Source: a virus. From it: a DNA stretch of 64,000 nucleotides. The stretch spans positions 42,481 to 106,480 of the IMG/VR virus record IMGVR_UViG_3300000216_000003. One strand, given 5' to 3'. This document shows positions 1-64,000 of this stretch, one piece after another (the first letter of the stretch is position 1; each line of letters starts with the position of its first letter). A model generated the notes under the pieces. It saw only the letters and a list, made by a program, of their open reading frames with translations, was not told the origin of the DNA and did no database searches. The position numbers were made by a program, and so were the translations under genes.

Positions 1-389
1 ACATCATCATTACCACGTAAAGCCTTAAATAATTTAATATATTTTTCAGGATTAATAATATGTAGATTAATATCAGGACCAAGAAGCTCACTAACATCAA
101 TATTAATAACAGCGGTACCTTTATTAATAGACTGATTAATAGTACTATTACTAATAGTAATTACACCAGTTTTTTCCAGAATACTGAGTAGTTTAGCTAA
201 TTGATCCCATTCAGCAGGACTAATCTTAGCCAGTAGAGTCTGCCCTTCTCCAAGAGCAACAGCCGGTGTGGCTACTGGTGTAGCCTCTGGTGTAGCAGCC
301 AAAGGAGCAGTTTCTTGAAGTTCAGGCATAATTAATTCTTGGGTTGGTGAAGCCTCTGCTGGAGTAGTAGATGCGAAGACGTTTGTCAT
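1..389 (-). CDS. Partial protein, Pro/Ala-rich N-terminus, possible clamp-like fold
   Basis: Leftward gene whose 3' part lies outside the window; ATG at 387-389. The first ~45 residues are rich in Pro, Ala and Thr (an unstructured tail), followed by a helix (WDQLAKLLSIL) and alternating beta strands (GVITISNSTI, TAVINIDV). The helix plus short strands faintly recall T4-type sliding clamps, but the fragment is too short to call. Its start overlaps the stop of the next upstream gene by 4 bases, so it is the distal gene of the 1-1,531 operon. Confidence 0.6.
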   Translation of the reverse strand, partial: MTNVFASTTPAEASPTQELIMPELQETAPLAATPEATPVATPAVALGEGQTLLAKISPAEWDQLAKLLSILEKTGVITISNSTINQSINKGTAVINIDVSELLGPDINLHIINPEKYIKLFKALRGNDD

Positions 390-748
390 TTAGTTTCCTT
401 TTCAGTCATGATTTTATTGAAAGTGTATTTTTCCCGATTTTTATTTATAATATCTTGAATAGTTGAACATGGTTCTGTAACTTTAATATTTACGATAATG
501 CTTCCATTTGAATAATATTCTTTTTCTCTTCTAATAGTATATATACATCCGACTGATGACTTTTCTACCATCGATTCTGTTAGCCAATATTCATCGCTAT
601 GAGGATTGGTATGTAACAATACTAACCCAACACTACTAAGAATTAAGAGTGCGCTAAAAAACCAGGTTCCATAAGGAAAATTTTCAACAAAAAACATAAT
701 AGTAAAAAATAAGGACATTATACATATTATCGGTAGTGCTATTTCCAT
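386..748 (-). CDS. Small membrane protein, paralog A
   Basis: 120 aa. Two hydrophobic segments near the N-terminus (about residues 4-20 and 28-45) predict an inner-membrane protein with the C-terminal ~70 residues outside the bilayer. The C-terminal part carries CSTIQDIINKNREKY, shared with the adjacent upstream gene (CSTIQSTIDENRKKY), so the two are tandem duplicates. It abuts that gene with no gap. Function unknown. Confidence 0.75.
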   Translation of the reverse strand: MEIALPIICIMSLFFTIMFFVENFPYGTWFFSALLILSSVGLVLLHTNPHSDEYWLTESMVEKSSVGCIYTIRREKEYYSNGSIIVNIKVTEPCSTIQDIINKNREKYTFNKIMTEKETK

Positions 749-1117
749 TTAATTATCACCTTCTGTACGTATGGTACTATTTAATATTTTATACTTTTTC
801 CGGTTCTCATCTATAGTAGATTGAATAGTGGAACATGGTTTATCAATATTGATAATTGTAATATCCTGTCTAGAAATACTCCATCCTTTATGTTTTCGTA
901 GTGAATAATAACAATTATTAGGGAGTTGTTGTATATATTCTTTATAATAATATGTTGGACTCCCTTTCATAATATCATAAGATTTGCCACCGGCTGCTAT
1001 TCCACCTAATAAAAACATCAAACCAACAAAATAGTGGGTTGTTTTGTTTGCGGTTAATATAAAAATTATTGCTAATGTAAGCAATACAACAGCTACAATT
1101 ATAAGAATAATATCCAT
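749..1117 (-). CDS. Small membrane protein, paralog B
   Basis: 122 aa. Two predicted membrane helices at about residues 3-21 and 28-46, then a soluble domain with 'YYSLRKHKGW' and the paralog signature CSTIQSTIDENRKKY near the end. It is directly adjacent to its sister gene and to the deaminase gene upstream, so translation is probably coupled. Function unknown; a phage membrane-stress or exclusion role is only a guess. Confidence 0.75.
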   Translation of the reverse strand: MDIILIIVAVVLLTLAIIFILTANKTTHYFVGLMFLLGGIAAGGKSYDIMKGSPTYYYKEYIQQLPNNCYYSLRKHKGWSISRQDITIINIDKPCSTIQSTIDENRKKYKILNSTIRTEGDN

Positions 1118-1531
1118 TTAACAAACCTCGATTATTTCATCTGAATTTAGAAAATTCCGACGTTCAATTACTCCGAAAGTGCTATTATCAATAGTATAAT
1201 ATATCCGTTTTAATCCTATTTTATTTAAATAGTTCATACAGTGTTTACATGGTTTCGCTAGTCTGAATTTATTTGCTTTATCGATTCTAACGACTAACAT
1301 TTCCAATCCTTTTAGATCTATATATGCATTTAATACTGCGTCCTGCTCTGCATGAAGACTCCCTACCCATTTCATATATTTAGGATGTAGACGTCTTTTA
1401 CTTCTCTGAGCTGTGTTTTTACCTTTAGATATGATTTTTGATTTATTAAATATAATAGCACCTAGTTTAAATTGGTGGTCTACTTTTTTAGCTTCTTTAA
1501 CAGCCGCCGTAATGAAACTCTTTTTAAACAT
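1118..1531 (-). CDS. Zinc-dependent cytidine/dCMP deaminase family protein
   Basis: 137 aa, first gene of the leftward 1-1,531 unit. The catalytic signatures are visible: HAEQDAVLNA (zinc ligand His and proton-shuttle Glu, about residues 60-70) and PCKHC (zinc-binding cysteines, about residues 93-97). The family hydrolytically deaminates cytidine, dCMP or tRNA bases; in a phage, dCMP to dUMP for thymidylate supply is the likeliest role, which fits the dUTPase elsewhere in the window. Substrate cannot be fixed from motifs. The ATG at 1529-1531 is preceded by a GAGGGG ribosome site, and a promoter copy lies at 1564-1578. Confidence 0.8.
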   Translation of the reverse strand: MFKKSFITAAVKEAKKVDHQFKLGAIIFNKSKIISKGKNTAQRSKRRLHPKYMKWVGSLHAEQDAVLNAYIDLKGLEMLVVRIDKANKFRLAKPCKHCMNYLNKIGLKRIYYTIDNSTFGVIERRNFLNSDEIIEVC

Positions 1532-1563
1532 AAACCCCTCTTTCTATTCATTAATATGTAATT

Positions 1564-1578
1564 TATTATATCTATATA
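1564..1578 (-). promoter_or_regulatory. Phage promoter motif, drives deaminase operon
   Basis: Minus-strand reading TATATAGATATAATA, the exact consensus core seen across the window, about 33 bases before the deaminase ATG. Confidence 0.75.
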
Positions 1579-1589
1579 TTAATAAATAA

Positions 1590-1702
1590 AAACAAGTAAA
1601 AGATCATCAATAACCGAGGTTATTAATGAAGACACAATCTTAAACTCCAGGGATTAACCCGAAGGTTAAATCTGTGAGAACTAGGACAAGTCCTAATTCT
1701 TT
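1590..1702 (-). ncRNA. Candidate structured small RNA (three hairpins)
   Basis: Gene-free minus-strand stretch just downstream of a promoter copy (1706-1720). It contains three successive hairpins: 1682-1695 (6 bp), 1654-1669 (TTAACC stem closed by a C(TTCG)G tetraloop on the minus strand) and 1609-1624 (AATAACC/GGTTATT), followed by a T-rich run. No ORF with a ribosome site is present. It could alternatively be the terminator region of the upstream gene at 1749. Confidence 0.4.
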
Positions 1703-1705
1703 ATA

Positions 1706-1720
1706 TATAATATCTATATC
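1706..1720 (-). promoter_or_regulatory. Phage promoter motif (TATTAT variant)
   Basis: Minus strand reads TTTGATATAGATATTATA. No gene starts soon after it; the next 110 bases hold only hairpins, hence the ncRNA proposal. Confidence 0.65.
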
Positions 1721-1748
1721 AAATCTTTGAAAACGTGGTGATTCTATA

Positions 1749-2267
1749 TTAGAAAGAATTACCAGTTACTGCACTAAATGCACTAAAGTCAACATCAGAG
1801 AACTCTAAATTATGTGAAGCAATAGTATATTCAATTGATTGTTCTTGTGCACCAAGAGTGGGTAATAGATTTCCAGTTATAGGATCTACATCCAAATTTC
1901 CATTACCAAGTGCAATAATAATTGGAAGATCTGGATTAGAATACATAAACATTGAAGTATATAGTGTGAATGCTGTTTCTACTACTTCAACATTAGTAGC
2001 GTCCATATCATCATCAACAATAATCTTTAGAAATGTAGGAGATCCATCTCTTGATATCACATTTACATAACTAGCAGCATATGCTCTTATTAATGTAAAT
2101 TTAGTAGCGTTACTTGGAAGAACAATGGACCCACTTAATAGATATTTTGGGTTTGTTAATATTGTTTTTCCACTTGATGATACTAGATCTTGTGATTCTT
2201 GATATGCAGCCCCACCTCCAGCATACTCAATAATTTTTGTTTTAGTTTCAGTGATAAGTTGTTTCAT
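1749..2267 (-). CDS. Hypothetical protein, possible virion protein
   Basis: 172 aa in its own leftward unit, with a promoter copy at 2363-2377. The sequence is strand-rich and Ser/Thr/Gly-rich with regular alternation (GSIVLPSNATKFTLIRAYA), resembling phage structural or decoration proteins. No catalytic motif is seen. Function not recognised. Confidence 0.7.
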   Translation of the reverse strand: MKQLITETKTKIIEYAGGGAAYQESQDLVSSSGKTILTNPKYLLSGSIVLPSNATKFTLIRAYAASYVNVISRDGSPTFLKIIVDDDMDATNVEVVETAFTLYTSMFMYSNPDLPIIIALGNGNLDVDPITGNLLPTLGAQEQSIEYTIASHNLEFSDVDFSAFSAVTGNSF

Positions 2268-2362
2268 TAAATTATATACCTTTTTATATCATTTAAGAAT
2301 GTTACTAATCCTATATAGTGTATAAGACTTTAAAAAATAATATTAATATTTAGGCCCCAATA

Positions 2363-2377
2363 TATTATATCTATATA
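2363..2377 (-). promoter_or_regulatory. Phage promoter motif for gene at 1749-2267
   Basis: Minus strand TATATAGATATAATA, the exact core. It sits back to back with a plus-strand copy at 2432-2446, making a divergent promoter pair. Confidence 0.75.
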
Positions 2378-2431
2378 TTCCTGCTACGTAAATAAAAACA
2401 TACAAGCTATTTTTTACTTTTATCTAGTTTT

Positions 2432-2446
2432 GATATAGATATAATA
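2432..2446 (+). promoter_or_regulatory. Phage promoter motif for small gene at 2482
   Basis: GATATAGATATAATA preceded by TTT, 35 bases upstream of an ATG with an AAAGGA ribosome site. Confidence 0.7.
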
Positions 2447-2481
2447 AAATACTATTTCCTCTTTTACAAAGGATTTTTACT

Positions 2482-2649
2482 ATGAAAGCATTCCGTATTC
2501 GGAAGAACAACTATTTGTTCCTGGAAGGCTGTATACAAAACCTATTTTACTCAGAAGGAGTACCGCCACATTTCAAATTTCAACAAGAAATGCCATTTAA
2601 AAGACCATCAAAGAAAGGTGTTATATTCTTTTGTAGAAAAAAGACATAA
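2482..2649 (+). CDS. 55-aa basic hypothetical protein
   Basis: Starts MKAFRIRKNNYLFLEG and ends FFCRKKT; strongly basic, one of only two rightward genes in the left arm. Support: its own promoter copy (2432-2446), a ribosome site (AAAGGA) 9 bases before ATG and a strong hairpin directly after (2665-2697). Function unknown; charge and size would fit a small nucleic-acid- or host-protein-binding factor. Confidence 0.6.
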   Translation: MKAFRIRKNNYLFLEGCIQNLFYSEGVPPHFKFQQEMPFKRPSKKGVIFFCRKKT

Positions 2650-2664
2650 AGAAATAAAGAAATA

Positions 2665-2697
2665 AAAGAGTAATCGTAATAATATACGTTACTCTTT
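2665..2697. terminator. Bidirectional intrinsic terminator
   Basis: Stem AAAGAGTAA..CGTA paired with TACG TTACTCTTT, flanked by A-rich and T-rich sequence. It lies between convergent genes (2482 rightward, 2703 leftward). Confidence 0.75.
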
Positions 2698-2702
2698 ATT
2701 TG

Positions 2703-3041
2703 TTATGACCATTTTAAAATTAGTTTTGTTATTGTTTTTTGATCCAAAGATGATTTACCATCTTTAAGCCTCTGTATCCATTCAATTTTAGATATTTCTT
2801 TATCAATAATATACCATCTATCTGGATTATCATTATTAAATATTATAGCTGGTCCATCTTCTCTATGTAATAACCCATTATTAAACCAATATTTATTTCC
2901 TGTACTTGTATTTACAAAAGCATACCCATCTTCTCTATGTAGTTCTCCGTATGTATTTGTCCATATTAAATGGTCACCATCTTCATCAGTTTCACCTTTA
3001 AGATTAGGTGGATATATGTCAATTGTATAATGTTTACTCAT
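2703..3041 (-). CDS. HREDGPA (MORN-variant) repeat protein 1
   Basis: 112 aa. Two repeats of the W.(N/D)..G.LHREDGPA type (LHREDGYAFV, LLHREDGPAI), which resemble the MORN-repeat variant family; such beta-hairpin repeats usually mediate binding. C-terminal helix WIQRLKDGKSSLDQKTITKLILKWS. This is the last gene of the leftward array; its tail lacks the GGAG-encoding LE seen in the other members, consistent with no gene following. Confidence 0.75.
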   Translation of the reverse strand: MSKHYTIDIYPPNLKGETDEDGDHLIWTNTYGELHREDGYAFVNTSTGNKYWFNNGLLHREDGPAIIFNNDNPDRWYIIDKEISKIEWIQRLKDGKSSLDQKTITKLILKWS

Positions 3042-3043
3042 TA

Positions 3044-3379
3044 TTAACTATTCTCCAGTATGATTCTGTTGATTGTCTTTTGATCCAGAGAGGATTTACC
3101 ATCTCTTAAGTATTGAATCCATTCATCTTTCGTTATATATTCACCATCAATATACCATTCATTAATATTTCCACTTTTCCAAATGCAAGCAGGACCATCT
3201 TCTCTATGTAACACGCCTCTACAATACCAATATTCGGCACCAGTTTTATAAATAATTGCTGGTCCATTTTCTCTATGAAATAATCCATCAGAATCAGTCC
3301 ATACACGATCACCATATTTACATTCATCCCCATTTAAATTGGGAATAAATAATTCTTCATCGTATATGTCATTTGGCAT
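3044..3379 (-). CDS. HREDGPA (MORN-variant) repeat protein 2
   Basis: 111 aa. Two repeats (LFHRENGPAIIY, VLHREDGPACIW) and the shared end SSLDQKTINRIILENS. Closest to the gene at 2703: the SSLDQKTI segment is identical, indicating recent duplication. The last codons (TTGGAGAAT) hold the Shine-Dalgarno GGAG for the next gene 3 bases downstream. Confidence 0.75.
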   Translation of the reverse strand: MPNDIYDEELFIPNLNGDECKYGDRVWTDSDGLFHRENGPAIIYKTGAEYWYCRGVLHREDGPACIWKSGNINEWYIDGEYITKDEWIQYLRDGKSSLDQKTINRIILENS

Positions 3380-3699
3380 TAACTATGCTCCAGTATGAGT
3401 TTTAATTCTGTATTTCGACCTAAACTAGAGGCAGCTTCTTTAAGCCATTGAAGCCACTCATCTTTTGAAATATCTATTCCATAGACATACCATCTAAGAT
3501 CATATGATTCATCAACAGCTGGACCATCTTCTCGATGTAACCACCCATGATAGAACCAATTAACATGCCCATCTGGATATATAATAGCTGGACCATCTTC
3601 ACGATGCCATCTACCTTCAGAATCAGTCCATATCATATCTCCATCTTGGTCTAATTCACCTTTAATATTGGGTTTAGTGCGTACAGTTGTATTATTCAT
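3379..3699 (-). CDS. HREDGPA (MORN-variant) repeat protein 3
   Basis: 106 aa. Repeats WHREDGPAIIYPDG and WLHREDGPAV followed by a helix KDEWLQWLKEAASSL and tail LKLILEHS. It overlaps the following gene's start by one base and the preceding receiver-domain gene's stop by 4 bases, so all are translationally coupled. Binding partner unknown. Confidence 0.75.
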   Translation of the reverse strand: MNNTTVRTKPNIKGELDQDGDMIWTDSEGRWHREDGPAIIYPDGHVNWFYHGWLHREDGPAVDESYDLRWYVYGIDISKDEWLQWLKEAASSLGRNTELKLILEHS

Positions 3700-4004
3700 A
3701 TATTAAGACATTTCTTAATAGATTTAATAGCAGCTTCCATCTTTAGACGGGCAGAAGAATTAGCACTATGAACTTTTAATTTGGGGCATTTAAAACTTTT
3801 ATTTAAGTGTACTTGTTCTTCAATGTATAATAAAACATCATAACCAGTACCAATACCTTCATCGTCTCCTAAGTCATGATCTAAACTAATTACAGATATC
3901 CTTTCTGGATGTTTTAGTAATGTTATTACTTCTTTAGGGGTTTTTAATAGTATCCAAGTATTATCATATGGAGTTCTTTCATCATCGAGATATATTTTCA
4001 TCAT
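3696..4004 (-). CDS. Cyclic-phosphate receiver (cREC)-like protein
   Basis: 102 aa. Carries LDDERTPYD near the N-terminus, ISLDHDLG mid-protein and HSANSSARLKM near the end. These match the acidic pocket, the phospho-acceptor-like Asp and the HSAN motif of the predicted 'cyclic-phosphate processing receiver domain' family, which is thought to act on RNA or nucleotide 2',3'-cyclic phosphates. It sits in the middle of the MORN-like array and does not share their tail, so it looks like an inserted gene. The activity is a family-level prediction, not shown. Confidence 0.7.
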   Translation of the reverse strand: MMKIYLDDERTPYDNTWILLKTPKEVITLLKHPERISVISLDHDLGDDEGIGTGYDVLLYIEEQVHLNKSFKCPKLKVHSANSSARLKMEAAIKSIKKCLNI

Positions 4005-4264
4005 GAATTCTCCAATATTAGACGAGTAATTTTATCAATTGAAATACTCGGATTACCAGATTTAAGCCATTGTATCCATTGTTTCTTAGTCATAATATTA
4101 CCGTGATTGTAATATATTTCGAATTTATTATTAGTAATCATAGCCGGGCCATCTTCTCGATGTAGTTCTCCTTTATCATCACACCAAATTAAACCACCAT
4201 CTACAGTAGCGACACCTTGTACATTACGACGACTATGTTTTATACTATCTTCATTAAATGTCAT
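4001..4264 (-). CDS. HREDGPA (MORN-variant) repeat protein 4, single repeat
   Basis: 87 aa. One repeat (WCDDKGELHREDGPAMI), then KKQWIQWLKSG and the tail ITRLILENS. It has lost one repeat relative to its paralogs. The last codons encode TTGGAG for the receiver-domain gene; overlaps are 4 bases on both sides. Confidence 0.7.
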   Translation of the reverse strand: MTFNEDSIKHSRRNVQGVATVDGGLIWCDDKGELHREDGPAMITNNKFEIYYNHGNIMTKKQWIQWLKSGNPSISIDKITRLILENS

Positions 4265-4611
4265 GATTCCTCCAATATTAATCCAATTAATTCATTTCGC
4301 TCTTTTCTTGTTATATTTTTAATATTATCTAAAATATACCTAGCATCTTCTCCCCTCAATTCTGAAGTTTTTATATTTATAACAACTCCATTATCCCAAA
4401 TATTTAATAATCCATGCATAATATCTAATATTTTTCTAAAATCTAAATCATAATCATCAAACTCATTTGTAAAAATAGTTATATCCATATTACTAGAATA
4501 CTTATTCTCATCTAAACATACTCTAAATAATTCAGTTTCTAGTGTAATTTTGATCATTTTAGTAACATATGTAATAACTTTTTCTTCTGCCGCTTCTCGT
4601 CTCGATATCAC
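4261..4611 (-). CDS. RLF-family small protein 1
   Basis: 116 aa. One of five neighbouring paralogs that share an N-terminal helix ending in a 'LF' signature (here TELFRVCLDE), a central beta region and a tail (RNELIGLILEES). Overlaps both neighbours by 4 bases. No known domain recognised. Confidence 0.7.
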   Translation of the reverse strand: MISRREAAEEKVITYVTKMIKITLETELFRVCLDENKYSSNMDITIFTNEFDDYDLDFRKILDIMHGLLNIWDNGVVINIKTSELRGEDARYILDNIKNITRKERNELIGLILEES

Positions 4612-4970
4612 GATTGCTCCAATAGATGTCTTCTGAGTGAATTCTCTTCTTCTGAAGAAAGATTTTTACTTCTATTTAACATATCTCTAGTTTGACAATT
4701 ATTCAATATATCTGCTCTAACTGATATATTTATTATATCAGCACCGAAAAATACATCAGGGTCTAGAATATCCCTCCTAATTATATTATACCAATATTCT
4801 GATATATTAATATAGGATTCAAAATTCAAATCTTTAATCGGTAGATACCGGATAGAAATAGCCGTAATATTATAATCTGTTGTTGTAGTATATTTTACTA
4901 TAAACAGATTAGATCCGATAGTCTTCTGAACTAGTTTTTTAACTTCTTTTATTAATTGATCAGTTGTCAC
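4608..4970 (-). CDS. RLF-family small protein 2
   Basis: 120 aa, GTG start. N-terminal LIKEVKKLVQKTIGSNLFIV matches the gene at 4967 (ICRNILGNRLFIL). Ends NSLRRHLLEQS, where TTGGAGCAA contains the ribosome site of the next gene. A 24-base stretch around its stop is almost repeated around the stop of the following paralog. Function unknown. Confidence 0.7.
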   Translation of the reverse strand: MTTDQLIKEVKKLVQKTIGSNLFIVKYTTTTDYNITAISIRYLPIKDLNFESYINISEYWYNIIRRDILDPDVFFGADIINISVRADILNNCQTRDMLNRSKNLSSEEENSLRRHLLEQS

Positions 4971-5335
4971 GATTGTTCCAATAGATGTCTATTTAACATA
5001 TTAGTTTCTTTATTGGAAAGATTTGGTATTATTCGGAATATATCCATTATTTGTTTTTTCTCTAATATATTAGTATTAATAATTAAATGCTTAATTTTAT
5101 TATATGTTTTACTATCTCTAAACATATCTTCTATTTTATGTTTCAAATATTCATCAGTTGGAATAGTTCCAAGTAGAATATTACCTCTCATAATAGTAAT
5201 AACTTCAGATTGTAGATACCATATAGTTAAATACATAGTATTATTAATTCTAGAAGTATCTAATATGAAAAGTCGGTTGCCTAGTATATTTCGACATATA
5301 GTTCTTGTATTTCTAATTATCTCTTTTTCAGTCAT
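4967..5335 (-). CDS. RLF-family small protein 3
   Basis: 122 aa. Starts MTEKEIIRNTRTICRNILG, with the family signature NRLFIL; tail NMLNRHLLEQS. Four-base overlaps on both sides. Possibly a protein-interaction module; no catalytic residues stand out. Confidence 0.7.
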   Translation of the reverse strand: MTEKEIIRNTRTICRNILGNRLFILDTSRINNTMYLTIWYLQSEVITIMRGNILLGTIPTDEYLKHKIEDMFRDSKTYNKIKHLIINTNILEKKQIMDIFRIIPNLSNKETNMLNRHLLEQS

Positions 5336-5892
5336 GATTGCTCCAATATCACTCTATTTAATCTAATCGTTTCTTTAACTGTAATAGAAGGGATAGTATC
5401 TAAAAGATGTAAAACTGCTGCTTTATTTAATTCTTCAAACACTATCTTTATTCTAATCCCTCTCATATCTCCAGTTTGAACAATTGCACCTCTCATAATT
5501 GGAATCTTCCATTTTACAGAGTTTTGCATCATTCTTCGTTGAATAAACATACGATTATTAGAAGTATTAGCTTCATGATCTACAAATATTCGAATATAAC
5601 AATCAAATGGTTTAATACTGTTCCATTGTATTGTATGGTTATAATCGATTGCAAATAATCTATTTGGCAGTATCATTTTAGCTATCATAGTTACGTCATT
5701 TTTTATCTTATTTAATCTACTTAATCTAGATCTATATACTAATTCACCAGTCTCTCTAGGAGATATAAAAGGGGGTGTTGATATACTACGAGGCATAGCC
5801 GGTATTGCGAATACGGGTATTCCTGGTTCTATGATTGGATTTTCTTCATAAGACTTTATCCACATATCATGAAACGATTTTAAACTAAACAT
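5332..5892 (-). CDS. RLF-family protein 4 with N-terminal extension
   Basis: 186 aa, longest of its family. An extra Pro-rich N-terminal segment (~60 residues, EPGIPVFAIPAMPRSIS) precedes the family part (MIAKMILPNRLFAID). Tail RLNRVILEQS. The extension may be a linker or a targeting region. The start is 2 bases from the upstream gene's stop. Confidence 0.7.
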   Translation of the reverse strand: MFSLKSFHDMWIKSYEENPIIEPGIPVFAIPAMPRSISTPPFISPRETGELVYRSRLSRLNKIKNDVTMIAKMILPNRLFAIDYNHTIQWNSIKPFDCYIRIFVDHEANTSNNRMFIQRRMMQNSVKWKIPIMRGAIVQTGDMRGIRIKIVFEELNKAAVLHLLDTIPSITVKETIRLNRVILEQS

Positions 5893-5893
5893 T

Positions 5894-6241
5894 CTAAGAA
5901 TCCTCCAATATTATACGAGTTAATATATTCTTTTCATAACTAGTAATATCATAAAGAGTATCAAGAAGAGATTGGGCTTCTTCCCTCCCCAATTTATTTA
6001 TGGTTATATCTTCTACTCTTGCTCTTTTATCTGTTATTCCAGTATTTATTAATTGTTGTAGATTGTATAATAAAACAACTGATATTGAATCTTTATTTAT
6101 ATGAGATATTTTAATTTTTACTTCATTATATTTTATACTTTTCTTTATCTTAAATAATCTAGTATTTGTCATTACTTCTATTATATAATACATACTATTC
6201 TTTATTGTATCTAAGTGAACCCTTTTTTGAGAAGATATCAT
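5894..6241 (-). CDS. RLF-family small protein 5
   Basis: 115 aa. N-terminal helix then TNTRLFKIKKSIKY, matching the family, and tail NILTRIILEDS. Overlaps the first gene of the array (6238-6510) by 4 bases. Function unknown. Confidence 0.7.
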   Translation of the reverse strand: MISSQKRVHLDTIKNSMYYIIEVMTNTRLFKIKKSIKYNEVKIKISHINKDSISVVLLYNLQQLINTGITDKRARVEDITINKLGREEAQSLLDTLYDITSYEKNILTRIILEDS

Positions 6242-6510
6242 ATATTTTCCAGTAATGCTTTAGTAATTATATTTAACGGCAACTTTGAATGTTTTTTAAT
6301 CCAATTTCTCCAATCTTCTTTACTAAGACTCCTCCCATGTATGTAAAATAGATCATCCTTATTAATATTTCCTCTTATAATAGCAGGGCCTTCTTCTCTA
6401 TGTAATTTCTTATCTTTTCTGTAATAACAATTACCAAAAGGATCAATATATTGTATATCTAGTGTTATCCTTGCTATCTCAGTTATTACTGTAATATCAT
6501 CCCGATCCAT
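6238..6510 (-). CDS. HREDGPA (MORN-variant) protein 5, first gene of the array
   Basis: 90 aa. One degenerate repeat (LHREEGPAII) and the helix KEDWRNWIKKH seen in the other MORN-like members; tail ITKALLENI. First gene of a ten-gene leftward unit driven by the promoter copy at 6544-6558. It links the MORN-like and RLF families in one operon. Confidence 0.7.
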   Translation of the reverse strand: MDRDDITVITEIARITLDIQYIDPFGNCYYRKDKKLHREEGPAIIRGNINKDDLFYIHGRSLSKEDWRNWIKKHSKLPLNIITKALLENI

Positions 6511-6543
6511 ATTAACCCCTATATATAGAATGTGAATATATTG

Positions 6544-6558
6544 TATTATATCTATATA
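6544..6558 (-). promoter_or_regulatory. Phage promoter motif for 6510-2703 operon
   Basis: Minus strand TATATAGATATAATA, 34 bases before the first ATG of the array. Confidence 0.75.
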
Positions 6559-6572
6559 AGACGAAATAAAAA

Positions 6573-6599
6573 GTGGTGAGACCTTGATGATCTCACCAC
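6573..6599 (-). terminator. Intrinsic terminator (leftward)
   Basis: Stem GTGGTGAGA/TCTCACCAC followed on the minus strand by TTTTTATTT; closes the unit ending at 6606. Confidence 0.8.
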
Positions 6600-6605
6600 G
6601 GTAAA

Positions 6606-6851
6606 CTAACCGATAACGACTAGTTTTAGTTGTGTATTTTTTGGAGTTGAAGTCATATCAAGAGTAATCTCAATACTATCTTCAGTAATAGTATCGATAC
6701 CCCAATCAAAAGCTTCTTTCCATAATTCTGTTTCTTTATATCTATAATAGACAAAACAAACAACATCTGTTGTATTTAATTCATGATATAATGTATGTTG
6801 AGTTTTATCACAAACCCATTCAAATACTTCCTTCTTTACACAACCGCTCAA
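6606..6851 (-). CDS. Hypothetical protein, 81 aa
   Basis: Begins MSGCVKKEVFEWVCDKTQH and ends TQLKLVVIG; acidic, mixed alpha/beta, no recognised motif. Overlaps the stop of the gene at 6848 by 4 bases and is followed by a strong leftward terminator, so it is the last gene of its unit. Confidence 0.65.
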   Translation of the reverse strand: MSGCVKKEVFEWVCDKTQHTLYHELNTTDVVCFVYYRYKETELWKEAFDWGIDTITEDSIEITLDMTSTPKNTQLKLVVIG

Positions 6852-7249
6852 GCGACACGCATCAATAGACGATCGCTAAGGACTTTAGCGATACCTGAAT
6901 TAGTTTCTGCTAACTCAGTGTCTGATAAATATGGTAGAAGTTCAATAAAATTAGAACCAATACGAGTAAAGGTAACTGAGTGTTTCGAACTGTAGAAATC
7001 TACAGAGGATACCATATAACCAGAGCTCAACCACATTAGAGTATGGTAATGATGATATTTTCCAGGAGCATCTTTATCTGGATGTGGATCATTAGACCAG
7101 AATAATGCGTTCATATGATCAGTAGCGCTCTTAGGCAATGTAAATCCTAGAATATTCTCTAGTTCTTCCATTGATAATTTAACACGCTGTGTAGTCTTTT
7201 CAGAAAGGTAAGTATGTAATGGTTTGTATTTTGATTTAACCTTCGTCAT
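6848..7249 (-). CDS. DUF7662-like domain protein
   Basis: 133 aa. The central segment (LSMEELENILGFTLPKSA, then WSNDPHP and LMWLSSGYMVSSVDF, then VTFTRI) follows the pattern 'IE.ILG..LP.SA....WW.N....A..W...GW.V..VD......F.R' of a small domain found beside nucleases and DNA-binding proteins. The same pattern recurs in the gene at 7529, so the two are partial paralogs. Role inferred as nucleic-acid related only. Confidence 0.65.
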   Translation of the reverse strand: MTKVKSKYKPLHTYLSEKTTQRVKLSMEELENILGFTLPKSATDHMNALFWSNDPHPDKDAPGKYHHYHTLMWLSSGYMVSSVDFYSSKHSVTFTRIGSNFIELLPYLSDTELAETNSGIAKVLSDRLLMRVA

Positions 7250-7496
7250 CTGATAAGTCTCCTTGGGGTTGTGGTGTATCTCTAGAACAATAACGCTCTA
7301 GAAGTAGTGGTTCTTTGTTAAATAATCCAAGTATACATGATACTTCGTTAATAGGTCTGTTTGAATTAAGTGCTTCTTTTTTAATATTTTCTATTTGTTG
7401 TAATTTTTGTTCTTCATGCTTATATCTAAGAACATCTTCAGATGTATCACTTTTATACATAAATATTATCATAACTATAATAGTTAGTGCAACCAT
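7236..7496 (-). CDS. Small single-pass membrane protein
   Basis: 86 aa. Hydrophobic N-terminal segment (VALTIIVMIIFMY) followed by a charged, probably coiled-coil stretch (YKHEEQKLQQIENIKKEAL) and an acidic end. Predicted inner-membrane anchor with a cytoplasmic or periplasmic tail, the size of a spanin or Rz-like protein, but nothing confirms lysis function. Overlaps the next gene by 14 bases. Confidence 0.6.
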   Translation of the reverse strand: MVALTIIVMIIFMYKSDTSEDVLRYKHEEQKLQQIENIKKEALNSNRPINEVSCILGLFNKEPLLLERYCSRDTPQPQGDLSDDEG

Positions 7497-7528
7497 TATA
7501 CCTAATATAATATCACTCCAATTGATAT

Positions 7529-8287
7529 TTATAATGTTCTCGCAATATGTGTAATCAAGGATACTTTCTCTTCTTTATTTAAAGCATCAATCCCATTAAT
7601 AATAATATCATATACTTGCCCTGGTGCATATTGAGCTTCTTGCTCATGTGTTACTACTTCTTGTTCGTGAATAATTGGATTAATATAGTTATTGTAATCT
7701 GCTAATTGTTCATCACGAGGCAAAAGACATTCATGTTTATCAAGATAGTCGAATAGATATTTCTTAAACTTCAATGCTTCATGTTCTGCTGCTTCAATAG
7801 TTCCACAAGAATGTATAGAGAAGAATTTACATAGATCAACACCTGGATTATAATTAATATTCCACCGAACACCAAAATTTTTACCACTTGAAGGTTTTTC
7901 TAAAACATCAGGTCGGCCTTTAACTGTACAACCATTAATCCATGCTGATGGGCGATTACTTTTTTGTTTAGGTGTATCGTAATGTGATCCCCTTTTAATA
8001 ATGTCAACATTTATAATAGTTTCTTCTTTGGTTCTATCTTTATTAGTATTAGGAAATATATCTTTGGGAGTTCGTACTTTATACCCCATACTGAATAAAG
8101 TAATAGACATACGTTGATCTTCTATTGTCCACCAGCGATTATGTCTTCTGGCTGAGGGCGGTAGAGATTGTCCAGTAAATCGTTCAAGAGTATTTAAAGA
8201 TAGTGATGTTTTATCTTTTGAAAAATCATTAGTAATAACTTCAATATATTCTTTTAATAATGGATCACTATAATTAAAATCTGGCAT
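7529..8287 (-). CDS. DUF7662-like plus AP2-like DNA-binding protein
   Basis: 252 aa. N-terminal domain (residues ~28-70: LNTLERFTGQSLPPSARRH..WW..) matches the gene at 6848. The middle (~125-185: NFGVRWN..., SCGTIEAAEHEALKFKKYL) resembles the AP2/ERF-like DNA-binding fold found in phage HNH proteins and integrases. The C-terminal helices are unassigned. Probably a DNA-binding regulator or a remnant of a homing protein without its nuclease. Confidence 0.6.
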   Translation of the reverse strand: MPDFNYSDPLLKEYIEVITNDFSKDKTSLSLNTLERFTGQSLPPSARRHNRWWTIEDQRMSITLFSMGYKVRTPKDIFPNTNKDRTKEETIINVDIIKRGSHYDTPKQKSNRPSAWINGCTVKGRPDVLEKPSSGKNFGVRWNINYNPGVDLCKFFSIHSCGTIEAAEHEALKFKKYLFDYLDKHECLLPRDEQLADYNNYINPIIHEQEVVTHEQEAQYAPGQVYDIIINGIDALNKEEKVSLITHIARTL

Positions 8288-8314
8288 TTAAAAATTTCCT
8301 ATTAAATTAAAACA

Positions 8315-8345
8315 GACGCAATCGCTAGTATAAGCCGACTGCGCC
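8315..8345 (-). terminator. Probable leftward terminator
   Basis: Imperfect stem GCGCAGTCGGC / GCGATTGCGTC (minus strand) followed by TGTTTTAATTTAA, between the genes ending at 8358 and starting at 8287. It may be partly read through since no promoter motif follows. Confidence 0.5.
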
Positions 8346-8357
8346 GTTAGTGGGAAG

Positions 8358-8852
8358 TTAAGGTCTTCTGCAGACCTTTTTACGGCCAGGCCATTGTTTT
8401 TTAGAACAGTCTTGACCAAGTTTTTGTAATTTTTGTATTACTTCGCCTATTGGGTTATTATATGGAAAGAAGCTACCATCATGCATATTCATATTCAATT
8501 CATAATGTATAATAGTACATACTCCAATTCCTTTATCTCCAACTGGAAGTTTAGCAACAAAATGAATATCTTCTTCTCCAGTTAAAATCATTAAACCATG
8601 GCGCAATCGAGATAAGACAATATTCATTTGCTTATCAGAATTAGTTCGACCAATATAGATGGGTGCTCCGGGTTTAATATTTTCTGGGTTCTCTCCAGCC
8701 TTTTTACAGAGTGCGGCAATATAAACTTGATCTTGTTTTTCAATTGGACGGGAATCTGATTTTGAATTTTTCATTGCTACATCTAATACTTTATCAATAG
8801 AAAGCAAATTCACAGTTATAATCCCTAATAAGTTTGAAATGTTGAAATCCAT
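8358..8852 (-). CDS. Hypothetical protein beside radical SAM gene
   Basis: 164 aa. Hydrophobic first 20 residues, a central alpha/beta part with PGAPIYIGRTNSD, and a basic end (PGRKKVCRRP). It overlaps the radical SAM gene by 28 bases, implying coupled translation and a shared pathway. Not recognised. Confidence 0.65.
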   Translation of the reverse strand: MDFNISNLLGIITVNLLSIDKVLDVAMKNSKSDSRPIEKQDQVYIAALCKKAGENPENIKPGAPIYIGRTNSDKQMNIVLSRLRHGLMILTGEEDIHFVAKLPVGDKGIGVCTIIHYELNMNMHDGSFFPYNNPIGEVIQKLQKLGQDCSKKQWPGRKKVCRRP

Positions 8853-10309
8853 TTATCATTAAATGGTGAGATTTGATTATCTTCTTGACTATAACTATCT
8901 TTAGCCATTGTCATATTTACAGCATCAATATACATACTAAAACAACCTTCTTTTGTCTCAAATAATTTTTCATCAATTCCAATATGCAATAATTCTTTTT
9001 CATATTTACGGGCAAGACCAGTATCGATACCAATCTCAATATCTTTAATTTTATCACCGGCTAATTTAAGAGTTAAACCAATTAGCCAATTATTATAATA
9101 ATTAGGATCAAAAGATTCTCCTCTACCAACAGGTTTAAAGTCGAGTAAAGTAATTCTTGCATTTGATAATCCTTGCATATGTGTAATTATATCATAAAAA
9201 TCATGAATAGAGCTACTTCCCATTACATATTGAAAATTAAATTTATAATATTGCGGAGCATCTTTAGTAGTGTTTAATATATCTTCAGAATTAGAGATAC
9301 TAACTGCATAATTAGCTCCTAATTCATCTAATTGTTTTGAATTCTTACGAACATATTCAATATTACGAGTAGTGAAATTAGGAATAATGTCTTGTTTCCG
9401 AAACTGTTCAAGAATCTGTATAAAGTCTGGATGTGTTGTTGGTTCACCTCCTCCAATAGCTACTTCAAAAATATTGGCATCTCCAAGTGTTTTAATAATA
9501 TGAGACATATTATCCAAAGTAGCATGTTTTCCTTTAGTAGAACTACCTTGATAACAAAAACTACAACCAGTTTCACAATAGTCTGTAATCTTTACATCTA
9601 CTAGTTCAGGAGTTGTCGATTTGATATAATCAGGGTGTGAACCATTTAATGTAAACCGTATCTTAGTTCCATTACTTTGATTAAATACAGCCCAATATCC
9701 TTTATCTTTTCTTGCTATTACTTTTAATTTAGCAGCCCCATATGGAACATATTGTTGAATAGCATCTAAAGCATTAGGAGTTTTATACTCATCAGTAACA
9801 TATTCTTCTTTATCTTCATCATAGTATTCAGAATATGTGTCTGCGCTTAAATAATGACCATCCCCATTATCATTTCCACCAAGAATAACAATTTGATCAT
9901 TATTCCCAATATATGCAATAACATCATCTAAAAAATTAGAGTTTGGTTTATTATCCCTATGTGAATATGGAAATGTAAAACTAGACTGATGATCAACATA
10001 AGAGGGCTTAAAACCTTCTACTTCACCTTCATCACCTTCAATATACTGTTTAGCACATTCTTTACCAACACGACGAAAAGTATCTTTTAATGCTCGTCGT
10101 TCAAGAGAGTTCTCTTCTGTTTGTCCTATAATTAAAGATAACATATAATGTTGTTTTGCTATTGGTGAAACTAATGTAAAATCATTCCAACCATATTGAC
10201 CAACATCACTATCTCCAATATCATCAGAGAAAGTATCTTTCTTAAAAACAATTGAGTGACTACTGCTACTATTTGTAGCAAATCCATATCGAATACTAGA
10301 AACTTTCAT
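8825..10309 (-). CDS. Radical SAM enzyme
   Basis: 494 aa. The [4Fe-4S] cluster motif CETGCSFCYQG (C-X3-C-X2-C, about residue 245) and the downstream GGGEPTTHP motif that contacts S-adenosylmethionine identify a radical SAM core in the second half. The first ~230 residues start MKVSSIRYGFATNSSSSHS, an N-terminus I associate with a family of phage and bacterial radical SAM proteins, and may bind substrate. Only one cysteine-bearing stretch (EGCFSMY) lies near the end, so a classical SPASM domain is not obvious. Substrate unknown; peptide or nucleotide modification are both possible. Confidence 0.85.
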   Translation of the reverse strand: MKVSSIRYGFATNSSSSHSIVFKKDTFSDDIGDSDVGQYGWNDFTLVSPIAKQHYMLSLIIGQTEENSLERRALKDTFRRVGKECAKQYIEGDEGEVEGFKPSYVDHQSSFTFPYSHRDNKPNSNFLDDVIAYIGNNDQIVILGGNDNGDGHYLSADTYSEYYDEDKEEYVTDEYKTPNALDAIQQYVPYGAAKLKVIARKDKGYWAVFNQSNGTKIRFTLNGSHPDYIKSTTPELVDVKITDYCETGCSFCYQGSSTKGKHATLDNMSHIIKTLGDANIFEVAIGGGEPTTHPDFIQILEQFRKQDIIPNFTTRNIEYVRKNSKQLDELGANYAVSISNSEDILNTTKDAPQYYKFNFQYVMGSSSIHDFYDIITHMQGLSNARITLLDFKPVGRGESFDPNYYNNWLIGLTLKLAGDKIKDIEIGIDTGLARKYEKELLHIGIDEKLFETKEGCFSMYIDAVNMTMAKDSYSQEDNQISPFNDKWISTFQTY

Positions 10310-10712
10310 CTATATCTACCTCTATAGTTTTAACTTTCTCAAGTTGATGTGTTGAATTAAATACATCATCAACTGGAATAGAAACCTTTTTCTCCCCAGT
10401 CATAAATTCCCCAGTCTTCTTATTTCTATATAAGGTAACATGAAAAGAATTAGATGTAATATTTACTAAATTTAATTCAGGATTGCCTTCTTTATGTTCT
10501 CCATCTAATGACCACTGATGTAGTGCAGTACCATCATCAATAGAATCTGTTATATATCCTATTAATGGATACCCAAGTTTACCTTGAGTAGATATAATAT
10601 CTGCTGTATATTCTCCATTAGCTGTCATCATTGGATCTTTTAGTCTTAATAATCGTTTTGAAGCAGATGGTAATCCATTTAACTTTGGTTGTGTAATTGG
10701 AGTATCACTCAT
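10296..10712 (-). CDS. Small beta protein upstream of radical SAM gene
   Basis: 138 aa from the ATG at 10,712 (MSDTPITQPKLNG); a GAAGG site precedes it. A segment PLIGYITDSIDDGTALHQW resembles RHIGYIEDNNKLHAW in the upstream gene, so the two share a small beta domain. It overlaps both neighbours; a partner or substrate of the radical SAM enzyme is a reasonable hypothesis only. Confidence 0.65.
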   Translation of the reverse strand: MSDTPITQPKLNGLPSASKRLLRLKDPMMTANGEYTADIISTQGKLGYPLIGYITDSIDDGTALHQWSLDGEHKEGNPELNLVNITSNSFHVTLYRNKKTGEFMTGEKKVSIPVDDVFNSTHQLEKVKTIEVDIDESF

Positions 10713-10917
10713 TTTGAATACCTTCAAATATTGGTTCTATAATTGAATAATCTTCTACATTATAAACACTATTACCATCATCATCCCAAGCATGTAACTT
10801 ATTATTATCTTCAATATAACCAATATGTCTGAAAGGATGTCTTCCTTTCTTTGTAATATAGTGGATCCAAGATCCAGTTTTTGTTTTAAGTAAAGAAGGG
10901 TTACTCCAGTCGATCAT
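10705..10917 (-). CDS. 70-aa protein, first gene of radical SAM operon
   Basis: Start placed at the ATG of MIDWSNPSL (10,915-10,917), which has GGAG 8 bases upstream. A longer reading back to 11,034 would run through the promoter copy at 10,948-10,961 and is rejected. The body (FRHIGYIEDNNKLHAWDDDG) is related to the following gene. Confidence 0.65.
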   Translation of the reverse strand: MIDWSNPSLLKTKTGSWIHYITKKGRHPFRHIGYIEDNNKLHAWDDDGNSVYNVEDYSIIEPIFEGIQNE

Positions 10918-10947
10918 TATTAGTACTCCAATAAGTAAATTATATTC

Positions 10948-10961
10948 TATTATATCTATAT
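10948..10961 (-). promoter_or_regulatory. Phage promoter motif for radical SAM operon
   Basis: Minus strand ATATAGATATAATA about 31 bases before the ATG at 10,917. Back to back with a plus-strand copy at 10,989. Confidence 0.75.
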
Positions 10962-10988
10962 GAGATAATTGAAAGCTTGAATCAAAAA

Positions 10989-11005
10989 TATATAGATATA
11001 ATATA
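10989..11005 (+). promoter_or_regulatory. Phage promoter motif for gene at 11,058
   Basis: TATATAGATATAATATA; forms a divergent pair with the copy at 10,948-10,961. Confidence 0.75.
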
Positions 11006-11057
11006 TTAGAATCTAATATTTTTAGATTTTTCATTTTACCTTTAAGGAGCCTAACCT

Positions 11058-11408
11058 ATGTCTGAAGAAAATACACCTACCCACGAAGCACAGTCTGATA
11101 CTCAAACAGAGCCCACAGAAGAACAAAAACAATTATTTATGCAGAAGATGCAAATGAAAGCTCAACAAGAAGCTTTACTAAAACATCAAATTGTTCAGTC
11201 TGCGTCTACAATTTTAGCTGGCATTTTTTCAAATACAACATCAAGTGTCGGTGGAATTAATAGTGATCCAACTAAGAATCTAGCTATTCGCAATAAGAGA
11301 CTAGAAAAAGTCGGAGTTGCCGTAGATACTGCTATTACACTTATTTCTTATGTTAATGGTCTTGATCTTGATAAAGATGTCAAGAAGATGGGCCAAGAAA
11401 AGAAATAA
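11058..11408 (+). CDS. Hypothetical helical protein, rightward in left arm
   Basis: 116 aa with its own promoter (10,989-11,005) and an AAGGAG ribosome site. Thr/Glu/Gln-rich N-terminus, a Met/Gln-rich helix (LFMQKMQMKAQQEALLKHQ), a small-residue stretch (ILAGIFSNTTSSVGG) and a final helix pair. Reads like a structural or scaffolding-type helical protein; function unknown. Confidence 0.7.
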   Translation: MSEENTPTHEAQSDTQTEPTEEQKQLFMQKMQMKAQQEALLKHQIVQSASTILAGIFSNTTSSVGGINSDPTKNLAIRNKRLEKVGVAVDTAITLISYVNGLDLDKDVKKMGQEKK

Positions 11409-11430
11409 AATATATTTTTATTTTACAAGT

Positions 11431-11469
11431 AATAACTCAGGTTACTATCTCGAGTAAACCTGAGTTATT
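11431..11469. terminator. Perfect inverted repeat, likely terminator
   Basis: 13-bp perfect stem AATAACTCAGGTT / AACCTGAGTTATT with a 13-base loop. It follows the rightward gene ending at 11,408 and could also end a leftward transcript from 11,651; no long T run on either side. Confidence 0.6.
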
Positions 11470-11645
11470 ACTTCATTTCATGGACAACTCTACCCCCATG
11501 AAATACTACCATAATTTTAAGCATTATCTTTATAATAGAGACAATGCTGCCGTAAGTTAACATGGGTAAAGTTAAAACTCACACCAGTATAATACTTAAA
11601 CTATAGCGGGCCACCGACTTATAGAGTATAGTGGCGGTAGCTTGA
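11470..11645 (-). ncRNA. Candidate non-coding transcript downstream of a leftward promoter
   Basis: No ORF with a ribosome site is seen on either strand. The minus strand begins just after a promoter copy (11,651-11,665) and holds hairpins AGCATT..AATGCT near 11,520-11,550 and ATTTCATGG..CCCATGAAAT near 11,476-11,505, ending at the inverted repeat 11,431-11,469. Candidate small RNA of ~200 nt; weak evidence. Confidence 0.35.
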
Positions 11646-11650
11646 TATTA

Positions 11651-11665
11651 TATTATATCTATATC
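11651..11665 (-). promoter_or_regulatory. Phage promoter motif without following gene
   Basis: Minus strand GATATAGATATAATA preceded by TTT. The next leftward feature is a gene-free 200-base stretch. Confidence 0.65.
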
Positions 11666-11671
11666 AAATCC

Positions 11672-11690
11672 TTTAAAAAATAAAGGACGT
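11672..11690 (-). terminator. Hairpin after the 13,322-11,694 operon
   Basis: Stem TCCTTT/AAAGGA around an A/T loop, immediately after the last gene of the leftward array and before a new promoter. Confidence 0.5.
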
Positions 11691-11693
11691 TTT

Positions 11694-11903
11694 TTACGCC
11701 CAGTACAGTTTATTATATCTAATTACATTTTCTGTTGGATCTCCAATCATTTCTATAGCATAAGGAGAACGTCTGCAAATAGCATATGCATTCTCTTCGA
11801 TTGGGGTATCTCTAAATTTTATTAATATATTTACCCAAATATTATCCCAATATCTCCAAGACTTATTATCTAATAATAATGTATATGCATAGGATAATCT
11901 CAT
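11694..11903 (-). CDS. ENA-family small protein 7 (last of leftward array)
   Basis: 69 aa from ATG at 11,903, which has GGAGT 6 bases upstream; the longer TTG start is less likely. Family features: DTPIEENAYAICRRS in the middle and DPTENVIRYNKLYWA at the end. It is the last gene of the array and its end reads WA rather than WS: the AGT of the TGGAGT ribosome site is missing, as expected with no gene following. Confidence 0.65.
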   Translation of the reverse strand: MRLSYAYTLLLDNKSWRYWDNIWVNILIKFRDTPIEENAYAICRRSPYAIEMIGDPTENVIRYNKLYWA

Positions 11904-11905
11904 TT

Positions 11906-12115
11906 TTAACTCCAATATAATTTATTATAGTTTTCGACTGCTGTTGTTGGATTCTTAATTACTTCTATAGTATGGTCTGCTACTCTACATATTTTATATG
12001 CATTCTCTTCAGTTGGTGTTTTCTCAAATTCTAATAGTAATAATTTCCATTTAATATCCCAAGAAGTATGTGGTGGTTCTTTTAACATTTGAACAAATTT
12101 ATCAGATAATTCCAC
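11906..12115 (-). CDS. ENA-family small protein 6
   Basis: 69 aa from a GTG that follows TTGGAG by 6 bases. Carries KTPTEENAYKICRVADH and NPTTAVENYNKLYWS. The WS codons (TGGAGT) are the ribosome site of the next gene. Small alpha-helical protein of unknown role. Confidence 0.65.
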   Translation of the reverse strand: MELSDKFVQMLKEPPHTSWDIKWKLLLLEFEKTPTEENAYKICRVADHTIEVIKNPTTAVENYNKLYWS

Positions 12116-12117
12116 TA

Positions 12118-12330
12118 TTAACTCCAATATAATTTATTATAAGTTTCGACTGCTGGTGTTGGATCTTTAATATTATTAATAGATTTAGGAAAAAATTTAC
12201 AAACAATACATGCATTCTCTTCACTTGGTTTTCTGTGAAAATTCAATAAAGCTTGTTTATACCCCCTATTATTTCTTTTCTTCCTCCATTTTTTATTTAT
12301 AATCTTAATAGATTCTTCGGATAATTTCAT
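12118..12330 (-). CDS. ENA-family small protein 5
   Basis: 70 aa from ATG at 12,330. Basic N-terminus (KKWRKKRNNRG), then RKPSEENACIVCKFF and DPTPAVETYNKLYWS. Its ATG overlaps the upstream gene's stop (TAATG). Confidence 0.65.
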   Translation of the reverse strand: MKLSEESIKIINKKWRKKRNNRGYKQALLNFHRKPSEENACIVCKFFPKSINNIKDPTPAVETYNKLYWS

Positions 12331-12599
12331 TAAGACCACCACATCTTATGATATGTTATGACTGTTTCTGGGACATCTTTACAATACTTCAATATATCTG
12401 GATATACTTGTATTAATTTATTTATATCAGAAATTGATATATCTTCATACTTATATGATTCTTTATTCTTAAACCATTCATAATAACCATGTGAATTTAA
12501 CATAATATGTAGAGATGCTGTTAGTCTATTTTGACTATCGGGGATATAATCAACAGGACATTCAATAGTCGCTTTTTTTACCGTTGTATTTATTTGCAT
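12330..12599 (-). CDS. ENA-family-related protein 4
   Basis: 89 aa from ATG at 12,599 (MQINTTVKK), chosen because AGGAGGTATA lies directly before it; the longer frame overlaps the upstream gene. The central ENA motif is not obvious, but the tail DVPETVITYHKMWWS is of the family type. It may be a diverged member or a different body with a family tail. Confidence 0.6.
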   Translation of the reverse strand: MQINTTVKKATIECPVDYIPDSQNRLTASLHIMLNSHGYYEWFKNKESYKYEDISISDINKLIQVYPDILKYCKDVPETVITYHKMWWS

Positions 12600-12838
12600 T
12601 ATACCTCCTGTAGTTTTATATATGTCTTTAGTTCTTGAGTAGGGTTTATAACCCAAGCATAGAATGTGTTGCTCCATGTTTGTTGTTCTGAATGTCTTTG
12701 TCTAAACATATGATATATATTTATAGCGTTTTCGAACGTTGGATCGGCTGCCATCTTAAAGAATCCGTCTCGCCATTCAATTTCATCTGGAGTGGTAGAG
12801 TGCCAGGATTGAGTAATTATGTCTTCTCGTAAGTGCAT
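12599..12838 (-). CDS. ENA-family small protein 3
   Basis: 79 aa. Middle motif ADPTFENAINIYHMF, end NPTQELKTYIKLQEV; QEV is encoded CAGGAGGTA, a full ribosome site for the next gene. Preceded by GGAGTCTTA and ATG. Confidence 0.65.
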   Translation of the reverse strand: MHLREDIITQSWHSTTPDEIEWRDGFFKMAADPTFENAINIYHMFRQRHSEQQTWSNTFYAWVINPTQELKTYIKLQEV

Positions 12839-13083
12839 TAAGACTCCATTAGTTTTACGTAGTTGATTAGTTCTTGAGATGGGTCTTCGAACCAGGTGAA
12901 GAAAGAACCCTTATCCCATATATCATTATCGAAATTATTAATTTTATATTGGTATATATTTATGGCATTTTCGAATGTTGGATTATTGTGGAATATTAAA
13001 AACACTTCTTTCCAATCATCATGTTTCCATACATCTTCATCAACATCTATTAAATCGCAAAGTACTTCTTTTGATAATTGCAT
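12838..13083 (-). CDS. ENA-family small protein 2
   Basis: 81 aa from ATG at 13,083 (MQLSKEVLCDL). Middle NNPTFENAINIYQYK, end DPSQELINYVKLMES. Its last 16 codons are the same at DNA level as those of the gene at 13,083-13,322 (49-bp perfect repeat), while the bodies differ. Confidence 0.65.
   Translation of the reverse strand: MQLSKEVLCDLIDVDEDVWKHDDWKEVFLIFHNNPTFENAINIYQYKINNFDNDIWDKGSFFTWFEDPSQELINYVKLMES
12846..12894. repeat. 49-bp direct repeat, copy 1 (tail-coding)
   Basis: Identical to 13,091-13,139; encodes the shared C-terminal segment WFEDPSQELINYVKLM of two adjacent paralogs. Confidence 0.85.
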
Positions 13084-13322
13084 TAGGAATCCATTAGTTT
13101 TACGTAGTTGATTAGTTCTTGAGATGGGTCTTCGAACCAAGAGAGGAAGCCGATTGAAGTCCATGCGTTATTCTCAAAATGTTTCGATTTTAAATGATAT
13201 ATATTTATAGCATTTTCAAGTGTAGGCTCTTTCATAAATAATATAAAACTATTTTTCCATTCTGGATCAGTTTTCCAATAGCTATGCATTACTGTATTTT
13301 CTGTATCATGAGTTAGTTTCAT
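13083..13322 (-). CDS. ENA-family small protein 1 (first of leftward array)
   Basis: 79 aa, first gene of a seven-gene leftward unit. ATG at 13,320-13,322 with GAAGGA upstream. Middle KEPTLENAINIYHLK, end DPSQELINYVKLMDS. Relatives of this family also open the rightward arm (14,741 and 15,535), so the family flanks the gene-free region on both sides. Confidence 0.65.
   Translation of the reverse strand: MKLTHDTENTVMHSYWKTDPEWKNSFILFMKEPTLENAINIYHLKSKHFENNAWTSIGFLSWFEDPSQELINYVKLMDS
13091..13139. repeat. 49-bp direct repeat, copy 2 (tail-coding)
   Basis: Identical to 12,846-12,894. The surrounding coding sequence has diverged, pointing to recent duplication or gene conversion of the tail. 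Confidence 0.85.
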
Positions 13323-13475
13323 TATATTTTTCCTTCGTTAATTTATTTAGCTGTAAAAATACATTTTCGCTATATTTTATCAAAGATGAAGAAAATATAA
13401 ACGAAGATACATCAAACACGTCGTTGAGCCTCCCACGGCAAATGAAAAGATTAAATTTAAAACCCTTTCATTAAA

Positions 13476-13490
13476 ATAATATCTATATAT
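13476..13490 (-). promoter_or_regulatory. Phage promoter motif (TATTAT variant), leftward array
   Basis: Minus strand ATATATAGATATTAT; leaves a ~145-base leader before the ATG at 13,322. Confidence 0.7.
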
Positions 13491-14061
13491 TAGTTTTGAA
13501 AACTTGGAAGCGGCCAGGGGATTCCTCTCTTCCTTTATTTTTTATGTATATTCAATAAAAAATCATAAATTTTAATGTAATTATACATAATTTTTATAAA
13601 TCTAACTATTAACTTAAAAAAACAGAGTTTCAGCGCGACGGCGAAACCCTAACAAAAGCTGTTAAGTTTTTAACTATATCAAATACTGAGTTAGACCTCC
13701 CACTTAAAAAATTTTTAGAAAAAAATGCCCCGTAAAACTATTCTAACTTCTATTAAGTAGTTTCACTTCTGAGACCAGAGTGCTACTTTTACTTAGCTCC
13801 TTAGAATAGGAAGAGTTAAGACAACTCACTTTGAATTATCTTAAGTACAAGTTTATTATTTCTATTAATTCTTAGTATTTTATTTTTTAATTTAATTAAC
13901 TTATTGTCTTAGTTTACTTTAAAATCTTTAAGAAAGATATAATGAGTAATAGATACTATCTAGTTCAATTTCTTTTGGTTATGGAATATTATATATATAT
14001 ATTCTTGGTTCTTCACACTTTGACCTAATAAGTCCTTATTTTTACTGTATTTTTTAAAACT

Positions 14062-14079
14062 TATATATAGATATTATAA
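14062..14079 (+). promoter_or_regulatory. Phage promoter motif (TATTAT variant), gene at 14,136
   Basis: TATATATAGATATTATAA; same TATTAT variant as the leftward promoter at the other edge of the gene-free region. Confidence 0.7.
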
Positions 14080-14135
14080 AGTAAAGAATAGGGTTATTTT
14101 TCAGACTTAACTTAAATACAGGGAGTATACTCAAA

Positions 14136-14633
14136 ATGAATACTGAAGATCAGCATATGCGCGGAGTTAATGAAGTGGTAATTAATAAGGTTCCTTATAT
14201 ATCGGTTACTTATGGGAGACGAGGAAACGATAATTATAGAAACCATCGTATACCTCTTGATGGAAGGTATGATAAAAAAGATGCATTCAAGATAGGGAAA
14301 TTCTTGCGAATGGATATATCATTTGGAAATCCAGATGCAACTGTTGAAAGTACTATAAGAAACCATAAAGAATTATCACATCTAGAATATAGTGGATTAG
14401 ATTCTACAAATACTAGTGGGATTGCTGGGGTTTTTTTTACTAAAAATAACAATAGCTGGCGAGCTTATTTTGGAACACCTAGTACATCTACTCATAAAAG
14501 CGCATCTTTTTCTATTAAAAAATTCGGGAATGATAAAGCCAAACGAAAGGCAATTACTCTAAGAAAATTATGGGAAGGTGGCTCTAATATTACCCGCAAA
14601 GAATTTCTAAAGATGATCTCCGGCGTTTGTTAA
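14136..14633 (+). CDS. AP2-like DNA-binding protein
   Basis: 165 aa, first gene of the rightward arm, in its own unit (promoter 14,062, terminator 14,645). Residues ~88-150 (SGIAGVFFTKNNNSWRAYF ... SASFSIKKFG ... AITLRKLW) match the three strands plus helix of AP2 domains common in phage HNH homing nucleases, but no HNH nuclease motif is visible. The N-terminal ~85 residues also look like a short beta domain. A DNA-binding regulator placed beside the divergent region is a plausible role. Confidence 0.65.
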   Translation: MNTEDQHMRGVNEVVINKVPYISVTYGRRGNDNYRNHRIPLDGRYDKKDAFKIGKFLRMDISFGNPDATVESTIRNHKELSHLEYSGLDSTNTSGIAGVFFTKNNNSWRAYFGTPSTSTHKSASFSIKKFGNDKAKRKAITLRKLWEGGSNITRKEFLKMISGVC

Positions 14634-14644
14634 TCTTTTCAACT

Positions 14645-14677
14645 GCTCCTAGGACTTTCCTAGGGGCTTTTATTTTT
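14645..14677 (+). terminator. Intrinsic terminator
   Basis: Stem GCTCCTAGG/CCTAGGGGC followed by TTTTATTTTT. Confidence 0.9.
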
Positions 14678-14685
14678 GGACCAAA

Positions 14686-14704
14686 GATATATAGATATAA
14701 TATA
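14686..14704 (+). promoter_or_regulatory. Phage promoter motif, operon from 14,741
   Basis: GATATATAGATATAATATA directly after a terminator. Confidence 0.8.
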
Positions 14705-14740
14705 TTGAAAATAAATTTTTAAGAATTATAGGAATTTAAT

Positions 14741-15004
14741 ATGTGGATTGATGAGAATGATTTAAGAGTATTACATGTATATGATCTCGATCTATTTGAA
14801 CTTGGTCGATTACCGTCTGATAAACAAATACAAAATAATCCAGATGTTGTGTCAATGGAAGACTGCATAGAACTTTTAAACTATGTCGAAGTTGATGAAG
14901 ATGAAGCATTAGAATTAATCCGCAAGTGGAAGTTCACAATTAAATATATTGAGGAACCGACAATTGCAGTTACTAATTATCATACTCTATTATGGGAAGT
15001 TTAA
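14741..15004 (+). CDS. ENA-type tail small protein
   Basis: 87 aa, acidic. The body differs from the leftward family, but the end EEPTIAVTNYHTLLWEV follows its tail pattern (P[TS]..V..Y..L.W). Helical, function unknown. The stop overlaps the next ATG region (TTTAAATG). Confidence 0.65.
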   Translation: MWIDENDLRVLHVYDLDLFELGRLPSDKQIQNNPDVVSMEDCIELLNYVEVDEDEALELIRKWKFTIKYIEEPTIAVTNYHTLLWEV

Positions 15005-15547
15005 ATGATTTCAACTCAAGATGCTAGTGGTATCCATTTTACATTTGATAATAAATTTATATTAAGTATTCAATATGGATATGGTAATTATTGTGAGAAT
15101 AGAAGTGTTGATCAGACATTAGATAAGCCAGTTGATTATTTATCTTTAAATCACAAACCACATAAATCAATAAATGCTGAAATTGCTATATTGCATCAAG
15201 ATAAAGATATTAAATTCTATGAAAATAACGATATGATGACATTTGGCAGAGTTGCTAATGGATTAGATGATGAAGTAGCCGGATGGATCCCTACAGAGAA
15301 GATTATGGATGTAATGGAATGGGTAAGACGATTACCAACTACATATAGACATACTTGTGATATATTAGACTTTCCAATTAAAGGTAGAATAGTAGAAGAT
15401 GACTATCGGAATATTCTCTGGTACCCAAAACCATGGAATAATGAGTTAATATTTAAGGCTATTACTCAATCTGAGGATGCTATTCATTATATTGAATCAC
15501 CATCTATAGATATTCAAAATTATTATAAATTAAAATGGATAGTATAA
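15005..15547 (+). CDS. Hypothetical protein with ENA-type tail
   Basis: 180 aa. N-terminal ~90 residues are beta-rich (GIHFTFDNKFILSIQYGYG), followed by VAGWIPTEKIMDVMEWVRR and a C-terminal part ending ESPSIDIQNYYKLKWIV. Looks like a new N-terminal domain joined to a family tail. Confidence 0.65.
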   Translation: MISTQDASGIHFTFDNKFILSIQYGYGNYCENRSVDQTLDKPVDYLSLNHKPHKSINAEIAILHQDKDIKFYENNDMMTFGRVANGLDDEVAGWIPTEKIMDVMEWVRRLPTTYRHTCDILDFPIKGRIVEDDYRNILWYPKPWNNELIFKAITQSEDAIHYIESPSIDIQNYYKLKWIV

Positions 15548-15753
15548 TGCATGTTAATAAAGTAGTATTAAATATTGCAAGAACTAAATTTAATATAGAT
15601 AGTAAACTTAAACATTTAGTACTTAATTTTAATGATAATCCAACTGAAGAGAATGCTTATGAATTTTGTCGCCATTATGAAATCACAATACCGTTATTTA
15701 TTAAGAACCCTACGGATAATGTTCGGAATTATCACAAACTCTTCTGGTCCTAA
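15535..15753 (+). CDS. ENA-family small protein (rightward)
   Basis: 72 aa (or 68 aa from the internal ATG at 15,547). DNPTEENAYEFCRHYE and KNPTDNVRNYHKLFWS are clear matches to the leftward array at 11.7-13.3 kb, on the opposite strand and the other side of the gene-free region. Confidence 0.65.
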   Translation: MDSIMHVNKVVLNIARTKFNIDSKLKHLVLNFNDNPTEENAYEFCRHYEITIPLFIKNPTDNVRNYHKLFWS

Positions 15754-15757
15754 ACAA

Positions 15758-15997
15758 ATGACAGTTAGTCGATTGGTCTATCGTATGATGATTGAAAATA
15801 AACATGCTCCAAATGACCCTGGGACTATTTATTGGTCAACAAACGTTCCAGTTTCTAATACTGAAGTATTGAATATATTAGCATCTGATAGAGGCCTAAT
15901 GCAAAGTACTTTAATGAGTTATCTAAATAATCCAACTCCAGAAGTAACTAAGTTTTGGGAACGTGAACAATTATATAGGAAACTAAAAGAAGTATGA
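15758..15997 (+). CDS. Hypothetical protein with KLKEV tail
   Basis: 79 aa from ATG at 15,758, 5 bases after the previous stop; the longer reading overlaps the previous gene out of frame. Contains NNPTPEVTKFWEREQLYRKLKEV, again the tail pattern. Overlaps the next gene's start by 4 bases. Confidence 0.6.
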   Translation: MTVSRLVYRMMIENKHAPNDPGTIYWSTNVPVSNTEVLNILASDRGLMQSTLMSYLNNPTPEVTKFWEREQLYRKLKEV

Positions 15998-17610
15998 TGG
16001 ATTTACCAGTACGATATATTCCAATAAATTATCAAACTTTTAGAGCAGTTATTAAGATAACCGTTAAACCAATGGTAAATACTCTACGGATCGAGTATAG
16101 TTATCATGACCTCAAACAGCCACAACTAATACAAACTGTGGAGAAAGCTTTTCTAGAGGACCCCTCTGCTAATAATATATTTAATACTCTACCACTAGAA
16201 ATGTTATTTAAACATGACATCTCTGTGGCTCAAGCAGCATCTCTGGTTTTTTATCTTGAGAATAAATTAAAAGATCCGAAAGATTTTATCCCGATTGACT
16301 TACCAAATTTAAAATTATATCTACAAAAGTCTCAAATCTATTTAATATATACATTTATTAAATCCGTATCTGAACAATATGAAATAATATTATCTAATTT
16401 AAAAAATGAAGGAAATAATAAAAAGAATGAAGATACTAAAGAGGAGGAAGTAAGTAATGCTAGCAGATCTACTACTTCCGGCGATGTTCGTAACGATGTT
16501 CCTGTTGTTCCTAGTAGAGTTGATAAATCACTGTTGCCCGAGAAGAACGGAGAAATAACAGATATTTTAGAAGAGGCTTTTTCCCTTTCTCCTAATAAAA
16601 TTGTTAATTTCTACTTAACTAAGCAAATCATTAATAATAGTCACAGCTGTATCATAGAAGAGAACGGGAATAATATCACCATTGGGATAATCCCCCTTAT
16701 AGATGTTGAACTTTATAGTTATTCTCTATCTAATGTTAGTGATTTGAATAATGTTATTAATTCTTTTGATATTAATCAAGATGATATTATTATTAAGATT
16801 AAAACAGCATGTCAACATTTAAATTATATAATTAATGAACGGCAAAATGTGAAACCATTATTGTTAACGGCGGCATTACAAGTGGTTTCATTCTTAATCT
16901 ATCTTTACCGTATTAAATTGCCAAATACTAAATCGGATAACTTCGAGAACATTATTAATGGTTCAATTCAAAGAATTATGATTAATGTATTCAAAAGTCA
17001 GACTTCAATCCTCTTTAAGTTTAAAGATTATTTGGAATTAGATTATGATGAAGAAATTAAGACTATTAATTCATCAGTTGAGAAATACAATTATCTATTA
17101 AAAATTGATAAAGATGAATTTATCGATAGTGTACTGGCGGATGTTAAAACATCTAAAACAACTGAAGAAGAATTAGAATTACCCTTGATTAATACACCTA
17201 CTGTGATTGATATTACTAAGTATTTTGGTACTACTATTGATTGGAAAAATGATAAACGTCTTTTGGCATATGAAGTTATTGAAAATCCTAGACACAAAGT
17301 CATTAGTCAGTCATATAATCAATTACTAAAAATTAGCCAAAGTGGTACGAATCTTGCGATAAAAAATATGAATTTGATTGTCTCGAAATATTATGATATA
17401 ATTACAACTAAGATATTTAAAGAAATTGACAATAATCAAGAACTAGTAAAGACTAATGTTAGTACATTATTATTAATGAAAAAGTTTATTATTCCATTTG
17501 TAAGTAAAAGTACAAGTACATATACCCTCCTATTTTTATTATATCAAGTAGTAATACCACATATTCATAATATGCATGGACAAACTCAGTTCATAGATGT
17601 ATTTCACTAA
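15994..17610 (+). CDS. Hypothetical 538-aa protein near RNAP genes
   Basis: Two helical domains joined by a charged low-complexity linker (residues ~133-185, rich in N, K, E, S and T). No catalytic motif seen. Its size and position ahead of the beta' gene would suit an accessory RNA polymerase subunit as in phiKZ-like phages (which have a ~520-aa fifth subunit), but I see no sequence proof. Confidence 0.7.
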   Translation: MMDLPVRYIPINYQTFRAVIKITVKPMVNTLRIEYSYHDLKQPQLIQTVEKAFLEDPSANNIFNTLPLEMLFKHDISVAQAASLVFYLENKLKDPKDFIPIDLPNLKLYLQKSQIYLIYTFIKSVSEQYEIILSNLKNEGNNKKNEDTKEEEVSNASRSTTSGDVRNDVPVVPSRVDKSLLPEKNGEITDILEEAFSLSPNKIVNFYLTKQIINNSHSCIIEENGNNITIGIIPLIDVELYSYSLSNVSDLNNVINSFDINQDDIIIKIKTACQHLNYIINERQNVKPLLLTAALQVVSFLIYLYRIKLPNTKSDNFENIINGSIQRIMINVFKSQTSILFKFKDYLELDYDEEIKTINSSVEKYNYLLKIDKDEFIDSVLADVKTSKTTEEELELPLINTPTVIDITKYFGTTIDWKNDKRLLAYEVIENPRHKVISQSYNQLLKISQSGTNLAIKNMNLIVSKYYDIITTKIFKEIDNNQELVKTNVSTLLLMKKFIIPFVSKSTSTYTLLFLLYQVVIPHIHNMHGQTQFIDVFH

Positions 17611-17620
17611 TGAGGTTATA

Positions 17621-17794
17621 ATGATTGAAGAACTAAGACTTGAAATCGAAGGATTTCACAATGAACATAATATAGAAGCAGTAGCAGATAAAATTAATGA
17701 AATAATTCAATATTTAAATGCATTAGAAGAACAATTTGGTAATATGGCAGATGTGCTTGCTGAAATACCAAAAGATGCTGAGGACTGGGATTGA
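17621..17794 (+). CDS. 57-aa helical protein
   Basis: Start at ATG 17,621, preceded by GAGGTTATA; the earlier ATG lies inside the previous gene. Acidic amphipathic helices (EELRLEIEGFHNEHN) suggest a coiled-coil or adaptor peptide. Function unknown. Confidence 0.55.
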   Translation: MIEELRLEIEGFHNEHNIEAVADKINEIIQYLNALEEQFGNMADVLAEIPKDAEDWD

Positions 17795-17797
17795 GTA

Positions 17798-17914
17798 ATG
17801 CTATATTCAATATTTAAATATATGATAATTGTATTCTCACTTATCATATTTCTGACTGTGGGATCTGCTAGTCTTATACAGGTCATATATGTATTAATAC
17901 AAACGTTATCATAA
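17798..17914 (+). CDS. 38-aa membrane peptide
   Basis: Almost entirely hydrophobic (MIIVFSLIIFLTVGSASLI), a predicted single-pass or hairpin membrane peptide. It starts 3 bases after the previous stop and a 15-base gap leads to the next gene. No function known. Confidence 0.5.
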   Translation: MLYSIFKYMIIVFSLIIFLTVGSASLIQVIYVLIQTLS

Positions 17915-17929
17915 ATAAGGTATTTACTA

Positions 17930-18268
17930 ATGATTAAAGCATGTAAAAATTGTAGATGGGCTGGTAAGAAGCAGTTATTTATTATGAAATATCGAACTAT
18001 GATATGTAAAAATATAAAGAATGTCGGTTGGCGTGTAGAACCGCAAAATGAGACGGATTATACTACAGGAACGACTAAATATAATAATGGAGAATATATG
18101 ACATGTAATGTTGCTAGACTAGAACATCAGTCTTGTGGTAAAGAAGGTAAACATTTTGAGGCATATGATTCTATCATTAGTAAGATTAAATCATATGGGG
18201 GCACATTTATTATAATAGAAATTATAATATTAATAGAAGCCATATTTGTATTGAATATGTTTTTATAA
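17930..18268 (+). CDS. Cysteine-rich protein with C-terminal membrane helix
   Basis: 112 aa. Cys motifs CKNCRW, C (MICKN), C (YMTCN) and SCGKEGKHFE with spacing typical of a small phage/bacterial zinc-binding family (C..C.W...C...TG...C..R...CG..GK.FE). Residues ~90-112 (TFIIIEIIILIEAIFVLNM) form a membrane helix, an uncommon addition. Likely a membrane-tethered metal-binding protein. Confidence 0.65.
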   Translation: MIKACKNCRWAGKKQLFIMKYRTMICKNIKNVGWRVEPQNETDYTTGTTKYNNGEYMTCNVARLEHQSCGKEGKHFEAYDSIISKIKSYGGTFIIIEIIILIEAIFVLNMFL

Positions 18269-18279
18269 GGAATAAAATA

Positions 18280-18531
18280 ATGGCAGTATCGAAGATGATT
18301 ATCTGTAAAGTATGTAAAAAAGAAAAGTATGTTACCTATTCACTTGGATATTGTGGTCTAGATCCATCTACTTGTAATGAATGCGAGAAACTAGCAAAGG
18401 CAAAAGAGAAATCTCAATATTTATTGGCATTGGCTAATAAACCAATTATAGAAAGGCTAGCTGCGATTGAAGAATGGATGTATAAAGAAGATCGCAAACC
18501 AAAATACGATAATGAACGAATATTATATTAA
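18280..18531 (+). CDS. Small zinc-ribbon-like protein
   Basis: 83 aa. CKVCKKE and CNECE form a CxxC...CxxC zinc-binding pair in the first 37 residues, followed by a helix. Last gene of the unit begun at 14,741; a promoter copy follows at 18,553. Confidence 0.65.
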   Translation: MAVSKMIICKVCKKEKYVTYSLGYCGLDPSTCNECEKLAKAKEKSQYLLALANKPIIERLAAIEEWMYKEDRKPKYDNERILY

Positions 18532-18552
18532 AATTTAAGTTTTCATCAATCT

Positions 18553-18566
18553 TATATAGATATAAT
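18553..18566 (+). promoter_or_regulatory. Phage promoter motif, short transcript
   Basis: TATATAGATATAAT, ~110 bases ahead of an intrinsic terminator. Confidence 0.7.
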
Positions 18567-18571
18567 CAATT

Positions 18572-18712
18572 GTAGTAATAAGAATCCTTATTAAAAATAA
18601 ATTAAGGACTAAATAATTGATTCAAGCATCAACTGAAGGATCAGGCGGCTGGGTTGGGGCTGACTGATATATTAAAGATTGGACGATATTCGAAAGAGTG
18701 TCGTCCAATTTA
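18572..18712 (+). ncRNA. Candidate small RNA or leader-peptide transcript
   Basis: Bounded by a promoter and a strong terminator and too short for a normal gene. A possible 16-residue peptide starts at TTG 18,618 with AAGGA upstream. The GC content of the central part (GGCGGCTGGGTTGGGGCTGA) is far above its surroundings, hinting at structured RNA. Confidence 0.45.
18678..18709 (+). terminator. Intrinsic terminator
   Basis: Perfect 9-bp stem ATTGGACGA/TCGTCCAAT followed by TTATTATATTT. Confidence 0.85.
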
Positions 18713-18762
18713 TTATATTTGTTCATAGAAAAAGTCCACAACTACGTTTTGAAATATGTTCC

Positions 18763-18777
18763 TATAGATATAATATA
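18763..18777 (+). promoter_or_regulatory. Phage promoter motif for RNAP beta' operon
   Basis: TATAGATATAATATA, ~110 bases before the first gene of the unit (18,888). Confidence 0.75.
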
Positions 18778-18816
18778 TTGAAAGGTAATTTTTTTGTTAT
18801 TTACATTTATATTTTT

Positions 18817-18854
18817 ATAGGAAGAACTTAGGGCTCCTCCCAGTTCTTTCCTAT
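18817..18854 (+). promoter_or_regulatory. Leader hairpin/possible attenuator before beta' operon
   Basis: ATAGGAAGAACT paired with AGTTCTTTCCTAT (one bulge), followed by AATTTTTC. It looks like an intrinsic terminator yet lies between the promoter and the first gene, so attenuation or a short leader RNA is possible. Confidence 0.6.
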
Positions 18855-18887
18855 AATTTTTCAACTTTACATAAAAGGATAATTAAT

Positions 18888-19199
18888 ATGGATATTGATA
18901 CTCGTTTAATACTTGATTTTAGTCCTGGTACTAAAATTAACGTTATATCTGCTACTAATGGACAAAAAAGTGTACATGCTCTCACAAGTAAAGAACTATT
19001 ACTAACTAGAGCTCACTTATATGAAATTCCCATCACTAATAAAGAACTTAATTATAAAGATTATCATGTAATTAAAGTAGAAGGTGATATTTCCGAAAGA
19101 ATACACATTTTAAATGTTAGAGATGGTATGATTGTTATAGAAGCGATTGTTCATCTTGCCAAACTTAAAGATCAAATGGTTATTGGAAAAGTAATTTAA
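18888..19199 (+). CDS. Hypothetical beta-rich protein
   Basis: 103 aa, first gene of the RNAP beta' unit. Alternating strands (TRLILDFSPGTKINVISATNG, IHILNVRDGMIVIEAIVHL). No motif recognised. Confidence 0.65.
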   Translation: MDIDTRLILDFSPGTKINVISATNGQKSVHALTSKELLLTRAHLYEIPITNKELNYKDYHVIKVEGDISERIHILNVRDGMIVIEAIVHLAKLKDQMVIGKVI

Positions 19200-19215
19200 T
19201 TATTAGGATTTCGTA

Positions 19216-19401
19216 ATGAAACTGAACGTAACAAAAAAAGAATTAAAATTTTTAGATGTTACAGATACTATTATTATAGAAACTAGAGATAAAAAATTAT
19301 TGAAAATAAAGCCTATTGGAAAAGGGTTTAATATTAGTATCGATGATATTATATACGATGTGAGTGATGGAACCATTAAAAAAATAGGGACTAATGATTA
19401 A
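19216..19401 (+). CDS. Hypothetical 61-aa beta protein
   Basis: Compact strand-rich protein (TDTIIIETRDKKLLKIKPIG), overlapping the start of the RNAP beta' gene by 8 bases and therefore probably translated with it. Confidence 0.6.
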   Translation: MKLNVTKKELKFLDVTDTIIIETRDKKLLKIKPIGKGFNISIDDIIYDVSDGTIKKIGTND

Positions 19402-22400
19402 TAAACAAGATCTACCTGAAATTACATCATCAAAATTATATTTAGATAGTAAGAAGTCGCAAGTAGATCAAGCCGGTTTAATTTCTGAAATTGCCTTTGG
19501 ACCGGTTAAATCTTATAAATGCTCATGTGGTAATCTTAATTCCAAAGTTATTCATGAGAATCAAAGATGTATTAAGTGTAAAGTGGAATGTATTGATAAT
19601 GCTTCTAGGTATACTAGATTTGCTAAAATCAGTTTACCATTTCCAATACTCAAAAAACTCGAAAGACAAAAACTACTCAAATTTGTAAAGCGGAAGAATG
19701 CACACATATTAGATCCGGTTCAGTCAGATCGACTAACAACTACATCATTTTATATTCAATATATTAAAGATACAGATAAACTGGAATTAGTTACTGATTA
19801 TGATGCTGGAAACTGTATACCATTAGTAATAACTGGCTTATTTACATTATATTTAGGATTGTATATTGCACAAGTATACTTTACTTCTAAATCAGCAGAA
19901 GAACTATTATCTAATTTCTTTTTTGATCTTTTAGTTGTCCCTCCAAATACACGTATGTCTATACTTGTAGAGAAGGATAGTAAGATGACTATGATCACTC
20001 ATGAATTAGATAATATTTATATTAAAATTCTAAGACTAAAGCATTATTGCACTAAGTTTGATACATATCAACAGATTCGAGAATATACTGATATGATAAT
20101 TCAATCATTAGATAATAAGATTGGGATTCCAATTACTGATGATATTTTAATTACATTTGATCAATTAACAAGTAAAATTACTTATTATTGCGATGATGTA
20201 TATTCTCATATTACAGGAACTCTTAGTGGAAAGACTGGGTTGATTCGGGATCAATTTTTAGGTAGATCTATTGACTTTAGTAGCAGAGCAGTAATTGTAC
20301 CAGATCCAACTTTAAAAGCTCATGAAATAATAATTCCTCGTAAGATATTCTTAAAACTATGGCTTATAGAATACTATAGATATTTAAGAACTATGCTTAA
20401 AGATGAATGGGCCACTCTTCAGACAGCGAAGATATTATCATCAGTTACGAAGACAGAAAATTCATATACGAATGAATTAGAATATGTTGATGAATTTATT
20501 GAATACTTTTTTAGAGAAAGTGACTATAGACAACGAATTGTACTCGTAAACAGACAACCGACATTGTGGCGATACGGTATGCCCGGAGTTATTGTATCTG
20601 GAATTACAGAAGAGAATGTAATTAAAATTAGCCCTATTAGCACACAACCATTAAATGCTGACTTTGATGGTGATACATATGCTCTTTATCGGTTACATGA
20701 TAGAGGAGCTATTCAAGAAATATCGCAAAATGCTTACACTTTAAATAATATTCAATATGATCATAATACAGCATATCTTAATACTTTATCAATGGAATCT
20801 AAATATAGTTTTGTTCTTCTAACTTACTCCAAGATAAATAATGATTTAGAATATATCACTATAGATTCTTTAAAATCACTACCAATATATGAAGAACCAG
20901 AGTTAAATAAATTAGTACTATTTAATAAGAAGAGATATTCATATGGAGTATGTCTATTAAATAAATGGTGTGGATTTGATAATATTATACTAACTAAAGA
21001 ATCATCATCTGATGATCTTTCGAAAGAAATACATAAAGATAGTTTGTCTAATGAAGATTACTTTAATAGAATAAATAAAGTAAATCAATTGTTAAGTTGG
21101 TTGGTATCTACTCATTCAAAGGAAACATTAACTTTACCTTTTAACGAAGCAATTACTATTGTACATAGTGCACGTGAGAATCATCTTCTCCAACATCTAC
21201 CATCTAATCCACATATAGGGCATCAAGTACATCAAACTTTTGTAAATGATGCATATAAAAATATTCCGGAAGAGTTTAAACTTGCCAAATTAGCCAAGTC
21301 TAAATATAATAAAGTACAATTTTCAAGATCTCTTGTATCTATTGGATATATTGCAGATGATAGAAATATCATCTCACCAGAACCAGTAACGACTGCTCTA
21401 CTTAGTGGATTAACTGAAGAAGAATTTTTCAGAACATCATATGGAAGTCGTAAAGGTATTGTTGACAAGCATGATGCAACACCCCGGTCTGGATACTTGG
21501 AAAGATCATTAGTATTAAACTTATCTCCCATCGAGATAGCAGAAGAAGATTGTAACTCTACTCATGGATTTATGATTAAAATACAAGATATTAGACATTC
21601 TAAAAGTCTAAAGAATAGATATTATAGTAATAATACTGGTTGGGTATTATTTGATGGTGGAGCAGAACATGTTGGAAATAGTTATTCTTTTAGAAGTCCT
21701 ATTACATGTGCCTCTCCAAACTTTAAGATTTGTCAAAAATGTTTTGGTAGATATGAACAACGCTCTAAATTTGTAGGAATATTAGCCGGCCAATATATTG
21801 CTGAACGACTGACTCAGCTAAGTATGAGATCATTTCACACAAGTGGAAGTGCTACACTACCAGTGAACAATAATATAGAAACATTTATTAAAAATCATTT
21901 AGTTGAAATTGTTAATTATGATGATCATTGTAATTTAATATTCGATATTAAAGTAGATAATCATACATATCAAGAGTTTAAGAAAGTTGAAGGCTTTGTT
22001 AAGACAGCGAATTATGATAATATTCTTAGTTATTCTAATACTGGAGAAGTAGACAATTCAGACATTACAAAAGTCATTCAAGATATCAACAATCTACTCA
22101 ATACAGATAAGAACCCTAACCTAGCAGAAACTTATAGTAGTTTTATTACTAATACACTTTCTGTGGGTGATATCTATTCTGTTTACTGTGAAATTGTATT
22201 GGCTAATTTGTTTGTCAATAAAGATAATGTTGTGCTTAGATATGCTCTTGCAAATAGTGCTGATCCGAAAGATTGGGTTGAATATAAGAAATATAGTATT
22301 AGAGAAGTGCATAGTATTTTATCTTCTACATTATCTTTACTATTTCAACCAAATCATAAAACAATAAAGAACTTATATCGTAAACTACAAACAGGTACTG

Positions 22401-22447
22401 TTGATGATGTTAGTATCTTTGAAAGAATATGGGCTAATAAATTATGA
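19394..22447 (+). CDS. Multisubunit RNA polymerase beta' subunit, single chain
   Basis: 1017 aa. In order: N-terminal zinc ribbon (CSCGN...CIKCKVEC, ~residues 35-60); switch/rudder region GLIRDQFLGRSIDFSSRAVIV; the double-psi beta-barrel VNRQPTLWRYGMPG and catalytic loop NADFDGD (~421-427) that holds Mg2+; bridge helix region GSRKGIVDKHDATPRSGYLERSLV; and ICQKCFGRY..GILAGQYIAERLTQLSMRSFHTSG, covering the second zinc cysteines and trigger loop. All catalytic elements are intact in one polypeptide, unlike phiKZ-type phages where beta' is split. Together with beta pieces at 32,858 and 35,415 it forms one complete phage transcription enzyme. Confidence 0.93.
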   Translation: MINKQDLPEITSSKLYLDSKKSQVDQAGLISEIAFGPVKSYKCSCGNLNSKVIHENQRCIKCKVECIDNASRYTRFAKISLPFPILKKLERQKLLKFVKRKNAHILDPVQSDRLTTTSFYIQYIKDTDKLELVTDYDAGNCIPLVITGLFTLYLGLYIAQVYFTSKSAEELLSNFFFDLLVVPPNTRMSILVEKDSKMTMITHELDNIYIKILRLKHYCTKFDTYQQIREYTDMIIQSLDNKIGIPITDDILITFDQLTSKITYYCDDVYSHITGTLSGKTGLIRDQFLGRSIDFSSRAVIVPDPTLKAHEIIIPRKIFLKLWLIEYYRYLRTMLKDEWATLQTAKILSSVTKTENSYTNELEYVDEFIEYFFRESDYRQRIVLVNRQPTLWRYGMPGVIVSGITEENVIKISPISTQPLNADFDGDTYALYRLHDRGAIQEISQNAYTLNNIQYDHNTAYLNTLSMESKYSFVLLTYSKINNDLEYITIDSLKSLPIYEEPELNKLVLFNKKRYSYGVCLLNKWCGFDNIILTKESSSDDLSKEIHKDSLSNEDYFNRINKVNQLLSWLVSTHSKETLTLPFNEAITIVHSARENHLLQHLPSNPHIGHQVHQTFVNDAYKNIPEEFKLAKLAKSKYNKVQFSRSLVSIGYIADDRNIISPEPVTTALLSGLTEEEFFRTSYGSRKGIVDKHDATPRSGYLERSLVLNLSPIEIAEEDCNSTHGFMIKIQDIRHSKSLKNRYYSNNTGWVLFDGGAEHVGNSYSFRSPITCASPNFKICQKCFGRYEQRSKFVGILAGQYIAERLTQLSMRSFHTSGSATLPVNNNIETFIKNHLVEIVNYDDHCNLIFDIKVDNHTYQEFKKVEGFVKTANYDNILSYSNTGEVDNSDITKVIQDINNLLNTDKNPNLAETYSSFITNTLSVGDIYSVYCEIVLANLFVNKDNVVLRYALANSADPKDWVEYKKYSIREVHSILSSTLSLLFQPNHKTIKNLYRKLQTGTVDDVSIFERIWANKL

Positions 22448-22560
22448 TCTTTGAATTATTACTAGATTTGATTTCATTTAATCGGACAATCCATCCAATA
22501 ATATTTATAATAGGTGTTATTATTGTTATTGGATTAGTTATGGCAACATATGGGATCTAA
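22444..22560 (+). CDS. 38-aa membrane peptide
   Basis: One hydrophobic helix (IIFIIGVIIVIGLVMATYG) after a short polar N-terminus. Its ATG overlaps the beta' stop (ATGA type), and the next peptide starts inside its end, so it is in the same operon. Function unknown. Confidence 0.5.
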   Translation: MIFELLLDLISFNRTIHPIIFIIGVIIVIGLVMATYGI

Positions 22561-22645
22561 ATTAAATGAAGATATTGTATTAATAGTTATGATAGGTATT
22601 GGAATTGCCGTTATTATATATGAAATTATTAAATTATTAGAATGA
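22550..22645 (+). CDS. 31-aa membrane peptide
   Basis: MGSKLNEDIVLIVMIGIGIA and a basic end; single membrane helix. Overlaps the previous peptide by 11 bases and the phosphoesterase by 4 bases. Confidence 0.45.
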   Translation: MGSKLNEDIVLIVMIGIGIAVIIYEIIKLLE

Positions 22646-23139
22646 TTTACTTTACATCAGATACTCACTTTAATCATGCTAAGTGTATTGAATATGATAA
22701 TAGACCATTTAGAGATGTTGAAGATATGAATAGTAGTATTATAAGAAACTGGAATAATGTTATCTCCCCCATGGATGAAGTTTACCATTTAGGGGATGTT
22801 GCATTTGGTAGAGGTGATGAGTGCCTAGAAATTTTAAATAGTTTGAACGGCACTATCTATCTCTTAAAAGGTAATCATGAGAAAACAGCTCTTAATAGTT
22901 CTTCATCCAGATTTACATGGGTGAAGGATTATTATGAACTTAAATATAATAAACAGGTATTTGTACTTTGTCATTATCCATTTGCAACTTGGAATCGTTC
23001 TCATTATGGTTCAATGAATTTACATGGACATTGTCACGGTACCTATCTAGATCTTAGAAACCAAGTAGATGTTGGCACCATGTGTCATAATTATACACCA
23101 ATTTCAATTAACCAACTAATGGAGAATTTTAGAATATGA
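22642..23139 (+). CDS. Calcineurin-like metallophosphoesterase
   Basis: 165 aa. All metal-binding motifs are present: TSDTHFNH (DxH), HLGDVAFGR (GDxx), KGNHEK (GNH[DE]), CHYPFATW and NLHGHCHG (GHxH). The family hydrolyses phosphomono- or diesters (nucleotides, 2',3'-cyclic phosphates); substrate here unknown. Embedded in the RNAP beta' operon with 4-base overlaps on each side. Confidence 0.88.
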   Translation: MIYFTSDTHFNHAKCIEYDNRPFRDVEDMNSSIIRNWNNVISPMDEVYHLGDVAFGRGDECLEILNSLNGTIYLLKGNHEKTALNSSSSRFTWVKDYYELKYNKQVFVLCHYPFATWNRSHYGSMNLHGHCHGTYLDLRNQVDVGTMCHNYTPISINQLMENFRI

Positions 23140-23447
23140 AAGTTGTATCATTCATGTTAACAAATAATAGAGAAATTATTGGCACCCTTATCGAAGATAA
23201 AGAGTCAGTGATTATTCTTAAGAATGTGATAAGTATTGTAGTTTCTCAGAATCCAGAGACTCAAGAATTGAAGAAAGAATTCGCTCCACTTACTATGTTT
23301 GCAAAAAATGGTGAGAAAGGTATTAAAATGGATTTACCTAGAACATCTGTACTATTTTCATATGCATTGGATACTACATTAGAAGCGGCATATACTACAT
23401 TTGTTACAGGTATTGCTACACCTCCAAAACCTAAAATTATTGTATAA
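23136..23447 (+). CDS. Sm-like fold small protein (predicted)
   Basis: 103 aa. The pattern 'F.LTNNREIIGTLIED...VIILKNVISI' followed by PLTMFA and short strands, ending IATPPKPKIIV, resembles small Lsm-like beta-barrel proteins encoded by many phages. The RNA-binding role is inferred from this pattern only. Overlaps neighbours by 4 and 1 bases. Confidence 0.6.
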   Translation: MKVVSFMLTNNREIIGTLIEDKESVIILKNVISIVVSQNPETQELKKEFAPLTMFAKNGEKGIKMDLPRTSVLFSYALDTTLEAAYTTFVTGIATPPKPKIIV

Positions 23448-23698
23448 TGGATCATAAACTTAATAATATCATAGATAAGCATCTTGAATTATTAGCGGAT
23501 AATAAATTCGAAGAATGTAATAAAATATTAAAACGAACTAGAATAAAGACTACTAAAACGGAAGAGTTACTCACTCATATGCAAGCAACAGTAGCCTTTA
23601 AAGATGAATTACCTTATTATAATACATTATATACTGAATCAGTTAAACATATGAAAAGAAGGAAAGAATTTACTGAAGCCTTAATCGAAGGATTATAG
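23447..23698 (+). CDS. Hypothetical helical protein, 83 aa
   Basis: Predominantly alpha-helical and charged (HLELLADNKFEECNKILKRTR). No motif recognised; starts one base inside the previous stop and is followed closely by the membrane protein at 23,700. Confidence 0.6.
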   Translation: MDHKLNNIIDKHLELLADNKFEECNKILKRTRIKTTKTEELLTHMQATVAFKDELPYYNTLYTESVKHMKRRKEFTEALIEGL

Positions 23699-23699
23699 T

Positions 23700-23978
23700 A
23701 TGTCTACTGAACAAGATAATAAACTAGTTTGGAACGCATTTAAGATTATTATGGCTTTTGGAATAGCTATATATATTGCAGTTGTTGTATTTAACAAAGG
23801 TAATAATACAGCTACACAGTATTACACAAAGACAATTACTAATAAATTTTTAGCTACTGATTGTCTTAAATATGATCAAAAAACTGGTAAATTAGTAGGA
23901 AATAATTCTTCCGAAACATGTAATCATAAAAAGAATACAAATGATATTATAGTATTATTTAATATATTAAATAAATAA
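23700..23978 (+). CDS. Small membrane-anchored protein
   Basis: 92 aa. One N-terminal membrane helix (IIMAFGIAIYIAVVVF, ~residues 15-32), then an exported or cytoplasmic tail with two Cys (TDCLKYDQKTG, SETCNHK) that could form a disulfide if periplasmic. Function unknown. Confidence 0.6.
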   Translation: MSTEQDNKLVWNAFKIIMAFGIAIYIAVVVFNKGNNTATQYYTKTITNKFLATDCLKYDQKTGKLVGNNSSETCNHKKNTNDIIVLFNILNK

Positions 23979-23979
23979 T

Positions 23980-24198
23980 ATGGAGATAAATACTAATGAG
24001 ATGAGATTATTATATGGGAAAGATATGAATATGACGTCTCTTATTGATCATATTAAAGAAGTAAGAGACCAGAAAATTCAAGAAGTAGCTAATGGAAGTG
24101 ATGCCCGCTCTACGACTAGTGTCGTGGAGCAGGTTCAATTTCGTAATCAAGTAGAACTTGACCGAGGAATCGGACATAGTATTAACATTAAAGTTTAA
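23980..24198 (+). CDS. Hypothetical protein, 72 aa
   Basis: Polar helical protein (LIDHIKEVRDQKIQEVANG). Last gene of the beta' operon; a terminator follows at once. Unrecognised. Confidence 0.6.
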   Translation: MEINTNEMRLLYGKDMNMTSLIDHIKEVRDQKIQEVANGSDARSTTSVVEQVQFRNQVELDRGIGHSINIKV

Positions 24199-24217
24199 GT
24201 GGAATCCCCACTTTTTA
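24197..24217 (+). terminator. Intrinsic terminator
   Basis: AAGTGG/CCACTT stem with TTTTTATTT tail; ends the unit that began at 18,763. Confidence 0.85.
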
Positions 24218-24249
24218 TTTGTCAATCAGACTAAGGATGATAATCAAGC

Positions 24250-24930
24250 ATGAAAATTTATAGAATTAATAAGCATAAAGTAAGTGATGGCCTAATGATA
24301 GATCATAGCCCTTTTCATAAAATTGTACTTGGAAAAGGTAAAGACAAGCGTTCAACTTGGATGCCAATCGGTACTAAAGATGTACCTCAAATTACAGAAG
24401 AAGTTGATATTTGCCCACAGAGAGGGAAGTTTGTTACAGAAGTAGGGGAAGGTGTATCTAAGAATTGTCGTTTATGCGGTGAAATTCTAAATACTGATGG
24501 TAACCATCCGGATGCTGGTATGACTCGAAGAATTAATAAAGCTAATGTATTATTCTTAAGAGATAAAGAGACCGGTAAGAGAACTGGTAAATATTTATTA
24601 GTGGCTCCAAGAGAAAATATAGATGATGATAGTGATCGTGTACTAGTATTGTGGAGAGTCCCATTTAGTTCTGCCGTTACTATTAGTTCTACAACAAATG
24701 CAAAGATTGTAGCAATGGATGTAAATACTACACATAGCTTGGAAACTGCAGAATGTTTTGCTATTCTTAATAAAGGGCAATCATTAACCGCTGAAGTCCA
24801 TGGTCAACAATATGGTACATTAACATATTCAGGAAAACAATTAGATGCAAAAGAACCTTTATTTAAAACAGAGTTTATTAAAACTAATGACATTGTAATC
24901 CCAGAAGAAGCTGTTGAAGAAGCTGCTTGA
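24250..24930 (+). CDS. Hypothetical protein with zinc-knuckle-like motif
   Basis: 226 aa. N-terminal ~90 residues include CPQRGKF and CRLCGE (possible zinc ligands); the C-terminal part is beta-rich (KYLLVAPRENI, VLVLWRVPFSSAV). No promoter copy between the terminator and this gene, so its expression source is unclear. Not recognised; possibly structural. Confidence 0.7.
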   Translation: MKIYRINKHKVSDGLMIDHSPFHKIVLGKGKDKRSTWMPIGTKDVPQITEEVDICPQRGKFVTEVGEGVSKNCRLCGEILNTDGNHPDAGMTRRINKANVLFLRDKETGKRTGKYLLVAPRENIDDDSDRVLVLWRVPFSSAVTISSTTNAKIVAMDVNTTHSLETAECFAILNKGQSLTAEVHGQQYGTLTYSGKQLDAKEPLFKTEFIKTNDIVIPEEAVEEAA

Positions 24931-24944
24931 GTATTGATAAATTT

Positions 24945-24958
24945 GATATAGATATAAT
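24945..24958 (+). promoter_or_regulatory. Phage promoter motif for clpS operon
   Basis: TTTGATATAGATATAAT, 33 bases before the ClpS ATG. Confidence 0.75.
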
Positions 24959-24991
24959 GGAATTCAATCACTCTTAAATAGGATTATTTAT

Positions 24992-25297
24992 ATGTCAGAT
25001 ATAAATGTATTAGAACCCGAATTGAAGAATAAGAAAAAGGTAAAAGAACCAACATTCTGGAAAGTAATATTAAAGAATGATGATTTTACTCCTATGAATT
25101 TTGTTATTGATGTACTGCAAAAATTCTTTGGAAAATCAGCAGGAGTAGCTGAACAGATTATGATGAATGTCCATGAGCAAGGACAGGGTATCGCTGGTCT
25201 ATATACTCATGAAATTGCAGAAACCAAAGTAGAACAAGTTAATACGTATGCTAAACAGCATAATCATCCATTTACTGTAACAATGCAGGAGAACTAG
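24992..25297 (+). CDS. clpS: ClpS-like N-end rule adaptor
   Basis: 101 aa, the usual ClpS length. The core KVILKNDDFTPMNFVIDVLQ, then VHEQGQGIAGLYTHEIAETK and VNTYAKQHNHPF follow bacterial ClpS closely, including the NDDxTPM loop that forms the N-degron pocket. ClpS binds the host ClpA N-domain and feeds N-degron substrates to ClpAP; a phage copy could redirect or block that route. First gene of a promoter-led unit, and the window also carries a tmRNA, the other major Clp-targeting device. Confidence 0.92.
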   Translation: MSDINVLEPELKNKKKVKEPTFWKVILKNDDFTPMNFVIDVLQKFFGKSAGVAEQIMMNVHEQGQGIAGLYTHEIAETKVEQVNTYAKQHNHPFTVTMQEN

Positions 25298-25298
25298 A

Positions 25299-25484
25299 TT
25301 GTCGAATTCCCCCATTTATGATGGTATGCAAGATTTTATCAATTATTTAAAACAAGAAGTTGAAGATATTCAAGTATATGGATTATATACATCTACTAAT
25401 AGCTTGGATACCTTTAAACAAACTCTTAAAGTATGTAATGATATGATTAAAACATTACCTATTAAAAGTGTCGCATCGATTTAA
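25299..25484 (+). CDS. Hypothetical 61-aa protein
   Basis: TTG start next to the clpS stop (ribosome site GGAGAAC inside clpS's end). Helical (FINYLKQEVEDIQVYGLYTST). Overlaps the next gene by 17 bases. Unrecognised. Confidence 0.5.
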   Translation: MSNSPIYDGMQDFINYLKQEVEDIQVYGLYTSTNSLDTFKQTLKVCNDMIKTLPIKSVASI

Positions 25485-25695
25485 TGTTTATTGGCGATGC
25501 GGTAACTGTCAAGAAGTGATTATTACTTCAGCAGTTACCGCAGAGTCTTTTACTAAACATAGATCCTCACAATCTGAGTATTCTATGAATTATAGGCATC
25601 ATGCATGTTTAAATACCGAAGTTATTGGTATATTGATTCCCTTTAAATTTGAAAAGGATATAATAACACATGAACAATCCAGATTGCTTAACTAA
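25468..25695 (+). CDS. Small Cys/His protein
   Basis: 75 aa, GTG start. CGNCQE near the N-terminus and HHACLN further on make a plausible CxxC..HxxC zinc site. Overlaps both neighbours. Function unknown. Confidence 0.55.
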   Translation: MSHRFNVYWRCGNCQEVIITSAVTAESFTKHRSSQSEYSMNYRHHACLNTEVIGILIPFKFEKDIITHEQSRLLN

Positions 25696-25903
25696 ATGTT
25701 ATAATTATCAAGGTATTCAAAATGATTTAGAATCGATGGCGGCCATATTATATAATATATGTACACATAAAAAACATAATAGTAGTGCTTTAGAATGGTT
25801 ATCAAAGAATTATCCAGATTTATTTGAAAAATTAAAAGAATCAGATAATCAAAATAATTATAAACCTGGGTTTGATCATGGAATACAAACAAATGATAAG
25901 TAA
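25670..25903 (+). CDS. Hypothetical protein, 77 aa
   Basis: Starts MNNPDCLTKCYNYQG; helical middle and a polar end. ATG overlaps the upstream gene. Not recognised. Confidence 0.55.
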   Translation: MNNPDCLTKCYNYQGIQNDLESMAAILYNICTHKKHNSSALEWLSKNYPDLFEKLKESDNQNNYKPGFDHGIQTNDK

Positions 25904-25956
25904 AGAATTTACATATTGACTTTAAGGGTATTTTGAAATAGGAAGGTAAAAATTAA

Positions 25957-26589
25957 ATGGGAATGTTTGATACGTTTATCGTTGAATATAAAGGACGAGA
26001 ACTAGAAATCCAGACTAAACGATTCGGTTCTAATATGGATGAATGGCGAATTGGAGATGTTGTTGAAGGATCCCCTGTTGGTATTCACACATATTATGAG
26101 ACAGTATGGGCTGATAGTGAAGGTAATATTAAACATACAAAAGACGTTACAAGTATAGAAATATATATTACACTTGCTAGTTTTGTTTTTGTTGATGCTA
26201 TTGTAGTAGTTAAAGAAAAAGAATCCGAAAAGAAAGATATCCTTATTACTATTGGATCTTTAAATAGTAAATGGTCAGATACTAATACTTTTATTAATTT
26301 TGCAGTAGGGCAACTATTTAAAAAACAACAACAAATTAAAAAATTAGATAATATTATTACATCCACCCTTGCTGATATTAAATATTGGAAACGAGATCAT
26401 ACAAAAGAAGAATCAACCCATTATGTATTAAGAAGTATTACTAAATTACATCATGGAGAGTTTCTAAAGCTACTTACAGATTCTGAATTTATAGATGCGC
26501 TATATAATAAAATAGAAAAGAATAAAAATATACAAGTTATTACAACCACATTAGAAATTGAAAGTGAATTAGAACAATATAAACTTTAA
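25957..26589 (+). CDS. Conserved-type phage protein, 210 aa
   Basis: Begins MGMFDTFIVEYKGRELEIQT, an opening seen in a common family of uncharacterised phage and prophage proteins; beta-rich first half, helical second half (FINFAVGQLFKKQQQIKKL). A terminator directly follows. Function unknown. Confidence 0.7.
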   Translation: MGMFDTFIVEYKGRELEIQTKRFGSNMDEWRIGDVVEGSPVGIHTYYETVWADSEGNIKHTKDVTSIEIYITLASFVFVDAIVVVKEKESEKKDILITIGSLNSKWSDTNTFINFAVGQLFKKQQQIKKLDNIITSTLADIKYWKRDHTKEESTHYVLRSITKLHHGEFLKLLTDSEFIDALYNKIEKNKNIQVITTTLEIESELEQYKL

Positions 26590-26610
26590 AGAGGGTAATA
26601 CCTCTTTTTA
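26588..26610 (+). terminator. Intrinsic terminator
   Basis: AAAGAGG/CCTCTTT stem followed by TTATTTT, just before the NrdJ gene. Confidence 0.8.
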
Positions 26611-26627
26611 TTTTAAGGATTTAAAAT

Positions 26628-29600
26628 TTGAAATTACAAGATGCATCCAAAGTTATTTATGAACAAAAATATCAATTAAAAGATTTACATGGAAATCAAG
26701 TTGATAAAGATGTAAATGATACATTTAGACGAGTGGCTAAAGCAGTCGCTAGTGTAGAAGTTAATATGCCAGTAAAATGTAATATATGCTTTGGTTCAGG
26801 CGTATGTGTAAAGCCATTAATAGCCCCAGAACCTCCAGATGTACCATGTCCTAATGGATGTAAAAAATCTGAAGGAGATTTTGATTTAGTAACATTCTGG
26901 GAAGGACAATTTAACTGGGCACTAAATAATGGACTACTTGGCGCTGGTCGTATCATGGCTAATGCTGGAGCCGAAGAATATAAACCAGGGACAAGTCTAA
27001 TTAATTGCACAGTTTCAGATACTATGCCTGATAGTATGGAGGGTATCTTTAAAGTATTGAATCAAGCAGCACTTACACTGAAAAGTGGTGCCGGAATCGG
27101 TTATGAATTTAGTACCCTTCGCCCAAAAGGTGCGATGGTTAATGGTGTGGGGGCAAGTACCTCCGGACCTTTGAGTTTTAGCGACATATTTGAGGCGATG
27201 TGTCGGACGATTAGTAGCGCCGGCGGTAGACGTGGAGCTCAGATGATGACGTTTTCAATTTCACATCCTGATATTGAAGAAGTTATTAATGTTAAACGTG
27301 AAGATGGTCGTCTTCGCAAGTTCAATATTTCCATTCTTATTACTAAAGATTTTATGGAAGCAGTTAAAGATGATGCTGATTGGGATTTATATTTTCCAAT
27401 GTCTAAGGCTGAGGATCCGACTAAAGTAAAGACTATTGCTAAAGAATGGCCAATATACGATAAAAATCATCTATATTATGAATCTCCTGAACCTGAAAAT
27501 AAAAGAGAAGCTATTTGCAGGGTATATAAAACTGTTAAAGCCCGAGATTTATATAATAAGATAATGAAATCTACTTATGATTATGGAGATCCCGGATTTA
27601 TTCTAATTGACGAATATAATGATAAGAATAATCTATGGTGGGCTGAACTTATTAGAGCAACTAACCCGTGTGGTAGGTAAATTGTTTGCCTCACGTTAAA
27701 AAATTCTGTTAATTGCTGGAAGCCTTAACTGGTAATCAGCAGCCAAACCTAATTAATAGTAGGAAGGTTCAGAGACTACAGGTAATGACATCAATTTAAA
27801 GGAAAGTAATTCCAATGGAAATACTAACATCAAAACAGATTAAAAAAATAATTTTAGGTATTTTAGTATCTGATGGGTATATTATAAAAGAACAAAGATT
27901 TGGGTTTGGAAATAAATCAAAAGAATATGTTGATTATACAAAGAGTGTATTGGATCAAATAACTGGTGTGAATTCAAGTATTACTAAACGATTTTATAAA
28001 AATTACAGTACTACTGGGCATCAATTAAACAATACAAATAAACATCCTTATTTTCGAAAACTACGCAAGATCTTTTACCCAAATGGGAAAAAAACACTTA
28101 CTCCATACATCTGTAATAGATTAGATGCGCAAGCATTTGCCCATATATGGATGGGAGATGGTACGTTGAAACATACAAAAAACAGAGTAAAAAATACTAT
28201 TCAAAATAATGGTATTCTCTGTTTAGAGAGTTTTACAATTCCAGAATTAGAATTATTAGTTAATCGTTTAAATTTATTTAATATCCATTCAACACTTATA
28301 AAAGTACCATGGGGACATGGATACAGAGTTCGTTTTATGGGACCACATTTACAAAGATTTATGTCTTTGGTGTATCCTTATATATTGGATGATTTCAAAT
28401 ACAAGACTCGTCTATATTATAAAACGAAATTATATGTTGATATGTCATTACCGAATGCAGAACATTATGTGATAGAATATTCACATATTGATGATATAGT
28501 CCGATCTTCTTAGAAATAAGAAGTTAACATTTTGGAACAAGGTTTACCCGCCCATGGAGCATGCTTACTTGGCTCTATTAATTTAACTCATTTTGTTAAT
28601 AACCCATTTAGTATTAATCCGCAATTTGATAGTGAAAAGTTTAAGAAAGTCATCGCTATTGCTACAAGATTCTTAGATAATGTTGTTGAAATTAATGGAC
28701 TCCCATTAGATGAGCAACAGAAAGAACTATATAGAAAACGCAGACATGGTCTGGGTATTGCTGGACTTGGAAGTACACTATGTATGTTAAAAACTAAATA
28801 TGGCTCACCAACTGCTATTAAATTCACAGAAAAAATAACTAAGATTATGGCAATTCAAAGTTATGAAACTGGTGTTGAATTAGCAAAAGAAAAAGGTGCT
28901 GCTCCTATTTTACTTGAAACATTTCCAATTAATTTTGAAATTGAAAATCGTTTAGAAGAAGCTGGTATGGATTCTGACTATATTAGTTTAAGTTCTCCAA
29001 AAGAAGGGGAAGTTAAAGGTAGTTGGCTTATGGCATCTTCGAAGTATTTTAAAGATTTTCCAAAACAGTTAGTAGATGATATTGGAGCATATGGTTGTAG
29101 ATTTAGTCATGCTACTAGTATTGCACCAACAGGTACTATTAGTTTAAGTTTCTTTAATAATTGCAGTAATGGAATTGAACCATCATTTAGTCATTATTAT
29201 CAACGTAATATTATTAAAGAAGGTAAAAATACTAAAGATATGGTAGATGTTTATAGTTATGAAATTCTAAAATATAAAGAATTTCTAGATAATACTGATA
29301 ACCCCCATACAGTAGTAGATAATAAGATTGAAGATATTATTGCTAATGGATTACCTGATTACTTTGTAGCTGCGCATGATGTTTCTCCAAAAGAACATAT
29401 TGATATGCAAGCCGCAGCTCAACGATGGATTGATTCAAGTATCAGTAAAACTGTAAATATCCCTACTGATTATCCATATGAGAAATTTCAAGATTTATAT
29501 ATGTATGCTTACGAACAAGGACTTAAAGGATTAGCAGCATATAGACATAATCCTGACGGTGGTCAAGTAGGCGTATTAGTAAAGAAAGATGAATTAGCAA

Positions 29601-29740
29601 AGCAGAAATATAGATTTAATCTTGAAGATGGTTCAACTGTTGAATTATCTGGTGATGAAGAAATTGAATATGATGGACAAATGCATAATGTTGCAAATCT
29701 TCACGAGTCACTAAAAGAAGGGTTGTATGGCAAAATGTGA
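26628..29740 (+). CDS. nrdJ: Class II (B12-dependent) ribonucleotide reductase, main subunit, intron-split
   Basis: Exon 1 26,628-27,674 and exon 2 28,535-29,740 join to a 750-aa protein; TTG start with AAGGA upstream. Exon 1 shows LINCTVSDTMPDSMEGIF and SGAGIGYEFSTLRPKGA, exon 2 CLLGSINL and CSNGIEPSF; the join rebuilds the active-site motif NPCGEQ. The residues around the substrate cysteines match adenosylcobalamin-dependent NrdJ, which reduces ribonucleotides using B12. An N-terminal Cys cluster (CNICFGSGVC...PCPNGC, ~residues 50-80) looks like a DnaJ-type zinc site and is unusual. The C-terminus lacks the redox cysteine domain, which is encoded separately at 31,374. Confidence 0.93.
27675..28534 (+). 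other. Group I intron in nrdJ (860 nt)
   Basis: Exon 1 ends in T (GTGTGGT) and the intron ends in G (TTTTG), as in group I introns. The P7 strand GTTCAGAGACTACA is at 27,767-27,780; GACTA (27,774-27,778) can pair with TAGTC (28,497-28,501) within GATATAGTCC, the usual partner. The second P7 strand lies inside the last codons of the endonuclease ORF, so the ORF has invaded the ribozyme periphery. Splicing restores NPCGEQ exactly. Confidence 0.9.
27815..28513 (+). CDS. LAGLIDADG-type homing endonuclease (intron-encoded)
   Basis: 232 aa. Two LAGLIDADG-like helices: LGILVSDGYI near the N-terminus and HIWMGDGTLK in the middle, both keeping the metal-binding acidic residue. RBS AAAGGAAAG upstream. 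Expected to cut intronless nrdJ at the exon junction and so spread the intron. Its 3' codons double as part of the intron's catalytic core. Confidence 0.88.
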   Translation: MEILTSKQIKKIILGILVSDGYIIKEQRFGFGNKSKEYVDYTKSVLDQITGVNSSITKRFYKNYSTTGHQLNNTNKHPYFRKLRKIFYPNGKKTLTPYICNRLDAQAFAHIWMGDGTLKHTKNRVKNTIQNNGILCLESFTIPELELLVNRLNLFNIHSTLIKVPWGHGYRVRFMGPHLQRFMSLVYPYILDDFKYKTRLYYKTKLYVDMSLPNAEHYVIEYSHIDDIVRSS

Positions 29741-30047
29741 TCATTCTGATCTATTGAGCCTTGATGAAATGCCTTCGGCTTCGGTCGAAGGTACTTCTGA
29801 AAATAATGATTATACTTTAGAAATTAAAGGGAAAACAATATATATTCCAAATACTCATCTTGTTGGTATTGGATTAATATGTTCAATGATTGATATTAAT
29901 GGTTATCCTATGTATAAATCATTAAAGAGAAATGGCCCAGTATTGGATCAAGTTATAAAAAAACAGATATTAACAGTATTACTAGAAACTGAATCCGAGT
30001 CTAATTTTAAAAATGAAATAACTAGAGAATTATTGGAGTTAAATTAA
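29727..30047 (+). CDS. Small LELN-tail protein 1
   Basis: 106 aa. Overlaps the NrdJ stop by 14 bases. Beta-rich front (YTLEIKGKTIYIPNTHLVGIG) and helical end EITRELLELN. Paralog of the next gene in its second half. TTATTGGAGTTAAATTAAATG at the end holds the ribosome site of the following gene. Confidence 0.65.
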   Translation: MAKCDHSDLLSLDEMPSASVEGTSENNDYTLEIKGKTIYIPNTHLVGIGLICSMIDINGYPMYKSLKRNGPVLDQVIKKQILTVLLETESESNFKNEITRELLELN

Positions 30048-30356
30048 ATGTTAGAAATAGGCGGTTTTAAAGTACAAGCGAATGGTAGAATATTAATTTA
30101 TAGTACCCCGTCTGGGCGAAATAATGGAATATATAAAGCTATGATACAAAGAATGTCTGTCCGGGAAATACGTGAATCTATTGATAATTGTTTATATGGA
30201 ACTGGAGATAGTATGATATATGGTATATTAACAGAAGTTATTTATAGAATCCATAATAATGCAGATAAAATACTTGTTATTAAAGGGGTATCTCCTCATA
30301 TTGAATCATCTAAATATAAGAATAAAATTACTAAACAATTATTGGAGTTAAATTAA
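30048..30356 (+). CDS. Small LELN-tail protein 2
   Basis: 102 aa. Opening GGFKVQANGRILIYS parallels ENNDYTLEIKGKTIYI of the gene before; tail KITKQLLELN ends with the same 20-plus bases, again providing GGAG for the next gene. Tandem duplicate, unknown function. Confidence 0.65.
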   Translation: MLEIGGFKVQANGRILIYSTPSGRNNGIYKAMIQRMSVREIRESIDNCLYGTGDSMIYGILTEVIYRIHNNADKILVIKGVSPHIESSKYKNKITKQLLELN

Positions 30357-30605
30357 ATGCCACTTTATGGATTTAAATGTGAAGGTTGTAATTACGAAGA
30401 AGAAATTGCAGCTAAAATAGCAGATAGAGATAAACCACAACTATGCCCAAGTTGCAAATTATGTAATATGAAAAGGGATTTATTAATTGGAGCAGTAGTG
30501 TATAGCAATAGAATGTTTAGGGCTATTACTAAAAGCGATACTCCAACAGAAAAACCAAGTCGGACAGCGGTGAAGAAGCATTCAAGATATGCTGGCGAAG
30601 ATTAA
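30357..30605 (+). CDS. FmdB-like zinc-ribbon protein
   Basis: 82 aa. MPLYGFKCEGCNYEEE ... LCPSCKLCNMKRD fits the FmdB-type zinc ribbon (CxxC...CPxC) found in small regulatory proteins. Last gene before the tRNA. Regulatory role is a family suggestion only. Confidence 0.7.
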   Translation: MPLYGFKCEGCNYEEEIAAKIADRDKPQLCPSCKLCNMKRDLLIGAVVYSNRMFRAITKSDTPTEKPSRTAVKKHSRYAGED

Positions 30606-30621
30606 CGTTTTAAAAGATCTA

Positions 30622-30637
30622 ATATAGATATTATAAT
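30622..30637 (+). promoter_or_regulatory. Phage promoter motif for tRNA
   Basis: ATATAGATATTATAAT ending 4 bases before the tRNA 5' end, so transcription would start at or just before the mature end. Confidence 0.7.
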
Positions 30638-30641
30638 TTTT

Positions 30642-30719
30642 ACTCCAGTAGCTTAAAGGTAAAGCCGCCCGCTCATAACGGGCCGAGTGCATACGGTTCG
30701 AGTCCGGCCTGGAGTACCA
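30642..30719 (+). tRNA. tRNA with CAT anticodon (Met or Ile2 type)
   Basis: 78 nt. Acceptor stem ACTCCAG/CTGGAGT, discriminator A, encoded CCA. D arm GCTTAAAGGTAAAGC, anticodon arm GCCCG-CTCATAA-CGGGC, T loop TTCGAGT. The T stem has only three clear pairs (CGG/CCG) as I fold it. CAT could be elongator Met, initiator or lysidine-modified Ile for AUA codons, which are abundant in this AT-rich genome. Confidence 0.85.
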
Positions 30720-30749
30720 TAAATTACCAATGTTGTAATCATTATTAAC

Positions 30750-30797
30750 ACTAGTCTTAGACTTCAAAACTCTAAGGCTAGTATTATTTTTATTTTT
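30750..30797 (+). terminator. Intrinsic terminator after tRNA
   Basis: ACTAGTCTTAGA paired with TCTAAGGCTAGT (one mismatch) then ATTATTTTTATTTTT. Confidence 0.85.
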
Positions 30798-30820
30798 ACA
30801 ATGACTCTAAAAGGAATAAT

Positions 30821-31081
30821 ATGACTCACCCAAATGGACCAGTTTTTTATATAAACACTGAATATGCACTTCCCAATATATTAACTGAACAAGAAAAAAA
30901 AGCATATATTAATATTATATTATTTGCAAAAAAAGATAAAAAGAAATATGATATGTTGACTCTTATTACTCGTGAATGTCGAAATAAAGATAAAAAAGAT
31001 ATGTTAACACTTTTATATTCACATATTAAGAAGAATAAAATCAAAAAACTCATTCTAAAAGATATAAAGGAATTATCATGA
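30821..31081 (+). CDS. Hypothetical Lys-rich protein, 86 aa
   Basis: Lys/Ile-rich helices (KKAYINIILFAKKDKKKYDM), ending KDIKELS. AAAGGA ribosome site; overlaps the next gene by 4 bases. Function unknown. Confidence 0.6.
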   Translation: MTHPNGPVFYINTEYALPNILTEQEKKAYINIILFAKKDKKKYDMLTLITRECRNKDKKDMLTLLYSHIKKNKIKKLILKDIKELS

Positions 31082-31377
31082 GTTACGAAGGTACTGAAGA
31101 AATTCTATGTGAAAATGGACATCATGAAGCATTTGATTGTTATATGGCTCCAAATCTTAATAGTTGGAAATGTGGAGTATGTGGTAAAAAAGCAGTCTGG
31201 TGGAATGCAATCGATGAGACTAATGGCATCGATGAAGATACTGGAGTTTGTCCTGGTACTGTTGAATTAGAATTAGTAAAAGATTCGAATGAACCTCTTA
31301 CAACTTGTCCGACATGTAAATGTAATACATATAAAATTCCAGTTTATAAAATACCAGAATTAGGGAGAAGAGATTGA
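31078..31377 (+). CDS. Double zinc-ribbon protein
   Basis: 99 aa. CENGHHEAFDC, CGVCGKK and TCPTCKCN give at least one C-x2-C pair on each side of an acidic middle (NGIDEDTGVCPG). Small nucleic-acid or protein-binding zinc protein; role unknown. It overlaps the NrdJb gene by 4 bases. Confidence 0.65.
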   Translation: MSYEGTEEILCENGHHEAFDCYMAPNLNSWKCGVCGKKAVWWNAIDETNGIDEDTGVCPGTVELELVKDSNEPLTTCPTCKCNTYKIPVYKIPELGRRD

Positions 31378-32006
31378 CATTATCACTATCCAGTAAAATT
31401 GTATCGTCAGAGTTGTTAAAAAATGATAATCCTTCAATTATAGTAAAACCCGAAAGTACTAATCAACTTACAATTATTGAGAGACCTGATTGTTTAGATG
31501 GTAGTACTTATAAACTTAAAACCCCTTTAACTGAACATGCTCATTATATTACAATTAATAATATCGAGATTGAAGGCAAACTTTATCCATTTGAAATATT
31601 TATTAACTCAAAACAAATGTCGGCTCAGGAATACGTAGTCGCACTAACACGGGTTATTTCAAGTGTATTTAGAAATTCTCTTCATTTTAAAGATGGTGCT
31701 ACTTTTCTAGTTGAAGAATTACAGGCTGTATTTAGTCCTGGTGGGGGATACTTAAAACAAGGTAGGAGAGTACCATCTATTATTGCTGAATTTGGAGATG
31801 TTCTTGAAATCCATTTAGAAAAAATCGGATGTGTGCCAAAACCAGAAGAATTGCCTGAATATGTACAAGAAAAACGGAAGCAGGCATTAAACACTCCTGG
31901 AATAATTGCAAATGCCAGTCAGTGTTTAGTTTGTCTGAAGATTGCCGTTGTCCGAATGGATAATTGTGATACTTGTCTGGAGTGTGGTGATGGGAAGTGT
32001 GGTTAA
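31374..32006 (+). CDS. NrdJb-like C-terminal domain of class II RNR, separate gene
   Basis: 210 aa, TTG start with GGGAGAAGAG upstream. RPDCLDGSTYKLKTPLTEHA, PFEIFINSK, ALTRVISSVFRNS, VEELQAVFSPGGGYLKQG and the terminal cysteines CLVC...DNCDTCLECGDGKCG match the C-terminal (TSCPD-type) domain of NrdJ, which carries the redox/zinc cysteines. In some bacteria such as Pseudomonas the enzyme is likewise split into NrdJa and NrdJb. Here the two genes are 1.6 kb apart with a tRNA unit between. Confidence 0.85.
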   Translation: MTLSLSSKIVSSELLKNDNPSIIVKPESTNQLTIIERPDCLDGSTYKLKTPLTEHAHYITINNIEIEGKLYPFEIFINSKQMSAQEYVVALTRVISSVFRNSLHFKDGATFLVEELQAVFSPGGGYLKQGRRVPSIIAEFGDVLEIHLEKIGCVPKPEELPEYVQEKRKQALNTPGIIANASQCLVCLKIAVVRMDNCDTCLECGDGKCG

Positions 32007-32118
32007 TAAAACGTATATTAATCCAAATATATTTAAGAGTTCGATAAAATGGCTAACAATTAAACCAAAAGTAAGTTTAACTTGGTATAAGAAAGTAACT
32101 GGGTGTAATTTTTACTAA
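31999..32118 (+). pseudogene. 39-codon remnant of the IKW family
   Basis: GTG-started frame with IKWLTIKPKVSLTWYKKV, clearly related to MKWNTIKPRISYDWYNSI in the next gene and MKWNTVKNAPSYKWFGYM in the one after. It lacks the N-terminal half of its paralogs, so it is a truncated copy or a very small gene. Overlaps the next ATG. Confidence 0.55.
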
Positions 32119-32405
32119 TGGAAATTACTCCAGGTGTATATGTAACAGAGGTAGATAAATCTAGTATAATGCCAATGAGATATACAACACTTACACAAAA
32201 AAGATGTCGGAATTTCATACTTCGTTGTTGTGGAGTTAATTCTGAAGATATTGAAGTACTGCAAGATATATATCGAACAGAGTATGATCTAGACCTTCTA
32301 AAAATGAAGTGGAATACTATTAAACCTCGAATAAGTTATGATTGGTATAACTCTATTAGTGATTCACCAGGCATAATGCCTATGATACTGTCTGGACCCA
32401 TATGA
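32118..32405 (+). CDS. IKW-family small protein 1
   Basis: 95 aa. Shared core with the next gene: 'RNFIL...GV....IE.L.DIY.T.Y....LKMKWNT.K...SY.W'. Unknown function; overlaps the following gene by 4 bases. Confidence 0.65.
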   Translation: MEITPGVYVTEVDKSSIMPMRYTTLTQKRCRNFILRCCGVNSEDIEVLQDIYRTEYDLDLLKMKWNTIKPRISYDWYNSISDSPGIMPMILSGPI

Positions 32406-32686
32406 TGAGAACTAGAACATATAGGCCTCAAATGAGGGCTACCCGAAATTTTATCTTATATTATTTAGGTGTCTCTAAACCCAATATAGAAATATTAGAG
32501 GATATATACTTAACTAATTATAAAGACCCTGTAATATTAAAAATGAAATGGAATACTGTTAAAAACGCTCCCTCATATAAGTGGTTTGGGTATATGTGTT
32601 GGGAATTTGGACCACAGAGAGTAAATTTAGTCAGTATGGATCTTGGATTTATAGAAGCTTGTCAAAGGGAAGATGATGAAAAATAA
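32402..32686 (+). CDS. IKW-family small protein 2
   Basis: 94 aa. ATRNFILYYLGVSKPNIEIL and ILKMKWNTVKNAPSYKWFGY align with the preceding gene along the whole core. Tandem duplicate; role unknown. Confidence 0.65.
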   Translation: MMRTRTYRPQMRATRNFILYYLGVSKPNIEILEDIYLTNYKDPVILKMKWNTVKNAPSYKWFGYMCWEFGPQRVNLVSMDLGFIEACQREDDEK

Positions 32687-32861
32687 AAGGTTAGATTCTT
32701 ATAGAATCATAGATATTGAACTTTCGAATTGTTGTAGTAATTGTAATAATTATATGCTAGCAATGACTCTTGATTATGTGTGTGTTGTAGAACCACCTAC
32801 AACTCCTATTGTTAAATGGAATGGATTATGCGAATTTTATACTTCAATGAGGGATGAATGA
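32673..32861 (+). CDS. Small Cys-rich protein, 62 aa
   Basis: Five Cys (SNCCSNCNNY, DYVCVV, GLCEFY) in a short acidic protein, possibly metal binding. Overlaps the previous gene by 14 bases and the RNAP beta gene by 4. Confidence 0.55.
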   Translation: MMKNKRLDSYRIIDIELSNCCSNCNNYMLAMTLDYVCVVEPPTTPIVKWNGLCEFYTSMRDE

Positions 32862-33982
32862 ATCTTCTTAAAAGAGAAGTAGATAATAGTGAATCAAATA
32901 TATTAGGATATAGAAAATACCAATATGAATTAATTCCTGATTTCTTTAATATATGCTTTCAGTATATGGAAACTATGGGATTCAAATTCGATAGAAGCCA
33001 AATAAAATATGATATTATAGATGATTATGCATATTATAGTCAGAATCATTATTCTGTTAAAGTTGTAAAAATTTACTTACAAAAAACAGATCCTACTCCA
33101 TTTCTACATATTACAATTCCAACACTATTACATGATACATTCTTTAAGATGAATGGTTGTTTCTATGTGCCAGCATTTTATGTTGCAGACTTTCCAATTA
33201 CAATCAAGAAAAATTCATATAAAGTTGAATCATTATTTAAACCACTAACAATCTATTCTAAAGATGGTCGTATTATCTTCCTGGGATCGAATATTCCAGT
33301 TTCTAGATTCTTAAGACTATACTATCCAGATGCGGAAGTACGAGATATAGTTAGTGATACATTTAATACTGGATACATAGAAGAAGATTTCGACACTGTT
33401 CGTAGAAATATTGCAAGTATTATTGGTACCTCTGATAATTTAACTGATATTACTACTAGAATCGATGATTTATTCTTTGATAATTGGACTCGTGAACTAT
33501 ACCAGACTTGTTATAAATTAGAGAATCCATCAATAAAAAATATACTTGACTTAATTATCAAACGTAAAGTTAAAAGAAATTCTTTTATTGACTTAGATCA
33601 TAAAAGAATTGTATTTATTGAGTGGTTGATGAAGCCATTATTTGAAGCAGTATCTAAAGCTGTTAATGGTCTAGTTGCAGGGACTCAGCCGAAGAACATT
33701 AACATTGAAGTTGGTGCTATCACAAATCACTTCTTTAGTAAAACAGGACTAGGTAGAAATTTCTTCTATGACACCACTAATGGATTTAGTAGTCTACTTG
33801 CTATGAAAGCATCATTTAAAAATCCAGGGGGTAAAAGTGAACTTCCAGCGGAAGTATCTAATATTCATAAGTCGCATAAAGGTAGAGTATGTCCAGTGAC
33901 TATTAGTAATGCCGCTCCTGGGCAAGTTGTATCATTAGTACCTAACCAAAATATCAATCTTAAATTTGGAATATTCCAATGA
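32858..33982 (+). CDS. RNA polymerase beta subunit, N-terminal part
   Basis: 374 aa. The C-terminal stretch KSHKGRVCPVTISNAAPGQV corresponds to the 'HYGR.CPI.TPEG.N.G' fork region of bacterial beta; earlier parts (IVFIEWLMKPLFEAVSKA, FFSKTGLGRNFFYDTTNGFSS) fit the lobe and fork area. The break lies just after this motif; the rest of beta starts at 35,415. Splitting of beta at a similar place is known in jumbo phages. Confidence 0.85.
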   Translation: MNLLKREVDNSESNILGYRKYQYELIPDFFNICFQYMETMGFKFDRSQIKYDIIDDYAYYSQNHYSVKVVKIYLQKTDPTPFLHITIPTLLHDTFFKMNGCFYVPAFYVADFPITIKKNSYKVESLFKPLTIYSKDGRIIFLGSNIPVSRFLRLYYPDAEVRDIVSDTFNTGYIEEDFDTVRRNIASIIGTSDNLTDITTRIDDLFFDNWTRELYQTCYKLENPSIKNILDLIIKRKVKRNSFIDLDHKRIVFIEWLMKPLFEAVSKAVNGLVAGTQPKNINIEVGAITNHFFSKTGLGRNFFYDTTNGFSSLLAMKASFKNPGGKSELPAEVSNIHKSHKGRVCPVTISNAAPGQVVSLVPNQNINLKFGIFQ

Positions 33983-34287
33983 AAAAATGGATATATTTAG
34001 TATTAGTATTATTTATTCCTGCATGTAGTTGTAGTGTAAATGTTAATCATGATGATGAATTAGAATTAGAGAAAGAAGATCTCCCGATTTTTAGGATGGA
34101 TAAAAACATGATAATAAAAACTAATACTGGGAATTGTTACGAAGTAGTATATGGATATATAAGCCATAATAATCATGGATATAAAATTTCAGGAATGTCT
34201 ATGATTAATTGCAGATACTATGATGCTCAACAGGAGAAGAGTAATGAGAAAAAGACTGATGTTATTGATGATATTGTTATTCGTTAG
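33979..34287 (+). CDS. Predicted lipoprotein or secreted protein
   Basis: 102 aa. Signal-like start MKKWIYLVLVLFIPACS with a possible lipobox (FIPAC), then an acidic soluble part. An exported phage lipoprotein between two halves of beta is unexpected; such proteins sometimes block superinfection, but nothing here proves it. Confidence 0.6.
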   Translation: MKKWIYLVLVLFIPACSCSVNVNHDDELELEKEDLPIFRMDKNMIIKTNTGNCYEVVYGYISHNNHGYKISGMSMINCRYYDAQQEKSNEKKTDVIDDIVIR

Positions 34288-34324
34288 TGGAATTGATTGT
34301 AATTTTTATAAAGGTATTGATTAG
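34244..34324 (+). CDS. Nested 26-aa hydrophobic peptide
   Basis: Out-of-frame ORF overlapping the end of the previous gene, with a strong AGGAGA ribosome site. MRKRLMLLMILLFVSGIDC looks like another signal/lipoprotein start. Small size keeps confidence low. Confidence 0.35.
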   Translation: MRKRLMLLMILLFVSGIDCNFYKGID

Positions 34325-34334
34325 ATAACAAAAA

Positions 34335-35414
34335 ATGAGAATTATATATAAATTTATAAATAGAATAAATGGCAAACAATATATAGGGAAAACAATCGGA
34401 TCTGTTGAAAAACGGAAACAAAGACATATGGAAGATGTTAATAATGGATCTGATTGTATTTTCCATAGAGCCATTCGTAAATATGGTATAGATAATTTCG
34501 ACTTTAAAATTTATGACTATACAGGATTAGTAACGGAAAAAGAATTATTAGAGATAGAACAAGATGAAATATTAAGATTCCGTACTTATGTTAATTTTGA
34601 AGATAGTAATGGATATAATATGACTCTTGGTGGAGAAGGTTCTTCTGGTGCAAATACAAAACAAGTTAAACAATATGATTTAAAGACCGGTAAAATAATT
34701 AAAATATTTAAATCGATAACAGAAGCATCTATAGAAACTAATAATAACAGAGTTAATATATCTGCTTGTTGTAGAAATCCAGAAGACTTTAAATCATGTG
34801 GTGGATATGGGTGGTGTTTTATTGATGATGCCCCACCCATATATACTAATTTATGTTTAACAAAAGTTAAACAGTATGATTTAAAAACATTAGAAGTAAT
34901 TAAAGTATGGGATTCTATTATCGAAGCAAGAGATCTTTTAAAGATTACTAATATTTCATCATGTGTCAATGGACAAATTAAATCGGCCGGTGGATTTGGA
35001 TGGTGTCATATTAATGACTCCCCTATAATATATAGTAATAATAAAATAAGAAAAATTAAGCAGTACAATTTAAAAACATTAGAAGTAATTAAAGTATGGG
35101 ATTCAATGACCCAGATAGAAGATATCTTAAAAATACCAGTATCTAATATATCAAATATTTGTAATAATAAAAGAAAATCAAGCAGAGGGTTTGGCTTTTG
35201 TTTTGATACAGAAACCCCGGTTAAATTATCTAGAAGAACAACAAATAAGCCTATTAATCAAATAGATTTAAAAACTGGAAAAATAATTAAAACATGGTGT
35301 TCACAAACTAAAGCTAAAAAAGAACTAAATATATCAACAATTACGAATTGTTTAACAAAAAAAATTAAAACAGCCGGCGGGTTTAAATGGGAATACTTAA
35401 ATAAGGAAGAATAA
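34335..35414 (+). CDS. GIY-YIG homing endonuclease with repeated NUMOD-type modules
   Basis: 359 aa. N-terminal GIY-YIG domain: IIYKFINRINGKQYIGKTI and a conserved Arg/Glu region. Then four repeats of 'K.YDLKTG.IIK.(F/W)(K/D)S......CC......GGYGW' (~45 residues each) that match NUMOD1-like DNA-binding modules. It is free-standing and sits exactly between the two halves of the RNAP beta gene, typical of homing-gene invasion. Confidence 0.88.
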   Translation: MRIIYKFINRINGKQYIGKTIGSVEKRKQRHMEDVNNGSDCIFHRAIRKYGIDNFDFKIYDYTGLVTEKELLEIEQDEILRFRTYVNFEDSNGYNMTLGGEGSSGANTKQVKQYDLKTGKIIKIFKSITEASIETNNNRVNISACCRNPEDFKSCGGYGWCFIDDAPPIYTNLCLTKVKQYDLKTLEVIKVWDSIIEARDLLKITNISSCVNGQIKSAGGFGWCHINDSPIIYSNNKIRKIKQYNLKTLEVIKVWDSMTQIEDILKIPVSNISNICNNKRKSSRGFGFCFDTETPVKLSRRTTNKPINQIDLKTGKIIKTWCSQTKAKKELNISTITNCLTKKIKTAGGFKWEYLNKEE

Positions 35415-37331
35415 ATGATTATATCATCTGCACTTTCATCAATTCCATTAATATCATTAACGGATTCAACTAGACTACAGATGTCTTCTAAACAACTAGG
35501 GCAATGTGTTACACATGTTAATTGTCGCCGACCATATGTAATTGGAGATGATTGGAAATATTTATCTCATAGTACAGCTATGTCTAAAAAAGTAGCCGGT
35601 GTGTCTGGAAATATTGTATATACAAATGATGATATTATGGTGGTTGTATTTGATAATAAACCAGATCTTAAAATAGAAGTATTTGAAATACCAACTGTAA
35701 TGTCTACTGCTTTTAGTTTTGGAAGTAAACTTAGATATAAAAGAGATCCAGGAGAATTTGAAAAAGGGGATTTACTTTTCGAATATGATAATTTCATCGA
35801 AAATACCCCCTGCTACGGATATAATGTGAATGTTGCTTTCATGCCTTGGATGGGATTTAACTATGAAGATGCCGTGGTTATCAGTGAAAGTCTAAGTCAT
35901 CTTTGTCGCTCTCTAAAGAAAGAAACGATAACAATTCCTATATATAGTCATACATTATTAAAAAGTCTATATAAAGATAGTAAATACCAATTCATACCTG
36001 AAGTTGGGCAAGAGATAAATAAACGAATATTATCAACTGAATACATTCCAAGAAGTTCAAATAAAAAACAAGTTCTTCAATCATTAAACTTAGTAGATTT
36101 CAGTTTGATTGGAGATAATGACTTCCAGTTTAATAGTCAACACATACTATCAAAATTAAACAATGCAAAAATATCTAGAATTAAGGCACATAGAATTAAT
36201 CCCAATATAAAAGCATTAGATCCAAATCTACAAACAATAGTAGATATGTTATGTTCTGAATATAAAATCAATAATGCACAGATATACCAGGATGTTGCTT
36301 CATTACTTGGAAAAGATTATGCTAAGAAACTAATCAGTAACCATTATATAATGTTGAAACCATCTATAAAGACAAATGATTTAATTGCAGTATTGGAGAT
36401 TGATTTAATCAAAGATAGTGCAACTGAAGTAGGAGATAAATTCGCTAATCGCTTTGCAAATAAAGGTGTTGTATCTTTAATAATACCAGATGAGTTACGA
36501 CCATTGGATAATTCTGGTAACCCCATTGATATGATACTTAGTCCGCTCTCAGTATTCAGTAGAATGAACTTAGGACAACTACTAGAAGGTCTCATAGGAA
36601 AAGCAATACGAAAGGCAGAAGAACAAATTAAGAATGGCGATGTTTTCGCCCCTCTTGAAAATATTGCTAAATTATCAGACGCTATTGGTACGACTAAATA
36701 TAGTATTGAAATAAGAGAATTACTAGAAACTGTTAAAACCAATCAACAACTATTAGATAAATTTATTAGATCTGTAGAGATTGGTGGGTTATACTTTGAA
36801 GTACCAGGATTTACTAATTTTGATACTAAAGAAATTTACGATACTGTTAAAGAGTTGTTTGATGTTACTCCTAATGATAATATAACAGCATCCAAAGAAC
36901 TTCTTACATATATGAGAACAAAATTACAATTAGAAAATGATATTGCATTACCAACTAAAGATGTAATATATAAAGATATTTTCAATGCTCCAATATATAC
37001 ACTTAAACTTATGCAGTTATCAGAAAGTAAGTTAAATGCTAGAGACTGGGGAGAATATAGTGCTAGTAGCAAAACCCCTACTATTAAAGGTAAAAGTAGT
37101 ATTGGTAAAGCATCTAGAATTGGCAATATGGAATTCGACGCACTACTTGGTCATGATGCTATACAAGCAGTTAAAGAGATTAGAACTGTAAAGTCTGATG
37201 CGTTACATCTGAAATCAGACTTAGTTAATCAAATGCTTAATACTGGAACCTATAATTTACCAAATGATAAATCTAAATCATATACCAAAACCATCATTGA
37301 TAGTTTAATGGTATTTATAAACGAAAACTAA
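35415..37331 (+). CDS. RNA polymerase beta subunit, C-terminal part
   Basis: 638 aa. LTDSTRLQMSSKQLGQCV replaces the DDANRALMGSNMQRQAV region; FMPWMGFNYEDAVVISES matches the conserved 'AFMPW.GYN.EDAI..SE'; VGDKFANRFANKGVVSLIIPDELRP matches 'GDK.AGRHGNKGV.S.I.P.EDMP' with basic active-site residues; LSPLSVFSRMNLGQLLEG matches the end-hybrid motif. Functional half of beta that joins the 32,858 product. Confidence 0.92.
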   Translation: MIISSALSSIPLISLTDSTRLQMSSKQLGQCVTHVNCRRPYVIGDDWKYLSHSTAMSKKVAGVSGNIVYTNDDIMVVVFDNKPDLKIEVFEIPTVMSTAFSFGSKLRYKRDPGEFEKGDLLFEYDNFIENTPCYGYNVNVAFMPWMGFNYEDAVVISESLSHLCRSLKKETITIPIYSHTLLKSLYKDSKYQFIPEVGQEINKRILSTEYIPRSSNKKQVLQSLNLVDFSLIGDNDFQFNSQHILSKLNNAKISRIKAHRINPNIKALDPNLQTIVDMLCSEYKINNAQIYQDVASLLGKDYAKKLISNHYIMLKPSIKTNDLIAVLEIDLIKDSATEVGDKFANRFANKGVVSLIIPDELRPLDNSGNPIDMILSPLSVFSRMNLGQLLEGLIGKAIRKAEEQIKNGDVFAPLENIAKLSDAIGTTKYSIEIRELLETVKTNQQLLDKFIRSVEIGGLYFEVPGFTNFDTKEIYDTVKELFDVTPNDNITASKELLTYMRTKLQLENDIALPTKDVIYKDIFNAPIYTLKLMQLSESKLNARDWGEYSASSKTPTIKGKSSIGKASRIGNMEFDALLGHDAIQAVKEIRTVKSDALHLKSDLVNQMLNTGTYNLPNDKSKSYTKTIIDSLMVFINEN

Positions 37332-37336
37332 TAAGT

Positions 37337-37368
37337 GGGAGGAGTGTAAAAACTCCTCTCCCTTTTAT
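37337..37368 (+). terminator. Intrinsic terminator
   Basis: GGGAGGAGT / ACTCCTCTCCC stem with TTTTATTTCTTTTT tail. Confidence 0.9.
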
Positions 37369-37375
37369 TTCTTTT

Positions 37376-37393
37376 TATATATAGATATAATAT
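37376..37393 (+). promoter_or_regulatory. Phage promoter motif, ligA operon
   Basis: TATATATAGATATAATAT immediately after the terminator. Confidence 0.8.
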
Positions 37394-37417
37394 GATTTAA
37401 TACTAAAGGAGATGATG

Positions 37418-37777
37418 ATGTTATTTGAACTAGAAAGATCTATTGCTCGAGATTTAAAAGAAAATCCGGATGATTGGGTATTTGATAATGAAGAAACTGG
37501 TGAAGGTGGATGTATAGATATTCAATATAGGCCACATTCAATATATAATAAAAATAAAGATATGTATGTATGGATATGTAACGGATTCTTTTTTTACTGT
37601 ATATCTGCACTGGGTGGGAAGACAGTGCAAAGATTCTCATTAATTGGAAAACTAATTTTTGCAATAGCTTATTTTAAATGGCAAAGTAAGAGAACTATAA
37701 CATATAAATATCTTATAAAATTATATAAAAACCACTATGCTGTAAGTAAAGATGATCTATTAACTAGATTTAAATAG
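37418..37777 (+). CDS. Hypothetical protein, 119 aa
   Basis: Three in-frame ATGs (37,412/37,415/37,418) follow AAAGGAG; the third has proper spacing. N-terminal acidic part, then a hydrophobic stretch MYVWICNGFFFYCI and a basic end. First gene of the ligA unit. Unrecognised. Confidence 0.6.
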   Translation: MLFELERSIARDLKENPDDWVFDNEETGEGGCIDIQYRPHSIYNKNKDMYVWICNGFFFYCISALGGKTVQRFSLIGKLIFAIAYFKWQSKRTITYKYLIKLYKNHYAVSKDDLLTRFK

Positions 37778-37788
37778 GGGTTGATATA

Positions 37789-38166
37789 ATGTCTACTCGA
37801 TTACGACAAGAACTTATAACTCAAATTGAAAGATTCAAAGAACATAATAATACAAATTATTACGGTAGTGGACCCGCTTATTTTGATCTTATATCTAAAC
37901 CTAAAAAAAATATTTTTATTAATATAAGTAGACGGGCTGAAAATATAAATATTAATGGAATATATTACAATACGTATGTTGACATTCTTTATACTATTGT
38001 GTTTTGTAGTAGCCGCAAAACAAAAATATTTGAAACTAAAGACTTTAATAAATTATGTAATAAGCTAGCCCGTCATAAATTAACAACCCTTGTTACTGAT
38101 GATTTTAGACGGCAATCAAATCGAATTGAAGCTGAAATCATATATAATAAACTAAAAGAGGTGTAA
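37789..38166 (+). CDS. Hypothetical basic protein, 125 aa
   Basis: Beta-rich middle (KKNIFINISRRAENININGIYYN) and helical end EAEIIYNKLKEV, whose KEV codons AAAGAGGTG supply the ribosome site of ligA. Overlaps ligA by one base. Confidence 0.6.
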   Translation: MSTRLRQELITQIERFKEHNNTNYYGSGPAYFDLISKPKKNIFINISRRAENININGIYYNTYVDILYTIVFCSSRKTKIFETKDFNKLCNKLARHKLTTLVTDDFRRQSNRIEAEIIYNKLKEV

Positions 38167-39959
38167 TGAATAAAGAACAGCTGCAGGAGGCTATTAAATA
38201 TCATAATAGATTATACTGGGAAGATAACAACCCAGAAATAACAGATATTGAATATGATTCCTTAATAAACCAATTAAAAAGTATCGATCCAACTAATTAT
38301 TTAGTAGTAGATGTTGATGGACCTATTGCGGTAGGAGACACTATTAAACACCCTAAAATGATGCTATCTCTTGATAAAGCATTTAGTCTAGAAGAGATAC
38401 TTAAATGGGGGAGTAAAATTATTAGGTCTCCAAAAGAAAAATTTAGTCTTTCTCCAAAGTTCGATGGTATTGCTAGTACATATTATCATAAGAAACAATT
38501 ATTAGTCACTAGAGGTAGAGATGGATTACATGGAGAGAATGTAACTCATAAATTACCACTTATTGATCTTGAATCAGATCAAGATGCTGCTTCTACTGAT
38601 ATAATTGGAGAAGTATTAGTAAAAAAATCTGAATTTAAAAATACTAAAGCAACCCGCAAGAGCGGTGAACCATTTAAAACTGAACGGAATATGGCAGCAG
38701 GTATAATGACTCCTGCTAGAAAAGATACAGCAGAATTAATTGGTATTGTAAAATTAACAATGGTTGATTATAAGAAGTTTGAAATATCAACGGAATATCA
38801 ATATTTAGAGAAGAATTGGGAAACTATAGTTGAGCGATTTAAAGACTCTGATTATCCTTTAGATGGGGTAGTTATTCGAGTTACAGATGAACAGTATCAT
38901 GAATCTCTTGGAGTCACATCCCATCATCCTCGAGGATCGATTGCTTTTAAATTTAATGATAATAGTAAACGTACTATTGTTAGAGATATTAAATGGCAAG
39001 TTGGACGAACTAGAAAACTAACACCTGTAGCCGTTATAGATCCTATTGTTGTTAATGGAGTTACTATTGAAAGTCCAACTTTACATAATGCTAAACGAGT
39101 CATCGACTTTAATCTCCATATTGGAGATATTGCATATGTATCAAGACATGGTGATGTTATTCCACATGTTGATAGTATAGAACCGGGAGATAATAGGGTT
39201 CCAATTAAGATTGATAATTGTCCTAACTGCGATGGCGCTTTAGACTATCAAGAGCCAGAATTATACTGCTTGAATTTAGATTGTGGTGGCTCTCTCGTAC
39301 GACAACTAGTACATGCAGTAAAGACAGTTTCTATAGAAGAACTAGGCGAACCTACAATTCAGAAGATGGTAGATGACTTAGAAGTTAAATCATTAGCAGA
39401 TATACTATCATTAGAATATGAGGATATATTAACCCTTGACGGCTTTGCTGAGACATCTGCCAATACATTATATGATAATATTCAGTTAGTTATTAAGAAA
39501 GTGGAAGATTGGAAGATTTTGGCAAGTTTAAATATTAAAGGTATAGGTAAGACTTTAGCTAAACAATTATTCTCTAAAATGACGTTTAGTGAATTGACAA
39601 ATTTATCTCTTGAAGAATTAGAAATGCAACCAAACTTTAGTTTTGAAAGAAGTTATACCTTAATTAAAGGGTTAGAAGAAAATTCTGAACTAATCGGTGA
39701 ACTATATGGATTGATGAGTGTAGTTAATACTAAATTAACAGCAGCCGATACTAGAAAAACTATATGTTTTAGTGGAAGTCTTCCTCAAAAGAAGTCATTC
39801 TATAAATCAATCGCCGATACTAAAGGATTGAATGTAGTAGCTAGTGTGACAAGTAAATTAACGTACTTAGTATCATCTGGTGAACAAACCTCTAAATTGG
39901 ATAAAGCTCAGAAGAGAGGCATTCCAATTCTAACAATTGAAGAATTTCTAGAATTGTAA
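38166..39959 (+). CDS. ligA: NAD+-dependent DNA ligase
   Basis: 597 aa, slightly shorter than bacterial LigA (~670). Ia-like N-terminus (YHNRLYWEDNNPEITDIEYD) that binds NMN, adenylation motif SLSPKFDGIA with Lys98, RGSIAFKFN and WQVGRTRKLTPVAV (OB fold), zinc finger CPNCDG...YCLNLDC, helix-hairpin-helix region and a C-terminal BRCT domain (ICFSGSLPQKKSF...LVSSGEQTSKLDKA). Seals nicks in phage DNA using NAD+, with the 5'-3' exonuclease at 46,042 a likely partner in Okazaki fragment processing. Confidence 0.95.
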   Translation: MNKEQLQEAIKYHNRLYWEDNNPEITDIEYDSLINQLKSIDPTNYLVVDVDGPIAVGDTIKHPKMMLSLDKAFSLEEILKWGSKIIRSPKEKFSLSPKFDGIASTYYHKKQLLVTRGRDGLHGENVTHKLPLIDLESDQDAASTDIIGEVLVKKSEFKNTKATRKSGEPFKTERNMAAGIMTPARKDTAELIGIVKLTMVDYKKFEISTEYQYLEKNWETIVERFKDSDYPLDGVVIRVTDEQYHESLGVTSHHPRGSIAFKFNDNSKRTIVRDIKWQVGRTRKLTPVAVIDPIVVNGVTIESPTLHNAKRVIDFNLHIGDIAYVSRHGDVIPHVDSIEPGDNRVPIKIDNCPNCDGALDYQEPELYCLNLDCGGSLVRQLVHAVKTVSIEELGEPTIQKMVDDLEVKSLADILSLEYEDILTLDGFAETSANTLYDNIQLVIKKVEDWKILASLNIKGIGKTLAKQLFSKMTFSELTNLSLEELEMQPNFSFERSYTLIKGLEENSELIGELYGLMSVVNTKLTAADTRKTICFSGSLPQKKSFYKSIADTKGLNVVASVTSKLTYLVSSGEQTSKLDKAQKRGIPILTIEEFLEL

Positions 39960-40204
39960 TGAATATAATACATGAATATAAAGAAAGTATTAGATCATAT
40001 ATAACTAATATAACTAAAGATGGTGGCTATTGTGGTGGAATGGAATCATATGTGATTGTCTATATTAAAAATAATAAAGATGAAATTATATATGAAACAG
40101 ATGGGTCAACACTTAAAGAAGCTTATCAAAAAGCACTAAACTTATACGGTTTGCCTCCTAAAATTAAACATAAATTACAAAAACTTATTTTAAATATTAT
40201 TTAA
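39959..40204 (+). CDS. Hypothetical protein, 81 aa
   Basis: N-terminal helix, beta middle (SYVIVYIKNNKDEIIYETDG) and helical tail HKLQKLILNII. Last gene of its unit and its tail lacks the LE (GGAG) found in coupled genes. Unknown. Confidence 0.6.
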   Translation: MNIIHEYKESIRSYITNITKDGGYCGGMESYVIVYIKNNKDEIIYETDGSTLKEAYQKALNLYGLPPKIKHKLQKLILNII

Positions 40205-40228
40205 TAATGCAAACCGAAAACTTTTAAG

Positions 40229-40254
40229 CATGGCTTAACCGCCATGTTTTATTT
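40229..40254 (+). terminator. Intrinsic terminator
   Basis: CATGGC/GCCATG with TTTTATTTATT tail. Confidence 0.85.
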
Positions 40255-40270
40255 ATTAAGGAAATAACAA

Positions 40271-41563
40271 ATGGCAGCAGCAACACCGCCAAATAATTAT
40301 AGTATAGAGTTAAAAATGTTACTCAATGGACAAGAAATGGTAACGAAGGATGTTAATACTTTTTATGTATATCGGACTCCATTGGTTAAATATGCCAGTT
40401 TCGCTACTGTAACTTTGCCGTTACCTACTGGTAATTTCTTAAATATAAGCGATACATTAAAAAAAGGCGAAGACTTACAGTTAACATTAACAATAACATT
40501 ACTAAATAAATTAAAAGATGGCCTCGATACTCGGGAACGTAAAGATGATAAATTAATAACTAGAAAAACATATAAGATATTATATATTGAATCAAGGGAA
40601 AAGGTAGGTGCAGAAAATCAATTAATGAATTGTACTATGTATTTAACTAATCCTGTATTGTTCTATTTATCCACTGTTAATAGTTTTAATAAGATAATCG
40701 AAAATTCTAATTCATTAGATGCCCTAAAAGAATTTGAAGGATTTATGAGTCAGTATGGAGATATTAGTTTTGATCATAAGATTGGAGTATCTACCTTTAA
40801 TACTAAAATACACGAACAGATAATGGTTAGATCTAAGAATGATCTCACCATTCCTACCCTTCTCCAATCCAACTTTAAGGTTATCGATCACTTTGCTTAT
40901 TACTTCTGGGATGACTTTAGAATAACAGATGATAATAGTTCTGATATTTGTGGAATCTTTATTTCATTTAATAATTTACCAGAATTTAATAAAGCTAATG
41001 TATTTTCAGATGGTGTTGCTGATTTTCAAATGGGGTCCAAAGAAGTCGGTATTACTCCAATTCAAGATGTTTTTGATTCATTGCTTGAAAATGATGCAAC
41101 TATGATCGCTACTAATTATGAAACATTCTTTAAAAAATATAAAGGTAATGATCCATCAGTTCCTAAAACTAAATCAAAAGTAACACCATCTTCTATAAAT
41201 GAAGATAGAAAAATTAATGCTGTTGAAGCCACTCACTCATCAGTTACCGTGCCCACAACTAAACAATTTTCTATTTATTCCTCAGACCCTACTGGTCTTC
41301 ATAAATCTGATAATGCTATGACTAGGTTTTCAAATATGTCTAAATTTGTAAGAGAAGAAGTTCAGGATGTGTATGATTTTCAGAATGATGATTGTCACCC
41401 TGATTATTTACAATTCGATAGAATATATGCCTTTGACTTACATGTTCCTTTTGATTTAAAATATATTCCGATTAGTATAGTTAATATCTTTTCAAAAGAG
41501 AACCCAAGAGAGACTATTATGAAACATTCAGCTAAATGGCAATGTTTAAGATTTAATTTATAG
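40271..41563 (+). CDS. Probable virion structural protein, 430 aa
   Basis: Single-gene unit between terminator and promoter. Strand-rich sequence (YSIELKMLLNGQEMV, LQLTLTITLLNKL, NQLMNCTMYLTNPVLFY) with a Ser/Thr/Lys-rich linker about residues 290-330; style and length resemble tail or baseplate hub components of large myoviruses. No enzyme motif. Assignment is by general appearance only. Confidence 0.55.
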   Translation: MAAATPPNNYSIELKMLLNGQEMVTKDVNTFYVYRTPLVKYASFATVTLPLPTGNFLNISDTLKKGEDLQLTLTITLLNKLKDGLDTRERKDDKLITRKTYKILYIESREKVGAENQLMNCTMYLTNPVLFYLSTVNSFNKIIENSNSLDALKEFEGFMSQYGDISFDHKIGVSTFNTKIHEQIMVRSKNDLTIPTLLQSNFKVIDHFAYYFWDDFRITDDNSSDICGIFISFNNLPEFNKANVFSDGVADFQMGSKEVGITPIQDVFDSLLENDATMIATNYETFFKKYKGNDPSVPKTKSKVTPSSINEDRKINAVEATHSSVTVPTTKQFSIYSSDPTGLHKSDNAMTRFSNMSKFVREEVQDVYDFQNDDCHPDYLQFDRIYAFDLHVPFDLKYIPISIVNIFSKENPRETIMKHSAKWQCLRFNL

Positions 41564-41570
41564 TTTATTT

Positions 41571-41585
41571 GATATAGATATAATA
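41571..41585 (+). promoter_or_regulatory. Phage promoter motif, tiny-paralog array
   Basis: TTTGATATAGATATAATA; the array's first ATG is 31 bases on. Confidence 0.8.
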
Positions 41586-41615
41586 GAGTTTAACGGCAAT
41601 ATTGGGAGATAATCG

Positions 41616-41810
41616 ATGCTAACCAGATCTGAAATATATAAAATAGTATGTTTGATACCAAGTGAAGAGTGGCAGGAATTCATTAAGACTGTGCATTATA
41701 AGTATGATATATCAGATGACTATACTACTTGGTCTCAAACTCTTGCAGAGAGTCCAGATATCAAGGATATTAGTACTGCTCTATTAAAGCTAAAACTAAG
41801 ATATTCATAA
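41616..41810 (+). CDS. KLE-tail array protein 1
   Basis: 64 aa, first of ~16 tandem small genes. Pattern: EEWQEFIKTVHYKYDI, then TTWSQTLAESPD, then tail TALLKLKLRYS. Its ribosome site GGGAGA is outside any gene, and the next gene's GGAG lies in an 18-base gap, unlike later members. Confidence 0.65.
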   Translation: MLTRSEIYKIVCLIPSEEWQEFIKTVHYKYDISDDYTTWSQTLAESPDIKDISTALLKLKLRYS

Positions 41811-41828
41811 TAGGTTGGAGATAAGTCA

Positions 41829-42020
41829 ATGACTGCTGAAGATGTTTTTGATGTACTAAAAATTGTTAAATCTGAAAGGTGGGCGGAATTTACTGATTAT
41901 ATTGTAGATAATTATGAAGTTGATAGAGATAGCACTACTTGGATAGAGGCGTTATCAAAAAGTCCAGATCATGAATTAATTCATAAAGAGTTATTGCGTT
42001 TAAAATTAGAAGTATGTTAA
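41829..42020 (+). CDS. KLE-tail array protein 2
   Basis: 63 aa. ERWAEFTDYIVDNYEVD, TTWIEALSKSPD and tail KELLRLKLEVC align with gene 1 without gaps, the clearest duplicate pair of the array. Confidence 0.65.
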   Translation: MTAEDVFDVLKIVKSERWAEFTDYIVDNYEVDRDSTTWIEALSKSPDHELIHKELLRLKLEVC

Positions 42021-42223
42021 TGACTGAATTAGAAATTGCTAATCTAATTATAAATTTACCAATTACAGATACAAATTATGAAGAATGGCATGATTATATA
42101 TGTGGATTGTTTAAAATTTATAATATTCAAGGCACTGGGGCTTATAGTTTTGAAATTTATAAATCTATTCATAAAGAAAAACTAATTAGGGATATAAACA
42201 GATGGAAACTTCTACACTCATGA
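42020..42223 (+). CDS. KLE-tail array protein 3
   Basis: 67 aa from ATG in TAATG at 42,020 (a start 6 bases earlier is also possible). YEEWHDYICGLFKIYNI and tail IRDINRWKLLHS. The tail-coding DNA is repeated at 42,582-42,606. Confidence 0.6.
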   Translation: MTELEIANLIINLPITDTNYEEWHDYICGLFKIYNIQGTGAYSFEIYKSIHKEKLIRDINRWKLLHS

Positions 42224-42224
42224 A
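42199..42224 (+). repeat. Direct repeat copy 1 (tail-coding)
   Basis: GATGGAAACTTCTACACTCA and flanks, nearly identical to 42,582-42,607; the two copies bracket the gene at 42,220-42,549. Confidence 0.8.
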
Positions 42225-42549
42225 ACACGAATCGTTTGAACCTCAAAACGCTGAAGAACAGGTAAGGATGTTCAGAATTATTGCTACACGATTAATTGAA
42301 ACCGATGAACGATTTAAAGACTCTAAAATTTTCATAGAAAAGGTTAATGATGAGAACTATGTTTTCGGATTCACTGTTAAAAATGATAATATACTTGATT
42401 TGGTTCTTAATGATTTCTTTGATGAAATGTTTGAAGAAAAAGGTCCATTTCACGATGCTGAGTTTATATTCTCTGGGGACCTCGATGCTGCCCCAGACTA
42501 TATTGAAAAAAAGAATAGCTATAGTTTTGCCATGAGAACCCTCTGGTAG
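42220..42549 (+). CDS. Foreign-looking gene inside the array
   Basis: 109 aa (starting at ATG overlapping the preceding TGA; 42,202 possible). Body (EEQVRMFRIIATRLIETDERF, DAEFIFSGDLDAAPDYI) does not resemble the other members and its product ends RTLW without the tail. In the same frame, directly after its TAG stop, codons for KYKEKVISDILRWKLLHS follow, i.e. a family tail. Confidence 0.6.
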   Translation: MKHESFEPQNAEEQVRMFRIIATRLIETDERFKDSKIFIEKVNDENYVFGFTVKNDNILDLVLNDFFDEMFEEKGPFHDAEFIFSGDLDAAPDYIEKKNSYSFAMRTLW

Positions 42550-42606
42550 AAATATAAAGAAAAAGTAATTAGTGATATATTAAGATGGAAACTTCTACAC
42601 TCATGA
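42550..42606 (+). pseudogene. Orphan KLE-type tail after TAG stop
   Basis: 18 codons KYKEKVISDILRWKLLHS plus TGA, in frame with the preceding gene past its TAG. It is either a fossil of a paralog whose body was replaced, or a tail lost by a nonsense mutation or reached only by readthrough. Confidence 0.6.
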
Positions 42607-42607
42607 A
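42582..42607 (+). repeat. Direct repeat copy 2 (tail-coding)
   Basis: Matches 42,199-42,224 over about 23 bases. Confidence 0.8.
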
Positions 42608-42806
42608 TCATATGTCGGAAAAGAAACTTGAAAAATTAATAATGACAATTCCAAGTGGTAGGGATTGGCATTCATATATCTTCGAACTATTCAAACAATA
42701 TAATATTACATATACTAAACCACCATACAGTGAACTAATCTGGAACTCTCATCATCGTGAATCAATTATTAAGGATATACTAAGATGGAAACTCCTGCAC
42801 TCGTAA
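42585..42806 (+). CDS. KLE-tail array protein 4
   Basis: 73 aa (67 aa from the ATGA-overlap start at 42,603). GRDWHSYIFELFKQYNI and tail IKDILRWKLLHS, closest to array protein 3. Confidence 0.6.
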   Translation: METSTLMNHMSEKKLEKLIMTIPSGRDWHSYIFELFKQYNITYTKPPYSELIWNSHHRESIIKDILRWKLLHS

Positions 42807-43012
42807 CTCTTCAAGAATTCAAAAATATGTTCTATAAACATGCTAGTGCTGTTCATAATTGGACTCCTAAATATAAATATGATGATGAACTGCATATGGC
42901 AGTCGCAACTTATATAATGGATGGTAGAGATAGAAGTACTTCATTATATAATAGCAGTAAAAAAGATTTGTTTATTCAAGATATGTTAAAAGTTAAATTA
43001 GAGAGGATTTAA
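42785..43012 (+). CDS. KLE-tail array protein 5
   Basis: 75 aa, starting in the tail codons of its predecessor. ALVTLQEFKNMFYKHASAV then tail IQDMLKVKLERI; GAGAGG in the last codons precedes the next ATG. Confidence 0.6.
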   Translation: METPALVTLQEFKNMFYKHASAVHNWTPKYKYDDELHMAVATYIMDGRDRSTSLYNSSKKDLFIQDMLKVKLERI

Positions 43013-43209
43013 TGGATATATCATCTGAAGAAATTAAAGATTTAATAGATGATATATCTTTTCCTAAATGGTATAGGTTTATCTCAGATGCTCATATTAT
43101 CTATGATGTTGAATGGAATGGCCATTCATGGAGTAGTTCATTTATGGAAAGTAAGGATTTTAAACTTATTATTAATGAACTAATGCGTATAAGATTATCG
43201 GAGATATAA
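43012..43209 (+). CDS. KLE-tail array protein 6
   Basis: 65 aa. FPKWYRFISDAHIIYDV, HSWSSSFMESKDF, tail INELMRIRLSEI. Its SEI codons TCGGAGATA hold the next ribosome site. Strongly similar to the next gene. Confidence 0.65.
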   Translation: MDISSEEIKDLIDDISFPKWYRFISDAHIIYDVEWNGHSWSSSFMESKDFKLIINELMRIRLSEI

Positions 43210-43406
43210 TGTATGTTTCAGACGAAGAAATGATAGATCTAATAATGGATATTGATGAAGATGATTGGCGATTTTTTCTTCCTCGTATTAGTGATGAGTA
43301 TAATATAATATTTAACAATAAGAACTGGAGTAGTTCATTTAGGGAAAATAAAAATTTTAAATATATTGTTAATGAATTAAGACGAATGAGGTTATTGAGA
43401 TCATGA
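43209..43406 (+). CDS. KLE-tail array protein 7
   Basis: 65 aa. DDWRFFLPRISDEYNI, NWSSSFRENKNF, tail VNELRRMRLLRS; duplicate of protein 6. Confidence 0.65.
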   Translation: MYVSDEEMIDLIMDIDEDDWRFFLPRISDEYNIIFNNKNWSSSFRENKNFKYIVNELRRMRLLRS

Positions 43407-43633
43407 CCACTCCAAGTCGAAAAGATTGGGAACAATTATGCGATTCTTTTTATAAGAGAGCTAGTCATCTTAATAGGATAAATAAAGGCACCAGTCATTG
43501 GAATATATTTTGGAAAAATATGGCTATTTATTATAATATTACTCGCCCATATTCAATTAATAGTGTACCAGATTCTCCAATATTTAAAAAGATATATAAT
43601 CATATGTTAAAGGCTAAGTTGGAGTTAGAGTAG
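43403..43633 (+). CDS. KLE-tail array protein 8
   Basis: 76 aa, ATGA overlap. Longer N-terminus (RKDWEQLCDSFYKRASHLN), then NMAIYYNITRPYS and tail YNHMLKAKLELE. Confidence 0.6.
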   Translation: MTTPSRKDWEQLCDSFYKRASHLNRINKGTSHWNIFWKNMAIYYNITRPYSINSVPDSPIFKKIYNHMLKAKLELE

Positions 43634-43869
43634 TGAATATAAGTGATCAAGAGATTAATAAATTGATACATAATATTTCTAGCGCATTGTGGGATTTCTC
43701 GTTTGATGGAGATGGTGATAAAAAATGGTTGGAGGTTTTAGAATATATTCAATGGGAATATGGAGTAACTTTTATGGTTGATAGATATCTTATTGATGAT
43801 TTTAAAGCTTCTGGTAATATGAAACAAATAATTCAGTATTTAAATAAAAAGAAATTGGAATTGTTATGA
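43633..43869 (+). CDS. KLE-tail array protein 9
   Basis: 78 aa, GTG start. KKWLEVLEYIQWEYGVTF and tail IQYLNKKKLELL; diverged body. Confidence 0.6.
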   Translation: MNISDQEINKLIHNISSALWDFSFDGDGDKKWLEVLEYIQWEYGVTFMVDRYLIDDFKASGNMKQIIQYLNKKKLELL

Positions 43870-44075
43870 CATATGATGAAATTAGAAAATTAGGATTGGA
43901 TATATGTCAGAATTTTAAAGGAGATACCGAACTTAAAGATTTTGATTTGTATCTACAAACGAAATATGGTATATGGGACTATGAATTATTCTTTCCAGCT
44001 GATCAGATATATGATCACTGTGAAGTATCTAAAATAGTTAATGATATGTTGAAATTTAAATTGAGTTTATTATGA
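43866..44075 (+). CDS. KLE-tail array protein 10
   Basis: 69 aa. NFKGDTELKDFDLYLQTKYG and FFPADQIYDHCEVSK, nearly repeated in protein 12; tail VNDMLKFKLSLL. Confidence 0.65.
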   Translation: MTYDEIRKLGLDICQNFKGDTELKDFDLYLQTKYGIWDYELFFPADQIYDHCEVSKIVNDMLKFKLSLL

Positions 44076-44284
44076 CATTTAATGAATTTATGCTTCAAAT
44101 TAGTGTTATTCGAAAATCAACACACTATCTTAATTGGTGTAGGTTCGTAAAAAATCTAGAAACTGATTATCCAAAAATCAGATTCTCATTATATGGAGAT
44201 GAAAGATGGGTCGAATTATATGGTTCCCCTCAATTTAAAGAAGTATATAATAAAATAGTGAAGTTTAAATTGAGCCTATCTTGA
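44072..44284 (+). CDS. KLE-tail array protein 11
   Basis: 70 aa. LNWCRFVKNLETDYPKIRF and tail YNKIVKFKLSLS; sits between the near-duplicates 10 and 12. Confidence 0.6.
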   Translation: MTFNEFMLQISVIRKSTHYLNWCRFVKNLETDYPKIRFSLYGDERWVELYGSPQFKEVYNKIVKFKLSLS

Positions 44285-44490
44285 CTAACTTAGATATTGA
44301 AAATTTAATAAGAACTATCTATGAAAATTTTAAAGGTGGTTCGGGGCTACAAGATCTTGAAACCTATTTAAACAATGTTTATGGTATTTGGGATGATAAT
44401 ATATATTTTCCAATAGAACAAATATGTAGCCATACAGAAAAAAATAAGATAATCAAGGATTTATTAAAATTTAGATTAGGGCAATTATGA
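44281..44490 (+). CDS. KLE-tail array protein 12
   Basis: 69 aa, TTG start. NFKGGSGLQDLETYLNNVYG and YFPIEQICSHTEKNK duplicate protein 10; tail IKDLLKFRLGQL, where TTAGGGCAA supplies AGGG to the next gene. Confidence 0.65.
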   Translation: MTNLDIENLIRTIYENFKGGSGLQDLETYLNNVYGIWDDNIYFPIEQICSHTEKNKIIKDLLKFRLGQL

Positions 44491-44705
44491 ATATTTCAAT
44501 AAAAGAGCTTGATAAATTAATATTTTGGATTTTAAATCGAGTTACTATTTCAATAGAGGTTTTGGATGAATTAGATGAAGAACTTAGAAGGGATTATAAT
44601 ATCTGGTCTGATTATGATTATTTACCAACAGATCAGATAATACAGAACCCAAAAAAAGAACAAGTGATTCAGAGGTTACTTCAATTTAAACTATTATACT
44701 CATAA
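44487..44705 (+). CDS. KLE-tail array protein 13
   Basis: 72 aa. LDEELRRDYNIWSDYDYLP and tail IQRLLQFKLLYS; related to proteins 10 and 12 in the '(L/F)P.(D/E)QI' segment. Confidence 0.65.
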   Translation: MNISIKELDKLIFWILNRVTISIEVLDELDEELRRDYNIWSDYDYLPTDQIIQNPKKEQVIQRLLQFKLLYS

Positions 44706-44716
44706 CTGGAATTAAT

Positions 44717-44929
44717 ATGACGCCTAAAGAATTTTTTGAGTTTCGAATTAGTATATATGATTCTTTTGAATATGGAGATAGAAAATGGCATATATTTAAA
44801 AGTAAGTTGTTTAAGAAGTTAAACTTAAAAGAACCGGATAATTCAGATGATTGGGATAATCTAATATTAACACCATATTTTGATTATATAATTAAAGAAT
44901 TCTTAAGATTTAAATTGGAAAATGCATGA
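44717..44929 (+). CDS. KLE-tail array protein 14
   Basis: 70 aa, preceded by a separate CTGGAATTAAT site. RKWHIFKSKLFKKLNLKEP and tail IKEFLRFKLENA. Confidence 0.6.
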   Translation: MTPKEFFEFRISIYDSFEYGDRKWHIFKSKLFKKLNLKEPDNSDDWDNLILTPYFDYIIKEFLRFKLENA

Positions 44930-45120
44930 ACTATCAAGATCTTCTTGATCTATATGGGGATATAAATGCTGGATTATCACCTGGTGAATCTTATATATTC
45001 TGGTCTAATTTAGCACGAAAATATAATCTATACTCACCATCTATTTATATAATACTTGAAAGCATGGATAAAGATAAAATAGTTAAAGATTTATTAAGAC
45101 AGAAATTGTTATTATTATGA
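44926..45120 (+). CDS. KLE-tail array protein 15 (last)
   Basis: 64 aa. YIFWSNLARKYNLYSPS and tail VKDLLRQKLLLL. It is the last of the array; TTGTTATTATTATGA contains no GGAG, as expected for an operon-terminal gene. Confidence 0.6.
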   Translation: MNYQDLLDLYGDINAGLSPGESYIFWSNLARKYNLYSPSIYIILESMDKDKIVKDLLRQKLLLL

Positions 45121-45152
45121 AGAGCTTAAAACTAAAATACAGTTAAACTTAG

Positions 45153-45180
45153 ACCTATTATTAATTTAATAGGTTTTATT
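45153..45180 (+). terminator. Intrinsic terminator
   Basis: ACCTATTA/TAATAGGT stem followed by TTTATTTTC; ends the array transcript. Confidence 0.8.
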
Positions 45181-45193
45181 TTCAGGAGTAGTT

Positions 45194-45646
45194 ATGATTA
45201 ATCAAATAGTCAAAATAGTAAATGCAAGTAGTAATGAATTACCTCAATATTCAAAAATTGGAGATAGTGGCATTGATGTACGAGCAAATTTACCAAATGG
45301 ACCAGTTCAGATTATATCAGGAGAACGATTATTAATTGATACTGGCCTAAGTGTAGCTATTCCAGAAGGCTATGAGATCCAGGTCCGTCCTCGTAGTGGA
45401 TTAGCATATAAAGAAGGTATCACAGTTCTTAATACCCCAGGTACCATTGATTCTAATTACAGAGGTAATATTGGAGTTATTTTAATGAATCATAATAATA
45501 ATATTGAACCTTTTGTGGTTAAGCATGGAGATCGGATTGCACAATTAGTATTAACTCCAGTTAACGGTATTATATGGAATATAGTTAAATCATTAGAAGA
45601 TACTAATCGAGGCGAAGATGGTTTTGGATCAACAGGAGTAAAATAA
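45194..45646 (+). CDS. dut: dUTPase (trimeric type)
   Basis: 150 aa with all five motifs: DSGIDVRAN, RPRSGLAYKEG, GTIDSNYRGNIGV (catalytic Asp), RIAQLVL and RGEDGFGSTG. Hydrolyses dUTP to dUMP, keeping uracil out of DNA and feeding thymidylate synthesis. GGAG ribosome site before ATG. Argues against uracil-substituted phage DNA. Confidence 0.95.
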   Translation: MINQIVKIVNASSNELPQYSKIGDSGIDVRANLPNGPVQIISGERLLIDTGLSVAIPEGYEIQVRPRSGLAYKEGITVLNTPGTIDSNYRGNIGVILMNHNNNIEPFVVKHGDRIAQLVLTPVNGIIWNIVKSLEDTNRGEDGFGSTGVK

Positions 45647-46041
45647 TGCATATAAATAGTTACATTTCAGAAATATCTAAGTCAATTGAACAGGCAAAAT
45701 ATGTCCATTTGTCTAAAGTTGTTTATAATGAATGGAATAGAGTAACTCAGAAGTCAGATGGACCTGAACGATCTAAGTTTTTAGAAGATTGTGAAATAGA
45801 TGTATATAGTTTTCCTCAGACTTGGGGAAGTACCGCTCTTGGATTTGGTGGCCTTGGTGGTTCTGCTATGACGAATGCAGTAACCGTCGTTATAACTAGC
45901 CATATGAGTAGTGAAGCTGTCGTTTACTTTGGTGGGCGATTTGCATATAAGATTGAAAAATATAATTCAAAATTCATACAAGATATCTCAAACCATAGGA
46001 TGGCAAGTAGGCAGGATCATAATGCATATGAGGCTGAATAA
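45646..46041 (+). CDS. Conserved-type phage protein, 131 aa
   Basis: Glycine-rich centre QTWGSTALGFGGLGGSAMT, a phrase I recognise from uncharacterised phage proteins, followed by TVVITSHMSSEAVVYFGGRF. Overlaps dut by one base and abuts the exonuclease. Function unknown. Confidence 0.65.
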   Translation: MHINSYISEISKSIEQAKYVHLSKVVYNEWNRVTQKSDGPERSKFLEDCEIDVYSFPQTWGSTALGFGGLGGSAMTNAVTVVITSHMSSEAVVYFGGRFAYKIEKYNSKFIQDISNHRMASRQDHNAYEAE

Positions 46042-47013
46042 ATGGCTATTAGCCATTATTTAAAATATAGAGTCAATTTAAAAGGTATTCATGAGTTACT
46101 TCATAGTAAATATAAAAAAGTAAATATATTTATAGACATGCCAAGTATCGCCCGCGGATTTTATAATCAGAATGTGATGTTAATGGAGATTGATAATTAT
46201 GTCACAAATAAGGCAATGCCTGTATTATTCCTTAATGAACTTAAAGAATTTCTAAATAGTCTGTATACATCTTTTAAATATTACGACCCTCGTTTTATTA
46301 TTCATTTTGATAATGGTGTAAATAAACAAAATAGTACAGTACTAAAAGGTTATAAAGAAGGACGCCAATCTTCAGGATATCATATTCTTGAAGATGAGCA
46401 AATGCAACTGTTTAAAACTATTAAAAGTTATTATTATCAAGAAGTAGAAAATAAATTCATTAAACCAAACCTATCAACAGTTATATATTTAAAAGATTAC
46501 GAAGCTGATTTAGTTCCACATTATTGTATTTCTAATAACTATATGAATTCACAAAATGAAGATACATTGAATGTTGTATTGAGTGTAGATAAAGATTTAC
46601 TCCAATGTTGTAAATTTAATAACACAATACAAGCAGTATCTGTATATAAGAAAAGTGAAGGTAGAATTGATATGCAAATATATGATAATAGGAATGCTCT
46701 TATGTTTATGCATAAAGGATTTAAACCTGGAATAGTAACAGCATCCCATGTTCCATTGGTACTTGCATTAGCTGGAGATAAAGCTGATGGAATTAAAGGA
46801 TTAAAAGGAGTAGGCAATGCAAAGGCAATCGCTCTAATAATGAAGCATCGACTACCAGCTGAATATCCAAGAGAACTACCATCAGAACTTTCCCCTTACT
46901 TAAAACAAATACAACAAAACTATAAAGTAACAGACTTTGGAATGCAGGCTAGTCGTATCGATATGGTTACTACTAATACCGTTGATGATAAATTGAAAGT
47001 ATTAAGAGTTTAA
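46042..47013 (+). CDS. 5'-3' exonuclease / flap endonuclease family
   Basis: 323 aa. VNIFIDMPSIARGFY, RFIIHFDNG...LKGYKEGRQ, YEADLVPHY (acidic metal site), VLSVDKDLLQCC and LALAGDKADGIKGLKGVGNAKA (third acidic cluster plus helix-hairpin-helix). This is the PIN-like/T4 RNase H and pol I exonuclease family that removes RNA primers and flaps. With LigA it can complete lagging strands. Confidence 0.88.
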   Translation: MAISHYLKYRVNLKGIHELLHSKYKKVNIFIDMPSIARGFYNQNVMLMEIDNYVTNKAMPVLFLNELKEFLNSLYTSFKYYDPRFIIHFDNGVNKQNSTVLKGYKEGRQSSGYHILEDEQMQLFKTIKSYYYQEVENKFIKPNLSTVIYLKDYEADLVPHYCISNNYMNSQNEDTLNVVLSVDKDLLQCCKFNNTIQAVSVYKKSEGRIDMQIYDNRNALMFMHKGFKPGIVTASHVPLVLALAGDKADGIKGLKGVGNAKAIALIMKHRLPAEYPRELPSELSPYLKQIQQNYKVTDFGMQASRIDMVTTNTVDDKLKVLRV

Positions 47014-47026
47014 GTTTTCATCTATA

Positions 47027-47042
47027 ATATATAGATATAATA
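47027..47042 (+). promoter_or_regulatory. Phage promoter motif, gene at 47,094
   Basis: ATATATAGATATAATA, 52 bases before the ATG. Confidence 0.8.
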
Positions 47043-47093
47043 AAGTCCAAAGAGCAGTTTTCTTTTTCTAAAAAGTAATGGGAGTAATAACAT

Positions 47094-47291
47094 ATGTTTA
47101 CAATTTCTTCAAATGGAAATAAAAATACTATGATATATTGCAATAAGGAAATGTCAGATTCTACTTTAGTTCCAATATTAAATCATATTGGAATCGATGT
47201 ATCAAAACAAAAAGTAGTCACTGTGGATCCTGTTACTTATATGATTTGTAATAGTGAAGGTTTTAATGTTTACATTGAGAATGGAGATTAA
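47094..47291 (+). CDS. Hypothetical protein, 65 aa
   Basis: Compact alpha/beta sequence (MFTISSNGNKNTMIYCNKEM, VTVDPVTYMICNSEGF). First gene of a two-gene unit; its end GAGAATGGAGATTAA supplies the next ribosome site. Confidence 0.6.
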   Translation: MFTISSNGNKNTMIYCNKEMSDSTLVPILNHIGIDVSKQKVVTVDPVTYMICNSEGFNVYIENGD

Positions 47292-47669
47292 ATGAATATA
47301 CCAGAAAATAACCAAGAAGATATTAAAGAAGCTATAGGTGAAGTTCTTGAAGGGGATATTATCGATGATAATATTCCACCACCGCCACCTCAACCGGAAA
47401 TGTCTCCGGAACAGTTAGTATTGCAACAGTCTATGATGAATGATATCAAGACTGGTGGAACTACTACAATTCCGGATGGTATGAATGCACAAGATTTTGT
47501 GAATAGTATGCAGGCTGGTGGAAGCGGTGCCTCTGATCCTCGAATGGCTGCGATGGTTGAGAAGATGAAACAAAAAGAAGCTATTCGGACGATGGAAAAA
47601 CAAAAACAAAAAACAAAAAATCGAGCTGCTGCTAAAGTAGCAAAAGCCTCACGTAAGGCTAATCGATAA
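47292..47669 (+). CDS. Acidic/Pro-rich then Lys-rich protein, 125 aa
   Basis: Acidic N-terminus, PPPPPQPEMSPEQLV (residues ~33-47), a Gly/Met middle and a strongly basic coiled-coil end (EKMKQKEAIRTMEKQKQKT). Resembles virion-assembly or scaffold-type proteins; unknown. Confidence 0.65.
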   Translation: MNIPENNQEDIKEAIGEVLEGDIIDDNIPPPPPQPEMSPEQLVLQQSMMNDIKTGGTTTIPDGMNAQDFVNSMQAGGSGASDPRMAAMVEKMKQKEAIRTMEKQKQKTKNRAAAKVAKASRKANR

Positions 47670-47679
47670 ATCTATATTG

Positions 47680-47722
47680 TTTGAGGCCAGTCACATCTCT
47701 TGTGGTTGGTCTCAAATTTTTA
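47680..47722 (+). terminator. Strong intrinsic terminator
   Basis: 16-bp near-perfect stem TTTGAGGCCAGTCACA / TGTGGTTGGTCTCAAA then TTTTTATT. Confidence 0.92.
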
Positions 47723-47743
47723 TTGCCTAGTGTGAACCAAAAA

Positions 47744-47758
47744 TATATAGATATAATA
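47744..47758 (+). promoter_or_regulatory. Phage promoter motif, HTH protein gene
   Basis: TATATAGATATAATA; the leader to the ATG is ~55 bases. Confidence 0.8.
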
Positions 47759-47812
47759 TTTTAGGAATAGTTTTTATATTTTTCGAAATTTCAAAATTGA
47801 TAAGGAACACTA

Positions 47813-48223
47813 ATGAATCATTCAGAAGTTAATAGTAATATCAGAGAAGTAGTTGCGGACTTATTAAGTAGGGGTCATAAAAAGACTAATATCGGAAAAT
47901 CCTTATTAGGACCATCTGGATATACTCAGTTACTGAAATTTTTAGATGAAGATATGACAACCCGTTCTGATTTTGGTATTAAACCACTACAGAAAATTGC
48001 TAATTTATTAGACTGTGAAGTTCAAATTGTATTTGTAGATAAAGAATTTCAAGATGGTGATATATTAAAGAACCAAAATCATAAATTTATAAACGAACTA
48101 AAAGATGGTATTGCTAATTTCTTATCAGAAAATACAAGTGGCCCATCTATTCATCAAGAAAATATTAAGCGTAGAACTAAGCTGGATGATATTATTGATG
48201 AGGTGTTAGAAGAAGAGGTATAG
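47813..48223 (+). CDS. Helix-turn-helix DNA-binding protein (predicted)
   Basis: 136 aa. Residues ~8-78 resemble an XRE/Cro-type HTH: IREVVADLLSRGHKKTNIGK..., then IKPLQKIANLLDCEVQIVFVDK, where 'L.KIA..L.CEV.IVF' is a typical end of such domains. The C-terminal ~50 residues are acidic. Candidate transcription regulator; DNA target unknown. Confidence 0.65.
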   Translation: MNHSEVNSNIREVVADLLSRGHKKTNIGKSLLGPSGYTQLLKFLDEDMTTRSDFGIKPLQKIANLLDCEVQIVFVDKEFQDGDILKNQNHKFINELKDGIANFLSENTSGPSIHQENIKRRTKLDDIIDEVLEEEV

Positions 48224-48232
48224 TAAAAATAT

Positions 48233-48937
48233 ATGGCATATTATCAAAATTATAATAGTTTAGTGAAGCATTGTAAAGATGCTCTTGGCGCTCCTGTGAA
48301 CTCGATTGAGTTGACAGATGATGAAATAGCAGATAAAATTAGAGATAGTGTTTTACCTGAATTTAGTCAATATGTACCATTTAACAGCTATGTAAAAATA
48401 GCTCAAAATGATAAAGTTGATAATCCAGACACTATTAATACTGAAACTTATATTATTCCAAATGAAAATGAAGACCATATTAATTCAATATCAGAAGCCT
48501 ATTATGCATCTCAAGGAATAAATTCAAGTATTATATCTTACTATGCTGACCCAAGAGACACTGTGATGGCGAACACATACTCTGATATGATTAGTAGCTT
48601 GCAGGAAGTGCAGAATTATGAATTTATTCAACCAGATAAAGTAATGTTTGGTACCCCTTTAGATGGGAATGCTGTCATACTTAAATTGAATATAATTCCT
48701 CAAAGATTAGACCAAGTGCCTAGTGATTTATATATTAAATTACTTAAACCTATGGCTGAAAAATCTATTCTTGAAGTTATATTAAACAGAAGAACTAAGT
48801 TTCAAAATCTATCTACTCCATTTGGAGAAGTAGCTTTGGATGTCGATACTCTTAGAATGAGAATTGATGTCTTAAAGCAAGAGATTAATGAGAAGTTGGA
48901 TTGGTTACCAACCAAGCATTTAATAGAGTTTTTATAA
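48233..48937 (+). CDS. Probable virion (neck or connector type) protein
   Basis: 234 aa. LVKHCKDALGAP..ELTDDEIADKIRDSVLPEFSQYVP, a beta centre, and VDTLRMRIDVLKQEINEKLDW at the end. The layout resembles head-tail completion proteins of large phages but this is by style only. Single gene after the HTH gene. Confidence 0.5.
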   Translation: MAYYQNYNSLVKHCKDALGAPVNSIELTDDEIADKIRDSVLPEFSQYVPFNSYVKIAQNDKVDNPDTINTETYIIPNENEDHINSISEAYYASQGINSSIISYYADPRDTVMANTYSDMISSLQEVQNYEFIQPDKVMFGTPLDGNAVILKLNIIPQRLDQVPSDLYIKLLKPMAEKSILEVILNRRTKFQNLSTPFGEVALDVDTLRMRIDVLKQEINEKLDWLPTKHLIEFL

Positions 48938-49120
48938 TTTAAAATAGAAGACAGCGATTAATTACCGTTGATAGTAGCTCCTACCTATTATCTTATTCTT
49001 AATTATTAAATTGATATTGGGACTATATTAAATGAAAGTATTAAACTGAAATATCAAAATGACAATCGTTGAATATTAGAATCAATTCTCTACTCATAAA
49101 TTTAAGAAAGGAAGTAAACT
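48938..49120. other. 183-base gap, no clear signal
   Basis: No ORF, no consensus promoter copy and no strong hairpin. AAGAAAGGAAG before 49,121 is the ribosome site of the following gene. Confidence 0.5.
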
Positions 49121-49846
49121 ATGTCTTTTAATTCTAGGGGGGCATTAACCAACGAGTATGCCTTTTCATTACCCAGTTCTAGTCTTCTTATGGTGCAGCT
49201 TATGCACGAAGCCCCCCAAGTTACTAATACTAAATATGTAAATCAAAAATCCGAGCGCTTTATCTTCGTCAATATAGTGCCGGGGGTGGGAGGACGAGAA
49301 AATAGAACTTTTGATTGGAAATCGCAACTATCTATTAAATATTCAATTACGGAATTATCTGGACTCTCTTTTGTATTAAAACATACTGCATCTGGAAATA
49401 GTAGGAATGTTCTTCCATATAGTAAATATGCTAGAAGTGATAAAGCTGCAAAGATGGTTACTGTAACCGAAGCAGCAGCTGATCCAAATAAGGCATTTGA
49501 ACCTAGAAAAATATTCTTTACTATGCAAGAAAAAAATAGTGGGGCAAAGCATACTATTGCTATGACTCCAGATCAGGCATATGGATTAGCGGTTCAAATG
49601 GAAAAGATGTCAGAGAAAGCTATGGAATTAGAAGCTGAGAGACAAATAACAGCTCCTAGACAAGCCCCAGAGCAAAATGGGCAGGCATTTGAGCCTCATC
49701 AACAGCAAAATAATCAACCACAATTTCAAACTAGACAGTCTGCGAATCCACCACAACAGCAACAGCCACAAGTAAATCACCAACAACAGCATAATAATGC
49801 CGTTCAAAGTTTTGACGCAATGCTTAACAATAACTTTCAATCATAA
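49121..49846 (+). CDS. Possible ssDNA-binding protein with Gln-rich tail
   Basis: 241 aa. Beta-rich N-terminal ~150 residues (RTFDWKSQLSIKYSITELSG, KIFFTMQEKNSGAKHTIAM), then a disordered tail of Gln/Asn/Pro (residues ~175-225) and a conserved-looking end FDAMLNNNFQS. This architecture (core, flexible tail, short C-terminal peptide) is that of SSB-like proteins, although the end is not strongly acidic. Its 183-base upstream gap has no promoter motif copy. Confidence 0.5.
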   Translation: MSFNSRGALTNEYAFSLPSSSLLMVQLMHEAPQVTNTKYVNQKSERFIFVNIVPGVGGRENRTFDWKSQLSIKYSITELSGLSFVLKHTASGNSRNVLPYSKYARSDKAAKMVTVTEAAADPNKAFEPRKIFFTMQEKNSGAKHTIAMTPDQAYGLAVQMEKMSEKAMELEAERQITAPRQAPEQNGQAFEPHQQQNNQPQFQTRQSANPPQQQQPQVNHQQQHNNAVQSFDAMLNNNFQS

Positions 49847-49859
49847 AGGAATACTTATA

Positions 49860-50117
49860 ATGACAACTCCAACTCCAACTTTAAATCTAGAAACAATTCT
49901 TTCAGACTTAATCAAAAACTTCGTAGATAAACCTGAATCAATCCAAATTAATACCGAAGAAGGTGAAAATACGGTATCTCTTAATATTATTTCAGATCCA
50001 AGTGATGCTGGAAAAATTATTGGTAAAGGTGGAAAGACAATTGATTCACTTCGCCAAATTGCCAGAGTTATTGGTTATAGATTAGATAAGCGTGTTATTC
50101 TACATGTTGTTGACTAA
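49860..50117 (+). CDS. KhpA-like KH-domain RNA-binding protein
   Basis: 85 aa from ATG 49,860 (AAAGGAATACTTATA upstream); the longer reading lies inside the previous gene. The KH core AGKIIGKGGKTIDSLRQIA contains the GxxG loop (GKGG), and the length matches bacterial KhpA (75-90 aa), which binds small RNAs and mRNAs. A phage-encoded copy suggests post-transcriptional control. Confidence 0.85.
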   Translation: MTTPTPTLNLETILSDLIKNFVDKPESIQINTEEGENTVSLNIISDPSDAGKIIGKGGKTIDSLRQIARVIGYRLDKRVILHVVD

Positions 50118-50132
50118 ATAAAATAAGCACCC

Positions 50133-50161
50133 AAGGGACGGAGTAAAATCCGTCCTTTTTA
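50133..50161 (+). terminator. Intrinsic terminator
   Basis: AAGGGACGGA / TCCGTCCTT stem and T run. Confidence 0.9.
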
Positions 50162-50189
50162 TATTTCCAACTAAAATAAAAGAGTACCA

Positions 50190-51512
50190 ATGTTAAAAAA
50201 TAATTACATCCATACTGGTTCCCCTAACCTCAACCAGGCTTTTACTCAAAATGTTTTCAATATTACTGGTACTTCATTAATTAGTTTAATTAGTGCTTTA
50301 AATAGTAATAGTTTTGGGTATGATACATTATTTAGATTTGATCAAAATATTAGAAAATTTAATGATCAATATTTAGGAACATCTATTAAGTTTAGAGACT
50401 CTGGTGGTTATTCCATTATTGTTGGAGATGTAAATCCTAATGATATTGGTAAATTTATTAATTGTTATGTTAAACATTTACAAGACAGTAGTGATACTTT
50501 TGATTATGTCTTTAGTTTGGATATTCCATTTTTTATTGGACAAGATAATTACAATACTGTTGAATATATTGAACGGCAAAATCGGGAATCATTATCCAGA
50601 ACTATTGAAGCAATACAAGATAATCCAGAATTAAAAGATAAGATGTTATTTGTTCATCAGTTTAAAATGCATAATCAACATGCTATATGGCAGCGATTAT
50701 ATAAAGAGTTAGAGATCCCCAAATATTTTAATCATCAGGCAATTGGGGGGATGGTGGGTTTGATTGGGTTTACAAAGATTAATTTCGCACCTTTCCTAGG
50801 TCCAATTTTTATGACATTATATAATTATATTAACAATGATGAACGGCCAGATACTATGTATGTGCATTTATTGGGTGTGTATCATGGATTTAGTAGATTT
50901 ATGATATTCTTTATTCAGAAATTATTCAATCATTATATATCTGAAGGAAAGTATGGGAAAGAATGTTATATTAGTTATGATACTATTAATTATTTCTTAA
51001 GTGCCCAATATAAAGCTAGAGATGGTGCGCTATACTTCAATTATGAAAATCAAGAGATGGAGGCACATACCAAAGTATCAAGTATACCTCGACATGTTCT
51101 TGAAGATGTTTATCAAAGTGATAATGAATTACAAATTGTTGATGAAAATATAACGGCAATTCAGAATGGTAATAAGTTAACAGATGTTAACTATGCAGTT
51201 CCTATGTATATTAAATCTCAGTTAAATTTAGATGATTTTTATAGTGATATTATAGATAAATTTAAAATGGTTGAAATATTTACAGATGCACCAAATATAC
51301 GCAATCTAAGAAATAAATTTAATCCAATATTAACAGGGCTTAAAGGAAAATATAGCTTTATAACTAGTTCATTTGCAAATCAAGTAATGGATAGTATTTT
51401 AATATCTTATCAATTTCATCATTGGTATATGAAAGATAAGACAGAAGCAAAACTAGAAGATTTACTTACTAGATTTAATAATAAGATTAATTTTCCGGTT
51501 GACTTGACATGA
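50190..51512 (+). CDS. TGT/DpdA-like transglycosylase
   Basis: 440 aa. FRDSGGYSII corresponds to DSGGFQ of tRNA-guanine transglycosylases (catalytic Asp); then DYVFSLDIPF (second Asp), HQAIGGMVGLIGF for the GG substrate loop, MYVHLLGVYHGF for 'YLMGVG', and QYKARDGALYF for 'TRNARNGTLF'. The CxCxxC zinc motif of bacterial Tgt is not visible, so it may be a diverged DpdA-type enzyme that places a 7-deazaguanine in phage DNA, or a tRNA enzyme. It leads a tightly overlapping operon. Confidence 0.75.
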   Translation: MLKNNYIHTGSPNLNQAFTQNVFNITGTSLISLISALNSNSFGYDTLFRFDQNIRKFNDQYLGTSIKFRDSGGYSIIVGDVNPNDIGKFINCYVKHLQDSSDTFDYVFSLDIPFFIGQDNYNTVEYIERQNRESLSRTIEAIQDNPELKDKMLFVHQFKMHNQHAIWQRLYKELEIPKYFNHQAIGGMVGLIGFTKINFAPFLGPIFMTLYNYINNDERPDTMYVHLLGVYHGFSRFMIFFIQKLFNHYISEGKYGKECYISYDTINYFLSAQYKARDGALYFNYENQEMEAHTKVSSIPRHVLEDVYQSDNELQIVDENITAIQNGNKLTDVNYAVPMYIKSQLNLDDFYSDIIDKFKMVEIFTDAPNIRNLRNKFNPILTGLKGKYSFITSSFANQVMDSILISYQFHHWYMKDKTEAKLEDLLTRFNNKINFPVDLT

Positions 51513-52379
51513 GAAAGCCAGATGTAAACTATGGATATAGAATCGGTGTATTAGATGATAAAAATTGTTTATTATATGGTACTACTGAAGATTTAAAAAT
51601 TACAAAAGAAATGGCTCAGACTCGGCTATTTAAAAATTATAAATTTGAAAATTTTTTATATATAGATTGTACTAAATATGAAATAGAAGATAATTTTAAA
51701 ATTAGCCCGGGAAAATATACTAAAATAAGTAAACAATTCGCAATTCCAGATTCCTCTATAATTGTTGAATTATATTCGGAATTACATATACCAACTAATA
51801 TAGATTTAAATACATTTGAATCATATTTCGAATCTAGAATTCAAACACTATGGAACACATATTCAAGTTTAAAGAAATTAGATATTGAGAAATGGAAAAA
51901 AGTATGTGCACATTTCTTTATCTATGAGAATAAATACACATATTTTAAACTAACTCCTTCATCTGTAAAAAGATTATATACTCTGCTTAATACATTTAAA
52001 GAAAACAATAACCCAAATCATAAAGATATATCTGAAAAAACTACTGAATTACATAATTTATTATTAAATATACAATCTAAAATACCAAATATAGTTAAAG
52101 ATGATAATCCATGGGTATTAAGTGATAATAAAAATATCCCAGCGCCGATATATTATAATATGACATTAGATGGGGTTTTTTCACAGTTACCAATAAGTTT
52201 AAAAATAGTAGTGGGCAAATTACCCCATTAAAAGCATATTACAGAGTTGGTGACATTCGTAAATATATAGAACCTAAACAAATGATTAATACTACACAAT
52301 TTGTTTCGTTTCTTATTAATCAGAATTTATATACGAAAGTTATTAATAGACTAACAAAGGAATTATTGAAAATTACATG
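51509..52379 (+). CDS. Hypothetical protein, possibly made by -1 frameshift
   Basis: The zero-frame product is 240 aa (51,509-52,231). The heptamer T TTA AAA at 52,198-52,204 is in frame, followed after 6 bases by a short GTGGG/CCCAT hairpin. The -1 frame stays open for 58 more codons (NSSGQITPLKAYYRVGD... to ...INRLTKELLKIT) and ends at 52,379, just at the next ATG. The extended form would be about 289 aa. Function of either form unknown; neighbours suggest a link with the TGT-like enzyme. Confidence 0.6.
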
Positions 52380-53243
52380 ATTTATCCCCACTTAGGGCTT
52401 TTTTGTTTAATAGAAAAGCAAAAAGTAAAAGTGTTCTATTCGATTCCAGGATTTCACACTTCGTTATCAGATATCAAGAAGATAACGAAGTGTGAGGATC
52501 TCACTGAATATTCGACTAGTGATTTAAATGTGTTAATACCCAAGTATATGACCTTTAAATTAACAAATAAACAGCTAAATATTAATTATAGTTTTTATAT
52601 TAAAAACTCAAATGTATTAATTAAATTTGATAAAGTATTTAGCATTAGCAAACTAAAATTCGGAGAAGCCGAATCTTTTATTTCTAAACAGATTTCAAAT
52701 CTAAAAAAAATTAGAAAACAATTAAATGCTATTTCAAACTGGTTAGATATTATTAAATTCATTTCAAATAAAGATAATGATATATATACTATATTTGATT
52801 TATCATATAATAGAATGCCTCATTTCTTAAAATTCATAGATAATTGTCATATTAATAAATTTAAAAAATATTATGATATTGATAGTAATGAATGTTCTGA
52901 TGAGTTTAAAAAAGAGTCTGAAGAATGTGTTACTCTTATATATAAATTAATGGATCGTATTATGGAGTCAACTGAAATATCTTTTAGTGGTTATGGGGGT
53001 ATTGCTTTTTATATAGAAAAAACTCGGAATAACGGAATAATACGTTCTCATTTTAAAAAGGCATGGGCAACAGCTGAAGATGCCTCTTTTGGATATAAGC
53101 CTATTAGCCAATCTACTGAAGAATTTACACATGAATATAACTTACCCAGAGAAATATATAAATATCTAGCTTATTATAAAATGATAGGAAGTTTAGATAA
53201 ATTTAAACATAAACTACAACAGGAAATCTTAAAACTAATATGA
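52377..53243 (+). CDS. Hypothetical protein, 288 aa
   Basis: Starts in ACATGA, overlapping the -1 frame end of the previous gene, which supports that frame being used. Lys/Ile/Asn-rich with mixed structure (YSIPGFHTSLSDIKKIT; FSGYGGIAFYIEKTRNNG). Third gene of the TGT-like unit. Not recognised. Confidence 0.65.
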   Translation: MIYPHLGLFCLIEKQKVKVFYSIPGFHTSLSDIKKITKCEDLTEYSTSDLNVLIPKYMTFKLTNKQLNINYSFYIKNSNVLIKFDKVFSISKLKFGEAESFISKQISNLKKIRKQLNAISNWLDIIKFISNKDNDIYTIFDLSYNRMPHFLKFIDNCHINKFKKYYDIDSNECSDEFKKESEECVTLIYKLMDRIMESTEISFSGYGGIAFYIEKTRNNGIIRSHFKKAWATAEDASFGYKPISQSTEEFTHEYNLPREIYKYLAYYKMIGSLDKFKHKLQQEILKLI

Positions 53244-53500
53244 ACTATGTATCATGTCCAGGATGTAAGAGTTTCTTTACCAGAGAACAAAACCATATGG
53301 AAGGTGGGCTCTGTATTGTATGTGGAGATAAACCTAAGCCAATTCCATTATATGAAGCAGATGAAATTATGAGAAATAGATATTATAAATGTCGTAATTG
53401 TAATAGTTATTTTGATTTTCATAATAGACACATACGACAAGATAGATGTCCAATTGATAGTCATAAAATGTCAGTAGTATCCAGAATTGATGGATATTAA
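53240..53500 (+). CDS. Double zinc-finger protein, 86 aa
   Basis: Two Cys pairs per half: CPGCKSFF...CIVCGDK and CRNCNSYF...CPIDSHK. The halves look like repeats of one treble-clef-like finger. Next to a homing endonuclease made of similar Cys repeats, but not part of it. Confidence 0.65.
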   Translation: MNYVSCPGCKSFFTREQNHMEGGLCIVCGDKPKPIPLYEADEIMRNRYYKCRNCNSYFDFHNRHIRQDRCPIDSHKMSVVSRIDGY

Positions 53501-53503
53501 AAA

Positions 53504-54658
53504 ATGTCTCCCATATTATCCCAAGAAGAGGTAATTTATAGATGTAAACAAGTTCATGGTGATAAATATGATTATAGTAAAGTAGTTTATAAAGGTAGCC
53601 ATAAAAAACTAATAATTATATGTAGAATACATGGAGAGTTTCAACAAACATATAATAAACACTTCTATAGCAAAACTGGTTGTTACTATTGTGGGAAAGA
53701 AAAATCTTCTAAATATCGTACCCTATCACAAGATGTTGCAATAGCACAATGTAAAGATATTCATGGTGATAAATATGATTATAGTAAATCAATTTATAAA
53801 GATTCTGCTTATCGGAAAATAATTATAATATGTAAAATACATGGAGAGTTCACACAAACACATGCTAGCCATATTAAAGGTTCTGGTTGCCCATTATGCG
53901 CAAAAAATCAACATGGAAAAATATTAATATTGACTCAAGAAGAAGTAATTAAACGATGTATTAATACACATGGTAATAAATATGATTATAGTAAATCAGT
54001 TTATAAAGATTCGCATACAAAAATGAGTATTGGATGTTTAATTAATCCAGAACATGGGGTATTTAAGCAAACATATGCTAATCATATACCTAATGGAGGG
54101 TGTCCTAAATGTGGTTACGAAAAGACCAGAAGTGCTTTAGCTTTATCTCAGAAAGATGTGATCTACAGATGTCGACAAGTTCATGGTGATAAATATGACT
54201 ATAGTAATGTTAAATATATTAATGCTCATACGAAAATAAAAATTCAATGTTTAGTTAATTTAAACCATGGCAATTTTTATCAAACATATGCCAGTCATAT
54301 TAATGGTGCTGGTTGTCCTATATGTGGAACAGAAAATAATCCAGGGGTATATACTTATTCATTATTAGAAAATAACCTAGAACTAAAAAATAAACCGGCT
54401 ATTTACTATATGTTTTTACTTAGTAATAAGAATGAGAAATTTATTAAGAAAGGTATTACTATTCAAAATTCATCTAAAAATAGAAGTTATTCTATTCCAT
54501 ATACAGTAGAAATTTTAAAAGAAGAGTATATGAGTCTATATGACGCATTTTGTAAAGAGCAAGAGGAAAAAGAAAAATATAAACATTTAAAATATGAACC
54601 TATTATTCATTTTGGTGGGCATACTGAATGTTTTACATTAGAAATATTACAACAGTAA
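53504..54658 (+). CDS. GIY-YIG-type homing endonuclease with four Cys repeats
   Basis: 384 aa. Four ~70-residue repeats of 'HGDKYDYSK..Y.....K..I.C..HG.F.QTY..H....GC..CG', a zinc-binding DNA-recognition module seen in viral and phage homing nucleases. The C-terminal ~100 residues (AIYYMFLLSNKNEKFIKKGIT) resemble a GIY-YIG nuclease core. It lies just before the split RNAP beta' gene. Confidence 0.75.
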   Translation: MSPILSQEEVIYRCKQVHGDKYDYSKVVYKGSHKKLIIICRIHGEFQQTYNKHFYSKTGCYYCGKEKSSKYRTLSQDVAIAQCKDIHGDKYDYSKSIYKDSAYRKIIIICKIHGEFTQTHASHIKGSGCPLCAKNQHGKILILTQEEVIKRCINTHGNKYDYSKSVYKDSHTKMSIGCLINPEHGVFKQTYANHIPNGGCPKCGYEKTRSALALSQKDVIYRCRQVHGDKYDYSNVKYINAHTKIKIQCLVNLNHGNFYQTYASHINGAGCPICGTENNPGVYTYSLLENNLELKNKPAIYYMFLLSNKNEKFIKKGITIQNSSKNRSYSIPYTVEILKEEYMSLYDAFCKEQEEKEKYKHLKYEPIIHFGGHTECFTLEILQQ

Positions 54659-54671
54659 ATAGGACTTAATT

Positions 54672-55949
54672 ATGCAGTTACAATTATTAGATGTAAATCG
54701 TTTTATTGATAATAAAGGACTACAAGAGGTCACTTCTACAAAGCCTCCTAGTGCCCATGGTTTTGAACTAGGATCATTATGGGATCCTCAAATTTTTGGA
54801 CAAGTTGGTAGTTTTGATAGACGTAGTAGGTTTGCATATATAAATCTAAAGACTAAATTAATACATCCACAAGCATACTCTATTCTTAAATCTACTTCTG
54901 AATCTATTAATAAAATTATGAGTCAGAAAGCGGCATATGTTGTTCAGAATAAAAAATATATTGAAGATGAAACAGGAGAAACTGGATTATCTTTCCTAAT
55001 TAGAACTCTCAATGATGTAGATATAACTACAATTGCAAAAAAAGATAAGATAGCTGATGCTGAGTTTCTACAAAAAAATAAAAGATTAATTCTTGTTGAT
55101 AAGTGGGTAGTAATGCCAGCTGGATCTAGAGATATTGATATTAGTAGGAAAAATGCCCAGGCGACAATGTCTGAAGTAAATGAATTCTATAAGCGACTCA
55201 TATACCTTAGTGGGGAAATCAGTGGTGAAGAAAGCTATGACGCTATTATTATAGATAAACTTCAAAAAACTCTTCAACAAATTATATCATGGGTAAAAGA
55301 TTCCCTTAAGGGTAAGAAAGGTGTATTTAGATCTAATATGCTAAAGAAAACGTTAGATTACTCTACTCGCCTAGTATTAACATCGTCCCCTGGTGTAAAT
55401 CTGGGGGAGATTGGTCTTCCTTGGTCTACTCTGGTCTTGATATATGAGCCTATTATATCTCATTATGTGTTTAAAGATGATTCTGATATTTTACCCGATA
55501 TCAAGAAATCTATGAATAATGAAAATAATATAGACTATCATGACCTTCATAAATTTTTAGAAAGTGTTAATAAAAATCCAGATTTGATTGATATTGACCT
55601 TAAAACTAAATTAATTAATATTGTGAATATTATTATTAAAGATGCACAAGTTATTTGTAAACGTGATCCTGCAGCCTCACGGGATAGTTGGTTTGCAGCG
55701 AAACCAATCATTACAGATGGTCGGGTAGCGGTTGTTAGTTCACTTGATTTGAAGCCTATTGGAGGTGATTGTGATGGAGACACTTTAGAAATTTTACCTC
55801 TATTTACAGAAGAAGCGAAAGAGCAAGCTAAGAAAACTATGAATCCCCAACATTCAAAATCCAAATGGAATAATACTATCAATTCAGGAAGATCTACATA
55901 TTCTATTAATGATGACGCAGTCTCTACTATTTTTGCAACTACAATGTAA
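54672..55949 (+). CDS. Second RNA polymerase beta', N-terminal fragment
   Basis: 425 aa. KGVFRSNMLKKTLDYSTRLVL matches 'GRFR.NL.GKRVDYS.R.VI'; near the end GGDCDGDTLEI keeps the D.DGD catalytic triad (NADFDGD in bacteria, Phe replaced by Cys) at ~residue 365. The chain stops ~60 residues later, before the bridge helix. Distinct from the single-chain beta' at 19,394, so a second polymerase is encoded. In phiKZ-like phages one of two such enzymes is packaged in the virion. Confidence 0.88.
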   Translation: MQLQLLDVNRFIDNKGLQEVTSTKPPSAHGFELGSLWDPQIFGQVGSFDRRSRFAYINLKTKLIHPQAYSILKSTSESINKIMSQKAAYVVQNKKYIEDETGETGLSFLIRTLNDVDITTIAKKDKIADAEFLQKNKRLILVDKWVVMPAGSRDIDISRKNAQATMSEVNEFYKRLIYLSGEISGEESYDAIIIDKLQKTLQQIISWVKDSLKGKKGVFRSNMLKKTLDYSTRLVLTSSPGVNLGEIGLPWSTLVLIYEPIISHYVFKDDSDILPDIKKSMNNENNIDYHDLHKFLESVNKNPDLIDIDLKTKLINIVNIIIKDAQVICKRDPAASRDSWFAAKPIITDGRVAVVSSLDLKPIGGDCDGDTLEILPLFTEEAKEQAKKTMNPQHSKSKWNNTINSGRSTYSINDDAVSTIFATTM

Positions 55950-55961
55950 TATAGGTTATAT

Positions 55962-57830
55962 ATGAAACAGGAAAAGATAGAAGAATTATATGGATTAACT
56001 AATAATTCAACTTTTAATTCAAATACTGGGCAAGTTAAATTTGGAAAACTTGATCATGGATTCCAGTCAAGTGGATATACAAATAAAAGTAGTGGGATGA
56101 CTCGTAATTTAAATCTCGGAAAAATAAAATATTCGAATGCACCATGGCAAGATAATATTGCTATTAATATACTTAAAAAAAGAGATACGTTTGTTGTAAT
56201 TCCACCTGCCGGAGGAAAAACTGGGCCAGTATTAGATGCCTGGTTAAGTTCTTTTAAAGCATCATTAGGAGGAACTACAAAATTAAATCCAAGTCATAAG
56301 GATTTCTTTAGAGTATTATTTTGTGCTCCTACTAAACAATTAGCAGCCCAATTGGCACACCAAGATTTTAAACCTAAACTATTTGAATTAATAACAACAA
56401 ATCAGGATTTTAAAAATTTAGTTTTAAATACAACAAATATGCACGGCTCTACCGGAAATAATACACCATTAACAGCTAAAGAGCTGCCTGTAATTTATGA
56501 TTTTATTAGAGATATTTGCGATGATATTGTAGGTAGTGATGATAAAAATAGCCATAAGTTAAGATCCAAAAATTTTGGAAATACCATTAAGCCTATATTA
56601 TGCTGTACTTATGAATCAACTGCTAGAATATTAGCATCTCATGGTAATATGATCAACTTGGTAGTTATTGATGAAGTACAAAATACAATACCTCTACCAG
56701 AGACGACATTAATAAAACCAGAAGATTATAAAAAATATGAAGCATATAATAGAATAATTATGACGGCTAAAAAGTCTGGGGCAACTACTGTATTAATGAC
56801 TGGATCTATGAATAAAGGAACAGTTGATGAATTAGCAGAATTTTTCGATTCATCATATGGAACTAACTTTTCAAAAAATAAAATTTTTGCTTTTAATACT
56901 CCCGGCGATGAAGCGAAGAATAGAGGAGATGTTATAGTCGCTCCTATTGAAAGTATGAAACATAGAGATAGTAAATTAAAAATAATACAGAATATTGTTA
57001 ATTCTAAACAAAAGAACAGTGCCATGATCTTATTTGGAATGAGAATGTCTTCTACACAAGGAATTTTTCCATTATTAACTGATGTTATTCCAAAACTCCC
57101 TCCAAGAGATCCTAAATCATTATTCAGTGATGCTAATATTACTATGTCTGATTTTGAAAAAGATCCACATAATAAACCTATGACATTCGATAGACTTAAT
57201 AGTATAGAAGATCCAGATACAAATTTCGTTAGCCAAAATAGAATGAACCCTCTTCCTGTTAAAGGTGTAAGACGAAATCCAGCTAAAACAGATATTGAGG
57301 AACTATTATACTTTAACTTACAGGGAGTTGAAGGACATGATGGTAAAGAAAGCGACGGAGGAAACTTACTAAGAAGGGCAGATCCGAATAATCTATTATA
57401 TCAGTCTGTTTTAAGAGGAATTGGTTTTATTGTTGGTGGAATGGCGCAATCACAAAAAGTGGTTATTCAAAAATTATTCAGAAGTGGGAAGATATACTTA
57501 CTACTAGCAACCGACTCTGTTGGTATTGGTGCTAATTTAACAGTTAAACATTTATATATCCCATCTACTATTAAACCCCCACATTTTACTAAAATAGATA
57601 CTTCTTCACTTGTTCAATTAGTCAATAGAGCCGGTCGCAAAGCCGATATGCCGGGTACTATTTATGTCCCTCTTGAAGATTATGAACATACTAAAATGAT
57701 GTTTGATAGTAATCCAGCAGAAAGTGTTGGAAGAGTTTCTGCTATACCAATGGGTTCATTTAAAAAAGCAAGAGTATATATGGGTCTAAGTCGGTTATCT
57801 CATATTGCTTGGCAAATATTTTCTAAATAG
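55962..57830 (+). CDS. SF2 helicase
   Basis: 622 aa. Walker A VVIPPAGGKTGPV (~residue 83), CAPTKQLAAQL (motif Ia), VVIDEVQNTIP (Walker B, DEVQ variant), TVLMTGSMNKGT (motif III), LLATDSVGIGANL (motif V) and LVQLVNRAGRKADMPG (motif VI). An RNA/DNA helicase or translocase placed between two fragments of beta', so it could assist that polymerase or virion DNA entry; that link is inference. Confidence 0.85.
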   Translation: MKQEKIEELYGLTNNSTFNSNTGQVKFGKLDHGFQSSGYTNKSSGMTRNLNLGKIKYSNAPWQDNIAINILKKRDTFVVIPPAGGKTGPVLDAWLSSFKASLGGTTKLNPSHKDFFRVLFCAPTKQLAAQLAHQDFKPKLFELITTNQDFKNLVLNTTNMHGSTGNNTPLTAKELPVIYDFIRDICDDIVGSDDKNSHKLRSKNFGNTIKPILCCTYESTARILASHGNMINLVVIDEVQNTIPLPETTLIKPEDYKKYEAYNRIIMTAKKSGATTVLMTGSMNKGTVDELAEFFDSSYGTNFSKNKIFAFNTPGDEAKNRGDVIVAPIESMKHRDSKLKIIQNIVNSKQKNSAMILFGMRMSSTQGIFPLLTDVIPKLPPRDPKSLFSDANITMSDFEKDPHNKPMTFDRLNSIEDPDTNFVSQNRMNPLPVKGVRRNPAKTDIEELLYFNLQGVEGHDGKESDGGNLLRRADPNNLLYQSVLRGIGFIVGGMAQSQKVVIQKLFRSGKIYLLLATDSVGIGANLTVKHLYIPSTIKPPHFTKIDTSSLVQLVNRAGRKADMPGTIYVPLEDYEHTKMMFDSNPAESVGRVSAIPMGSFKKARVYMGLSRLSHIAWQIFSK

Positions 57831-57839
57831 GTAAATGAT

Positions 57840-58940
57840 ATGACATTAACAACATTAGAAGAAGTATATGAAGAATTAAAAAAAGAAGAAGTTACTATTA
57901 ATTCTATCTATTCCTTTAGCCATCCTAAAAAGACTAAAGGAAAATCAAATAACATGAAGATTGGTAGAATATGGTTTAATATATTATTACCAGATAATTT
58001 TCGATTAATAGATGAAGCTGTCAATAAACAAGTATTAGGCGATATTATTTCTGAAATAGGAAAGAAGTATGAGCCAATGGAAGCCTCTAGAGTTGTATCA
58101 TTAATAAATAAAGAAGCTTTTAAAATGTCTAGTATTAATCCTGTTAGTTTTAGTGCGACAGCTTTTATCTTACCAGAACATATAAAAAAGAAGAAAGAAG
58201 AGATTGTATCGAAAGAACTGGATGCAGTTGAATTTAATGTTCAAATATTAAAATTGGTAAATGAATTAATAGATCATATGAAAGATAATGACGAAGGATT
58301 ATATAAATTCATAATGTCTAAAGCTAGTGGTAAAGCAAGACCTCAAGATATTGCTCTATTATTACTTGCTAAAGGGGCCGCAGTAGATATTGAGAATATC
58401 ACATCTCCAGTTTCTACAAATAGTGTTACTGATGGATTTACTCTTAAAGAGTTTTATAATAATGCGGCTGAGGCTAGAGGAGCACTATTTATTAGATCTT
58501 CTGGTGCCGCCGAACCGGGAGCATTGGCTAGAGATGTAGTATATGCTAATTCAAATACTATGATTGAAGGTGATGACTGTAAGACAAAAAAATATTTAAA
58601 TGTAGTAGTGACAGCCTCTATTGCTAATACAATTAAAAATAGATATTATATTAATCCCAAAACAAATGCATTAGATACTATTAAAGACCCCTCAAAATTA
58701 ATTGGAAAAACTATACAACTAAGATCCCCATTATACTGCAAACAAAAAAATAATAACATATGTAAAATATGTTATGGTGAACTTAGTAAAAACATCGATA
58801 CTAAATACATCGGGGTTCTTACCTCAGCTATTATTAATACTGAAGGATTAGAGGGTTACGCTATGGCTGCCCGACATTCGGCTAGTCGAGTAAGTAAACA
58901 AAAGACAGATTTTAATAAAGATATGATACAGTTGGTGTAA
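57840..58940 (+). CDS. Second RNA polymerase beta', middle fragment
   Basis: 366 aa. LKEFYNNAAEARGALFIRSSG...GALARDVVY...IEGDDC parallels the bridge-helix region; QLRSPLYCKQKNNNICKICYGEL matches 'RSPLTC....GVC.KCYG' (zinc cysteines); IGVLTSAIINTEGLEGYAMAARHSAS is a degenerate trigger-loop region. The C-terminal rest is probably the gene at 62,395. Confidence 0.8.
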   Translation: MTLTTLEEVYEELKKEEVTINSIYSFSHPKKTKGKSNNMKIGRIWFNILLPDNFRLIDEAVNKQVLGDIISEIGKKYEPMEASRVVSLINKEAFKMSSINPVSFSATAFILPEHIKKKKEEIVSKELDAVEFNVQILKLVNELIDHMKDNDEGLYKFIMSKASGKARPQDIALLLLAKGAAVDIENITSPVSTNSVTDGFTLKEFYNNAAEARGALFIRSSGAAEPGALARDVVYANSNTMIEGDDCKTKKYLNVVVTASIANTIKNRYYINPKTNALDTIKDPSKLIGKTIQLRSPLYCKQKNNNICKICYGELSKNIDTKYIGVLTSAIINTEGLEGYAMAARHSASRVSKQKTDFNKDMIQLV

Positions 58941-58950
58941 TTGATTATTA

Positions 58951-58966
58951 TATATAGATATTATAA
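58951..58966 (+). promoter_or_regulatory. Phage promoter motif (TATTAT variant)
   Basis: TATATAGATATTATAA, ~37 bases before the TTG start at 59,003. Confidence 0.75.
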
Positions 58967-59002
58967 TCTATAGAACCGTCAATAAATAGGAGAACTAATA
59001 CT

Positions 59003-59239
59003 TTGCTTAATCCATTTCAAATTGTTTCAGAAGAGAAGAATCCACCTGAAAATGATGGGTTCTTCCACTTCTTATTGGAACATACTGGATATACACCAGA
59101 ACAAGGCTATCGATTAAAAGATGGTCACCTCACAGATAGTGGGGACTTTAATTGCACAGTTGAACATGTATTACAAAATAATAAAATTCAAATTTATCTA
59201 TCTTCAGATTCGATTATTAAGATAATTGAAAATGGTTAG
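59003..59239 (+). CDS. Hypothetical 78-aa protein
   Basis: TTG start with GGAGAA upstream. LLEHTGYTPEQGYRLKDGHL and short strands. First gene of the unit leading to the small array and tmRNA. Unknown. Confidence 0.55.
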   Translation: MLNPFQIVSEEKNPPENDGFFHFLLEHTGYTPEQGYRLKDGHLTDSGDFNCTVEHVLQNNKIQIYLSSDSIIKIIENG

Positions 59240-59265
59240 ATAATACATTCACGGGAGCAGAATTA

Positions 59266-59847
59266 ATGATCGAACAACTATTTCAAATGCCATCTATGGA
59301 AAAGCAAGAAAATGGCGATTACACATATCCAACTAAATATACAAATAAACTATTTAAATCTGGGGATACACTTGTATTCTTTAATCTAAATTCAACAACT
59401 GAATACCCAATTGGATTATATAATTCTGTTTCTGAAGCAATTAAAAAAGACATACTAGACTCTCAACAAGAAGAATTATCAAGTATCGACGCATCTATTA
59501 ATACATTAACATCTGATTTTGAAGACGTTGCTTCTGACACAAAAGATTTTAATTCATCAATATCTAAATTAAGAAATGATCTAAGTGTAGTACAGAAAAA
59601 TCTAGATAGAGTAGAAAGTACTCTTACTCATGTTCAATCGAAAGAAGAAATTCAAGAGGTTATTAGAACTGAAATGGCGGCCGTAAAAGATAATTTTGAT
59701 AGTGTAATGAAAGAAGCGATTAAGAAAGAAGCTGAAAAACTCTTAGCTGATTCAAAAAAAGTCGATCCTATGACTATTCTAATGATGACGAAGCAAGGAA
59801 TGGATATGAAAGATGTGATTGATTTAGCTAAGTCTGGGGTATTGTGA
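59266..59847 (+). CDS. Coiled-coil protein, 193 aa
   Basis: N-terminal ~60-residue beta part (GDTLVFFNLNSTTEYPIG), then a long heptad-patterned helix (residues ~65-160) and a C-terminal helix MTKQGMDMKDVIDLAKSG. Likely oligomeric; structural or tethering role possible. Confidence 0.7.
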   Translation: MIEQLFQMPSMEKQENGDYTYPTKYTNKLFKSGDTLVFFNLNSTTEYPIGLYNSVSEAIKKDILDSQQEELSSIDASINTLTSDFEDVASDTKDFNSSISKLRNDLSVVQKNLDRVESTLTHVQSKEEIQEVIRTEMAAVKDNFDSVMKEAIKKEAEKLLADSKKVDPMTILMMTKQGMDMKDVIDLAKSGVL

Positions 59848-60143
59848 TATTAGAACAGTTTCAAAATACTTGTCATTTTATAATGATGAATCCACATCCT
59901 ATTGATAATAATGAAATACATATTCCATTATCGGATAAATATGATTTAAAATTAAGCACTCTATATATGAGAGGTGGAGCTGTCCCGTTTCCTTATATTA
60001 GATATTGGAATAGATATAGGAAACTATATCAAGTGTTTAATATTCATGGGTATGTGGATATTTATAATTGGTTAATAGAGAAAGAGTTACTAACTCCATC
60101 TCTTACAAATGAGTTAGTAAAATACAAACTGGAGAGGTTATGA
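59844..60143 (+). CDS. NTCHF-family small protein 1
   Basis: 99 aa, GTG start. Opening LEQFQNTCHFIMMNPH and strand IPLSDKYDLKL are shared with the next gene and with 60,771. Tail NELVKYKLERL with CTGGAGAGG as next ribosome site. Confidence 0.65.
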   Translation: MILEQFQNTCHFIMMNPHPIDNNEIHIPLSDKYDLKLSTLYMRGGAVPFPYIRYWNRYRKLYQVFNIHGYVDIYNWLIEKELLTPSLTNELVKYKLERL

Positions 60144-60433
60144 CTCAGTTTGAATTTCAGGAAGTATGTGATTTTATATTCACAAAGATTAAATATCCAA
60201 AACATATGATTATTCCTTTAAATGAAAAACATGCTATATATGTCGATTCTGCACATTCTACTATGTGGGGCACTTATCCAGCTGTTTGTATTAAAGAGAT
60301 TTTAACCCAAATATGTATAGAAGATACTACTACTGGATGCTATCAGAGTGTTTATGGATATATATTAGATAATGCTGATAAAATAAATGACATATATAAT
60401 GAGTTGTTAAAAAAGAAATTGGAGTTATCATGA
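60140..60433 (+). CDS. NTCHF-family small protein 2
   Basis: 97 aa. FEFQEVCDFIFTKIKYPKHM, IPLNEKHAIYV; tail YNELLKKKLELS, where TTGGAGTTATCATG links it to the SLOG gene. Confidence 0.65.
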   Translation: MTQFEFQEVCDFIFTKIKYPKHMIIPLNEKHAIYVDSAHSTMWGTYPAVCIKEILTQICIEDTTTGCYQSVYGYILDNADKINDIYNELLKKKLELS

Positions 60434-60774
60434 AAACTATTATAGCTGGAAGTCGTACAATTACTAATCTTGGTACTATATATAAAGCAGTAAATGGTGC
60501 CGGATGGTTTATTACTGAAGTTGTTAGTGGTATGGCTAAAGGTGTCGATTCTCTTGGTGAGCGATGGGCAAGAGAAAATGGTGTACTTGTACGTCAATTT
60601 CCTGCTAATTGGGATCACTATGGTCGGAAAGCAGGGCCAATTAGGAATAGTCAAATGGCGGACTATTCTGATGCTTTAATCGCAGTATGGGATGGTAAAA
60701 GTAGAGGTACTAAACATATGATCTATGATGCTAAAAATAAAGGGTTGAAAACATTTGTATATAGAACACTATGA
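60430..60774 (+). CDS. SLOG-superfamily (DUF2493-like) protein
   Basis: 114 aa. IIAGSRTITN, VVSGMAKGVDSLGERWA, FPANWDHYGRKAGPIRNSQMA and ALIAVWDGKSRGTKHMI are the hallmark strands and loops of the phage-common SLOG family of Rossmann-like nucleotide-ligand binding proteins. Ligand unknown. Inserted between two members of the NTCHF family. Confidence 0.9.
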   Translation: MKTIIAGSRTITNLGTIYKAVNGAGWFITEVVSGMAKGVDSLGERWARENGVLVRQFPANWDHYGRKAGPIRNSQMADYSDALIAVWDGKSRGTKHMIYDAKNKGLKTFVYRTL

Positions 60775-61055
60775 CTTTTTTTGAATTCTTTGATACTTGT
60801 AAGTATATATTAAATAATATGGATTTAGATGATAATATAGAAATAACACTAAATAAATATCACTCATTTCATTTAAATCCATTATTCGCTCATAGTAATA
60901 CTGGCCCACTCCCATATATTAAACATTTTAATATAGAAACAGAAGAATATCGTATTATGACTGAATGGTCTACAAAAAATATGCATCAATATATTGGAAA
61001 AGATAATAAAAAATTCGATATAGAACTTCTGAGACATAAATTGAGAATAAAATGA
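60771..61055 (+). CDS. NTCHF-family small protein 3
   Basis: 94 aa. FFEFFDTCKYILNNMDLDDN and ITLNKYHSFHL match its two siblings; tail ELLRHKLRIK. Overlaps the next gene by 4 bases. Confidence 0.65.
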   Translation: MTFFEFFDTCKYILNNMDLDDNIEITLNKYHSFHLNPLFAHSNTGPLPYIKHFNIETEEYRIMTEWSTKNMHQYIGKDNKKFDIELLRHKLRIK

Positions 61056-61624
61056 AAATCAAAAAAGAACATTTAGTAAATATTTGGTATGAAAATGAAG
61101 ATGGAGAGAAATGGTTTCAAGACCCAGAAGAGCAAGGATTACCTGATCCGCCTAGAGGATTTTGTTATCAGTTTTCTAGATTTTCTAATATATTAAGAGA
61201 ATCTTCATTGTATATAGTTCCTAATGAAAAAGTACGTGACTGTATGCATCCTAAAAAAGAAATCAGACCAACTGGTGGATGGGTTGAAGGTTCTGTAGGA
61301 AGAGAATGTAAATTATGTGGTGGAACACAAGTAAAAGAATGGCAAGAAGAATGGGAAAGTGAATGGGATTCCGGATCTTGTCATCCCCATATAGGATTCG
61401 AATCCTCTTGGTCTTCTGATGCTGTGTTGGCAATAGCTAATAGTGGTGATTATTCATTGGGGGATGCAATCATAATATATGCAACTTCTTGTGAACGATG
61501 TATGAATGTTTTATGTCATACTTATAAAGTACCTTCATATAAAGATAAAAATGTAATTGATGGTTATGCTGAAGGTTCTGAAGAATGGTTAAAATGTGGC
61601 ACTAGTTGTAGGTTTTGTGAGTAA
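61052..61624 (+). CDS. Cys/Trp-rich zinc-binding protein, 190 aa
   Basis: CKLCGG mid-protein, CERCMNVLCH and CRFCE at the end give several CxxC zinc pairs; acidic Trp/Glu segment KEWQEEWESEWDSG between them. No known family recognised. Confidence 0.65.
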   Translation: MKIKKEHLVNIWYENEDGEKWFQDPEEQGLPDPPRGFCYQFSRFSNILRESSLYIVPNEKVRDCMHPKKEIRPTGGWVEGSVGRECKLCGGTQVKEWQEEWESEWDSGSCHPHIGFESSWSSDAVLAIANSGDYSLGDAIIIYATSCERCMNVLCHTYKVPSYKDKNVIDGYAEGSEEWLKCGTSCRFCE

Positions 61625-61680
61625 ATAATGTTAACGGCGGGATTACTAATATGAGTCAGAAACAATTTTTTCAAAGTTTT

Positions 61681-61696
61681 GATATAGATATAAATA
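61681..61696 (+). promoter_or_regulatory. Phage promoter-like motif before tmRNA
   Basis: GATATAGATATAAATA preceded by TTT (one base off the consensus TATAAT). It gives a short leader, then the gene at 61,738 and the tmRNA. Confidence 0.6.
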
Positions 61697-61737
61697 AGTA
61701 TCAAAAACGTCTGTTAATTAACTCAGAGGAGAGTAAG

Positions 61738-61860
61738 ATGGAATCAAAAGATATGTGTGACTGTGAAGAAACATGTGCAACTTGTCTTTGCCAAGAAAAA
61801 CCTAAGCCGGAAAATCCGGTAAAGTATGAAATGGATGGTATTGATACTATTTGTTTCTAA
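61738..61860 (+). CDS. 40-aa Cys-rich peptide upstream of tmRNA
   Basis: Start placed at ATG 61,738, 6 bases after GAGGAGA. The frame is open back to 61,651, but that part is written by the promoter motif. MCDCEETCATCLCQ gives five cysteines in 12 residues, metallothionein-like or a metal knuckle. Co-transcribed with the tmRNA. Confidence 0.55.
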   Translation: MESKDMCDCEETCATCLCQEKPKPENPVKYEMDGIDTICF

Positions 61861-61873
61861 ACTAGTCTTAATT

Positions 61874-62231
61874 GGGGGTGTACTGGTTTCGACAGGGTAG
61901 TGAACGATGATTAGGCGACTCGGTATAGTGCTACCGTAACAGGCTAAAACTTTAGGTGCCAATGATGAATTCTACGCACCTGTTGCTCTCGCTGCTTAAA
62001 CAGTAAAGAGTAAACGGCGCCCGTCCGGGCGTGGCAACAGAAGGTCGTAAGACCAAATACAAGCTGGATAATAGCCGCCAGTTAATCAAAAGGGCATCGT
62101 GCATCATGACGGTACATGAGTCGAAGAGGATTGCTAGGTTCTTTAGACTATAATACTAGCAAAATAGTCGTATATCCTGATTAATTAAATAGTTATTCTG
62201 GACGCGGGTTCGATTCCCGCCACCTCCACCA
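61874..62231 (+). ncRNA. ssrA: tmRNA (ssrA), complete one-piece
   Basis: 358 nt. Acceptor stem GGGGGTG/CACCTCC with the G3-U wobble that marks alanine tRNAs, encoded CCA, T arm CGGGTTCGATTCCCG, and the conserved 5' GGTTTCGACAGGG. Tag frame at 61,958-61,999: GCC AAT GAT GAA TTC TAC then GCA CCT GTT GCT CTC GCT GCT TAA, i.e. ANDEFYAPVALAA, with a ClpXP-type LAA end. Pseudoknot stems (GCCCGTCCGGGC region) follow. It would rescue stalled ribosomes and tag products, using host SmpB, as no smpB is seen here. Confidence 0.95.
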
Positions 62232-62240
62232 AACAACCTT

Positions 62241-62268
62241 AAAGAGTAAGTAACATTACTCTTTTATT
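62241..62268 (+). terminator. Intrinsic terminator after tmRNA
   Basis: AAAGAGTAA/TTACTCTTT and TTATTT tail. Confidence 0.88.
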
Positions 62269-62290
62269 TGACATTATAAAGAGGTTAATA

Positions 62291-62371
62291 ATGTTACAGT
62301 CAATTTTAATCATATCTTTATTTATTATTATAGTTGTGATTATTATATATTCTAACAATTTAAAATATTAA
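62291..62371 (+). CDS. 26-aa membrane peptide
   Basis: MLQSILIISLFIIIVVIII then YSNNLKY; single membrane helix, AGAGG ribosome site upstream. Lies after the tmRNA terminator with no promoter motif of its own. Confidence 0.4.
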   Translation: MLQSILIISLFIIIVVIIIYSNNLKY

Positions 62372-62394
62372 TTATGTAAACCAAAGGTTACTTA

Positions 62395-63051
62395 ATGTTA
62401 AAAACAACGAAGTATTTAGATATAACAGATCATGAAATTGTAGCTAAGAAAAAATGCACCGTCTCTATCAATTTAAAAGAATATGATAAAGAAACGATAC
62501 TTAATACTAATAAATTTATCAATTTGCCAGGTATTATAGACATTTATTTTCCAGATGAAGATGACGTTATTCATATTATTTTAAATTATGATGTTAATCT
62601 AATGAAATCAAAAAATGTAATTGATGAAAAAGATGATATTCATATTAATTATGAAGAAGGTGATATTATCATTCATCAAGAATTTGCAGAGTCTGGATTA
62701 GATATGCGAGTATTGATTAAGTTATTACAGGGTCGTATTAAATACATTAAAGACCCATCAACCCTTCTTCAAATGCTTCAGCAAATGCTTCCTGGTAGTG
62801 ATTTAGTTCATTTGGAATTAATCATATCGAATATGATGAGAACTGATGATGGTAAAGTCTGCCGAGAGAAAGGGAATTATAAAAACTGTAATGTATTAGG
62901 GCAGACTAATATCGCACTAGAAGATTCTTGGCTTTCTGGTATATCATACAGGAATATCGACACTTCTATTTCAAAGGCTTTAGTATCTGAAAAGAATATT
63001 AAAAATAATCCTATTGAAAAAGTGTTAAATGAAGAATTCAGTAAATTATAA
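62395..63051 (+). CDS. Probable C-terminal fragment of second RNAP beta'
   Basis: 218 aa. LVHLELIISNMMRT resembles 'HIEVIVRQMLRK' and LEDSWLSGISYRNIDTSISKALVS resembles '[20 protein letters not shown]' from the end of bacterial beta', in the right order and spacing. It would complete the polymerase whose pieces are at 54,672 and 57,840, making a three-part beta'. The N-terminal half is not assigned. Confidence 0.65.
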   Translation: MLKTTKYLDITDHEIVAKKKCTVSINLKEYDKETILNTNKFINLPGIIDIYFPDEDDVIHIILNYDVNLMKSKNVIDEKDDIHINYEEGDIIIHQEFAESGLDMRVLIKLLQGRIKYIKDPSTLLQMLQQMLPGSDLVHLELIISNMMRTDDGKVCREKGNYKNCNVLGQTNIALEDSWLSGISYRNIDTSISKALVSEKNIKNNPIEKVLNEEFSKL

Positions 63052-63074
63052 TCACCAAATTATTGGGAGCAGCA

Positions 63075-63584
63075 ATGTCAGCAGCAACAAAATCAAAAGC
63101 AAAAGGAGGTAAATTTGAAAGAGAAATAGCTAAATCCTTATCTATTTGGCTTTTTAATGATCCTCATATATTGAAGCGAGAGCCAACAAGTGGCGCTCAA
63201 AAAGTTCAGCATTATGTCGGAGATGTAGTTCCAGTCGCTCCTATTAGATGGAGTTCATTTCCGTTTTTAATTGAAGGAAAGAATGGATATAAAGACAACA
63301 TTCCAACCTTTAATAATCAAAAGATGTTACGACAATGGCTTACGAAGTTATTATCAGAACGGACAGAACAGCAATGTATTTGTTGGTTAATAGTAAGATA
63401 CCATGGAAGAGCTCCTTTAATAATTACAGATACTCCTTTTAATTTCTATAGTCCTTTAACTATTAATATTCAAGATAGTGGAAATACTATTCCTTTTCAC
63501 GTCTATGAAATGCGAGATTTATTAAAATATAATTTTTATGAATTATACAAAGATAACTATTTACTCATGGAAATATTTGAGTAA
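63075..63584 (+). CDS. PD-(D/E)XK nuclease, Holliday-resolvase-like
   Basis: 169 aa from ATG 63,075 (GGGAGC upstream). KGGKFEREIAKSL (catalytic Glu), REPTSGAQ...GDVVPV (Asp) and FLIEGKNGY (ExK) are in the order of Hjr/phage nuclease folds, followed by helices with WLTKLLSERTEQ. Likely a recombination or DNA-processing endonuclease. Confidence 0.75.
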   Translation: MSAATKSKAKGGKFEREIAKSLSIWLFNDPHILKREPTSGAQKVQHYVGDVVPVAPIRWSSFPFLIEGKNGYKDNIPTFNNQKMLRQWLTKLLSERTEQQCICWLIVRYHGRAPLIITDTPFNFYSPLTINIQDSGNTIPFHVYEMRDLLKYNFYELYKDNYLLMEIFE

Positions 63585-63591
63585 ATTTCCA

Positions 63592-63610
63592 ATATAAAGA
63601 TATTATAATA
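63592..63610 (+). promoter_or_regulatory. Promoter-like motif before gene at 63,610
   Basis: ATATAAAGATATTATAATA, one base off the consensus (AAAG for ATAG). It overlaps the ATG, so transcripts from it would be leaderless or it is not a promoter for this gene. Confidence 0.4.
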
Positions 63611-63954
63611 TGAGACGAAGAAGAAATAAGAGAAGTAGGAAAATACCATTCAATGGTGAAATCTTCCATTCTAAATTTGAAATAGGAGTATTTCAAGTAC
63701 TATTAGAATATTTTGATAGATCTAATTTTTCACGTCAGAAAAAGTATCATTCTGATGGAAGAAAACATACCTGTGATTTTTATTTCGAAGAATATAAAGC
63801 ATGGGTAGAGTGTTCCTCATATACAAGTAAACATTATTTAAAGAAAATAGATACTAAACGAAAATGGGTAGAAGATAAAGGAGAGAATTTCTGGTTTATC
63901 GATAATATAACTTCCCTACGGAAACATCTATCTACATTCTTTGAAGACAAATAA
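63610..63954 (+). CDS. Small PD-(D/E)XK-like nuclease
   Basis: 114 aa. Very basic start (MRRRRNKRSRKI), then HSKFEIGVFQVLLEYF (Glu), KHTCDFYFEEYKAWVEC (Asp and Glu in the 'DF...(W/Y)(I/V)E' pattern). The usual Lys two residues after the last Glu is replaced (ECS), so activity is uncertain. Related to phage nucleases of the same fold as its neighbour. Confidence 0.6.
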   Translation: MRRRRNKRSRKIPFNGEIFHSKFEIGVFQVLLEYFDRSNFSRQKKYHSDGRKHTCDFYFEEYKAWVECSSYTSKHYLKKIDTKRKWVEDKGENFWFIDNITSLRKHLSTFFEDK

Positions 63955-63958
63955 AAAA

Positions 63959-63988
63959 TTGGGTGAGATAAATTAATATCCCACCCAA
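63959..63988. terminator. Hairpin terminator at window end
   Basis: TTGGGTG..GATA / TATC..CACCCAA stem. On the minus strand it is followed by TTTTTTATTT, so it looks like the terminator of a leftward unit lying beyond the window. Confidence 0.7.
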
Positions 63989-64000
63989 CCACTCAAACTA

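Follow-up and report, generated by a model that had tools for sequence, protein, structure and literature searches.

According to our analysis, a divergent jumbo-type phage, represented by a 106,480-nt fragment, carries a complete one-piece tmRNA gene (ssrA). The window referred to below is the whole stretch that was analyzed, the last 64 kb (64,000 nucleotides) of this record. We consider it quite probable that the gene is a working phage ssrA which entered the phage long ago from a Magnetococcia-like host, has since been maintained by selection and would add ribosome-rescue capacity. Phage tmRNAs as such are already known; here the setting is new, namely the phage lineage, the link to Magnetococcia and the apparently intact transcription unit. 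The features on which this reading rests are collected in Table 1.

Table 1. Features of the tmRNA unit and RNA polymerase gene matches (positions within the window).
Feature	Position	Strand	Evidence and remarks
Phage promoter-like site: T-rich -35-like element; ATATAGATATAA at 61682-61693	61662-61697	+	Weight matrix
40-aa Cys-rich ORF MESKDMCDCEETCATCLCQEKPKPENPVKYEMDGIDTICF, 6 Cys, CxC-x3-CxxCxC	61738-61860	+	Open frame; AGGAG 6 bases before ATG
One-piece tmRNA (ssrA), CCA encoded	61874-62231	+	ARAGORN, RF00023, helices; 358 nt
Tag reading frame ANDEFYAPVALAA and TAA stop	61958-61999	+	ARAGORN
AT-rich terminator-like hairpin, 9 pairs, T-rich tail	62241-62272	+	-9.2 kcal/mol, z -4.66
RNAP beta family match	19394-22447		PHROG
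RNAP beta family match	35415-37331		PHROG
RNAP beta family match	54672-55949		PHROG
RNAP beta family match	57840-58940		PHROG

The sequence-only reading had proposed a complete tmRNA with G3-U, TTCGAC and a tag ending in LAA, and this was borne out by ARAGORN, by the Rfam model and by inspection of the helices. ARAGORN called a non-permuted tmRNA with the tag ANDEFYAPVALAA, the sole tmRNA in the record, and RF00023 spanned the gene end to end (114.6 bits with a gathering score of 47, E 4.8e-44). All seven pairs of the acceptor stem are formed, including G1-C354, G2-C353 and G3-U352, and the tRNA-like domain has UUCGAC, a T arm with 5/5 pairs (GCGGG/CCCGC) and the encoded CCA. The long P2 helix is complete (22/22 pairs), H5 comprises 7+3 pairs, and the stems of PK1 have 5 (S1) and 4 (S2) pairs. 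The first stems of PK2 and PK3 are present, and their second stems were not recognized with confidence. PK4 has both stems (S1 6, S2 7); the pairing GAAGAG/UUCUUU is the phage counterpart of the PK4 of Magnetococcia, an assignment that rests on comparison with the relatives, as this pairing alone was not beyond chance (153/400, scored by length with G-U allowed). A strict Watson-Crick pseudoknot, GACUAU/AUAGUC, was rare in shuffled sequences (2/2000) but is probably not the true PK4 stem, since it overlaps P2d, which covaries across the relatives. A match to the permuted model RF04321 at 61805-61999 can be put down to the common 5' half; the gene itself is non-permuted according to ARAGORN. 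The GC content of the tmRNA is 46.6%, compared with 32% and 28% in the kilobases on either side and a window mean of 30%.

The divergence of this RNA is considerable, its best identity to any relative being 63%, and despite this all core helices are intact. In an alignment of 24 sequences, the 32 pairs examined in six helices were standard in 96% of cases, and covariation scored 0.195, whereas shuffles gave 0.100 and slid controls did not exceed 0.060. The P2 helix covaries in this alignment, and one of its pairs is A-U in the phage only and G-C in the 23 others. Because the helices were kept despite divergence, together with this phage-only exchange of A-U for G-C, the comparison indicates that selection has acted on the phage tmRNA at the level of the RNA. 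The compensated helices also show that a phage-borne tmRNA can retain its RNA structure through long divergence.

The organization of the locus supports the reading of the 40-aa ORF and the tmRNA as one transcription unit between a phage promoter motif and the terminator-like hairpin. When k-mers of intergenic DNA were compared with those of coding DNA, the motif ATATAGATATAAT, together with a T-rich element upstream of it, stood out as strongly enriched; examples of the motif are found at window positions 14689, 18554, 47029 and 61682. With a weight matrix built without the site of the tmRNA unit, 29 promoter-like sites of the 106-kb record scored above a clear gap; this site came 27th (17.7 bits), the final T of its -10-like element being the position at which it differs from the consensus. 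For a random point on the + strand, the chance of finding such a site in the 200 bases upstream is about 2.8%. The sequence-only reading had assigned the tmRNA its own promoter-like motif. Around the gene itself this was not upheld, as generic sigma-70 matches were not above chance (5 found vs 7.5 expected); the convincing promoter candidate is the phage-wide motif, which lies upstream of both genes and just outside the stretch 61738-62231 to which that reading applied. Its proposal of a transcript shared with a Cys-rich peptide is supported at the level of sequence, with one promoter motif upstream and one hairpin downstream. The 40-aa ORF is nested in frame within a 69-aa ORF starting at 61651, and the shorter start is favored because the phage promoter falls inside the longer frame. 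The tmRNA begins 13 bases past the stop of the 40-aa ORF. No known relative of the Cys-rich peptide was found, and the 69-aa frame had no Pfam or PHROG match. Right behind the hairpin there is a 26-aa hydrophobic ORF, MLQSILIISLFIIIVVIIIYSNNLKY, at 62291-62371.

The genes of the record are those of a jumbo-type phage. PHROG matches revealed the phage-type split beta/beta' genes of a multisubunit RNA polymerase, and further genes encode ribonucleotide reductase, NAD-dependent ligase, homing endonucleases and a virion structural protein. The beta' N-terminal protein had 22-30% identity in alignment to its counterparts in seven other jumbo-type phages, and searches with single RNA polymerase proteins found no close phage relatives. 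The tmRNA unit is preceded by a SLOG-domain gene and a second gene without a named product, and followed by a PDDEXK nuclease gene and again a second gene without a named product. Elsewhere in the window, the large subunit of ribonucleotide reductase is split into three pieces (26628-27680, 28532-29740 and 31374-32006; region 26628-32006). The first gap holds pieces of a group I intron (27701-27807 and 28489-28521) and a LAGLIDADG endonuclease gene (27815-28513). Between the second and third pieces lies a tRNA with the CAU anticodon (30642-30719), which has a GC content of 58% and is immediately preceded by a further copy of the promoter motif found upstream of the tmRNA unit (region 30622-30719).

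The nearest tmRNAs give a clue to the host. When 399 evenly drawn genomes of Pseudomonadota were searched at the DNA level, the three best matches (80-81% over the 3' quarter) all belonged to one small class; in a search of 369 Gammaproteobacteria, none reached 1e-10. Within this class, 33 of 48 genomes matched the phage tmRNA at 1e-5; the tmRNAs of the class are one-piece, 360-369 nt long, with the tags ANDEHYAPALAAA, ANDEHYAPVLAAA, ANDEFYGEALAAA and similar. One member (G095, tag ANDEHYAPAFAAA) has a gene for a sodium channel that matches PDB 5hvx without any difference over 275 residues, and 5hvx is NavMs of Magnetococcus marinus (PMC5316852). On this basis, the class is taken to be Magnetococcia and the member to be M. 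marinus. When a tree was built that also held further one-piece tmRNAs, all from within the same phylum, the phage sequence grouped with 24 Magnetococcia with a support of 100/100 on a long branch; placements inside and beside the Magnetococcia clade both fit (AU p 0.44). Given the scope of this tree, the kinship of the tmRNA hints with moderate confidence at a Magnetococcia-like host of the virus. In the literature searched, we found no phages of magnetotactic cocci.

The tag has 13 residues, with an ANDE-Y start and a small hydrophobic C-terminus. Its resume codon is GCC, with UAG at positions -5 to -3, and the A at -4 is invariant in the 24 sequences. The N...Y residues and the L-A-A end of tags are read by SspB and ClpX, as established by work on E. 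coli. Since the phage tag retains these elements of the usual proteobacterial pattern, it looks like an ordinary degradation tag. At the same time, all 24 Magnetococcia tags end in -AAA, whereas the phage tag ends in -LAA; because of this difference, a changed protease fate of the tagged peptides is possible, and we treat it as a lead for the protease idea and not as evidence for it. The sequence-only reading had suggested using the tag to find the host. Taken together, tag and RNA are those expected with a Magnetococcia-like host, although the collection scanned for ANDxxYAPVA forms (85k bacteria and archaea, one genome per species) yielded no identical tag, and the exact phage tag was absent from the viral contigs searched. 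Two candidates from the ANDxxYAPVA scan, Stenotrophomonas (tag ANDDNYAPVALAA) and one pond proteobacterium MAG, were rejected as close kin, as their RNA bodies failed to align. A single ANDExYAP match in the viral contigs had no tmRNA.

Taking the steps from processing to tagging from established tmRNA biology, we predict the following course. Transcription from the phage promoter would yield a short transcript with the 40-aa ORF and the tmRNA that ends near 62272, and RNase P and exonucleases would trim it to the 358-nt tmRNA. The host alanyl-tRNA synthetase would charge the RNA via G3-U. SmpB was not found in the 106-kb fragment, so the host SmpB is the simplest partner that may bring the tmRNA to stalled ribosomes. 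There it would free the ribosomes and append the tag, after which the broken peptide would be degraded (ClpXP type). The likely benefit is more ribosome-rescue capacity while infection cuts or damages mRNAs.

Other readings of the locus have to be weighed against this one. Another bacterial group, outside the sampling here, could be both the gene source and the phage host with the function unchanged, and we allow this an appreciable chance, although we do not favor it. It accords with the AU result and with the fact that sampling outside Pseudomonadota was a single tag-pattern scan (ANDxxYAPVA), and the tmRNA of phage Melnitz offers a precedent, being foreign to its host (PMC9004378). The concentration of the three best matches in one small class and the failure of all 369 Gammaproteobacteria searched to reach 1e-10 argue against it. 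The possibility that the phage tag replaces that of the host, sending rescued peptides to different proteases or adaptors, appears unlikely. Both the uniform -AAA ends in Magnetococcia and the tag of phage G, which also departs from the LAA form, are in its favor; however, the phage tag is of the canonical proteobacterial type, a form shared with Stenotrophomonas, the -AAA tags come from Magnetococcia and may not be those of the true host, and drift or loss of constraint would yield the same difference. We also regard as improbable the more specific scenario in which a jumbo phage of magnetotactic cocci supplies a tmRNA with a changed degron (-LAA vs host -AAA) and so reroutes the products of stalled ribosomes to different proteolysis.

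It is highly unlikely that the RNA is a decoy sequestering host SmpB or EF-Tu and thereby blocking host trans-translation. The nearly bare tRNA-like domain of mycobacteriophage DS6A has been discussed as such an inhibitor (PMC4131195), but the phage RNA has kept its tag frame, resume signal, H5 and the pseudoknots PK1 and PK4, features that would be superfluous in a decoy. We also see very little room for a bacterial gene that was recently captured or misassembled and is functionless in the phage. The GC content, foreign to the genome, would fit such an origin, yet stable RNAs are often GC-rich, phage genes flank the tmRNA on both sides and a phage promoter motif lies upstream. Moreover, 63% identity with compensated helices suggests long residence under selection instead of recent capture.

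The preferred reading, a working ssrA of long residence, has several implications. It offers a testable host (Magnetococcia) for a jumbo-type phage that is deeply divergent and uncultured, and the contrast of -AAA in the putative host with -LAA in the phage makes it directly testable whether phages alter the fate of tagged peptides. It also adds a tmRNA to a phage lineage in which 16 other large phages (15 picked by RNA polymerase matches and one by ligase, with phage G as positive control) and 80 viral contigs that carry related beta' genes yielded none at the cut-off. Many of these contigs are fragments, and absence from them is therefore weak evidence. The permuted-tmRNA model, run over 70 of these phage and contig records, found none, and the sub-threshold matches in other phages that were inspected proved to be tRNAs. 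A search of viral contigs with the 5'-end pattern led to eleven loci, each of which was called as a permuted tmRNA of another type. Among viral contigs, two (L002 and L007) carry permuted tmRNAs of the cyanobacterial type among tRNA genes, and a third (L005, 146 kb) has a permuted tmRNA with the tag ANDEVFLMAA.

Of 18,146 phage genomes, 402 (about 2%) have a tmRNA (PMC9004378), and such genes are known in phage G and mycobacteriophages (PMC4131195) as well as in huge phages (PMC7162821). In phage Wildcat, the tmRNA is the most expressed lytic gene (PMC7474061), which indicates that a phage can invest heavily in it. The present gene resembles those of the mycobacteriophages Bxz1 and Wildcat and of Bacillus phage G in being a complete tmRNA of a lytic phage (PMC4131195; confirmed here for phage G, L077 1501-1809, tag AKLNITNNELQVA without the LAA end), whereas the phage lineages and host types are different. 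As in methylophage Melnitz, the phage ssrA is taken as a clue to host ancestry, but the ssrA of Melnitz is permuted and two-piece, with a glutamine riboswitch (PMC9004378), whereas the gene described here is one-piece with a small ORF before it. The virus shares phage-encoded multisubunit RNA polymerases with the phiKZ/AR9-like jumbo phages and differs from them in the low beta' N-terminal identity and in having a tmRNA, as none reached the cut-off in the relatives searched. In comparison to the Magnetococcia type, the phage tmRNA is of similar length, likewise one-piece, and has the same core helices and a 13-residue ANDE-Y tag; it is distinguished by its sequence divergence, the -LAA end, a shortened PK4 loop and its position in a phage behind a phage promoter motif.
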